Source of the DNA: Prevotella sp.
Lineage (GTDB): Bacteria; Bacteroidota; Bacteroidia; Bacteroidales; Dysgonomonadaceae
DNA: 35,234 nt
Assembly (NCBI GenBank): GCA_031285905.1
Contig: JAITVH010000142.1
Span: 1 to 35,234 of the forward strand
Direction of reading: 5' to 3'
The position numbers and the translations under genes are program-made. Position 1 is the stretch's first letter. Each line of letters begins with the position of its first letter. Under the pieces are notes generated by a model that ran no database searches, had not been told where the DNA came from, and saw only the letters and a list, made by a program, of their open reading frames with translations. Shown here piece after piece: positions 1-35,234 of the stretch.

Positions 1-1152
1 CAAACAGAGATGGGATGGAAATGGGGTGGGAGCCAACAGATAACGGGGCCGGTAATGGCTATACCGTATATAAAGGTAGGAAATAACAGTCAAGATGTTA
101 TATATTTTTTGCCGGATGAATATAATGTGACAGGAGATATAAAGCCTGAAGAGCGTGTAAGAGGAATACAGAAGATACTTAATTATCAGGCGGAAATGAA
201 AATCAATGGATCGTTTTCATTTCCGGATGTCGAGTCATTGGGAATAAAATCATCTCAGGTATTATGGGACAAATGCTTCATTATGCTTGGAATCTCCAAT
301 ATGCAGGGTATAAAAAATAAGATTGCTATCAATCTTGATGGAAAATCGTATGAAGTAAGTCCAAATATTCCTCAAAATAGTCTTATTGATAAAGGTTTGT
401 CAGTGAAAATTGGCCTTGATCCGGAGAATCCCGTTGTAGGGAAATATGATTTTGATCTCACTCTAAATGGAACTGAAGGATTGTATTTCTTACCTGTAGG
501 TAAGCACACTGGTATTCATCTGACTTCTGCATGGAAGTCTGTCGGATATATAGGAGATTTTGTTGCAACAGAGAATACCGATTTAAGCAATGGTATAGAT
601 TCTAAATGGGATATCTTTGATTATAACCGGAATTTTGTTCAACTCTGGACAGGTTCAAATCCTAATCTTGAGCAGTCTGAAATAGGGGCTGACTTACTTC
701 TTCCAATCAATCATTATGAAAAGACTTTACGGGCAGTTAAATATGCACTCATGTTTATTATGCTCACATTTCTGGTATTCTTCCTTATTGAATTTGTCGG
801 TAAAAAGCAAATACATCCTGTGCAATATTTATTAGTTAGTCTTGCATTGGTTTTATTCTATACTTTGTTATTAGCTTTTTCAGAGCATATTGGATTCGAT
901 TGGTCATATCTGATATCATCTCTGGCTACAATAGTTCTCATAACGGCTTATTCGAGTTCTATATTCAGGGATAAGCGTCAAACTACTCTCATGGGTGTCT
1001 TTTTAACAGTCTTGTATATCTATTTATATGTTGTATTACAACAAGAAAATATGGCGTTGTTATTTGGCGCAATTGGATTATTTATAGGACTGGCTTGTGT
1101 AATGTTTGTCCTACGAAAGGTAAATTGGTATAGAGAGACCATTACTGATTAA
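1..1152 (+). CDS. creD: CreD family inner membrane protein, 5' end cut by window edge
   Basis: The reading frame is open from base 1, and the first methionine at base 10 falls inside the conserved family segment WKWGGSQQITGPVMAIPY, so the true start and the N-terminal membrane helix lie upstream. About 240 mostly soluble residues, expected to be periplasmic, are followed by five hydrophobic helices at roughly residues 244-265, 270-292, 296-316, 324-344 and 347-369. This matches CreD (E. coli about 450 residues): one N-terminal helix, a large periplasmic domain and a C-terminal helical bundle. In Proteobacteria CreD belongs to the CreBC regulon and its loss or overexpression affects envelope integrity and beta-lactam response; its biochemical activity is unknown. 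A hairpin terminator follows at 1226. Family assignment is confident; the role here is inferred. Confidence 0.9.
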   Translation, partial: QTEMGWKWGGSQQITGPVMAIPYIKVGNNSQDVIYFLPDEYNVTGDIKPEERVRGIQKILNYQAEMKINGSFSFPDVESLGIKSSQVLWDKCFIMLGISNMQGIKNKIAINLDGKSYEVSPNIPQNSLIDKGLSVKIGLDPENPVVGKYDFDLTLNGTEGLYFLPVGKHTGIHLTSAWKSVGYIGDFVATENTDLSNGIDSKWDIFDYNRNFVQLWTGSNPNLEQSEIGADLLLPINHYEKTLRAVKYALMFIMLTFLVFFLIEFVGKKQIHPVQYLLVSLALVLFYTLLLAFSEHIGFDWSYLISSLATIVLITAYSSSIFRDKRQTTLMGVFLTVLYIYLYVVLQQENMALLFGAIGLFIGLACVMFVLRKVNWYRETITD

Positions 1153-1225
1153 TGAATTGACATAATTCTAAAAGCGATCAAGAGTAGATACTGACTTTGT
1201 TATTTATATAATTGAAGACAGGAGT

Positions 1226-1265
1226 AAAAGAGGGTATAGTTTTAGCTAAACTTACTCTCTTTTTA
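1226..1265 (+). terminator. Probable intrinsic terminator of creD
   Basis: The arm AAAAGAGGGTATAGTTT pairs with AAACTTACTCTCTTTT around a TAGC loop, with one bulge and one mismatch, and is followed by TTTTTAT. It lies 74 bases after the creD stop codon. Confidence 0.6.
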
Positions 1266-2019
1266 TGCTCTATAGCCCTCTTATTTGTTGTTATCTATAA
1301 ATATACGCTTTATAACATCGTATTTTTCACCTATTCTTATTTGCTTGAAATACAGTATTATATATTTTGTCTCAATTTTCTGTCTGAAAATATTTATCTG
1401 TATTATATAAGTATATTCTTTTTGTATAATAAATGATTGAATAATTTGACAAATTATATCTTTATACTACTCATAAAGTCTTATTTATAGTCTAATGTAT
1501 TTTAAAGTCTTTTGGATCAATTATTTTATAATAAAAATGGTATCTTATAGAAAAAATATTTAATATCAAATATTACTATAAGATAATATTTCTATTAAAA
1601 TATTTAAATCATTAACGTCAGTTATTAAAATTTTTATTTCAATGTTATAAAATTGACTTGAATTGATAGATTATTCGATAATAACGAAAATAGATATATT
1701 CTGGATTGAGATAATCTTTTTGTATAACTTTAAATAAATATATATTTAAGAGTAATTATTCCAATTTTGTTCATCATTTTTTATATGTAATAATCAGTCT
1801 TTATAATGCTTTTAATGACTAGTTCTGATTTCATAGCTAAATACTATGTATATAGATGTTGACACATTCTTTTTCTATTTTTATAATTTCTTCTTTTCCA
1901 TAGCATATTTGATTATAATCCCAACTCTTATCTATATTTTGATAGTATAAAAAGTTTGTAAGCCAGTTTTGGAAGCATATCTGATTGATAGAAAAAATAT
2001 TAACTGAATTATTCAAAAG
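1266..2019. other. Extremely AT-rich gene-free stretch
   Basis: I find no credible gene here. The base composition is extreme: positions 1561-1620 contain 8 G/C in 60. Short open frames exist on both strands, but they are poor in charged residues, start with TTG or at arbitrary sites, and resemble no family I know. The stretch separates the creD terminator from the promoter of the DUF2264 operon. It may be decayed DNA or a long regulatory or untranslated region. Confidence 0.5.
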
Positions 2020-2052
2020 TTGTACGAAAACACTCAAAAAATAGTATCTTTG
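2020..2052 (+). promoter_or_regulatory. Promoter of the DUF2264-GH88 operon
   Basis: TATCTTTG at 2045-2052 matches the Bacteroidetes -7 box TAnnTTTG, and TTG at 2020-2022 is a possible -33 element with a slightly long spacer of 22 bases. The predicted leader to the start codon at 2127 is about 70 bases. Confidence 0.55.
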
Positions 2053-2126
2053 AAAACTCACCTATTTACATCTTTCAGATAAAACACTCTGGAAACAGAT
2101 GCCATTTTATACTTAAATCATACATA

Positions 2127-3368
2127 ATGAAAAATTTAACATTCAAGGTGCTATTTCTTTTGTTTATACTTATGTTTCCTTATTCAGACTTGATAGCACA
2201 AGTCAAAGAGGAGAAAGCTACAGACCGCAAATATTGGGTAGACCTACTATATAAAATATCGGAGCCTGTATTAAGGAATATGAGTAAAGGTGAACTTCGT
2301 AAAAATATGGTAGTTGAAGTGAGCCCTACATGGGACGGCCGGAATAAAGATGTGACATATATGGAGGCTTTTGGACGATTGATGGATGGGATTGCGCCTT
2401 GGCTGACTCTTCCTGACGATGATTCAGAAGAGGGTAGGCAAAGGAAACAAATGCGGGAATGGGCTTTGAAGAGTTATGCTAATGCTGTTGACTCGGAAAG
2501 TACCGACTATTTACTATGGAAAGGAGAGGGGCAAGTTCTGGTAGATGCCGCATTTTTGGCCAGTAGTTTTCTACGAGCACCGGAAGCCTTATGGTTTCCT
2601 TTAGATGACTTGACCAAAAAGAGATATATTGAAGAATTTAAGAGCCTGAGAAAGATCCGGCCGGGCTATAATAACTGGCTACTATTCCGTGCAACAATAG
2701 AAGCTTTCCTATTGTATGTGGGTGAAGATTATGACCGTTTCGTATTAGATATCACTATCCGAAAGATGGAAGAATGGTATCTGGCTGACGGCTGGTATGG
2801 CGATGGCCCTGAATTCTCGATGGATTATTATAATAGCTTTGTGATTCATCCCATGTTCATCGATATACTCGAGGTGATGGAACAAAAGGACATGAAAGGA
2901 ATTATAAGCCTTGATCTGGCAGTACGTCGTATGCAGCGTTATAATGAATTGCTGGAAAGGATGATATCGCCCGAGGCTACTTTCCCTGTAGTTGGGCGCT
3001 CCATGACTTACCGGATGGGAGTCTTTCATACATTGGCATTTGCTTCATGGAAATATGGATTACCTAAATCTATGTCGAACGGACAAGTTAGAAATGCGCT
3101 GACATCGGTGATGAAGCGGATGTTCTCTGTCGAGGGGAACTTCGGAAAGGAAGGCTTTCTGCAATTAGGCTTTGCCGGACATCAGCCGGAGATTGCCGAT
3201 TCCTATACTAATAATGGTAGCCTCTATCTTACCTCTTTTGTCTTTCTGCCTTTAGGACTACCTGCAGATCATGATTTCTGGACCGCCCAACCTGAAGAGT
3301 GGACTTCACAGAAAGCCTGGAGAGGAAAGACCATTAATAAAGATTATCATCAGTCTGTAAAGAAATAA
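2127..3368 (+). CDS. Secreted DUF2264 family protein, probable glycoside hydrolase
   Basis: The 413-residue protein has a cleavable signal peptide (charged start, hydrophobic core, cut near the AQ at residues 24-25), so it should act in the periplasm. The rest matches the DUF2264 family along its length: the segment around TWDGRNKDVTYMEAFGR, the DYLLWKGEGQ block, NNWLLFRA, the aromatic GWYGDGPEFSMDYYNSF block, FPVVGRSMTYR and GHQPEIADSYTNNGSLYL. These alternate in the way expected of an alpha/alpha-barrel enzyme. Some relatives from Bacteroides polysaccharide loci have been assigned to CAZy family GH154 (beta-glucuronidase); I recall this but cannot check it. The GH88 gene starts 28 bases downstream, which also points to uronic acid removal from oligosaccharides. 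The family call is strong, the substrate is open. Confidence 0.85.
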   Translation: MKNLTFKVLFLLFILMFPYSDLIAQVKEEKATDRKYWVDLLYKISEPVLRNMSKGELRKNMVVEVSPTWDGRNKDVTYMEAFGRLMDGIAPWLTLPDDDSEEGRQRKQMREWALKSYANAVDSESTDYLLWKGEGQVLVDAAFLASSFLRAPEALWFPLDDLTKKRYIEEFKSLRKIRPGYNNWLLFRATIEAFLLYVGEDYDRFVLDITIRKMEEWYLADGWYGDGPEFSMDYYNSFVIHPMFIDILEVMEQKDMKGIISLDLAVRRMQRYNELLERMISPEATFPVVGRSMTYRMGVFHTLAFASWKYGLPKSMSNGQVRNALTSVMKRMFSVEGNFGKEGFLQLGFAGHQPEIADSYTNNGSLYLTSFVFLPLGLPADHDFWTAQPEEWTSQKAWRGKTINKDYHQSVKK

Positions 3369-3396
3369 CTAATCATCAACAATAAATAGAAATACT

Positions 3397-4638
3397 ATGA
3401 GAATGAAGCAATTGACAGTGTTAGCGCTTATAGCCTTCTCTGTACTGGCCTGCGTTGATAAGGAGCAGGAGGAAAAGAATGAGTTTATTCAGGAAAATGT
3501 GACTTATGCTGCTGCCCAGACTGAGAAGATGCTCGCTAGCGTAGGCGAACCCACAGGAAAGAACTATCCCCGTACGATGAAAGACGATGGTTCGTTAAGA
3601 ACGACCAATATGTATGACTGGACACCCGGATTCTTCCCCGGCTCGCTTTGGTATCTATATGAGCTGACAGGCGATGACAAATGGAAAGCCGATGCTGAAA
3701 AGTGGACTGCATCCCTCGAGCCTCTTAAAACGTTTACAGGGCATCACGATCTCGGCTTTATGATGTATTGCAGTTATGGCAATGCCGAACGTCTGGCCCC
3801 GAAACCGGAATACAAAGACATATTGATAGAGAGTGCAGGATCCCTTTCTACTCGGTTTAGTGGTAAGACGCAGGTCATTAAGTCTTGGAACGATTTCAGG
3901 CCGATGAATGATGATAGCACAGTATATGACTACCCTGTTATCATTGACAATATGATGAACCTTGAAATGCTGTTTTACGCATCGAAGATATCAGGAGATA
4001 AGAGGTATTACGACATAGCGGTTAAGCATGCAGATATGACAATCAAAAACCATTTCAGGGACGACTTCAGCACTTACCATGTTATCTCCTACGATACAAT
4101 TAGCTCTAATGTAGTCAGTAAGAACACCGCACAGGGATTTAGTGACAACTCCACCTGGTCGCGCGGGCAGGCATGGGCAATATATGGATATACAATGACT
4201 TACAGGGAAACAAACGATAAGAAGTACTTAGATGTAGCGACTAAAGCAGCCGATTACTTTATAAGGAACCTGCCAGAAGACTATGTGCCCCTCTGGGACT
4301 TTAATCTGGGGCAGGAGGGATATGTTCCCGGAAAGCGTTCCTATGCTGCCGAATTTAAGGAGAGACTGAAAGATGCTTCGGCTGCTGCCATAACATGCTC
4401 GGCCTTATTCGAATTAGGGCAATTGACTGATAATAAGTTCTATATCGAAACAGCTGTAAAGATGCTGCATAGCCTTGCTTCGCCTGAATACAGAGCACCA
4501 CTAGGCGAAAATGCCGATTTCCTTATCCTGCATTGTGTAGGTAGTATCCCTCATCGTACCGAGATAGATAAGCCGCTGGTATACGCCGACTATTACTTCT
4601 TGGAGGCATTGGTCAGATATAAGAACCTGAAGAAATAA
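3397..4638 (+). CDS. GH88 unsaturated glucuronyl hydrolase, lipoprotein
   Basis: The protein has 413 residues. Its signal ends in a lipobox (SVLA then Cys19), so it is probably lipid-anchored. The body is a GH88 (alpha/alpha)6 barrel. Family landmarks include MYDWTPGFFPGSLWYLYE, HHDLGFM with Asp118, IIDNMMNLEML with Asp184, and the STWSRGQAWAIYGY substrate-binding block. Asp118 and Asp184 align in order and spacing with the two essential aspartates of the Bacillus GL1 enzyme (Asp88 and Asp149). GH88 enzymes hydrate the 4,5-unsaturated uronic acid that polysaccharide lyases leave at the non-reducing end, releasing it from the oligosaccharide. No lyase gene is in the window, so the parent polysaccharide is unknown. 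It is cotranscribed with the DUF2264 gene upstream and is followed by a strong terminator. Confidence 0.92.
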   Translation: MRMKQLTVLALIAFSVLACVDKEQEEKNEFIQENVTYAAAQTEKMLASVGEPTGKNYPRTMKDDGSLRTTNMYDWTPGFFPGSLWYLYELTGDDKWKADAEKWTASLEPLKTFTGHHDLGFMMYCSYGNAERLAPKPEYKDILIESAGSLSTRFSGKTQVIKSWNDFRPMNDDSTVYDYPVIIDNMMNLEMLFYASKISGDKRYYDIAVKHADMTIKNHFRDDFSTYHVISYDTISSNVVSKNTAQGFSDNSTWSRGQAWAIYGYTMTYRETNDKKYLDVATKAADYFIRNLPEDYVPLWDFNLGQEGYVPGKRSYAAEFKERLKDASAAAITCSALFELGQLTDNKFYIETAVKMLHSLASPEYRAPLGENADFLILHCVGSIPHRTEIDKPLVYADYYFLEALVRYKNLKK

Positions 4639-4652
4639 GTAATCTTCTTAAC

Positions 4653-4687
4653 AATCCCTACTATAGCAAATAGTGGGGATTATTTTT
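4653..4687 (+). terminator. Intrinsic terminator of the DUF2264-GH88 operon
   Basis: A 12-bp stem (AATCCCTACTAT with ATAGTGGGGATT, one G-T pair) around a 5-base loop is followed by ATTTTTG, 15 bases after the GH88 stop. Confidence 0.88.
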
Positions 4688-4852
4688 GCCTCTAACAATT
4701 TTGCTGATTATTTCCGGCATTCTTATTTGAGCACTTAAATAACTGCTTATTCCTATTAATAGAATAATATTACATAAAACCCGTATTGTCTAAATGAACC
4801 ACGGGGAAAATATTTTAAATAAATGTAAACAGTTTCTTTGTATCTTCGCAAT

Positions 4853-5671
4853 ATGTTTCAGATCAATATCATAGATACAGGATGCATTATGGCTGATGGT
4901 GGCGCTATGTTTGGCGCTATTCCCAAACGTGCATGGCAACGAAAATATCCGGCAAATGATGACAATCTCTGCCCCCTTGTCATGCGATGTATTCTTGCTG
5001 TATCCGGTGACAGAAAAGTACTGATAGATACTGGAATAGGCAATAAACATCTGGACAAAATGTCATACTACCAGCCTCACAAACTGGTAAGTCTAGAAGA
5101 CTCTCTAAACACTCTAGGCTATAAGCCTGAAGATATAACAGATGTAATCCTTACCCACCTCCATTTCGACCATTGTGGAGGAGCAACTTTGATAAATGAC
5201 AATAATGAATTAATCCCGGCTTTTCCTAATGCGACTTATTGGCTCAGCAGAAAGCAATGGGGCACTTTAGAGAATCCCAACAGGCTGGAGATGGATTCTA
5301 TTCTGGAAGATAATATACGGCCGGTATTCAATTCAGGACAATTGAATCTGGTAGACAAGGATACCGCCCTGTTTGATGGCTTGGAAATCCGCCTCTTTGA
5401 TGGCCACACCGAAGGTCAGTTAGTAATATACCTTGATACCAATAATGGCAAATATGTCTTTCCCGGCGACTTGATTCCTACTGCTTCGCATATCCCACTG
5501 GAATGGCTATCTGCATATGATATCTGCGCTCTTACATCATTAAAGGAAAAAGAACGTTTCCTGAACGAAGCTGCCGAAAGTCATTATACTCTCATATATT
5601 GCCATGATGCCATAACAGTAGAAAGTAAAGTAAAAAGGCTAAATGATAATTTCAGAATGAGTAAAATATAA
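4853..5671 (+). CDS. Metallo-beta-lactamase-fold hydrolase
   Basis: This is a 272-residue cytoplasmic protein of the MBL superfamily. The metal-binding signature THLHFDHCGG (HxHxDH) follows the LIDTGIG strand. The downstream ligands are the His in LFDGHTEGQ, the Asp in FPGDLIP and a late His in IYCHD. The layout resembles lactonase-like and other small-molecule MBL hydrolases; the substrate cannot be read from the sequence. I use ATG at 4853 rather than an in-frame TTG at 4838, because the protein then opens directly on the first strand (FQINIIDTG) and because a promoter-like TATCTTCG lies at 4841-4848. With that box the mRNA would have almost no leader. It stands alone between two terminators. 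Confidence 0.85.
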   Translation: MFQINIIDTGCIMADGGAMFGAIPKRAWQRKYPANDDNLCPLVMRCILAVSGDRKVLIDTGIGNKHLDKMSYYQPHKLVSLEDSLNTLGYKPEDITDVILTHLHFDHCGGATLINDNNELIPAFPNATYWLSRKQWGTLENPNRLEMDSILEDNIRPVFNSGQLNLVDKDTALFDGLEIRLFDGHTEGQLVIYLDTNNGKYVFPGDLIPTASHIPLEWLSAYDICALTSLKEKERFLNEAAESHYTLIYCHDAITVESKVKRLNDNFRMSKI

Positions 5672-5698
5672 AAGCCGTAATTTAGTAATTACGGCTTT
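5671..5698. terminator. Bidirectional terminator between the MBL hydrolase and pirin genes
   Basis: A perfect 11-bp stem, AAAGCCGTAAT and ATTACGGCTTT, around a 6-base loop. It begins at the last base of the MBL gene's stop codon. It has a T-rich run on both strands, so it can serve both convergent genes. Confidence 0.85.
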
Positions 5699-5745
5699 CT
5701 TTCATTCAAGTTGAATCAGTCTAAAAAGTTGTCTCCATCACTTAC

Positions 5746-6468
5746 TTAAAATATCATCGGTACATCGATCAGTAATATACGGGCATTCTCCGTATCAGCA
5801 GTTATTTTCAGATCATTAATCTCCGAAACACCAACAGCATCTCTGTGATGCAGCTTCTGACCGCCAACAGTAAATTCTCCATCTATTACCATCGCAAATA
5901 CTCCATTGCCACTTTCCTTTACCTTGTAATCTATTTCAGAGCCTTTATCGAATGTTCCTATATTGAACCATACATCCTGATGCAACCATAAGCCTGTATT
6001 TTCTTTATCATCCTTAGGCCCGACGATCTGCACCAGTTTATTCTTGTTGTGTATAAAATCAAATGCTCTCTGATCGTAGCGCGGCACTACATTTCTCTTG
6101 TTCGGGAAAACCCATATCTGGAAGAGATTTACCGGATTTTCCGAACTCGAATTATATTCGCTATGCGTAATACCTGAACCCGCGCTCATCACTTGTATCT
6201 CTCCGGCTTTGATCACTTCGGTATGTCCCATACTGTCTTTGTGTTCCAGATCGCCATATAAAGGTATAGATACAATTTCCATGTTATCATGCGGATGCGT
6301 GCCAAAACCTTCTCCAGCCTCCACTATATCATCATTCACCACCCTCAATGCACCAAAGTTAATCCGTTCAGGATTATAGTAATTAGCAAAACTAAAAGTA
6401 TGATATGTATCTAACCAGCCATGATAGGCATGACCTCTTGAAGATGCGCGATACAATACTGTTTTCAT
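5746..6468 (-). CDS. Pirin family protein (YhhW-like)
   Basis: This 240-residue protein has the full two-domain cupin (pirin) fold length of bacterial YhhW. The metal ligands are visible in the first cupin: His58 and His60 in GTHPHDNMEIV, and His102 and Glu104 in GITHSEYN, matching His57, His59, His101 and Glu103 of E. coli YhhW. Several bacterial pirins oxidize quercetin in vitro, but the natural substrate is generally unknown. The start is supported by an AAAGGA ribosome-binding site a few bases upstream of ATG. The gene appears monocistronic, with a hairpin in its upstream region at 6512-6539. Confidence 0.92.
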   Translation of the reverse strand: MKTVLYRASSRGHAYHGWLDTYHTFSFANYYNPERINFGALRVVNDDIVEAGEGFGTHPHDNMEIVSIPLYGDLEHKDSMGHTEVIKAGEIQVMSAGSGITHSEYNSSSENPVNLFQIWVFPNKRNVVPRYDQRAFDFIHNKNKLVQIVGPKDDKENTGLWLHQDVWFNIGTFDKGSEIDYKVKESGNGVFAMVIDGEFTVGGQKLHHRDAVGVSEINDLKITADTENARILLIDVPMIF

Positions 6469-6511
6469 TTTTTATGTCCTTTCTTTAAACATGATTATTG
6501 AACTTTAATCT

Positions 6512-6539
6512 AAAACATCCAAATCCCTTGGATTGTTTT
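6512..6539 (-). terminator. Probable terminator downstream of the split lipoprotein gene
   Basis: Read on the minus strand, AAAACAATCCAA pairs with TTGGATGTTTT (one bulged base) and leads into TTTTAGATT. It sits between the end of the 6632-7482 locus and the pirin start, so it may also be an operator of the pirin gene. Confidence 0.5.
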
Positions 6540-6631
6540 AAATCTTAAATTAAATGACAAAGATTATGCCAATATTATGTCTATATGATATAGAAAATAT
6601 CTATCAGATTAAAGAAGGGATTATATAATGA

Positions 6632-7081
6632 TTATTTAGCGTCCCGATACTCTATAAGCAGTTGGCGAGCCTTGATAGTACCATCCGGATTTGTGTAATC
6701 TTTCCTGATTTTTCTGTAGTTATCCAAGATTTTTTCTGACCGATAATAGATAACCGAATCGATATCAGCTGTCGGCCTATGCCCTTTGGGATAAGCATAA
6801 GTAAAATGACCTTCTTTCCCGGTATAGACAGGTATGGCAAAAAAATCTCTCGGTTCTATTTCATTCGTTTTTTCCTCGATAAGATCGGCACTGATAAAGA
6901 AATTAACAGCATAATCAGGATAACCGAACAGGTAACCATATCCACGGCTTCTTTCATGTTTGCTGCTATTCTCTATGGTAGCTACAACTTTTTGCGGATC
7001 CGTACCCGGAGAGAGTCCAAGCTTACTAAAGAAAGATTTTTTTACTCTCAACAGACTGTCTAATACACTTACCCTGACCAC
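6632..7081 (-). CDS. C-terminal half of a frameshifted hypothetical lipoprotein
   Basis: I do not recognise this 149-residue frame as a known family. It has no signal peptide and only a GTG start, at a point where the frame is already open and sensible upstream (it reads S-F-I-H-I-D-V-V before the GTG). The preceding frame at 7069-7482 is a lipoprotein that stops abruptly inside this overlap after an odd L-M-W-S-G tail. A one-base deletion near 7092-7100 would explain both. Joined, the product would be a lipoprotein of about 280 residues. The sequence contains an aromatic YGYLFGYPDYAVNFF segment and a charged C terminus. No slippery heptamer is visible at the junction, so mutation or sequence error is likelier than programmed frameshifting. 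Confidence 0.6.
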   Translation of the reverse strand: MVRVSVLDSLLRVKKSFFSKLGLSPGTDPQKVVATIENSSKHERSRGYGYLFGYPDYAVNFFISADLIEEKTNEIEPRDFFAIPVYTGKEGHFTYAYPKGHRPTADIDSVIYYRSEKILDNYRKIRKDYTNPDGTIKARQLLIEYRDAK

Positions 7082-7482
7082 ATCAATATGTATAAACGAG
7101 TATCATTGTAAGCACCACTTGAAGGAATTATGACAAATTTTATGTCAGGAATGTTCAATTGATTAATAGCTTGCCGAACGGAATATAATTTATCTAATCT
7201 TTTATCCTGTCCTGGATTGACTCCCTGAGTCATAACTTTATTAATAGTAGCATCGCTAACCGAAGGAATTGGAAAGTAAACAAGAGAACTTATAGGTTTT
7301 ATATCTGCCAGTAAAGTATATAGAGCTTCATGGTCAAGTCCGTATTGCAATATCGAGTCTGCCAGAAATTGTTCATACTCCGGATTTGAAGGAATGGAGA
7401 CTACTACACGTTGACTATTTTTACATGATAAGATGAATAACAATATCAGAAAGGAAACAATATAGAAATATCTTTTCATCAT
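7069..7482 (-). CDS. N-terminal half of a frameshifted hypothetical lipoprotein
   Basis: The 137-residue frame begins with a clear lipoprotein signal (hydrophobic stretch then lipobox FILS-Cys20), so the product is exported and lipid-anchored. The body is mixed alpha/beta, ending in IPDIKFVIIPSSGAYNDT before the frame runs into a stop. The next 13 bases overlap the frame at 6632-7081, which continues the protein plausibly. I cannot name a family. A -7-like box (TAAATTTG on the minus strand) lies at 7556-7563. A six-codon upstream reading frame (ATG at 7499, stop overlapping this start as ATGA) follows a strong AAGGAGG, so initiation here may be translationally coupled. Confidence 0.6.
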   Translation of the reverse strand: MMKRYFYIVSFLILLFILSCKNSQRVVVSIPSNPEYEQFLADSILQYGLDHEALYTLLADIKPISSLVYFPIPSVSDATINKVMTQGVNPGQDKRLDKLYSVRQAINQLNIPDIKFVIIPSSGAYNDTRLYILMWSG

Positions 7483-7555
7483 AGTAATGATTTAAACATT
7501 TTAAGGCTAACTTCCTCCTTACTTATATTAGATATTTGAGAGATACTAAACGTGA

Positions 7556-7563
7556 CAAATTTA
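7556..7563 (-). promoter_or_regulatory. -7 box of the split lipoprotein gene
   Basis: TAAATTTG on the minus strand fits TAnnTTTG and lies about 75 bases before the start. No convincing -33 TTTG was found. Confidence 0.4.
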
Positions 7564-7576
7564 TAAATATGTACCT

Positions 7577-8779
7577 TTATTGAGTTGCTGTATATTGCCT
7601 GATAATATGAATGATCATATCATCCAGCATTTTTGCATGCCCGGTATTTGTAATATCACTGTCTGTTTCATTCTCATTTGTTAAAAACAAATTTGTGCCA
7701 TTTGTTGCCAGTGACATTGCCCGCATCAGGTACTCCCCATCCTGTTCCATTTCTGAGCAAACGATGGGTACCAACTTTATTCCCTGCTCGGCTGCCAGGA
7801 TTATTTGCTGATGTACAATCTTAATACTTACTGGTGTTGTGCTGCATGGCGCATCCAGAAAGATAAATGCTATCCGGGCTAAAGCATCGTCATGCCATCC
7901 GCCATTATCAATAGCATCAAGCAATGCCATGTCCAAAGCTTTGTGCATATAACTTCCGCCGCCGGCACGTTGTTTTTTTATAAAGTTGATATTTAATTCA
8001 ATATCTGGATTCAATGGTAACACGCGGGTAAGATACTCGTCTTTTTTATCACGATAAAATACACAACCCAGATTGATGTCCAATGCAGGTTGTTGTTTCT
8101 TTATTTTTTCTATGGTAGCAGGTAATGTATTTTGCAGATAATCGACCTTATCTTTCATAGATGCAGTCGCATCGATAAGAAACATGATATCGACAAGGTG
8201 ACTACCACTGTTAGTGGCATCTATTTTTATCTTGTTAATTTTATTTTCAAAAGGTTGAGCTTTCTTTATTACATCTATTGTTCCGTTATAATCGCATTCT
8301 ATTTTATAGCTTTCTTCCGTTTCTTCTCCATTGAACAGATTTGCCCACAACTCCGCCTTTCCGGTATTATCAGTCTTGGCTTCCCATACCACATCTTCCT
8401 TTTTGTTTACAAGTTTTACTACGGCATTCACTATAGGCGCATTCTTTTTATTTACCACCTGCACCATGTATCTTTCATGGGGTTTTATTCTCCACATAGG
8501 TACAAAGCTTGCATGTGTTTTGTCCGTGATATCATGCCATGAACTCCATTTGTTAAAATCATTTACTTCTCCTGCAAAGAAGCTTGATTTTGGCGGAGTA
8601 GGGTGTATAGAAGCGGATGATAGGGATATATCTTTTACCGGATTATGGTTAAATGCCGTCTCTTTTAAAGATGATATATCATCTCTTCCTATATTATTGT
8701 TTATAGTATATTCTTGAGCTAAAAGCTGTGTTGCAATTACAAAAGAAAGTGCAAGGATAAGTAGTGAAGTCTTATTCAT
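7577..8779 (-). CDS. Secreted von Willebrand factor type A domain protein
   Basis: The 400-residue protein has a signal peptide with probable cleavage at the AQ near residue 22, so it is exported. Residues about 100-170 look like a beta-sandwich of the carboxypeptidase-regulatory or Ig type (VQVVNKKNAPIVNAVVKLV, then TDNTGKAELW). From about residue 194 there is a VWA domain: strand VDIMFLID, then the MIDAS loop D203-A-T-A-S207 (a DxTxS form of DxSxS), and further MIDAS elements around the GGGSYMHKAL turn and the FIFLDAP strand. VWA domains of this kind bind protein or glycan partners through a metal ion. No protease or anchoring domain is visible. It could act in the periplasm or at the cell surface. 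The binding partner is unknown and neighbouring genes give no hint. Confidence 0.82.
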   Translation of the reverse strand: MNKTSLLILALSFVIATQLLAQEYTINNNIGRDDISSLKETAFNHNPVKDISLSSASIHPTPPKSSFFAGEVNDFNKWSSWHDITDKTHASFVPMWRIKPHERYMVQVVNKKNAPIVNAVVKLVNKKEDVVWEAKTDNTGKAELWANLFNGEETEESYKIECDYNGTIDVIKKAQPFENKINKIKIDATNSGSHLVDIMFLIDATASMKDKVDYLQNTLPATIEKIKKQQPALDINLGCVFYRDKKDEYLTRVLPLNPDIELNINFIKKQRAGGGSYMHKALDMALLDAIDNGGWHDDALARIAFIFLDAPCSTTPVSIKIVHQQIILAAEQGIKLVPIVCSEMEQDGEYLMRAMSLATNGTNLFLTNENETDSDITNTGHAKMLDDMIIHIIRQYTATQ

Positions 8780-8873
8780 ACCTCGGGAAATAAGTAACTA
8801 CAAAATGTTTATCTTCGCAAATAAACAATTAATTTTTTAGAAATCAAAGGATTATGCCGAAAATATGATAATA

Positions 8874-9647
8874 TTAGCCTATCCGGAATAGTTTTTTTGC
8901 ATTTTCGGTCGTTATTTCTCCAATCTTCTCACTATCTGTATTATAAATTTCGGCAAGCTTTTCTACCACTTTCAGTGTGTATGAGGGTTCATTCCGTTTG
9001 CCCCTGTAAGGAACCGGAGCCAGATAAGGGGCATCTGTTTCTATGATAATATTTGATATATCCGTATACTTCAAAACCTCAGAAAGAGTTGAATTTTTAA
9101 ATGTAACAACTCCATTAATTCCTAACATGAAATTCTTTAAGGATAGTATTGCATTTAGCTCGTCCTTAATACCTCCAAAACTATGAAAAACTCCCCTCAG
9201 ATTCTTTGCTCCTACATTCTTTATGCAAGAAATACAATCCTGGATAGCATCTCTGGAGTGAATCGCTACAGGAAGATTATATTCTATACTCCAGCGTAAT
9301 TGCTCTTCAAATACCGTTTTTTGTTCTTTTTCGTAGGTTTTGTCCCAGTACAGATCAATTCCTATCTCTCCGATAGCGATATATGTTTGTTGGGATAATT
9401 GATTTTTTATTATATCCAATTGGCTCTGCCAGTCGTCTCCCACGCTGGTAGGATGCAATCCCATCATGGGAATACAATAGTCCGGATATCGCTTGCATAT
9501 AGCATCTAGCCCATTAAGGGATGATACATCGACATTCGGTAATAATACTTTCTCTACCCCCGCCTCCTTTGCTCTCAGTATGACATCATCGATATCATCA
9601 TCAAACTCTTCGGCATAGATATGGGAATGTGTATCAATTATTCTCAC
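8874..9647 (-). CDS. TatD family metal-dependent hydrolase
   Basis: This is a 257-residue TIM-barrel hydrolase of the amidohydrolase superfamily with all TatD metal ligands in place: His7 and His9 (DTHSHI), Glu94 (IGEIGIDLY), His130 (AIHSRDA), His155 (FHSFGG) and Asp205 (ETDAPYLAP). TatD proteins are cytoplasmic 3'-5' exonucleases implicated in DNA repair and, in some species, D-aminoacyl-tRNA or DNA-fragment processing; the name does not imply Tat export. The start is GTG inside the last codons of the upstream 237-residue gene (14-base overlap), preceded by GGAG, which suggests translational coupling. Confidence 0.92.
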   Translation of the reverse strand: MRIIDTHSHIYAEEFDDDIDDVILRAKEAGVEKVLLPNVDVSSLNGLDAICKRYPDYCIPMMGLHPTSVGDDWQSQLDIIKNQLSQQTYIAIGEIGIDLYWDKTYEKEQKTVFEEQLRWSIEYNLPVAIHSRDAIQDCISCIKNVGAKNLRGVFHSFGGIKDELNAILSLKNFMLGINGVVTFKNSTLSEVLKYTDISNIIIETDAPYLAPVPYRGKRNEPSYTLKVVEKLAEIYNTDSEKIGEITTENAKKLFRIG

Positions 9648-10347
9648 CTTCCTTCTCCAACTTTTCTTTTTCTTCGCGCCTTAGATAATATACGATACCG
9701 TATTCTTTACAGCGCTCAATCCTCTCTTTATTAGGCAGATTGGCAAATGCGGTTTCAATCTGATTCCATAGGGTTGCCAATACATAGTCTATATCGTCAC
9801 GTTGGTTACTCAAAGTCTCCAATTCCCGGTTTGTAGTATTTTGATGTGTCTTCTGTGCAAAATACGCATCTTTGAATTGTGAGAATGCAACATTTACCCT
9901 TGCTATTGCCGGGTTATATATAGGAGCTCCACCTTGTGACAAACGTAACTGTTCTCCTTTGATCAGATTTTCTCCCCAATATAGGATAGAGTCATTACTA
10001 ATCAGATCAGGAACTGTATAATCATCGGCTTCCAGATTATATAATTGTTTGTGCTCCTTTTTTATTTCACTACGAATAACGCAAAAATTAAGCACCTGAA
10101 TGAAATGAGAAATGTACAGGCGTGCGCTTTTAACTAGTTTTTGAAATTTTTTGTTTGCAGAGGCTTGCCTTTCCAGGCTTGTTCGATAGCGTACTTGTGC
10201 GTTTTCAAAATTTCGTAACAAAGTTTCAAGTTTGCGAATGTCAAGTTGTATAACATCCTGCCCAAACAGAGTGTTATTTTTCTCAATTGCAATTTTCAGT
10301 GCTCTTATCCGCGCATTATCAGTGTTAGGTAAACGGCGATATGGCAT
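9634..10347 (-). CDS. Conserved hypothetical protein, 237 residues
   Basis: I do not recognise a named domain. The protein has no signal peptide or membrane segment and is rich in helix-forming charged and glutamine residues. A probable coiled-coil section lies around residues 40-75 (LETLLRNFENAQVRYRTSLERQ) and another near 165-190. It opens with MPYRRLPNTDNARIRALK, which I recall as typical of a protein family seen only in Bacteroidetes. It sits 15 bases after the prenyl synthase gene and overlaps the TatD gene by 14 bases, so the three should be one transcript. Its function cannot be inferred; the conserved neighbourhood suggests a housekeeping role. Confidence 0.75.
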   Translation of the reverse strand: MPYRRLPNTDNARIRALKIAIEKNNTLFGQDVIQLDIRKLETLLRNFENAQVRYRTSLERQASANKKFQKLVKSARLYISHFIQVLNFCVIRSEIKKEHKQLYNLEADDYTVPDLISNDSILYWGENLIKGEQLRLSQGGAPIYNPAIARVNVAFSQFKDAYFAQKTHQNTTNRELETLSNQRDDIDYVLATLWNQIETAFANLPNKERIERCKEYGIVYYLRREEKEKLEKEGENN

Positions 10348-10362
10348 ATTAGCAAAATTTTA

Positions 10363-11340
10363 TTATGATGTCCGATACATCAAGTTTATAGCAAGATCGT
10401 ATAGTTCTTTTTTTCTTTCTTTTGCAACATCTACTTTATCCAGATAGGCTATAGCCTTTTTGTAATATTCACTAATAAGATTCTCTGATTTTTGCTTCAG
10501 ATCCAACTTATCATATATTTTAGTTACAGCCTCTATTTTTTCCTGTTCGTTTATGCTTTCCTTATTCATCCACCTTATCAGATCATCTTTTGTCGATTCT
10601 TCCGTTAAGGCATTTATCAGCAGGAATGTCTTTTTATTGCAGAGGATATCCCCTCCGATTTTTTTCCCGAAACTACTACTGTCGCCATATACATCCAGCA
10701 AATCGTCTTTCAACTGGAATCCCAGCCCGACGTTGATCCCGAAATTGTACAGGTTGGATGCATCTTCCGAAGACGATCCAGCTACAATAGCCCCTTCTTT
10801 GAGTGCGCATGCCAGCAACACTGCAGTTTTTAGCCTTATCATTTCTATATATTCAGGAATCGTCACATCCATCCGTTGCTCAAATTCCATATCATATTGT
10901 TGACCGCAACATATTTCTGTTGCTGTTATAGAAAACAAGTCTAAAACTTCTGACAGGTATTCCGACTCAGTTTTAGCGATTTCCTTATATGCTTCTATTA
11001 GCATCGCATCACCAGATAGCACAGCCGTATTATCATTCCATTTTATATGAACGGTAGGCTTTCCCCTACGCATATCGGCTCTATCCATCAGATCGTCGTG
11101 CAACAGTGTAAAATTATGAAAAATTTCAATTGCCAAAGCTATCGGAATAACTCTATTTACATCATTTTTGTACAAATTATAAGCCATCAGCACTAATGCA
11201 GGCCTGACGCGCTTCCCTCCTAAAGATAAAATATAACTAATGGGCGTAAACAAAGACTGTGGTTCTGTATCAAATTTTATTTTTTCAATATTGGAATTAA
11301 CGATATCCAGAACTTCGTCAAATGTATATAATGATTTCAC
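10363..11340 (-). CDS. Polyprenyl (isoprenyl) diphosphate synthase
   Basis: The 325-residue protein is a trans-isoprenyl diphosphate synthase. It has GGKRVRP near residues 41-47, the first aspartate-rich motif D82-D83-L-M-D86, RRGKPT, and the second motif D212-D213-L-L-D216 in GFQLKDD. These bind Mg2+ and the diphosphates of the allylic substrate and isopentenyl diphosphate. The residue five places before the first motif is Phe77. A bulky aromatic there blocks the elongation tunnel in short-chain (C15-C20) enzymes, so I infer a farnesyl or geranylgeranyl product rather than a long quinone tail. It is the first gene of the operon with the 237-residue protein and TatD, and is divergent from the GH43 gene. 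Confidence 0.9.
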   Translation of the reverse strand: MKSLYTFDEVLDIVNSNIEKIKFDTEPQSLFTPISYILSLGGKRVRPALVLMAYNLYKNDVNRVIPIALAIEIFHNFTLLHDDLMDRADMRRGKPTVHIKWNDNTAVLSGDAMLIEAYKEIAKTESEYLSEVLDLFSITATEICCGQQYDMEFEQRMDVTIPEYIEMIRLKTAVLLACALKEGAIVAGSSSEDASNLYNFGINVGLGFQLKDDLLDVYGDSSSFGKKIGGDILCNKKTFLLINALTEESTKDDLIRWMNKESINEQEKIEAVTKIYDKLDLKQKSENLISEYYKKAIAYLDKVDVAKERKKELYDLAINLMYRTS

Positions 11341-11525
11341 TGTCAGTTAAGATTATTTGTTATAAATGTTATAAACCTGTAAGCATTTCGTTTGTTTACA
11401 AATTCAGTAAAGCACATCAACAAAGATAATCTTTAAAATATAAAAATCAAAATATTCTAAAAACGAACATTTTAATTAAAATAATTCCTAATTTTATGCA
11501 CCCTAAAAGAAAAAAGAATTAACCA

Positions 11526-12512
11526 ATGAAAAAACTTTATCTAATTATTATTGCGATTGGCCTTATAGGGCTGCAAGCTTGCGTTAGCAAAAAGGAGGAA
11601 ACAAAAAGAATGTCGGGCAATCCGGCTTTTGAAGGTTGGTACGCTGATCCCGAAGGAATGATCTTTGATGACAAGTATTGGATATTCCCTACTTATTCGG
11701 CGGCATACGAAGAACAGGTGTTCCTCGATGCATTTTCATCCCCTAACCTGGTGGATTGGACAAAGCACGAGCGCATAATAGATACATCGGAAGTGAAATG
11801 GATATGGCGCGCCATGTGGGCTCCGGCAGTTATCAAGAAAGACAAAAAGTATTATTTGTTTTTCGGAGGGAATGATATTCAGAACAACAATGACTACGGC
11901 GGTATCGGCGTGGGAGTTGCAGATAAGCCGGAAGGGCCATACAAAGATCATTTAGGTAAACCCCTTATTGATAAGATATATAATGGCGCACAACCTATCG
12001 ATCAATTTGTATTTAAAGATAAAGACGGATCTCATTATATATATTATGGAGGTTGGAGACATTGTAATGTAGCTAAGCTCAATGATGATTTTACCGGATT
12101 TATTCCTTTCGAAGATGGAACAACCTTTAAAGAAGTAACTCCGAAAAATTATGTAGAAGGGCCGTTTATGTTCATCAAAGATGGTAAATATTACTTCATG
12201 TGGTCTGAAGGCGGATGGACAGGTCCTGACTATAAAGTGGCATATGCCATTGCCGACAATCCTCTGGGACCGTTTGAGAGGGTAAGCACAATTTTAGAAC
12301 GAGACTCTATAGCCAACGGTGCAGGCCATCACTCAGTGATTCATGAACCTAAATCAGATAAATATTATATCGTTTATCACCGTCGTCCTGCAAACGAAAC
12401 AGCGCGTGATTGGCGCGAGACCTGTATCGAAGAAATGTTCTTTGACGAAAATGGTCATATCAAACCTGTGGTAATGACTAAAGAAGGTGTATTAGAAAAT
12501 CCATTAAAATAA
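11526..12512 (+). CDS. GH43-like glycoside hydrolase, lipoprotein
   Basis: The 328-residue protein carries a lipoprotein signal (GLQA then Cys19) and a single five-bladed beta-propeller domain. The GH43 catalytic triad is in order: Asp41 in WYADPEG (base), Asp159 in QPIDQFVFKDKDG (pKa modulator) and Glu211 in YVEGPFMF (acid). The propeller blade motifs WAPAVIKKDKKYYLFF and GKYYFMWSEGGW are typical. GH43 members cleave alpha-L-arabinofuranosides, beta-xylosides or galactans by inversion; the exact linkage cannot be read from sequence. The aldose 1-epimerase starts 8 bases downstream, so released sugar could be interconverted between anomers in the same compartment. The GH43 call is confident, the substrate is not. 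Confidence 0.88.
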   Translation: MKKLYLIIIAIGLIGLQACVSKKEETKRMSGNPAFEGWYADPEGMIFDDKYWIFPTYSAAYEEQVFLDAFSSPNLVDWTKHERIIDTSEVKWIWRAMWAPAVIKKDKKYYLFFGGNDIQNNNDYGGIGVGVADKPEGPYKDHLGKPLIDKIYNGAQPIDQFVFKDKDGSHYIYYGGWRHCNVAKLNDDFTGFIPFEDGTTFKEVTPKNYVEGPFMFIKDGKYYFMWSEGGWTGPDYKVAYAIADNPLGPFERVSTILERDSIANGAGHHSVIHEPKSDKYYIVYHRRPANETARDWRETCIEEMFFDENGHIKPVVMTKEGVLENPLK

Positions 12513-12520
12513 ATATTGTT

Positions 12521-13663
12521 ATGAAGAAATCATTTATCGCGGCATTGGCTGCATGCCTTGTCCTCATCGGATGTAATGACAAGCCGGTAAAGAAAGTTAC
12601 CCAATCGGGACTTGACTTTTTAAATTTTGAGACGGAATATAAAGGTAAAAAAACAGACCTTTACGTATTGACCAATCCTGCAGGGATGGAAGTAGCCATC
12701 TCGAATCTGGGTGGGCGCATAGTTTCTATTATGGTTCCTGATAAAGACGGAAAATTCAGGGATGTTGTTATCGGGTTCGATTCTATACAGGACTATATCA
12801 GTGTAGAAGGAAATAACTATGGTGCGCTCATTGGTCGCTATGGTAACAGAATTGGTCAGGGTACTTTCGAAATTGATGGTACAAAATACGATCTTCCTAA
12901 GAATAACTTCGGACATACACTGCATGGTGGCAATAACGGGTTCCACACTGCAGTTTGGGATGCCAATCAAATAGACGACAATATACTTGAACTAACCTAT
13001 CTGTCAAAAGATGGTGAAGAAGGATTCCCCGGAAATCTGCAATGTAAAGTTACTTACATCCTTGGCGATGACAATGCCCTTCATCTGAAATATGAAGCTG
13101 AAACAGATAAGCCAACTGTTGTTAATCTGACAAATCACTCATACTTCAATATGGATGGTGATGCTAATGTAAAAAATTCGGACTGGTTGTTACTAATAAA
13201 TGCAGACCAATTTACTCCTGTTGATTCTACATTTATGACTACAGGTGAAATCCTTACTGTGGAAGGAACTGATATGGACTTCCGCACACCAATCGCTATC
13301 GGCAAAAGAATTGATAATTTCGATTTCGCTCAGTTGAAAAACGGAAAAGGATATGACCACAACTGGGTATTAAATACAGGTGGTGATCTTAACAAAGTTG
13401 CTGCAATTCTGGAATCGCCTAAATCAGGCATTGTTCTTGAAGTTTTCACTACTGAGCCTGGGATTCAGTTCTATGCAGGAAACTTCATGGATGGAAAAGA
13501 CACAGGTAAAAGAGGTGTTAAGAACGGATTCCGTACTGCCGTTTGTCTTGAGACTCAGAAATATCCTGATACTCCGAATAAGAAAGACTGGCCTTCAGCT
13601 AATCTTCGCCCGGGAGAAAAATACCAAAGCGAAACAATCTTTAAATTTGCTGTAAAGAAATAA
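12521..13663 (+). CDS. galM: Aldose 1-epimerase (mutarotase), lipoprotein
   Basis: This 380-residue galactose-mutarotase-type protein carries its own lipoprotein signal (LVLIG then Cys18), unlike cytoplasmic GalM. Active-site features are present: the GRYGNRI substrate Arg, TLHGG with His135, the catalytic acid His206 in LTNHSYFN and the catalytic base Glu344 in VCLETQKYPD, equivalent to His176 and Glu307 of human GALM. It converts alpha and beta anomers of hexoses or pentoses. Export and the operon position 8 bases after the GH43-like lipoprotein suggest that it processes the sugar released by that enzyme before uptake. A 17-bp perfect-stem terminator follows. Confidence 0.93.
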   Translation: MKKSFIAALAACLVLIGCNDKPVKKVTQSGLDFLNFETEYKGKKTDLYVLTNPAGMEVAISNLGGRIVSIMVPDKDGKFRDVVIGFDSIQDYISVEGNNYGALIGRYGNRIGQGTFEIDGTKYDLPKNNFGHTLHGGNNGFHTAVWDANQIDDNILELTYLSKDGEEGFPGNLQCKVTYILGDDNALHLKYEAETDKPTVVNLTNHSYFNMDGDANVKNSDWLLLINADQFTPVDSTFMTTGEILTVEGTDMDFRTPIAIGKRIDNFDFAQLKNGKGYDHNWVLNTGGDLNKVAAILESPKSGIVLEVFTTEPGIQFYAGNFMDGKDTGKRGVKNGFRTAVCLETQKYPDTPNKKDWPSANLRPGEKYQSETIFKFAVKK

Positions 13664-13683
13664 TATAAAGTATTGTCCTGATA

Positions 13684-13725
13684 AAATAAAGAGCTGCAAT
13701 CAAATTGCAGCTCTTTATTTTTTTA
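13684..13725. terminator. Strong bidirectional terminator after the GH43-galM operon
   Basis: A perfect 17-bp inverted repeat (13684-13700 with 13704-13720, core GAGCTGCAAT) around a 3-base loop, followed by TTTTTTTT. A-rich flanking on the left makes it usable by the convergent TPR gene as well. Confidence 0.92.
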
Positions 13726-13746
13726 ATATCATTATCTGAGAATCTA

Positions 13747-14685
13747 TTAATCAGTTTTCTTTACAGGAGCCACTAATGGTTTTAGGCGTTGTATTGCCTG
13801 TTTCGACATTTCGAGCATACCGAATTTATCAAAGGAATCCAATTTCATTATTCTGACATAATCATCAATTGCTTCCGGATAATCTTTTGTTAATTCATAG
13901 ATAGAGGCGCGCTTGCTGTATGCATTTACATTTAAAGTATCCAACAAGATAACTTTGTTGCAATCGGCCAGTGCCTTATCATATTCTTTCTGTTGTATAT
14001 ATACTAATGCTCTATTACAATAAGCCATAGTATTGGTGCTGTCAATGGTAATAGTTTTTGTATAATCACCGATTGCCTTTTCTTTATCGTCTTTAGCCAA
14101 ATATACATTTCCTCTATTGTTATAAACATTGGCCAGAAACGGTGGACTGAATTTAATGACTCTATTATAATCCGCCAGAGCTTTATCATATTTCCCCTGC
14201 TCTTCGTAGATGATTCCCCTGTTGTAATAAGCCTCTGCATAATCCTGATACAGGTCGATTGCTGTATTATAATCTACCAAAGCTAAACTATCCTCTTCCA
14301 TTACCTGATATATACATCCTCTGGTATAATAACCTTTTGGATATGCAGGGTCTGTATTGATAATAATATTCGAGTAATGAATTGCCTTATCATAATTCTT
14401 TTCTTTCAGGTATTCATTGCTTAAATAGTTATTACCCTCAATCAGCAAATTATTCTTTTTACGGGGTGTTATAAGGTATTCATCATTATCGATCTCTTCG
14501 ATTATTGTTTTATAAGCATTTACTCTGCTGATATGATTATCCAGACTATCTTGTACTTTTATCAATTTATATTTGAATACAGCAATTTGTTTATCCTGTT
14601 TTATTTCTTTATCGAATAAGCAGGATGGTAAGAATAGAAATATAAATAAAAAAGCAGTAATGATGCTAAGAGTATAAAATTTCAT
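13747..14685 (-). CDS. TPR-repeat lipoprotein
   Basis: The 312-residue protein has a lipoprotein signal (FLPS then Cys22) and then about six tandem 34-residue tetratricopeptide repeats from roughly residue 65 to 290. Repeated motifs include YYTRGCIY, AYYNRGIIYEEQGKYDKALADYN and AYCNRALVYIQQKEYDKALADCN, each with the canonical Gly/Ala-Tyr spacing. TPR arrays form a superhelix that binds other proteins, and this one should face the periplasm or the outer surface. No enzymatic domain is present, and the partner is unknown. The gene is convergent with the galM operon and shares its terminator. Confidence 0.85.
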   Translation of the reverse strand: MKFYTLSIITAFLFIFLFLPSCLFDKEIKQDKQIAVFKYKLIKVQDSLDNHISRVNAYKTIIEEIDNDEYLITPRKKNNLLIEGNNYLSNEYLKEKNYDKAIHYSNIIINTDPAYPKGYYTRGCIYQVMEEDSLALVDYNTAIDLYQDYAEAYYNRGIIYEEQGKYDKALADYNRVIKFSPPFLANVYNNRGNVYLAKDDKEKAIGDYTKTITIDSTNTMAYCNRALVYIQQKEYDKALADCNKVILLDTLNVNAYSKRASIYELTKDYPEAIDDYVRIMKLDSFDKFGMLEMSKQAIQRLKPLVAPVKKTD

Positions 14686-14817
14686 ATAATTTTAAGTTCT
14701 GGTTATAGGGAGATATGAAAAGTAAAGTTTTTATTTATCCTTGTAGATTAAAGAAATATTGTAACGTATTACAAAGATATAAAAAAAGGCTGTATTTCAT
14801 AACCGGAGGCTAAAAAT

Positions 14818-14869
14818 AAGAAACACCTATCCTCACGGACAGGCATCCCTTAAGTCGTAGTGTTTTCTT
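14818..14869 (-). ncRNA. Candidate structured RNA or 3' terminator structure
   Basis: On the minus strand an outer stem (AAGAAAACA with TGTTTCTT) encloses an asymmetric loop and an inner 7-bp hairpin CCTGTCC-GTGA-GGATAGG. A G-U pair in the inner stem becomes an A-C mismatch on the plus strand, so minus is the folded strand. A T-rich TTATTTTTAG follows directly. It could be a small RNA, or simply the 3' end structure of the membrane protein gene at 14958. Confidence 0.35.
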
Positions 14870-14917
14870 AAATAGTAGTGTGTTTACATTTAATATGACG
14901 TATACACAAAGAGATCG

Positions 14918-14933
14918 TTACACAAAAGTGTAA
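14918..14933. repeat. Small palindrome TTACAC-AAAA-GTGTAA
   Basis: A perfect 6-bp inverted repeat with a 4-base loop, 25 bases downstream of the membrane protein gene. It is followed on the plus strand by GTTTTTG, but no plus-strand gene reads into it. Role unknown. Confidence 0.4.
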
Positions 14934-14957
14934 GTTTTTGCCCGGAATTTAGAACTT

Positions 14958-15497
14958 TTAATATTTGAGGGTTGGATATTCTATGAGCACTTCCAGTTTT
15001 TTGATATAATGATGGAGTAAAATAAGTGGTATCATCCCAAATACACAGAACGAGCAGTCAATAAGCCTCCATGCCAGAGGAATTCCTCTTATACCACCAC
15101 AAATTAAAGCCAACGGAACAACCCCAATGCAGGCTATCATTCCAAAATAGACAATCCACTTGTTCCTTACAGGTTTTATATATAAGCCGATAAATGCAAC
15201 TGCAATAACCAGATGAGAGAAGGCCAGCCAGTCAAAACCGTAGGCCAGAAACGGATAATGCTGATTGGTATCGATAAGCCCGTTTGCTACTGTGGCAATC
15301 CAACGTTTTATGCCATCGTAATATTCAGCCGGAGCCTCGAATGAAATATCGAGTATCTTGCTCAAAATCCTTATTTCAGTTTCTAATGGAAAAGCTGTAA
15401 TACCCCAAAAGAAAAGAGAAAAAATGTAGAATACTGTTAGTAATCTAATCTTTAGTAATAATTGGTCTGCTTGCTGAGTTGTTGTAAGTGATTTCAT
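14958..15497 (-). CDS. Hypothetical integral membrane protein
   Basis: I recognise no family with confidence. From ATG at 15497 the protein has 179 residues with four likely membrane helices: near residues 20-38 (LTVFYIFSLFFWGITAF), about 90-107 (WLAFSHLVIAVAFIGLYI), about 115-135 (YFGMIACIGVVPLALICGG) and about 145-165 (LIDCSFCVFGMIPLILL). A longer frame starts at TTG 15530, but that codon lies inside a TAACTTTG promoter box, so I reject it. A Cys pair (IDCSFC) lies at the edge of the last helix. The gene is monocistronic, downstream of the glutamate dehydrogenase terminator. Function unknown. Confidence 0.7.
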   Translation of the reverse strand: MKSLTTTQQADQLLLKIRLLTVFYIFSLFFWGITAFPLETEIRILSKILDISFEAPAEYYDGIKRWIATVANGLIDTNQHYPFLAYGFDWLAFSHLVIAVAFIGLYIKPVRNKWIVYFGMIACIGVVPLALICGGIRGIPLAWRLIDCSFCVFGMIPLILLHHYIKKLEVLIEYPTLKY

Positions 15498-15518
15498 TTT
15501 GTTATTATTTAAAAGTTC

Positions 15519-15535
15519 TTTGAAATTCAAAGTTA
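15519..15535 (-). promoter_or_regulatory. Promoter box with overlapping palindromic operator
   Basis: TAACTTTG on the minus strand at 15535-15528 is a good -7 box. It overlaps a perfect palindrome CTTTGAA-A-TTCAAAG at 15519-15533, well placed for a repressor. The -33 element is unclear. Confidence 0.5.
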
Positions 15536-15566
15536 ATGTTTTTATTGAAACAAATCTATTTTTACA

Positions 15567-15602
15567 AAGAAAAAGTCTTCACCAAAATCTGGTGAAGACT
15601 TT
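15567..15602 (-). terminator. Terminator of glutamate dehydrogenase
   Basis: The 13-bp stem AAAGTCTTCACCA with TGGTGAAGACTTT around a 5-base loop is followed on the minus strand by TTTTTC, 21 bases after the gene's stop. Confidence 0.88.
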
Positions 15603-15623
15603 CCAATCACGAATATTATCAGA

Positions 15624-16961
15624 TTAAATAACCCCTTGGGCAATCATTGCTCTGGCTACTTTCATAAAACCGGCAACATTGGCACCTTTTACATAATTTA
15701 TGTACCCATCTTTCTCTTTGCCAAATCTAATGCATTGTTCATGAATACTGCACATAATACTATGTAGACGCTGATCTACTTCTTCGGCACTCCACTGAAT
15801 ATGCATGGCATTCTGACTCATCTCCAGTCCTGATGTTGCAACACCTCCCGCATTCACAGCTTTGCCCGGCGCATATAGAATCTGTTTTTCTACAAAGGCA
15901 TCTGTAGCATCAGTGGTACATCCCATATTCGACACCTCAGCTACGCATATCACTCCATTTTCTATCAATCGGTCTGCATCTTCTTTATTCATTTCATTTT
16001 GTATGGCACATGGCAGAGCTATATCAACCTTTTCCATCCAAGGTTTCTTCCCTCTGTGGAAAATCGCATTTGGATATTTCTCAGCATACGGAGCAACAAT
16101 ATCTTCTCCCGATCCTCGTAGTTCGAGCATATAATCTATCTTTTCTCCGCTGATACCATCCGGATCGAATATATAACCATCCGGCCCTGATATAGTCACT
16201 ACTTTAGCTCCCAGTTCGGTTGCTTTTAAAGCAGCTCCCCACGCCACATTACCGAAACCGGATATAGCTACGGTCTTACCTTTCAGATCTGTCCCTCTCA
16301 CTTTGAACATTTCTTCCACGAAATATAATGCGCCATAACCTGTTGCCTCAGGACGAACAAGCGAGCCTCCATATTCCAGTCCTTTCCCGGTAAAAGTACC
16401 TGTGTTTTCCCGGGCTAGTTTTTTATACATTCCATACAGATAACCAACTTCGCGGGCACCAACTCCTACATCTCCTGCCGGAACATCCGTATCGGGCCCT
16501 ATATTGCGCCAGAGCTCTAACATAAATGCCTGGCAGAAACGCATAACCTCAGTACTGGATTTTCCTCTGGGACTAAAGTCGGAACCACCTTTTCCGCCTC
16601 CCATAGGTAATGTAGTAAGTGCATTCTTAAATGTTTGCTCAAAACCCAAAAATTTGAGAGTAGACAAGCTCACCGATGAATGGAATCTTAGTCCTCCTTT
16701 ATATGGGCCTATGGCATTGTTAAATTGCACTCTGTAACCCAAATTTACCTGTATATTTCCTTTGTCGTCAACCCATGTTACCCTGAATGTAAATATCCTG
16801 TCGGGTTCTACCAACCGTTCTATTATCCGGTGTTTTTCAAATTCAGGATGCTGGTTGTACACATCTTCAATCGAGGTTAGCACTTCTCTTACTGCTTGCA
16901 AATATTCATGCTCGCCCGGATGCTTTGCTTCTAAAGCTGATAAAATGTTATCTACTTTCAT
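15624..16961 (-). CDS. gdhA: Glutamate dehydrogenase
   Basis: The 445-residue protein is a hexameric-type GDH interconverting glutamate and 2-oxoglutarate plus ammonium in the cytoplasm, the entry point of ammonium assimilation. Visible landmarks are the substrate-binding YKGGLRFH, catalytic Lys124 in PMGGGKGGSDFSPRGKS, catalytic Asp164 in PAGDVGVG, and the dinucleotide-binding GFGNVA at 235-240. The segment after the second Rossmann strand reads TISGPDGYI, like the clostridial NAD enzyme and unlike the SDSSG of E. coli. I therefore leave NAD versus NADP preference open, although Bacteroidetes enzymes of this class are often annotated NADP-specific. Full length, own terminator, apparently monocistronic. 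Confidence 0.97.
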   Translation of the reverse strand: MKVDNILSALEAKHPGEHEYLQAVREVLTSIEDVYNQHPEFEKHRIIERLVEPDRIFTFRVTWVDDKGNIQVNLGYRVQFNNAIGPYKGGLRFHSSVSLSTLKFLGFEQTFKNALTTLPMGGGKGGSDFSPRGKSSTEVMRFCQAFMLELWRNIGPDTDVPAGDVGVGAREVGYLYGMYKKLARENTGTFTGKGLEYGGSLVRPEATGYGALYFVEEMFKVRGTDLKGKTVAISGFGNVAWGAALKATELGAKVVTISGPDGYIFDPDGISGEKIDYMLELRGSGEDIVAPYAEKYPNAIFHRGKKPWMEKVDIALPCAIQNEMNKEDADRLIENGVICVAEVSNMGCTTDATDAFVEKQILYAPGKAVNAGGVATSGLEMSQNAMHIQWSAEEVDQRLHSIMCSIHEQCIRFGKEKDGYINYVKGANVAGFMKVARAMIAQGVI

Positions 16962-17253
16962 GACCGCATAGTTAAGTTAATTGTATTACAATGTAAATAT
17001 TAAATATAACGGCAAGATAGTGTTTAATGTGCATTTTGACAGTGTTTTTATAAAAAATGATTTTTAATTTATCAGAATAATTTTATCTTCATCAATTACA
17101 GTAAGTTATAATAGAAAAAAGTTTTATGAAATAATGATGAGAAAGTCCTCTTCCTCACCTTAATACAACGTCCTTACTCTAAAAAAAGAGATAGTAAAAT
17201 AGCAACAAGTTATTACTAATGATATGTAAGATTAGATTTCTTTTATCCGGGTT

Positions 17254-18024
17254 CTACCTGCTTTTATAAAAGACAGGAGCAATAAAAGTTCTGTTCACCC
17301 ATTTTCCGTTAAACGGATTTAATTCACGGATAATTCCGCCTTCTACACCGAATTTTTCAGTTATTTTCAATTCTAGTGAGCCTCCATAGTAAGTTTGAGG
17401 AAACATCCCCATCATAGGGCCTTGTACGTGGTTTGTTTTTTGGTTTACAGAATATTGCCCATAGCCATTCACTCGTACTCTGTCGTGAAGAATGAATTTG
17501 AGTGCGCCATTTGCACCTACATCATTATATGCATTTCCTCCCAGATGGTATTTGGCTCCATATGTCCCACCCGAGATAACAAGCCATTCTGTTGGCTGAT
17601 AATTCAGATTAAGATTTACTGATCTGACAGAACCCAGTAAAGGGTATGTGCGTTGGATAGATGAAGATGTAAACCATAGATCATCGGATAAATCCATCCC
17701 CGAATAATAGGAATAATCATTGGCAAACGGATTTCTGGTAAATGTGTTACTCTCTACCGGCGGCCCTAGATAGACATCCAACGGAGGCAAGCCCAAATTT
17801 ACACTGGGTAGATCCTCTACTATGACGGGGTCAAAAACTGTAGCCCTTGCTTTCAATGAATTTACACTTTCGCGTGCTGTATTCAAATCCAGATACTGGT
17901 CAAGCTTCTCATTCGCTTGCAACGTTTTCTTTTCTAAAGGCTTTATACTATCAGATGTGGTCACGGTCTGAGCACAGACAGTTCCTGATATCATAAACGA
18001 AAGTACCAATATTAGATTTTTCAT
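17254..18024 (-). CDS. Putative outer-membrane or periplasmic beta-rich protein
   Basis: The 256-residue protein has a cleavable signal peptide (cut after CAQ near residue 19). After a helical, charged segment to about residue 60, the rest is beta-rich with alternating hydrophobic and polar residues and many Tyr and Gly, for example LNLNYQPTEWLVISGGTYGAKYHLGG and RVRVNGYGQYSV. This resembles part of an outer-membrane barrel, and it ends in a beta strand. I recognise no family. An unusually strong Shine-Dalgarno (GGAGGGG) precedes the start, rare in this window. It is divergent from the BlaI operon and shares its intergenic region, including a copy of the GTCTACRATTA motif, so I infer that BlaI may control it too. 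Confidence 0.7.
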   Translation of the reverse strand: MKNLILVLSFMISGTVCAQTVTTSDSIKPLEKKTLQANEKLDQYLDLNTARESVNSLKARATVFDPVIVEDLPSVNLGLPPLDVYLGPPVESNTFTRNPFANDYSYYSGMDLSDDLWFTSSSIQRTYPLLGSVRSVNLNLNYQPTEWLVISGGTYGAKYHLGGNAYNDVGANGALKFILHDRVRVNGYGQYSVNQKTNHVQGPMMGMFPQTYYGGSLELKITEKFGVEGGIIRELNPFNGKWVNRTFIAPVFYKSR

Positions 18025-18083
18025 AATCCCCTCCTTCCTTTATTTCATCAACAGTAAATTTATTAAAATATTATGAAAGTTGC

Positions 18084-18209
18084 TAATTGTAGACGATAAT
18101 TGTTGGGTATAAGATTATATATTAGCTTTAAAATACAAACATCTATCGTAATAGTTAAAAACGGTTAACAAATTTATTTTAACTACAATTTATAGTTTGT
18201 CTACGATTA
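18084..18209. promoter_or_regulatory. Shared operator region of the BlaI locus
   Basis: An 11-base motif GTCTACRATTA occurs twice in opposite orientation, on the minus strand at 18094-18084 (A form) and on the plus strand at 18199-18209 (G form), each facing one divergent gene. Between them, ACTACAATTTATAGT at 18182-18196 resembles the MecI/BlaI operator (ACTACA half-site with an inverted partner). These sites abut or overlap the operon promoter. Confidence 0.5.
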
Positions 18210-18225
18210 CTTATAGTTATGTTTG
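18196..18225 (+). promoter_or_regulatory. Promoter of the BlaI-M56-M56 operon
   Basis: TTTG at 18196-18199, 18 bases, then TATGTTTG at 18218-18225. Both elements match the Bacteroidetes consensus. The start codon follows 22 bases after the -7 box. Confidence 0.75.
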
Positions 18226-18247
18226 TATATCACTAATTGAATAGAGG

Positions 18248-18613
18248 ATGAAAAAGCTGACGCAAAAAGAAGAAGAAATATTAAAATACTTTTGGCAACA
18301 AGGGCCTATGTTTGTGCGAGACCTTCTTGATCTACAGGAAGAACCGAAGCCTCATTACAATACATTGTCGACAATAGTACGCACATTGGAAGAAAAGGGA
18401 TATATCGGTTTCAAGCAATATGGCAATACATATCAGTACTATGCATTAATATCGGAAGATGAATACAGTAAATCATCTCTTAATAATGTGGTGGACAAGT
18501 ATTTTGCCAACTCGTATACGCGTGTCGTATCTACATTGATAGAGGAAGAAAAGCTATCGTTAGATGAACTGCAAGACCTTATCAGGCAGATAAAAAGTCA
18601 GGAAAAGAAATAA
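18248..18613 (+). CDS. BlaI/MecI/CopY family transcriptional repressor
   Basis: The 121-residue protein is full length for the family. Residues 1-75 form the winged helix: LTQKEEEILKYFWQQGP, then VRDLL, then the recognition helix region PHYNTLSTIVRTLEEKGYI and the wing GNTYQYYAL. The acidic C-terminal helix (about residues 80-121) is the dimerization part. BlaI-type repressors bind operator palindromes and are inactivated when the partner BlaR1/MecR1 membrane protease is activated. Two such M56 proteases follow 14 bases downstream. The promoter and putative operators sit immediately upstream, so autorepression is expected. AGAGG directly precedes the ATG start. Confidence 0.93.
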   Translation: MKKLTQKEEEILKYFWQQGPMFVRDLLDLQEEPKPHYNTLSTIVRTLEEKGYIGFKQYGNTYQYYALISEDEYSKSSLNNVVDKYFANSYTRVVSTLIEEEKLSLDELQDLIRQIKSQEKK

Positions 18614-18627
18614 ACTGTTGATTCGAT

Positions 18628-20001
18628 ATGGAAAACTTTCTATTATATATACTCAAGTCAGCTATATGCCTTTCGGTATTTTATCTGTTTATTAAGGCTT
18701 TTATGATGAAAGAAACCTTCTTTAGCCTAAACAGAAAAGTAATCGTTACCGGACTTGCTGTATGCATGATACTTCCATTAATTAAAATAGAGTTTGATAA
18801 AAGTTCGCCTCTACAAGAACCTTTATATGCAATAGAAAAAGTTCTAACCCCGGCAGCTCCGATTTTAACAGGAACTCCTTTAAATATCGAAGAAGCTGGT
18901 AATATAACGAACAATACCGGGACAATATATATAGATCGGAATTTCAATTTAGTCAATATATTTTTCGTTATTTACATAGCCGGCGCAATGATTAACCTTA
19001 TATGGCTGTTATTATCCACCGGACGAATGCTAAAACTAATAAAAGAAGGACAAAAAGTTGATCATGACTCATATCGGTTGGTGTTAACCGATAAAAATAT
19101 CAATCCATTTACATGGAAAAATTATATTGTGATTTCCCGGAGTGATTATATAGCCAATAAGGAAGAAATAATATCACACGAGAAAGCGCATATCAATCAT
19201 AAACATTTTATAGACCTGCTGTTTGTGGAATTGATCCTTTCTATACAATGGTTCAATCCTTCTATATGGTTACTGAAAAGAGAACTAAAAACCATACACG
19301 AATATCAGGCAGATAAAAGTGTATTACAATCAGGCATCGATGCAACCATATATCAATTATTGTTAGTGAAAAAAGCCGTTGGCGCAAGCTCCTACACTCT
19401 GGCCAGTAGTTTCAATCACATTAAAATTAAAAAACGAATTACTATGATGTTAAGAGAAAAATCAAGCAAGTGGACGCGATTAAAAGTCCTATTATTACTA
19501 CCAGTCGGACTATTGACGATGTATGCTTTTGCAAATCCCCGGATAGAAGATAATAGTATGGCAGAATTGTCATTCAGGTTCGATACAAAAGATGATCCCA
19601 AGTTTAGCCTTCCTTTGAAAACATATAAAAGGATTGCAGCCAAATATGGTGTCAGGGGAAAAGATAGCACAAGATTGCATCCGGGTTATGATATGGTAGG
19701 CTATGGAAAAGATACTATCTATGCCGTTTTTAGTGGTACTATTTCAAAATCCGATCTTGCACGAAGGACTTATGGGAACTATATAATAATCAAACATGAT
19801 AATGATTTGGAAACCCTCTATGCACACAACTCTGTTAATCTGGTAAAAGAAGGGGATGTGGTGAAAGCCGGACAACCGATAGGAATTATTGGCAATACGG
19901 GCAGATCGACTGGAGAGCATTTGCATTTTGAAATAAAGAAAGGAGGGGAAGCCATTGACCCCGCATCGATAATAGATTTTGAAAAAAAGGCATTAAGGTA
20001 A
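18628..20001 (+). CDS. BlaR1-like M56 metallopeptidase fused to M23 (LytM) peptidase
   Basis: The protein has 457 residues. The N-terminal M56 part has membrane helices at about 5-25, 35-52, 107-131 and 284-301. A cytoplasmic zinc protease lies between the last two, with HEKAH at 184-188 and the third ligand region EYQAD at 225-229. After the last helix, where BlaR1 has its penicillin-binding sensor, a periplasmic M23 domain appears. Its LytM ligands are His351 and Asp355 (HPGYD) and the pair His431/His433 (HLHFE), with YAHN at 398-401, so it looks catalytically intact. M23 enzymes cut peptidoglycan cross-bridges. I infer a sensor or effector at the cell wall that signals through BlaI. M56/M23 fusions are known in Bacteroidetes. 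Residues 242-275 are near-identical at DNA level to the next gene. Confidence 0.9.
   Translation: MENFLLYILKSAICLSVFYLFIKAFMMKETFFSLNRKVIVTGLAVCMILPLIKIEFDKSSPLQEPLYAIEKVLTPAAPILTGTPLNIEEAGNITNNTGTIYIDRNFNLVNIFFVIYIAGAMINLIWLLLSTGRMLKLIKEGQKVDHDSYRLVLTDKNINPFTWKNYIVISRSDYIANKEEIISHEKAHINHKHFIDLLFVELILSIQWFNPSIWLLKRELKTIHEYQADKSVLQSGIDATIYQLLLVKKAVGASSYTLASSFNHIKIKKRITMMLREKSSKWTRLKVLLLLPVGLLTMYAFANPRIEDNSMAELSFRFDTKDDPKFSLPLKTYKRIAAKYGVRGKDSTRLHPGYDMVGYGKDTIYAVFSGTISKSDLARRTYGNYIIIKHDNDLETLYAHNSVNLVKEGDVVKAGQPIGIIGNTGRSTGEHLHFEIKKGGEAIDPASIIDFEKKALR
19350..19453 (+). repeat. Near-identical 104-base tract shared by the two M56 genes (copy 1)
   Basis: Matches 20793-20896 at 99 of 104 positions by eye, while the flanking sequence of the two genes is much more divergent. 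It encodes YQLLLVKKAVGASSYTLA and the basic IKKRITMML. Confidence 0.9.
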
Positions 20002-20043
20002 TATATAAAGATTTGCTTTGATACAGATATAATGATTAGTAAT

Positions 20044-21570
20044 ATGGAAGACTTTCTAATATACCTATTTAAATCAGCTATATGTTTTACAGTATTTTAT
20101 ATCTGTATCAAAGCGTTATTGTCAAAAGAAACATTCTTTCGGTTCAACCGTCTTGTCATCTTAATTGGTGCTGTTATGTGCCTGTTTCTATCGCTTACTG
20201 AAATCAGGATTAAAACAGATGACACTCAACTAGCCCGTATGCCAATAGCCATGCTGGAAAAAGCTTTGGGTGAACCGGAAACATCCGCATATCCGCTCCA
20301 TACAATCGATACAAATGCGGATACTCCATATAATGCATATCAGGAAATCCGATATATAGAATCTGAAACCGATAGCTCAGAAAATCTGCCTGTTGGAACA
20401 ATTATATTCAGCATTTACATTATAGGACTGGCAGTGAATCTGATAATCGTTTCCCGGTCTGTTTATTCAATGGCGAATGTAATAAGGAGAGGCCGGAAAC
20501 AATCTCATATGAATTACACCCTGGTGTTAGTTCCGGAAGATATAATTCCTTTCAGCTGGGGCAAATACATAGTCCTATCGGAATCGGATTATAAAAACAA
20601 TCCTGACGAAATCATCACACACGAGATGGCTCATGCAAGGCATTACCACTCTGTTGATATTATCATGATGGAACTGGTCGTGTTGTTCCAGTGGTTTAAT
20701 CCTGCAGTATGGCTATTGAAAAGGGAATTGAAAGATGTACACGAATACCAGGCGGATATAAGCGTATTGAAATCAGGCGTCGACGCCACCAAATATCAAT
20801 TATTGTTAGTGAAAAAAGCCGTTGGCGCAAGCTCCTACACTCTAGCCAACAGCTTCAATCACAGTAAAATTAAAAAACGAATTACTATGATGTTAAAAGT
20901 CAGATCAAACAGATGGGCACGGTTGAAGCTACTATTGATGCTCCCGTTGGCAACACTTACAGCGTTTGCCTTTGCCCGCCCCGAAGTGAATGAACCATTG
21001 GGTTCATTGGTCAAGTACGAAAGTACAACTATTTTGCCAAAAGCGAAAATTCCAAAGAAAGAAGTTATAAAATTCACCCCGCCTGTTATCAAACCTGATA
21101 CAGTTGTGCCCCAAAGGACGGTAAAATTCACGCCTCCACAAGTAAAGAAAGATAATGCCAAATCTGATACGACATCCAAGAGGACAGTAAAATTTACTCC
21201 TCCCCAAGTAAAGAAAAAATCAACTCCGCCGCCTCCGCCACCATTATCTAAAAAGAAAGTATCGGAGAAAAATAATGAAGTGATAGTAGTGGAAGACATA
21301 GAAGGCAAGAAAGCAACACGAAAAACCAGCCCACCGCCTCCACCTCCATTACCTAAAAAGAAAGTATCGGAGAGAAATGACAAAGTAACAGTAGTAGAAG
21401 ACGTAGAAGGTAAGAAGGCAGCAGAGAAAAAAGCTACTCCGCCACCACCGCCACCGATGAAAAAAAATGACACAAAAGTCATTATAAAAGACGAAGTTGA
21501 AATAGAAGAGGTAGTCGTTGTCGGTTCCGGATCGAATAAAAAGACTACCACTGAGAAAGATACAAAATAG
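20044..21570 (+). CDS. BlaR1-like M56 metallopeptidase with proline-rich, TonB-box-like tail
   Basis: The protein has 508 residues from ATG 20044. I chose this start because it aligns with the start of the paralogue upstream (MEDF against MENF); an in-frame ATG at 20032 adds four residues. The M56 part has the same helices, with HEMAH at 193-197 and EYQAD at 234-238. The tail after the last helix should be periplasmic. It carries repeats of VKFTPPxVK, then about 35-residue modules each opening with six prolines (395-400, 430-435, 466-471) followed by KKKVSE and a VVED(I/V)EGKKA segment. It ends with EIEEVVVVGSG at 486-496, which resembles the TonB-box/plug start of SusC-type receptors (EEVVVVGYG). 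No M23 or penicillin-binding domain is present. A strong terminator follows the gene. Confidence 0.88.
   Translation: MEDFLIYLFKSAICFTVFYICIKALLSKETFFRFNRLVILIGAVMCLFLSLTEIRIKTDDTQLARMPIAMLEKALGEPETSAYPLHTIDTNADTPYNAYQEIRYIESETDSSENLPVGTIIFSIYIIGLAVNLIIVSRSVYSMANVIRRGRKQSHMNYTLVLVPEDIIPFSWGKYIVLSESDYKNNPDEIITHEMAHARHYHSVDIIMMELVVLFQWFNPAVWLLKRELKDVHEYQADISVLKSGVDATKYQLLLVKKAVGASSYTLANSFNHSKIKKRITMMLKVRSNRWARLKLLLMLPLATLTAFAFARPEVNEPLGSLVKYESTTILPKAKIPKKEVIKFTPPVIKPDTVVPQRTVKFTPPQVKKDNAKSDTTSKRTVKFTPPQVKKKSTPPPPPPLSKKKVSEKNNEVIVVEDIEGKKATRKTSPPPPPPLPKKKVSERNDKVTVVEDVEGKKAAEKKATPPPPPPMKKNDTKVIIKDEVEIEEVVVVGSGSNKKTTTEKDTK
20793..20896 (+). repeat. Near-identical 104-base tract shared by the two M56 genes (copy 2)
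   Basis: Five mismatches from copy 1 at 19350-19453, four of them transitions. The sharp edges suggest gene conversion or strong constraint. Confidence 0.9.
21223..21501 (+). repeat. Proline-rich tandem modules within the second M56 gene
   Basis: Three successive modules begin with a Thr/Ser followed by six Pro codons and continue with a Lys-rich linker and an acidic VVED-type segment. The first two modules align over about 35 codons, the third is shorter. Confidence 0.8.
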
Positions 21571-21585
21571 CTACAAATACATATA

Positions 21586-21634
21586 AAAGACTGATTATAA
21601 CTAATATAATCAGTCTTTATTTATCTTTTTTTTT
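21586..21634 (+). terminator. Terminator of the BlaI-M56-M56 operon
   Basis: A perfect 14-bp stem (AAAGACTGATTATA with TATAATCAGTCTTT) around a 5-base loop, followed shortly by TCTTTTTTTTTC. Confidence 0.88.
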
Positions 21635-21666
21635 CTATAAATCGCTTTTTTTTAAATAATTACATT

Positions 21667-23025
21667 ATGAAACCTTTATATATATCAGTCTTACTGACGT
21701 TATCCATCCTATGTTGTAATCAGCCAAAGACAAAAGGACTGACAACAGAACCTGATAATACAGACTCCATCGCTTCCGGTGTTAAAAGACTGGAGGCTCC
21801 ACTCGATACGACGATTCCCCAACGGGGAATAAAATATAAAGAAAAACGGAATGTTAATCCGTCCAATCCCCCGATAATATTAGATCTATCAAAAAGACCG
21901 GAGCAAAAAGAATTCAATCCTGCGAATTATTATTCATCTGTAGAGTATATCACTTTAAAACCCGGATTATCAAAGGAAGGAAAAACCATTGATGACCAAG
22001 TAATGAAGGTATTAGGAATAACAGATAAATATATATTAGCGAGTGGAAACACGAATTATCCGGCTATTTATTGTTATGACAGACAGGGAAATTTTCTCTA
22101 CCAGATAAAAAATAGAGATAAACCAACATACAGAAGTGATGGTATTGCAAAGCTCTCTTATCGCCAGAGTGTCAATTTACGCGATATCACTATTTCGGGA
22201 AGCAGTGCCATATATATGACTATGCGTGAAAACGATGCCAGAATCAACTGGCTCAATCTGGACACAAGACAGGTATATGCCAGTAGAAGATACAGCCTGG
22301 ATCGCCCCCATACGTCTCACATAATCAATGCAAATGAATATGTAAACCATTATTATTATATCTTTAATTTCGAAAAGGCTGAATTCCTATACTCATTTAA
22401 TACTAAAGGTGATACGATATGCCACTTTAAAAACTATAATGAGATACTTTCCGATGAACATAAAAGCGGCCGTAATCCAGAATCTATGGGAGATATCTAT
22501 TATTACAACGATATGCTTACCATCCGCCAGGGGTATAATGATACTATATTCCGGGTTATATCCGGAAAAGAATTACTACCGGCTTATATTATCAATCTGG
22601 GGCACGACAGAGTAGATATACCTACGGCTGTGTATAGAGGAAGCGATAATAAGCTGGTACCTCAACACTGGATGGAATCCGACCATTTCATCTTATTCCA
22701 TTATGCAAGATATATGGATGGACGGGCGAAAGACTATTTCCGCACTTATTACGATAAGAAACAAAAGAAGATGTATTCTGATAAACAGGAAGGAATATTT
22801 GTATATATTGATCAAAATAGTGCATTGGCTGATTGCATCCCGGTTACAAGGGGTAACTTGAAGACAGGTAAAAATCTTCTGTATGCCACTTTCACCAAAA
22901 AAGACATGAGGTGGAGATTCGAAGATGATGAATTCAATTCCCTGCCTGCAAAACAAAAGGAAATAGCAAAAAACCACTATGATAATCTCAAAGATGACGA
23001 ATTGCTTGTGATGATAATAAAATAA
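21667..23025 (+). CDS. Lipoprotein, probable six-bladed beta-propeller
   Basis: This 452-residue protein starts with a lipoprotein signal (LSIL followed by two Cys at residues 16-17). From about residue 68 (PPIILDLSKRP) onward it reads as repeated beta blades, for example YILASGNTNYPAIYCYDRQGNFLYQIKN, YYYIFNFEKAEFLYSFNTKGDTICHFKNY and DIYYYNDMLTIRQGYNDTIFRV. This is the pattern of the Bacteroidetes six-bladed propeller lipoproteins related to BF3164 and DUF4934. Such proteins have no known enzymatic activity. It lies 33 bases after the terminator of the M56 operon with no clear promoter of its own, so it may depend on read-through. The propeller assignment is from pattern and memory, with moderate certainty. 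Confidence 0.65.
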   Translation: MKPLYISVLLTLSILCCNQPKTKGLTTEPDNTDSIASGVKRLEAPLDTTIPQRGIKYKEKRNVNPSNPPIILDLSKRPEQKEFNPANYYSSVEYITLKPGLSKEGKTIDDQVMKVLGITDKYILASGNTNYPAIYCYDRQGNFLYQIKNRDKPTYRSDGIAKLSYRQSVNLRDITISGSSAIYMTMRENDARINWLNLDTRQVYASRRYSLDRPHTSHIINANEYVNHYYYIFNFEKAEFLYSFNTKGDTICHFKNYNEILSDEHKSGRNPESMGDIYYYNDMLTIRQGYNDTIFRVISGKELLPAYIINLGHDRVDIPTAVYRGSDNKLVPQHWMESDHFILFHYARYMDGRAKDYFRTYYDKKQKKMYSDKQEGIFVYIDQNSALADCIPVTRGNLKTGKNLLYATFTKKDMRWRFEDDEFNSLPAKQKEIAKNHYDNLKDDELLVMIIK

Positions 23026-23099
23026 AAACCTCACCAAAAAGCGGAATTATGCAAAGCGGGATAATTTGAGTGTGAATAAGTGGATTATGTGTGTGTCTG

Positions 23100-23482
23100 C
23101 GTACGGAAGATAAAAGAAAGGCGCAGGAAGAACTGAACGCCATACACAAGTATTTCCCGATGATGAAAGAGTAGATGCGGGTTACAGAGTTATGCGAGCA
23201 GGTCGGATTAACGTTTGACACCATTCATACGCTGTTATTCGGCAAAACTCTGACAGGCGAATCGACTAAATTCTACTCCTCGGAACACAAACAGTACTTT
23301 GAGGCGAAAAGCATACAACTGAAAATAGAGGAAGACCCCGACAGTTCCAGCTTTCCCTCAACAGTCAAAATATCCTCAACTGGTTCAAGCAGAGATATCA
23401 GGAAGTTAAGCAAGTGATAAGGCCGCATATCAAGTCCCCGATAAAGCCAGAAGTGGGTAAAAACAAAAGGTTTAAAAGGTAA
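23100..23482 (+). pseudogene. Decayed C-terminal fragment, probably of a mobilization/conjugation protein
   Basis: One coherent protein can be read only by ignoring two lesions. The first part (RTEDKRKAQEELNAIHKYFP) ends at an in-frame TAG at 23172-23174. The same frame continues through LCEQVGLTFDTIHTLLFGKT and YFEAKSIQLKIEEDPDSS, then a frameshift near 23350 is needed to continue with LSLNSQNILNWFKQRYQEV and a basic end GKNKRFKR before TAA at 23480. A plausible N terminus is missing. From memory this resembles the C terminus of Bacteroidetes mobilizable-element proteins; I could not verify this. An 80-residue frame at 23175-23417 is only a piece of it. Confidence 0.6.
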
Positions 23483-23526
23483 TTATGGCTGTGTCCAATT
23501 ATTTGTTAAATTTGTTGAGAAAATAA

Positions 23527-24936
23527 ATGACTGAATATCAAGAAATGCTGAAAAACAGATTTCTGAAAATAGTGCTTATTGGGGCACTTGTCGTTTGTGG
23601 ATCGTGCCTGTTGGCCAAATCTTTCTTAGCTATCCACACTTATCGCGAACAGGAAGGTGGTCCGACAGTAAACCTCATGTTCAAACTTAATCCGTTCGGA
23701 GCAAACTTTGTTCGCGAGGATACGTTTGAGGCCGACATGGCAAGCCCATTGCGTGTTTGTACCGATGAAATGATGTTTATCGGGCAGGATACTCTCGAAT
23801 ACATTTTTTGTGTTCCACTGCTTGCTTGGTTTTTGTTATTGTTGTTGCCGCTTTTGGGCGTTTGGCTCAAGAAGAGATATCCGGCGATCAAAAAACGGTG
23901 GTTGGTTATGGGGGTTATTGTCCTGCCGTTATTGGTTTGGGTAATCTGGTTGTTTCAATCCCACAGTCCCGGAAAAAAAACATATAGCGGTGACAAGCAA
24001 TATTCGTACTATACGGAAGAATATAACTATAGCTATATTAACCGAAAGTTGTTGCCTTTCTATGACGACGAATACAAACTGTTCATCTATGACGAGCAAC
24101 GGCAAAAAGTACTGTATACTGCGAATATCGGCGTTTGGGAGTCTTGGCGACATGATATCGGCTTTTCAAACGAAGAAAATCGGGTGTATTGGACTAAATT
24201 CGATTGGTACGACCTGCCGCGCTCAATCGACAAAAAAGCCGCTCGGCAGGAAGAACAGAGAGTCCGGGCCGTCCGCGACTCTATTCGTCGGGAAGATGAG
24301 TGTGAGCGGGCACGGCAACTGTTCTATGAGCAGCGTACTGAAAATCCGATAACCGAACAGGAGGAGGCATATATTCAACCCGTTATTCAAAAGTGGCTCG
24401 ATTTTTACAATATCGACCTTTCGCAGGCACGACAGGCGGGTGTGATAGAAGACGCTTGTTTCACCTGCCCACACGACCCGGCGGAAGATCCCTATTACTG
24501 GGAGTTCGACCCGGCGGATGATTCTTCGTCGTTGGTGCAAATGTCCTATTCGCCCAATAAGCAACGCTATGTGGATATGATGCTACCTGTCGAGATGCGC
24601 GATGGCGTGTGGCACGATACAGGAGATTACGACGTAGATCAGCAATTATATCTGGTCGATCGTCGCCAAAGAACCAAGAACAGCCTTGTCTATAACGGCC
24701 CTTCGGTAGGCGTAGAAGATATTTTCTGGAAAGGTAACGATGTGTTCATCATGGTCGGTTTCTCGTACAACAACGTACGGCTGTTCCTAATCGACGTTTA
24801 CGACATCCCTGCCGGGACACATAAAGTCTATGAAGCGCTGTTTGAAGGGGATCCGAAAACATTTCACGCCCTTTTCGGTTCATATCACAATGAAGTGTAC
24901 CTATCCTCACGCGGGATAGTTCCATATAAGCAATAA
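23527..24936 (+). CDS. GC-rich orphan membrane protein, likely horizontally acquired
   Basis: I do not recognise this 469-residue protein. It has three hydrophobic segments at about 13-35, 92-113 and 124-143, and then some 320 soluble residues. These include a charged helical stretch near 235-275 (KKAARQEEQRVRAVRDSIRRED) and a beta-rich end with several WxG/FxG strands (VEDIFWKGNDVFIMVGFSY). The base composition clearly differs from the neighbours: 24241-24300 has 37 G/C in 60, against 19 in 60 at 22021-22080. It follows a decayed mobilization-like fragment by 44 bases, suggesting arrival with a mobile element. The reading frame is intact. Function unknown. Confidence 0.75.
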   Translation: MTEYQEMLKNRFLKIVLIGALVVCGSCLLAKSFLAIHTYREQEGGPTVNLMFKLNPFGANFVREDTFEADMASPLRVCTDEMMFIGQDTLEYIFCVPLLAWFLLLLLPLLGVWLKKRYPAIKKRWLVMGVIVLPLLVWVIWLFQSHSPGKKTYSGDKQYSYYTEEYNYSYINRKLLPFYDDEYKLFIYDEQRQKVLYTANIGVWESWRHDIGFSNEENRVYWTKFDWYDLPRSIDKKAARQEEQRVRAVRDSIRREDECERARQLFYEQRTENPITEQEEAYIQPVIQKWLDFYNIDLSQARQAGVIEDACFTCPHDPAEDPYYWEFDPADDSSSLVQMSYSPNKQRYVDMMLPVEMRDGVWHDTGDYDVDQQLYLVDRRQRTKNSLVYNGPSVGVEDIFWKGNDVFIMVGFSYNNVRLFLIDVYDIPAGTHKVYEALFEGDPKTFHALFGSYHNEVYLSSRGIVPYKQ

Positions 24937-25028
24937 AATTCATTTCAGCCTTGTTTATTCTTTCCACAGGGGAGGTGTTTACCGGATAAAGAAAGAGAAA
25001 AAATATGCGTATGGTTCAAAATATTGCC

Positions 25029-25199
25029 TACCTTTGTATTTGAGTTATTTGACAGTATAGCATCGCAAAACGCTGAAATATGCACGGTTACTAACTCGTT
25101 ACCTCTGAACCTCAAAAACTCCGCTAAAAGTTTATTCTTCAATCGGTTATGTCAAACCGACGAAAATCTAAAATAAAAACCTTGGATAAGGAAAGATAA
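25029..25199 (+). other. Orphan promoter box, leader and 16-codon stub
   Basis: TACCTTTG at 25029-25036 is a good -7 box, but no gene follows on the plus strand except a 16-residue frame at 25149-25199 (MSNRRKSKIKTLDKER). It reads like the leader and first codons of a gene whose body has been lost, at the right end of the foreign patch. No clear -33 element. Confidence 0.35.
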
Positions 25200-25214
25200 T
25201 TCATTGATTAGTCT

Positions 25215-26489
25215 TTATCCCTTTTCCACAAATTTCTTTTTCTGTTCTACTTTTACCATCTTGAATAACTTATCGGAAGGGCGTATCTTCTCATTCACCT
25301 TGATTGAGAATTTATCGCCTTTTACTGTTTCCGCTACAGGTTTCAGGTCAACCCGTATTTCATCTATGGTCTGAAAAACAGCACCTGTAGTTGGGCCGGT
25401 GATCAGTATCTCATCTCCTACTTTTAGTGACTGGGTTTCCATCAGGAATTCAGCTACACCGAGATTTGAAAAATACTTAAGCCCTTTAGCTATATATACT
25501 TTCCGTTTGGTGGAACCGGAACCATAGTTACTCGACCATTCACCCAAACGCTGGCCAAGATAATATCCATCCCAAAAACCACGGTTGAAAACAGATGCCA
25601 GCCGTTCATCCCAAACGGCTATCTTATCCTCTGTAAAACTATCTTCACAATACGCTTTTACAGCCTCCTTATAACACTCAACGACAGTACGTACATACTC
25701 CGGCCCGCGTGCCCGTCCCTCTATTTTGAAAACCCTTACTCCTGCATCCATCATCTTGTTCATAAAATGAATAGTTTTCAGGTCCTTGGGAGACATGATG
25801 TATTCGTTGTCAATTTCAAGCTCTATCTCGCTATCTTTATCCCTTACGATATAGCCCCGACGACAAATCTGGTTACAAGCTCCACGATTGGCAGACAGGT
25901 CTTTTTCATGCAGGCTTAAATAACATTTTCCCGAAACGGCCATGCAGAGTGCGCCGTGAGAAAACATCTCGATACGGATCAACTCGCCGCTTGGCCCTTT
26001 GATGTTTTGTTCTACAATATCCTTGTAAATAGCAGCCACCTGATCGAGATTGAGTTCACGGGCAAGTACCACTACATCGGCAAATTGTCCGTAAAACTTA
26101 AGTGCTTCTGTGTTCGTAATATTCAACTGGGTAGAAAGGTGCACTTCAACTCCGATGCTGTGCGCATACATCATTACCGATACATCGGATGCTATTATGG
26201 CAGATAATTCCGCTTGTTTGGCAGCATTCACTATTTGGCGCATCAATGCCAGATCATTATCATATATGATTGTATTGACGGTAAGGTAGCTTTTCAGTCC
26301 TTTCTCTTTACAAATAGAGGCTATTTGTTTCAGGTCATCAATGGTGAAATTATTCGACGACCTGGCACGCATATTCAGCCCTTCTATACCGAAATAGATA
26401 GAATCTGCCCCTCCCTGAATGGCAGCAGTCAGTGATTCGTATGACCCCACAGGAGCCATTATCTCAAAGTCAGATATATTGTATTTCAT
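25215..26489 (-). CDS. Peptidase U32 family protein (TrhP/YegQ-like)
   Basis: I start this 424-residue protein at ATG 26489. A longer frame from TTG 26525 would run through the promoter box at 26514-26521. U32 hallmarks are the N-terminal barrel opening EIMAPVGSYESLTAAIQGGADSIYFG, then EMFSHGALCMAVSGKCYLS, the cysteine cluster NRGACNQICRRGY and KIEGRARGPEYV. In this superfamily the conserved Cys bind an iron-sulfur cluster, and characterised members (TrhP, RlhA, UbiU/V) hydroxylate RNA bases or ubiquinone precursors rather than cut peptides. A tRNA uridine 5-hydroxylation role is the likeliest analogy, not proven here. It lies downstream of pncB with its own promoter. Confidence 0.88.
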   Translation of the reverse strand: MKYNISDFEIMAPVGSYESLTAAIQGGADSIYFGIEGLNMRARSSNNFTIDDLKQIASICKEKGLKSYLTVNTIIYDNDLALMRQIVNAAKQAELSAIIASDVSVMMYAHSIGVEVHLSTQLNITNTEALKFYGQFADVVVLARELNLDQVAAIYKDIVEQNIKGPSGELIRIEMFSHGALCMAVSGKCYLSLHEKDLSANRGACNQICRRGYIVRDKDSEIELEIDNEYIMSPKDLKTIHFMNKMMDAGVRVFKIEGRARGPEYVRTVVECYKEAVKAYCEDSFTEDKIAVWDERLASVFNRGFWDGYYLGQRLGEWSSNYGSGSTKRKVYIAKGLKYFSNLGVAEFLMETQSLKVGDEILITGPTTGAVFQTIDEIRVDLKPVAETVKGDKFSIKVNEKIRPSDKLFKMVKVEQKKKFVEKG

Positions 26490-26513
26490 TGTATTCACTT
26501 CAAAATCGGAGGG

Positions 26514-26545
26514 CAAAATTACCAATTTATGGTGAATGGCACAAA
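26514..26545 (-). promoter_or_regulatory. Promoter of the U32 gene
   Basis: On the minus strand TTTG at 26545-26542, 20 bases, then TAATTTTG at 26521-26514. Both elements fit the consensus and decide the ATG at 26489 as start. Confidence 0.65.
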
Positions 26546-26570
26546 ATAATGGTGTTAATAGAAAGAAATA

Positions 26571-27734
26571 CTATTCCAGTCCCAATGTCATTTTACTCAG
26601 TTGTATTTCCTTTTGGTCGCCTGTATGTTTGCCCGGTACGTCAGACAGTTTTACGGCTTGCAGGAAGTCAGCATCTTTTTTGTGCGCTTTTATATCTATA
26701 AGTTTTATGACCATATTCAGGGCTTTTACTCCTACATCATTTGAGAAAAATGTTCCGATGCCATATGTATCGTGAATACGTCCTGCCACATGGTCTTTTA
26801 TGGCCTTTACGGCTTCTATATTCAGTGAATCGCTGAATACGATAGTCTTCGAAACGGGATCGATACGGTTCTGCTTATAGAATTCTATGGTTTTATCGGC
26901 AAAAGTCAACGGATCACCACTATCGTGGCGGACACCATCAAAAAGCTTGGCTTGTTTCAGGCTGAATGAGTTGAAGAAAGAATCGGTTGTATAAGTATCA
27001 GTCAGGGCAATACCAAGGCTCCCATCATATACATCTACCCATGCTTCCAATGCTTTTATATTGGCAGAACGGTAACCAAAGAACGCACCATGATACATAA
27101 ACCATTCGTGAGGCATGGTTCCTATAGGGATGGTATCATATTTCATAGCAAAATACATATTGCTGGTTCCCTTGAAATATTCTCCCGAATGTTTTTGCAG
27201 CAGACCGATAACTTCATCCTGCACATCGAATGAAAAACGCCTGCGTGTACCAAACTCGGAATAATCTGCCTCTAAGTCTTTCAGAGCAATGGCCTTGGCT
27301 TTTGTTTTTTCTTCGACACCTTCAGGTTTGGCGCCAGTCATTTTGAAATACAATTCTGATATGATCGCCATTAATGGTACTTCCCAAAGCACAGTGCGAT
27401 ACCAGTAACCTTCTATTACTACGGACAGGTCTCCTCCGTTTTGTGTTATTGTCACCTCTTCGGGATCATACCTGTATCCCATTAAAAAATCGACAAATAC
27501 GGGATCAAAGAAGTAACACCGTTTCTTTATAAACTTTTTCTCTTCTTTTGTCATTTTCAGGTTTGCCATAAAGGCTACTTCCTCTTTCATCCTCTCGGCA
27601 AATCCTTCAGGGAATTGGGTTCCTCCCCTGTTGGTAAATGCATACTTTACATATGCCCACGGGTAAAGCTTCTGTATGGCCAGCATAACCGAAAACTTAT
27701 ACAAGTCGTTGTCTGAGAAATGTTTTATAATCAT
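26571..27734 (-). CDS. pncB: Nicotinate phosphoribosyltransferase
   Basis: The 387-residue protein joins nicotinate and PRPP to form nicotinate mononucleotide in the NAD salvage (Preiss-Handler) pathway, with ATP hydrolysis. Family motifs are complete: SDNDLYKFSV at the start, YAFTNRGGTQFPEGF, FGTRRRFSFD at 161-170, the phosphorylated-histidine segment GTMPHEW with His209 (equivalent to His219 of the Salmonella enzyme), FDGVRHDSGDP and the late FSDSLN phosphate loop. It begins 33 bases after the stop of the radical SAM maturase gene, so the two are probably cotranscribed. The functional link between them is not obvious. Confidence 0.95.
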   Translation of the reverse strand: MIIKHFSDNDLYKFSVMLAIQKLYPWAYVKYAFTNRGGTQFPEGFAERMKEEVAFMANLKMTKEEKKFIKKRCYFFDPVFVDFLMGYRYDPEEVTITQNGGDLSVVIEGYWYRTVLWEVPLMAIISELYFKMTGAKPEGVEEKTKAKAIALKDLEADYSEFGTRRRFSFDVQDEVIGLLQKHSGEYFKGTSNMYFAMKYDTIPIGTMPHEWFMYHGAFFGYRSANIKALEAWVDVYDGSLGIALTDTYTTDSFFNSFSLKQAKLFDGVRHDSGDPLTFADKTIEFYKQNRIDPVSKTIVFSDSLNIEAVKAIKDHVAGRIHDTYGIGTFFSNDVGVKALNMVIKLIDIKAHKKDADFLQAVKLSDVPGKHTGDQKEIQLSKMTLGLE

Positions 27735-27767
27735 ATCATTTCTTTTTATAGTGTTATTTTTTTCAAT

Positions 27768-28958
27768 TTATGATCTCTTAATCTTGTCCAGATTCCACAT
27801 AATATTTGCCGGAGGACGCTTTGCTTCCAATTCCTTTTTCATAAACTCCATATAAGGAGCTATATGGTCAAAAAACTTATAATAGCCCTGGCACAAATAG
27901 TTTATCTTTTCATTTTGTGAAGTATAAGACACCCAGTTTTTAGGACACTCTCCGTTACAGGCAAATTTGTATTTGCAGGCTTTACATTTCGATGATAATC
28001 TTAATGACTTATCAGCCCCAAAATTGAGTTGCTGCTGAGAGTACATCATTTCTGTAAGTGTCTTATCCTTTATATTTCCCAGTTTATATTCGGGATAGAC
28101 AAAATGGTCGCAGGAATATACATCTCCGTTAAACTCCATAACACCTGCATGGCCACAATTCTTAGCGAAGATACAAGTCCCCGGCTCTACATTCATCCAG
28201 TTAGCCAATGCATTATCAAAATACTGAACGAAACAATTCCCTACATCCTGTTTCACCCATTCATCGAATATAGCAATCAGAAAATTACCCCATTTTTCAG
28301 GTGTTACGCTCCATTCAGTTAGTCCTCCATCAGAATACACTTCCACAATAGGAGCAAACTGGATATAATGGGAATCTATACTCTTGAAAAAGTTATAAAA
28401 TTCGAGCGGATGATCTGCATTGTAATCATTGACCACTCCCATTACATTATACTCCACTCCATGTTTTTTCAACAGATTGATTCCATGCATCACACTTCCG
28501 AATGTCGGACTTCCATTGTTCATCCTCCTGTATTTGTCATGCATGCGTTGCGTACCGTCAATAGAAATCCCGATCAGGAAATTATTGTCTTTGAAGAATT
28601 TGCACCACTCATCCGTCAATAATGTTCCATTGGTTTGCAGGCTGTTATCGATCTGCCTGCCCCGCCCGTATTGCCGCTGCAATTCCAATGCTTTTTTATA
28701 GAAACCGATACCTCTTAGCAATGGTTCGCCGCCATGCCATGTGAATAGTACCGGCGCCATTGTTTGCGACTCCATATATTGAACGATAAACTTTTCCAAT
28801 AGTTCATCGCTCATCTTATAATTCTTCGTCTCTGAATATAAGCCTTTTACATCAAGATAATAGCAATAGGTACATTTCAGGTTACATAATGCCCCTATCG
28901 GTTTCAGCATTACATAAAGAGGTTTGGCAAAAGGGGTTATTGTATTTATATTATTCAT
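27768..28958 (-). CDS. Anaerobic sulfatase-maturating enzyme, radical SAM with SPASM domain
   Basis: This 396-residue enzyme should oxidize an active-site Ser or Cys of sulfatases to formylglycine. The radical SAM cluster motif is Cys25-x3-Cys29-x2-Cys32 (ALCNLKCTYCYY), with GGEPLL for SAM binding. The C-terminal SPASM region supplies ligands for two auxiliary clusters: Cys262, Cys268, Cys283, then CKAC at 325-328, Cys334, Cys338 and Cys356. YSCDHFVYPEYKLGNI contains Asp284, matching the proposed catalytic Asp277 of the Clostridium perfringens enzyme. A Ser-type sulfatase is encoded about 520 bases upstream on the same strand and is the obvious client. Full length and intact. Confidence 0.94.
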   Translation of the reverse strand: MNNINTITPFAKPLYVMLKPIGALCNLKCTYCYYLDVKGLYSETKNYKMSDELLEKFIVQYMESQTMAPVLFTWHGGEPLLRGIGFYKKALELQRQYGRGRQIDNSLQTNGTLLTDEWCKFFKDNNFLIGISIDGTQRMHDKYRRMNNGSPTFGSVMHGINLLKKHGVEYNVMGVVNDYNADHPLEFYNFFKSIDSHYIQFAPIVEVYSDGGLTEWSVTPEKWGNFLIAIFDEWVKQDVGNCFVQYFDNALANWMNVEPGTCIFAKNCGHAGVMEFNGDVYSCDHFVYPEYKLGNIKDKTLTEMMYSQQQLNFGADKSLRLSSKCKACKYKFACNGECPKNWVSYTSQNEKINYLCQGYYKFFDHIAPYMEFMKKELEAKRPPANIMWNLDKIKRS

Positions 28959-29029
28959 TTTTTAATGATCAATAAAGATTGAAGATGTATTTTAATGTTG
29001 GATTACTTTATACTACGCGCAATTATAAA

Positions 29030-29440
29030 TTGCTTGTGTTCCTTTTGCCCAAAGCCGCAAAAGGAACCAAAAACGCTTTTGCGCCACACTTATCGGTTGA
29101 CCCATTGACGGCTTGCCGGCTGAAAGTGATAAACGGACTATCGCCCCCATCACTTTCTACGCCGCCCGCACCGTATGGGTACCCCAACCTCTAAGTTAAC
29201 GGCGCAGGCTAAAGCACTAATGGCGCAAAGCGACAAAACTTACGATCTCTTGTCGTGCGGCAGCTTCCCGTGCATTAGTTCCGACGGCGGGTTACCTGTC
29301 CGGTGAAGACGGCGCAGATGCAAATGGGCGAAGCCGTTGGTTTGCATCAGCCGGCAAGCCGCTGACAGGTCGCCGGGGAACGAAGCACTAGCCTTTTGTT
29401 TCGTTTTGGGCAATGCCAAAATGAAAGTTAGATGAAGGCA
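29030..29440. repeat. GC-rich imperfect palindromic repeat element
   Basis: About 400 bases of GC-rich DNA fill the gap between the sulfatase and its maturase and hold no gene. The two halves are diverged inverted copies: CGGCTTGCCGGCTGA at 29109-29123 recurs inverted at 29361-29347. Each half also has a terminal hairpin (29039-29066 and 29399-29426) and an internal hairpin with a shared loop core (ACGG then TCGCCC) but different stem sequences. CGACAA and TTGTCG (29231-29236, 29250-29255) flank the centre. From memory, similar blocks are dispersed between genes in Dysgonomonas and relatives; the small frames inside (for example 29240-29461 minus) should not be called genes. Confidence 0.7.
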
Positions 29441-29479
29441 AACGAATATTAAATATATCATTAATTACTTCAAAAAAGC

Positions 29480-31051
29480 TCAATATTCATCAACTTTCAG
29501 ATCTTCCCGGTATTTATTCAATGTCGCTTGTAAATCGGCAATTATTTCCTCATACTCAGGCTTTCCATATAAATTATTCAATTCATTCGGATCATTCTGT
29601 AAATCATACAACTCGTTGCAATCGACGTCTTTATCATCTTTCATTTTTCCTTCTCCGTAAAAATGGATCAGTTTATAGCGTTCCGTTCTCACGCCATCGT
29701 GCCTGCGAACATTATGAACGGCCGGATAATCATAATAATGGTAATAAAGGCTTTTTCGCCAATTCTCCGGTTTTTTACCTTTAAAAATTGGTTCGAGTGA
29801 AGTACCGCTCATTTCTTCCGGCTTCTGCACTCCGGCTAACGAAAGAAATGTGGGAGCATAATCTATATTCTGGACTAAAGCGTCTGTTTCGGTGCCGGCC
29901 TTTATCATTTTAGGATAGCGCATGATCAACGGGGTGCGGAACGATTCTTCATACATAAACCGTTTATCGAACCAACCATGTTCCCCCATATAAAATCCCT
30001 GATCAGATGTATAAACTATAATCGTATTATCCGCCAATCCTTCCTTCTCCAGATATTCAATGACGCGCCCTACCTGGTCGTCAATACTCTTTATACAACG
30101 AAGGTAATCTTTTATATAGCGTTGAAATTTCCAGTTAACCAATTCATCCCCTTCAAGCTTTCTGTCAACAAAATCCTGATTTACGGGTGTATAGGCGTCC
30201 AGCCAAGCTGACTTTTGATCGGATGTCATCCGGTTAAATTCGTGTCCCCATTTATTTTTTTTCTTATCTTTTTGTGGTTCGAAGAACTTCAGATCATAAT
30301 TTAATTGCAATGTTCTACTTACAGTCATATCCTGCGTATGTGCCGCAGAACAGCGTGTGGAATAGTCATCATTAAATGTTTCCGGTTTAGGGAATTCTAT
30401 ATCTTCATATAAATTCAGGTATTGAGGCTCCGGCATCCAGTTGCGGTGAGGAGCTTTGTGATGTATGAGTAGGCAGAACGGTTTATTTTTATCCCTTTGC
30501 TCGAGAAATTCAATCGAATGATCAGTGATTAATGCAGATGCATAACCTTCTTCCCTGATATATTTACCTCCGCTGTTTTTGCTCTTAAATTCGGGGTTAT
30601 AATAATGTCCCTGATCCCATAATATATGATAATAATCGAATCCCTTAGGCTCGCATTGCATATGCCACTTGCCGACTACCCCTGTCTGATATCCTGCCTC
30701 TTGCAGCAATTCAGAGAAGAACGTTTTTGTAGAATCGATACCCTTTCCTAATTGCCTTTGCCCGTTCTGATGACTATACAAGCCCGTCATGAGGCACGCC
30801 CGGCTGGGTGTCGACAATGAATTTTCCACAAAGGCTTTGCGGAATAATATTCCTTCATTTGCCAGACGGTCGATATTCGGCGTAGGCGCCAGTTTAGATA
30901 ATGGATGCCCGTATGCGCTGATAGTCTGGTATGAATGGTCATCAGTCATTATATATATTATATTGGGAGCCTTTGGGGGCTGTTGCCCGCAAGAATAATT
31001 GGCAAATGCTACGGGGAGTATGACAAAACTTATATTCCTGAATGTATTCAT
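29480..31051 (-). CDS. Serine-type sulfatase, lipoprotein
   Basis: The 523-residue protein has a signal ending in ANYS-Cys21, suggesting a lipoprotein facing the periplasm or surface. The sulfatase fold is complete: metal-binding TDDHSYQ at 36-42, the formylglycine motif Ser80-T-P-S-R84 followed by ACLMTG, GKWHMQ, and the C-terminal metal-site strand VYTSDQGFYMGEHGWFDKR. Because residue 80 is Ser and not Cys, activation needs a radical SAM maturase, which lies downstream. Family S1 members in Bacteroidetes remove sulfate from host or algal glycans. The layout is compatible with N-acetylglucosamine-6-sulfatase or related types, but I cannot fix the substrate. It is the last gene of a run with the two thioesterases, 31 bases after the nearer one. 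Confidence 0.93.
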   Translation of the reverse strand: MNTFRNISFVILPVAFANYSCGQQPPKAPNIIYIMTDDHSYQTISAYGHPLSKLAPTPNIDRLANEGILFRKAFVENSLSTPSRACLMTGLYSHQNGQRQLGKGIDSTKTFFSELLQEAGYQTGVVGKWHMQCEPKGFDYYHILWDQGHYYNPEFKSKNSGGKYIREEGYASALITDHSIEFLEQRDKNKPFCLLIHHKAPHRNWMPEPQYLNLYEDIEFPKPETFNDDYSTRCSAAHTQDMTVSRTLQLNYDLKFFEPQKDKKKNKWGHEFNRMTSDQKSAWLDAYTPVNQDFVDRKLEGDELVNWKFQRYIKDYLRCIKSIDDQVGRVIEYLEKEGLADNTIIVYTSDQGFYMGEHGWFDKRFMYEESFRTPLIMRYPKMIKAGTETDALVQNIDYAPTFLSLAGVQKPEEMSGTSLEPIFKGKKPENWRKSLYYHYYDYPAVHNVRRHDGVRTERYKLIHFYGEGKMKDDKDVDCNELYDLQNDPNELNNLYGKPEYEEIIADLQATLNKYREDLKVDEY

Positions 31052-31082
31052 AATATTATCAATTAGAGATTTCGGTTATTTT

Positions 31083-31490
31083 TTACTTCCACTCGATATA
31101 GTCGACAAATACCTTATCGAACATATCCGGTGCGGCGACTTTGCCGTTTACCAGGCAAACCACCTCAATAACAGCTTTTGCACAAAGCACATTCTCGGGA
31201 ACACGGGTTATATTTTGGTGAAAATAGTAGCGTACTCCCTCGCGGATGGCTGATGCCGTACAAATAAATTCTTCCGAACCCCGCAATGAATTACGGTAAC
31301 TGATGTTTACATTCCTCACCACCGGAATAATATTCGCTTCGGTGAGGTCGCGCAGGCGCAGGCCGCAAAGCTCCATCAACTCGTGGCGGGTAGCCTCGAA
31401 GTAATGCAGATAGATTGCATTATTAACAACACCCTGCGAATCGCATTCGTAATCGCGTACCTTCATTTTGTTTTCAAAAACTTTTGCCAT
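31083..31490 (-). CDS. Acyl-CoA thioesterase, 4HBT/YbgC hot-dog fold (copy 1)
   Basis: I start this 135-residue protein at ATG 31490; the frame extends to a TTG at 31514, but the paralogue at 31990 aligns from here. The hot-dog fold active region MKVRDYECDSQGVVNNAIYLHYFEATRHELM contains the catalytic aspartate and the long central helix of the 4-hydroxybenzoyl-CoA thioesterase family. The strand VVRNVNISYRNSLRGSEEFICTASAI follows. YbgC-like enzymes hydrolyse acyl-CoA, in Proteobacteria in association with the Tol-Pal system. The natural acyl group is unknown. It shares the MKVRDYECD(S/A)QG opening and general layout with copy 2, from which it is separated by one small gene. Confidence 0.87.
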   Translation of the reverse strand: MAKVFENKMKVRDYECDSQGVVNNAIYLHYFEATRHELMELCGLRLRDLTEANIIPVVRNVNISYRNSLRGSEEFICTASAIREGVRYYFHQNITRVPENVLCAKAVIEVVCLVNGKVAAPDMFDKVFVDYIEWK

Positions 31491-31523
31491 AATCTTTAAT
31501 TTGAAAATCAGCAAATGATCTGA

Positions 31524-31976
31524 TTATCCATCAAACCACATTTCTGTTATTTGTTTATCCAATATCTCTATCTCAAGCAAATGGTCTTCATTCATATTAT
31601 CACCACAAGAAAAGGTGGCACCAAACCTACCATCTGCAAGTATATCTATTGTACCGCTATACATTTCCAGCGTTTCATACCAGTCTTCTTCCAGTTTGCC
31701 ATCGTACCACTCATCGAGCATGTCCTGATTCTCTTTCGCATAATAGTCTTCCAGCATTTGTTGGCAGTCATCGCCCAGCCATTTCAGGTAGGCATTCAGT
31801 TTATCGATAACCGTATCAATATTTACCGATTTGTCTACAGACAGCCCCAGTCCCTCATTTTTCTCTTCGAAACGGATTTGGCCAAATAGTTTTACAGATT
31901 TTGAGATATAACCATGACTAAAGTTATAATCTTCATCTTCGTTCGGCTCGATAATAATGTCGTTGAGTGTAATCAT
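31524..31976 (-). CDS. Small acidic hypothetical protein
   Basis: This 150-residue cytoplasmic protein is strongly acidic, with no signal or membrane segment. It opens MITLNDIIIEPNEDEDYNF and ends with a beta-rich part, TIDILADGRFGATFSCGDN and LLEIEILDKQITEMWFDG. This end reminds me of the DUF2262 and DUF6985 type domains, some of which are found near polymorphic-toxin immunity genes; the resemblance is weak and unverified. A helical middle carries W/Y-rich KWLGDDCQQMLEDYY and LDEWYDGKLEEDWYE. It sits between the two thioesterase paralogues with gaps of 13 and 33 bases, so it should be cotranscribed with them. Function unknown. Confidence 0.7.
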   Translation of the reverse strand: MITLNDIIIEPNEDEDYNFSHGYISKSVKLFGQIRFEEKNEGLGLSVDKSVNIDTVIDKLNAYLKWLGDDCQQMLEDYYAKENQDMLDEWYDGKLEEDWYETLEMYSGTIDILADGRFGATFSCGDNMNEDHLLEIEILDKQITEMWFDG

Positions 31977-31989
31977 AGATTTGTAGTTT

Positions 31990-32403
31990 TCATTTTAAAT
32001 ATTTACCCAATATATTGTCAAACAGTTCGGGCTTGCCTACCTTTCCGTTTACCATGCAGGCTGTCTCTACCCGGGCAGTAGAACAAATTTTTCCGTCTTT
32101 TAAACGAGTGATTTTCTGATTGAAAATATAGCGGATACCGTCCTTTTCTATGGAATCGACTGTACAGACAAAATCATTGGCGCCTCGTAGTGAATGCCGG
32201 TAACGTATGTATACGCTTACTACTACGGCATCGATTCCTTCCTCGTGGAGTTCATAAAAATTCAGTCCATGCTGTTCCAGAAATTCATGGCGAACAACTT
32301 CGTAGTAATGCTGATAATTGGCGTTGTTTACAATTCCCTGTGCATCACATTCATAGTCGCGCACTTTCATTTTATATTCGTATATCGATTCTTCTTTTTT
32401 CAT
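31990..32403 (-). CDS. Acyl-CoA thioesterase, 4HBT/YbgC hot-dog fold (copy 2)
   Basis: The 137-residue protein is a paralogue of the product at 31083. The catalytic segment is MKVRDYECDAQGIVNNANYQHYYEVVRHEFL, followed by VVVSVYIRYRHSLRGANDFVCTVDSI and a final strand with TACMVNGKVGKPELFDNIL. The Asp in YECDAQG is the expected catalytic residue. It appears to be the first gene of a four-gene run (copy 2, acidic protein, copy 1, sulfatase). The upstream region has no clear promoter. Two similar thioesterases in one operon may have split acyl-chain preferences or form a heteromer; that is speculation. Confidence 0.87.
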   Translation of the reverse strand: MKKEESIYEYKMKVRDYECDAQGIVNNANYQHYYEVVRHEFLEQHGLNFYELHEEGIDAVVVSVYIRYRHSLRGANDFVCTVDSIEKDGIRYIFNQKITRLKDGKICSTARVETACMVNGKVGKPELFDNILGKYLK

Positions 32404-32599
32404 CTTATCCTAATTAAAGAATAACAAATGTAGGAAAAAACGATGGTTTTCTCTCTTCTCCTGTGTGTAATATAAGGATGGAATTATAGATGTTTCTTTT
32501 TCATCTTTTTTTTCTGAATTTATCTATAGTTGTAATCAGTTGAAAGCTGACAATGGAAAGTTGAAAGTTGAAAAAAGATCTTTGAAATAATAGAGGGAA

Positions 32600-32838
32600 A
32601 AGTGTTACTTATGTTACTTTTTAGTTAAAAGCAAATAGTTTGTCATGCTGACGAAGGAAGCATCTCATTTCTCAAAAGTAGATTTGTTTATATAAGAAAA
32701 CAGAGATCCTTCGTTCCTCAGGATGACAGAGAGATAATGAAAAAGCTAAGAGCTAACGACTATCAGCTATAGCCATAAGTGTTACCTTTACATACGCTTC
32801 GCTCCTGTGACCGTTGGTTGTCACCTTTTAGTTAAAAT
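32600..32838. repeat. Inverted-repeat element flanked by related direct repeats
   Basis: The arms TGTCATGCTGACGAAGG and onward (32641-32665) and its partner at 32704-32728 pair over 25 bases with four mismatches, all G-G or C-C. Related sequences flank the unit: TTACTTTTTAGTTAAAA near 32615-32631 and TCACCTTTTAGTTAAAA near 32821-32837. Similar GTCATnCTGA... palindromes are, from memory, common intergenic repeats in Bacteroidetes. Runs of GTTGAAA (32560-32580) and AGCTAA-like units lie alongside. Confidence 0.65.
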
Positions 32839-32977
32839 ATTCAGGTAGGGGTATAAAATAAGAAGAGACGATTTCACAACCACCTCTTCCCGGACCTTAA
32901 CACTAATATAAAACTAACATATACTATGATAAAAACAGGTATAATAAAAATCAACTAAACAATCTATCTAACACACT

Positions 32978-33007
32978 ATGAAAAAAGTAAGATACCTGCT
33001 TTTGTAG
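32978..33007 (+). pseudogene. Nine-codon remnant of an exported-protein start
   Basis: ATG followed by MKKVRYLLL and then TAG. This reads like the beginning of a signal peptide, but the frame stops at once. The rest of 32839-33158 holds only the promoter of the next gene. Confidence 0.3.
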
Positions 33008-33045
33008 AATAAACATCGGTTGTAGTATATTTGTTCACGGTGAAC
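33001..33045 (+). promoter_or_regulatory. Promoter of the DUF4924 gene with palindrome at the start site
   Basis: TTTG at 33001-33004, 21 bases, TATATTTG at 33026-33033. A perfect palindrome GTTCAC-G-GTGAAC (33033-33045) covers the predicted transcription start, a good place for a repressor. The gene starts 114 bases further on. Confidence 0.55.
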
Positions 33046-33158
33046 TGAAATTTTTTTGTTTTATGTTAATAACAGGCATTTATTTATATAATCAGATCGT
33101 TTTGTAATCATTACTGGATTATTTTTTACATTTGTTTATTAATTAAAAATCAGACCGG

Positions 33159-33701
33159 ATGCTTATTGCGAAAAAACTTAAGGATGAGAATATTGCGGAA
33201 TATTTGCTATATATGTGGCAGGTAGAAGACTTGATTCGTGCCAGCAATTTTGATATAGAAAAAATAGACGACCGGATTATTTCTAAGTTTGACGAGCCGG
33301 AAAATATAAAAAAAGAGATTAGGGACTGGTATGAGAATCTTATCGATATGATGCGTCGGGAGGATATTGCAGAAAACGGACATCTGATAATAAATAAAAA
33401 TGTCATATCCGAATTGACGGATCTGCACCAGCGATTACTGAAATCTCCTGAAGAAAAAGAATACAATGAGGTATATTATAAAACGCTTCCTGTTATTGTA
33501 GAACTACGAGCTAAATCTCAGAGTGCAAATGTGCCTGAACTGGAGACCGCTTTTTCGGCTCTGTATGGATACCTGTTGATGAAATTAAGACAGAAAGAAA
33601 TATCAGGTGAAACCCAGGCGGCCATATTGCAAATCAGTTCTTTTCTCAAGTTCTTGGCTCAACGGTATAAGAAAGAGAAAACAGGAGAACCGGATATATA
33701 A
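33159..33701 (+). CDS. DUF4924 family protein
   Basis: The 180-residue cytoplasmic protein matches the Bacteroidetes DUF4924 family from its first residues: MLIAKKLKDENIAEYLLYMWQVEDLIRA is the family's signature opening. It is nearly all helical, with no signal or membrane segment, and ends in a charged tail. The middle block IRDWYENLIDMMRRED and the segment LPVIVELRAKSQSANVPELETAFSALYGYLLMKLR are also typical. The family has no known function. It stands alone, convergent with the sigma factor operon, 114 bases after a promoter that has a palindrome at the predicted start of transcription. Confidence 0.82.
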   Translation: MLIAKKLKDENIAEYLLYMWQVEDLIRASNFDIEKIDDRIISKFDEPENIKKEIRDWYENLIDMMRREDIAENGHLIINKNVISELTDLHQRLLKSPEEKEYNEVYYKTLPVIVELRAKSQSANVPELETAFSALYGYLLMKLRQKEISGETQAAILQISSFLKFLAQRYKKEKTGEPDI

Positions 33702-33714
33702 TCTTTTTTCTTTT

Positions 33715-34098
33715 TTATTCTTCTTTGTGCTTCTTTTCCCATATCCGCCTTCTGATCAATGTGTCAACTATCAGTAAGAGGAGGACAACGCATGCAATAG
33801 ATATTACACCGGGATTGAATTGTATATGAGGAAGTGTGAAGTTGAATTCGGTATTAATGTCTGTGTATCCAAGCTGGTTCGTAAACCGTAGCAGTCGGAA
33901 TATCGCAGCAGGAATTCCTATTATACCAAGTATTCCCAAAGCAAGTGCCAGATATGATTTGAGGTTTTTTATCCGGTTTTGCTTTTTTTCAACAATATAT
34001 ATATGTTCCATTAAACGACTTTCAAAGCCGGATGATGGTTCGTCTAATTTCACTTCCTGAAATAAACTCTTAAGCTTGTCTTTATCTTCCGTTTTCAT
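33715..34098 (-). CDS. Small membrane protein, probable anti-sigma or sigma-linked factor
   Basis: The protein has 127 residues. A soluble N terminus of about 47 residues (KLKSLFQEVKLDEPSSGFESRLMEHI) precedes two membrane helices at about 49-66 (YLALALGILGIIGIPAAI) and 94-113 (VISIACVVLLLLIVDTLI). The start ATG overlaps the stop TGA of the ECF sigma gene as ATGA, a typical coupling of sigma and anti-sigma genes. The short cytoplasmic N-terminal domain resembles in position the sigma-binding domain of membrane anti-sigma factors, but no zinc-binding HxxxCxxC motif is present. I infer control of the sigma factor from the overlap, not from homology. Confidence 0.7.
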   Translation of the reverse strand: MKTEDKDKLKSLFQEVKLDEPSSGFESRLMEHIYIVEKKQNRIKNLKSYLALALGILGIIGIPAAIFRLLRFTNQLGYTDINTEFNFTLPHIQFNPGVISIACVVLLLLIVDTLIRRRIWEKKHKEE

Positions 34099-34649
34099 TG
34101 TTGTATGAGTTTATTTATTTCAAAGTTCATAAATTTTCTGATTCTGTGCAACTTTACCTTCACATTTGATACAGAATGCCCGGTGATTACGCTGATATCC
34201 TGTATGGTATGATTATTCATATAAAACATTGTAATCAGCAGGGCATCGTCAGCCGGCATCATCTTTAATACCATATTCAGGTAGTTAAGTTTATCTTCCA
34301 GGCTGATTTCATCAATCTCATCGGAAATATTATCATCGGGTATATTTGCCCAATTATCCTCTATTGCCGAAAACTCATATTTCCTCTTTCGTAGTTCAGA
34401 TATTGTTGTATTATAAGATATCCTGTATAGCCATGTGGCAAAGCCTGAGTCTTCCCTGAATTTGTCGAGTGACTGGAATACTTTTATAAATATCTCTTGT
34501 ACAATATCTTCTGTTTCTACATTACTGGCGACGATTTTGCCGACAATGGTAAACACCATTCTCTGATACCGGCGGACAATATGAGCAAAGGCATCCGTAT
34601 GGCCGTCCTTGATTAGGCGTATATAATAGAGATCGTCAAAATCTGCCAT
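34095..34649 (-). CDS. ECF-type RNA polymerase sigma factor
   Basis: The 184-residue protein is a compact group 4 (ECF) sigma factor. Sigma region 2 spans about residues 16-88, with FAHIVRRYQRMVFTIVGKIV, then the ETEDIVQEIFIKVFQSL segment and the FATWLYRISYNTTISELRKRK promoter-melting part. Region 4 spans about residues 120-178, with LNMVLKMMPADDALLITMFY and the helix-turn-helix TIQDISVITGHSVSNVKVKLHRIRKFM. I use ATG 34649; the frame extends to a TTG at 34664, but that codon lies inside the promoter. The promoter carries the same TGTAACC-N15-CGTCA signature as the divergent gene, so autoregulation is likely. The mRNA would be nearly leaderless. Confidence 0.93.
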   Translation of the reverse strand: MADFDDLYYIRLIKDGHTDAFAHIVRRYQRMVFTIVGKIVASNVETEDIVQEIFIKVFQSLDKFREDSGFATWLYRISYNTTISELRKRKYEFSAIEDNWANIPDDNISDEIDEISLEDKLNYLNMVLKMMPADDALLITMFYMNNHTIQDISVITGHSVSNVKVKLHRIRKFMNFEINKLIQQ

Positions 34650-34656
34650 ACCCGTA

Positions 34657-34683
34657 TGACGCAAAGTTAGGGGATAGGTTACA
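34657..34683 (-). promoter_or_regulatory. ECF-dependent promoter of the sigma factor gene
   Basis: On the minus strand, TGTAACC at 34683-34677, exactly 15 bases, then CGTCA at 34661-34657. An AAC-containing -35 and a CGTC-type -10 are the usual form of ECF promoters. A TAACTTTG housekeeping-like box (34669-34662) overlaps it. Confidence 0.7.
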
Positions 34684-34727
34684 AATGTATGTGTAATTTT
34701 TTTTAGGAAAAATATTTTAACCTGATT

Positions 34728-34754
34728 TGTAACCTTTTGTATTAGCCTGCGTCA
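34728..34754 (+). promoter_or_regulatory. ECF-dependent promoter of the DUF6249 gene
   Basis: TGTAACC at 34728-34734, exactly 15 bases, then CGTCA at 34750-34754. The -35 half matches the sigma gene promoter over 11 bases (ATTTGTAACCT). The leader to the start codon is about 40 bases. Confidence 0.7.
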
Positions 34755-34799
34755 AAATGAGCAGAACGAACAAAAATTGAAACTCTAAAAAATAAAGTT

Positions 34800-35234
34800 A
34801 TGGATGAATTGTCATTAGTATTGGTAACAGGTATTCTTACCTATGGAATTTACAAATTATTTGAATTGTTTGCCCGTCGTAAAGAACGTATGGCCATGAT
34901 AGAAAAACTGTCGACAGGAATAGATCCTCAGATATTGCAATATCAACTGAACCCTATTAAGATTCCTGTATATAAGAAAATGTTGAATGACTCATGGGCA
35001 ATACGCATAGGCTTGTTGCTCGTGGGAGTGGGGCTAGGTGTTATTATTGCCACAAGCATAGATTTGGCGATTTCCCTTTATGAAGGAACCCGTGAGTTGT
35101 ATTATGAATATAAACGGACTATAGATGTTCTTTATCCTTCGTGTGCAGCTGTTTTTGGGGGTATTGGGCTTGTCGCAGCTTACATAATAGAGAAGAAGGA
35201 CGAAAAGAAAGGTTCATCTAAATTGGAAGAATAA
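34800..35234 (+). CDS. DUF6249-type membrane protein
   Basis: The 144-residue protein is complete; its TAA stop is the last codon of the window. An N-terminal helix (about residues 5-24) leads to the cytoplasmic ARRKERMAMIEKLSTG segment, which is the family's signature (KERxAMIEKG). Two more membrane helices follow at about 69-92 (IRIGLLLVGVGLGVIIATSI) and 110-130 (VLYPSCAAVFGGIGLVAAYII), then a Lys/Glu-rich tail. The function of the family is unknown; it is repeatedly seen beside ECF sigma factor genes in Bacteroidetes, as I recall. Here it is divergent from the sigma gene and shares the same promoter type, so it is probably a target of that sigma factor. Confidence 0.82.
   Translation: MDELSLVLVTGILTYGIYKLFELFARRKERMAMIEKLSTGIDPQILQYQLNPIKIPVYKKMLNDSWAIRIGLLLVGVGLGVIIATSIDLAISLYEGTRELYYEYKRTIDVLYPSCAAVFGGIGLVAAYIIEKKDEKKGSSKLEE

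Follow-up and report, generated by a model that had tools for sequence, protein, structure and literature searches.

Among the closest described systems are SigW-RsiW of Bacillus and RpoE-RseA of E. coli, in each of which a small membrane partner is encoded beside an ECF sigma factor whose own gene carries an ECF-type site. SigW promoters are of the AAC/CGT shape. The locus described here shares these traits, combining an ECF sigma factor, an adjacent small membrane protein and an ECF-type site at the gene of the sigma factor itself. It is distinct from both systems in its partner, a protein of 127 amino acids in which two membrane helices are predicted and no domain is recognised, and in its putative target, a divergent DUF6249 gene. 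Within the Bacteroidota, the nearest comparison is with the Das-Dma pair of Bacteroides (ECF21, with a dual membrane-spanning anti-sigma factor) and a similar pair of Phocaeicola, for which the available parts of the sources describe, as here, a Bacteroidota ECF sigma factor with its anti-sigma factor encoded adjacent (PMC13088901, PMC9308784). The anti-sigma factors of those two pairs are described in the same parts as reaching the outer membrane, whereas the partner here, at 127 amino acids, does not fit the description of Dma.

Knowledge of the promoters read by such factors in this phylum is recent. According to the sections of the papers available, no ECF motif was known for Bacteroides thetaiotaomicron in 2020 (PMC7366714), and a 2025 study reported motifs for a few ECF sigma factors (PMC12596196). 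No B. thetaiotaomicron counterpart of the present sigma factor was settled, the candidates looked at being BT0248 and SigH-1. Among the targets listed for SM6 promoters in Flavobacterium psychrophilum are T9SS and Band 7 genes, with neither PspC nor DUF6249 named in the main text. In open-licence full text, the name DUF6249 occurs, among the matches listed, only in work on a bean gene family, and a description of the sigma/DUF6249 module was not found among the matches listed in the open-licence literature.

The window, which is the whole stretch of 35,234 nucleotides that was analysed, is one entire contig (C9) of a draft Dysgonomonas genome (3.65 Mb, 173 contigs, 88% complete). Its final 1.5 kb carries the genes of the probable anti-sigma factor and the ECF sigma factor on the minus strand, and the divergent DUF6249 gene on the plus strand (Table 1). 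The initial annotation had placed ECF-type sites before both divergent genes, and Pfam confirms the identities of the two products. The sigma factor contains Sigma70_r2 (7e-18) and Sigma70_r4_2 (3e-9) and no other family, the region content of an ECF (group 4) protein, and the DUF6249 protein belongs to PF19762, scoring 44 bits against a gathering score of 33. The closest sequence matches of the sigma factor in the PDB are SigW and RpoE, and it scores under the NCBIfam cut-offs for both. At lower coordinates in the window, two similar genes that by eye look thioesterase-like lie on the minus strand (31083-31514 and 31990-32403), either side of a small acidic gene.

Table 1. Features of the sigma/DUF6249 locus, in positions of the window
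Feature	Position	Strand	Remarks
Probable anti-sigma factor gene	33715..34098	-	127 aa, two predicted membrane helices; 4-base overlap with the sigma gene; function inferred from position
ECF sigma factor gene	34095..34649	-	184 aa; ATG 8 bases past CGTC
ECF -10 element CGTC, sigma gene	34658..34661	-	preceding base is G in 108/117 N16 pair sites
ECF -35 element TGTAAC, sigma gene	34678..34683	-	motif match; by script, sigma-side site in 59/63 distinct loci with divergent genes (60 once L013 is restored)
-7 box of the primary sigma (TAnnTTTG), matched by TACATTTG, lying over the ECF -35 element	34682..34689	-	such an overlap in 23/24 genus sigma sites; consensus as given in the available part of PMC7366714
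A/T-rich stretch of 44 bases (A-run/T-run) separating the two -35 boxes; possible shared upstream element	34684..34727		function inferred
ECF -35 element TGTAAC, DUF6249 gene	34728..34733	+	motif match, kept in relatives
ECF -10 element CGTC, DUF6249 gene	34750..34753	+	motif match, kept in relatives
DUF6249 leader, CGTC to ATG	34754..34799	+	46 bases; A-rich part partly conserved in relatives
DUF6249 gene	34800..35234	+	144 aa, predicted membrane protein; stop codon is the contig end

The intergenic stretch of 150 bases from one start codon to the other holds two divergent TGTAACC-N15-CGTCA sites, at 34657-34683 on the minus strand and 34728-34754 on the plus strand. Both lie within ATTTGTAACCT, the spacer from TGTAACC to CGTCA is exactly 15 bases in each, and the site at the sigma factor's own gene has the AAC in -35 and CGT in -10 that mark ECF promoters. 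The initial annotation had reported two copies of identical spacing and judged a chance origin unlikely; a motif search of the window recovered both copies at these positions, and the second point was borne out by randomisation. Shuffling the window 100 times gave no motif match, and when the 150-base gap was resampled 300,000 times under a first-order Markov model, five resamples carried a site on one strand or more and none on both. With 14-16 spacer bases allowed, the draft genome has three matches to the pattern, namely the twin pair and one N16 site at C22:4965.

Conservation of the pair was followed at increasing taxonomic distance. DUF6249 was searched for in 61 genomes and matched in 30, among them 23 of the 25 Dysgonomonas genomes (the one under study counted), and the addition of 61 named loci from the genome collection gave 91 loci, of which 73 were distinct after 18 duplicates were dropped. 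The sigma and DUF6249 genes are divergent in 63 of these 73. By script, 58 of the 63 have the DUF6249 site, 59 the sigma site and 55 the two together, leaving eight loci with one or both absent; one locus (L013) fell outside the range scanned by the script, and with it restored the sigma site stands at 60/63, both sites at 56/63 and the loci with an absence at seven. The DUF6249 site is also kept in seven of the ten loci that have no divergent sigma gene. Although the spacer bases vary, the gap from TGTAAC to CGTC is N16 in 57/59 sigma sites and 60/65 DUF6249 sites. In an order-wide sample of 119 genomes, DUF6249 was matched in 45, from which 29 loci were read, some of the genomes being common to the earlier sets. 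The DUF6249 site is present in 26 of these loci, and 24 of them, from 24 families, have a divergent sigma gene, with the sigma site in 22 and both sites in 21. Absence of the motif from relatives, which the initial annotation had named as the outcome that would count against it, was thus not the pattern seen, the pair being kept in most distinct and most family-level loci. Three order-level genomes with no DUF6249 match still have the site before the sigma gene.

Among 198 genomes sampled across the phylum, DUF6249 was matched in 46, and 29 loci were read out of the 45 matched genomes besides the one under study. In the same class but outside the order, both sites are present in 11 of 20 loci, and in all 11 the spacing is N17 on both sides (L396, L398, L399, L408-L410, L413, L414, L417, L421, L422), as if it had changed with the sigma factor. 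Such a joint change is as expected if one factor reads both sites. A few further loci of the class retain the TGTAACC box with TGTC or TGTA as the -10 element, under a looser pattern. In the nine loci from outside the class, no site was found by the patterns used, though eight of them have a divergent sigma gene. By eye, the spacing from one -35 box to the other seems to group around 25-26, 33-35 and 42-46 bases, possibly through helical phasing. One genome (G012; L083, C5) has a second sigma-side site, belonging to a pair with exactly the same sigma site as genome G015, and may represent a duplicate or contamination.

The gene overlapping that of the sigma factor had been described in the initial annotation as encoding a probable membrane partner. 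This remains reasonable in view of its length of 127 residues and the 4-base overlap, but the protein has no match in Pfam or NCBIfam and so falls in none of the anti-sigma families described there. By eye, some 45 residues precede its first hydrophobic stretch, and a weak structural model (mean pLDDT 70) has helices at 5-14, 25-70 and 96-125. Across 40 sequences, M1 and L108 never vary and F25, M30, D112 and R116 hardly do, and a similar short protein is encoded 3' of the sigma gene in the relatives listed. From its position, the 127-residue protein is probably an anti-sigma factor.

The sigma gene is taken to start at the ATG at 34649, not at the upstream TTG at 34664, because the -10 box falls between them. 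Across the sigma sites, the first in-frame ATG lies at most 14 bases after CGTC in 51/59, and in 18/55 an in-frame stop between CGTC and the ATG excludes an upstream start at those loci. ECF transcription starts some 6-9 bases after the -10 element. An ATG only 8 bases after CGTC would therefore leave almost no leader, and the sigma transcript from the ECF promoter is predicted to be near-leaderless. Leaders this short are uncommon in the phylum: those of fewer than 10 bases make up about 3.7% in B. thetaiotaomicron (PMC7366714, available part) and leaderless transcripts 5.5% in F. psychrophilum (PMC9723704, available part).

The same parts of these two papers give TAnnTTTG as the primary-sigma -7 box of the Bacteroidota (PMC7366714), positioned at -12 to -5 (PMC9723704). 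In Dysgonomonas, with genus membership of the genomes assigned by us, this box lies over TGTAAC in 23 of 24 sigma sites, compared with 6 of 25 on the DUF6249 side (Fisher 1.9e-7, from loci that are related and so not independent), and its two free positions vary among the overlapping sigma sites. Outside the genus, the overlap occurs in 5 of 36 sigma sites, and in 2 of 40, and among the N17 sites considered below in 1 of 58; by these sequence counts, the housekeeping overlap is a feature of Dysgonomonas. A box at -12 to -5 would give a basal sigma transcript with a leader of about 28 bases, and since the box is mostly missing at DUF6249 sites, the DUF6249 gene is predicted to depend on the switch. 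Two points are new here: the short distance from the -10 box to the sigma ATG, from which the near-leaderless transcript is predicted, and the -7 box lying over the ECF -35 element. A second TAnnTTTG (TAACTTTG) was also noted directly 5' of the sigma -10 box, at 34662-34669 on the minus strand; it occurs in one of 23 scored genus sigma sites, namely that of the window itself.

On the opposite side, the DUF6249 start codon lies 43-58 bases after CGTC in 56/65 sites, and the first 20 or so bases of this leader are partly conserved across families (AAA...CAAA.AA..AAA). The structural model of the protein (mean pLDDT 80) has three long helices, at 2-25, 58-92 and 99-142, and a pair of short ones separating the first from the second, and DUF6249 is predicted to be a membrane protein, of putative topology. 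A profile search of the PDB gave no match under E 0.5, and a relationship to LiaF was rejected after hhalign found none.

The initial annotation had also offered the exact motif as a key to the whole regulon, an expectation that did not survive. The genome under study has just the twin pair at N15, and a relaxed form of the motif matches it 11 times, compared with 25 for the reversed pattern. In the 25 Dysgonomonas genomes, 63 sites match the strict pattern TGTAACC-N14-16-GCGTC, and 46 of them are pair sites (from 22 genomes, one with two pairs); exactly two sites are found in 13 genomes. The remaining 17 sites, set against 13 reversed-pattern matches, represent no clear excess, and a whole-regulon reading by the strict motif was rejected for the genus. 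With 17 set against 13 and pair sites in the majority, the proposed loop is nearly closed in Dysgonomonas. One genome (G059) contains six near-identical TGTAACCCCA...TTAG...GCGTC matches, perhaps a repeat element.

A looser pattern, TGTAAC-N15-18-CGTCAWA, behaves differently, with 141 sites across the genus against 24 for its reverse. The distinct sites read number 103 with the pair sites counted, and 58 of them have a spacer of N17, a set that includes some intragenic sites. These are mostly TGTAAC-N17-CGTCATA (L154-L182, L185-L249; in the genome under study, L003:1501 and L040:1501), and their flanks differ from those of the pair: G precedes CGTC in 108/117 pair sites against 9/58, and C follows TGTAAC in 113/117 against 23/58. 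Most intergenic non-pair sites of the looser pattern precede genes that by eye look secreted or envelope-related, and the downstream genes checked in Pfam gave DUF3836, DUF2807 (head GIN), CarboxypepD_reg, a transglutaminase-like domain and DUF4252, one each. Assignment of the DUF3836, DUF2807, DUF4252, transglutaminase-like and outer-membrane genes to this sigma factor was held back, their sites being mostly N17 with other neighbouring bases. With one extra spacer base and other flanking bases, most of the non-pair sites read may belong to another sigma factor. The N17 sites perhaps constitute a second ECF regulon, its -35 element being related to that of the pair, but the twin pair itself is N17 outside the order, which argues against a separate N17 regulon.

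A further group of sites may bear on the phage-shock-type (PSP/Lia) response. In part of the order, stand-alone PspC genes carry a similar site: of the 30 such genes scored, 14 have TGTAAC-N15-17-CGTC at a distance of 14-44 bases from the ATG (13 of 29 without L089, which was included with its site known beforehand), compared with none of 19 PspC domains of internal type, of which one (L342) may be misclassed. These counts derive from 51 loci scored by script, 20 of them hand-picked, mostly for short frames; six of the 51 went unrecognised and unscored, and three of those have a site shortly before the start codon. In the eight loci mapped for gene order, a LiaF-like gene follows PspC, Pfam-checked in one. 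This gene order, preceded by an ECF-like site 17-33 bases from PspC, was seen in several families of the order (L254, L261, L267, L269, L271, L279, L089). One genome with no DUF6249 match (G055) has the site before both its sigma and PspC genes. No link was seen between a PspC site and the presence of DUF6249 (9/18 with a DUF6249 match, 5/12 without), and no site was found upstream of the PspC genes of the genome under study. Classical PSP/Lia systems are run by PspF or LiaRS, unlike the arrangement here, and the available part of the same source mentions sigma-type regulators near PSP partner genes (PMC11237479). Taken with the membrane proteins of the locus, the PspC-LiaF sites make an envelope-stress role plausible.

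The twin sites are very probably promoters read by the adjacent ECF sigma factor, with the 127-residue protein holding that factor and the housekeeping box priming it. The claim in the initial annotation that the sigma factor drives both itself and DUF6249 is well supported by the conservation of the pair and the spacing shared by its two sites, and these real, conserved ECF-type sites are best explained as autoregulation together with control of DUF6249. In the mechanism proposed, the 127-residue protein would hold the sigma factor at the inner membrane until an envelope signal releases it. The freed factor would then transcribe its own operon, starting at the sigma ATG or a few bases ahead of it and amplifying both itself and its inhibitor, and would transcribe the DUF6249 gene in the opposite direction. 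In Dysgonomonas, a housekeeping promoter with its -7 box over the sigma ECF -35 element would supply basal sigma and anti-sigma factor, while DUF6249, mostly lacking such a box, would stay low until the switch fires.

The alternative with most to recommend it, though improbable, is that both sites are read by a different ECF sigma factor encoded in this genome, making the module a target and not a self-contained switch. The genome is rich in ECF genes (14 matches to one ECF query), and a second ECF family of the genus, seen in three relatives, has TGTAAC-N16-CGTA (L283, L284) or TGTAAC-N16-CGTCA (L282) upstream of its own gene, so a paralogue could read the twin sites; the 58 N17 sites, too, have TGTAAC and CGTC in common with the pair. 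The flanking bases by which pair and N17 sites differ tell against this, as does the constancy with which the sites keep company with this sigma gene across families, and the joint shift of spacing on both sides.

It is far less probable that the TTTG within ATTTGTAACC belongs to a housekeeping promoter, with the ECF likeness secondary. The fit of TACATTTG to TAnnTTTG, and its recurrence over TGTAAC in nearly all sigma sites of the genus, would be accommodated by this reading; the scarcity of the fit at DUF6249 sites and in other genera, where TGTAAC-N16-CGTC nonetheless persists, would not, and the CGTC at fixed spacing is left unexplained. Least credible of all is that a repressor or activator uses the two sites as its operators and that neither is a promoter: two separated conserved boxes could bind a protein, but each site is a directional box pair with ECF spacing, pointing at its gene, and on the sigma side the distance to the start codon falls in a narrow range.

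Reading by the adjacent sigma factor is thereby preferred, and a broader picture may be sketched around it, which we hold tentatively and with more doubt than conviction. A class-wide Bacteroidota switch may combine an ECF sigma factor, a minimal two-helix anti-sigma factor and a dedicated DUF6249 protein, forming a near-closed loop in Dysgonomonas and a controller of PspC-LiaF in other families, where the ECF factor would replace PspF/LiaRS. In Dysgonomonas, a housekeeping promoter whose bases are merged with those of the ECF -35 element would prime this switch. For the Bacteroidota, the pair suggests a promoter code for a sigma factor that is kept across many families, and the twin promoters provide a testable lead to the function of DUF6249. 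The overlap of housekeeping and ECF elements, if true, would represent a compact means of priming an autoregulated switch.
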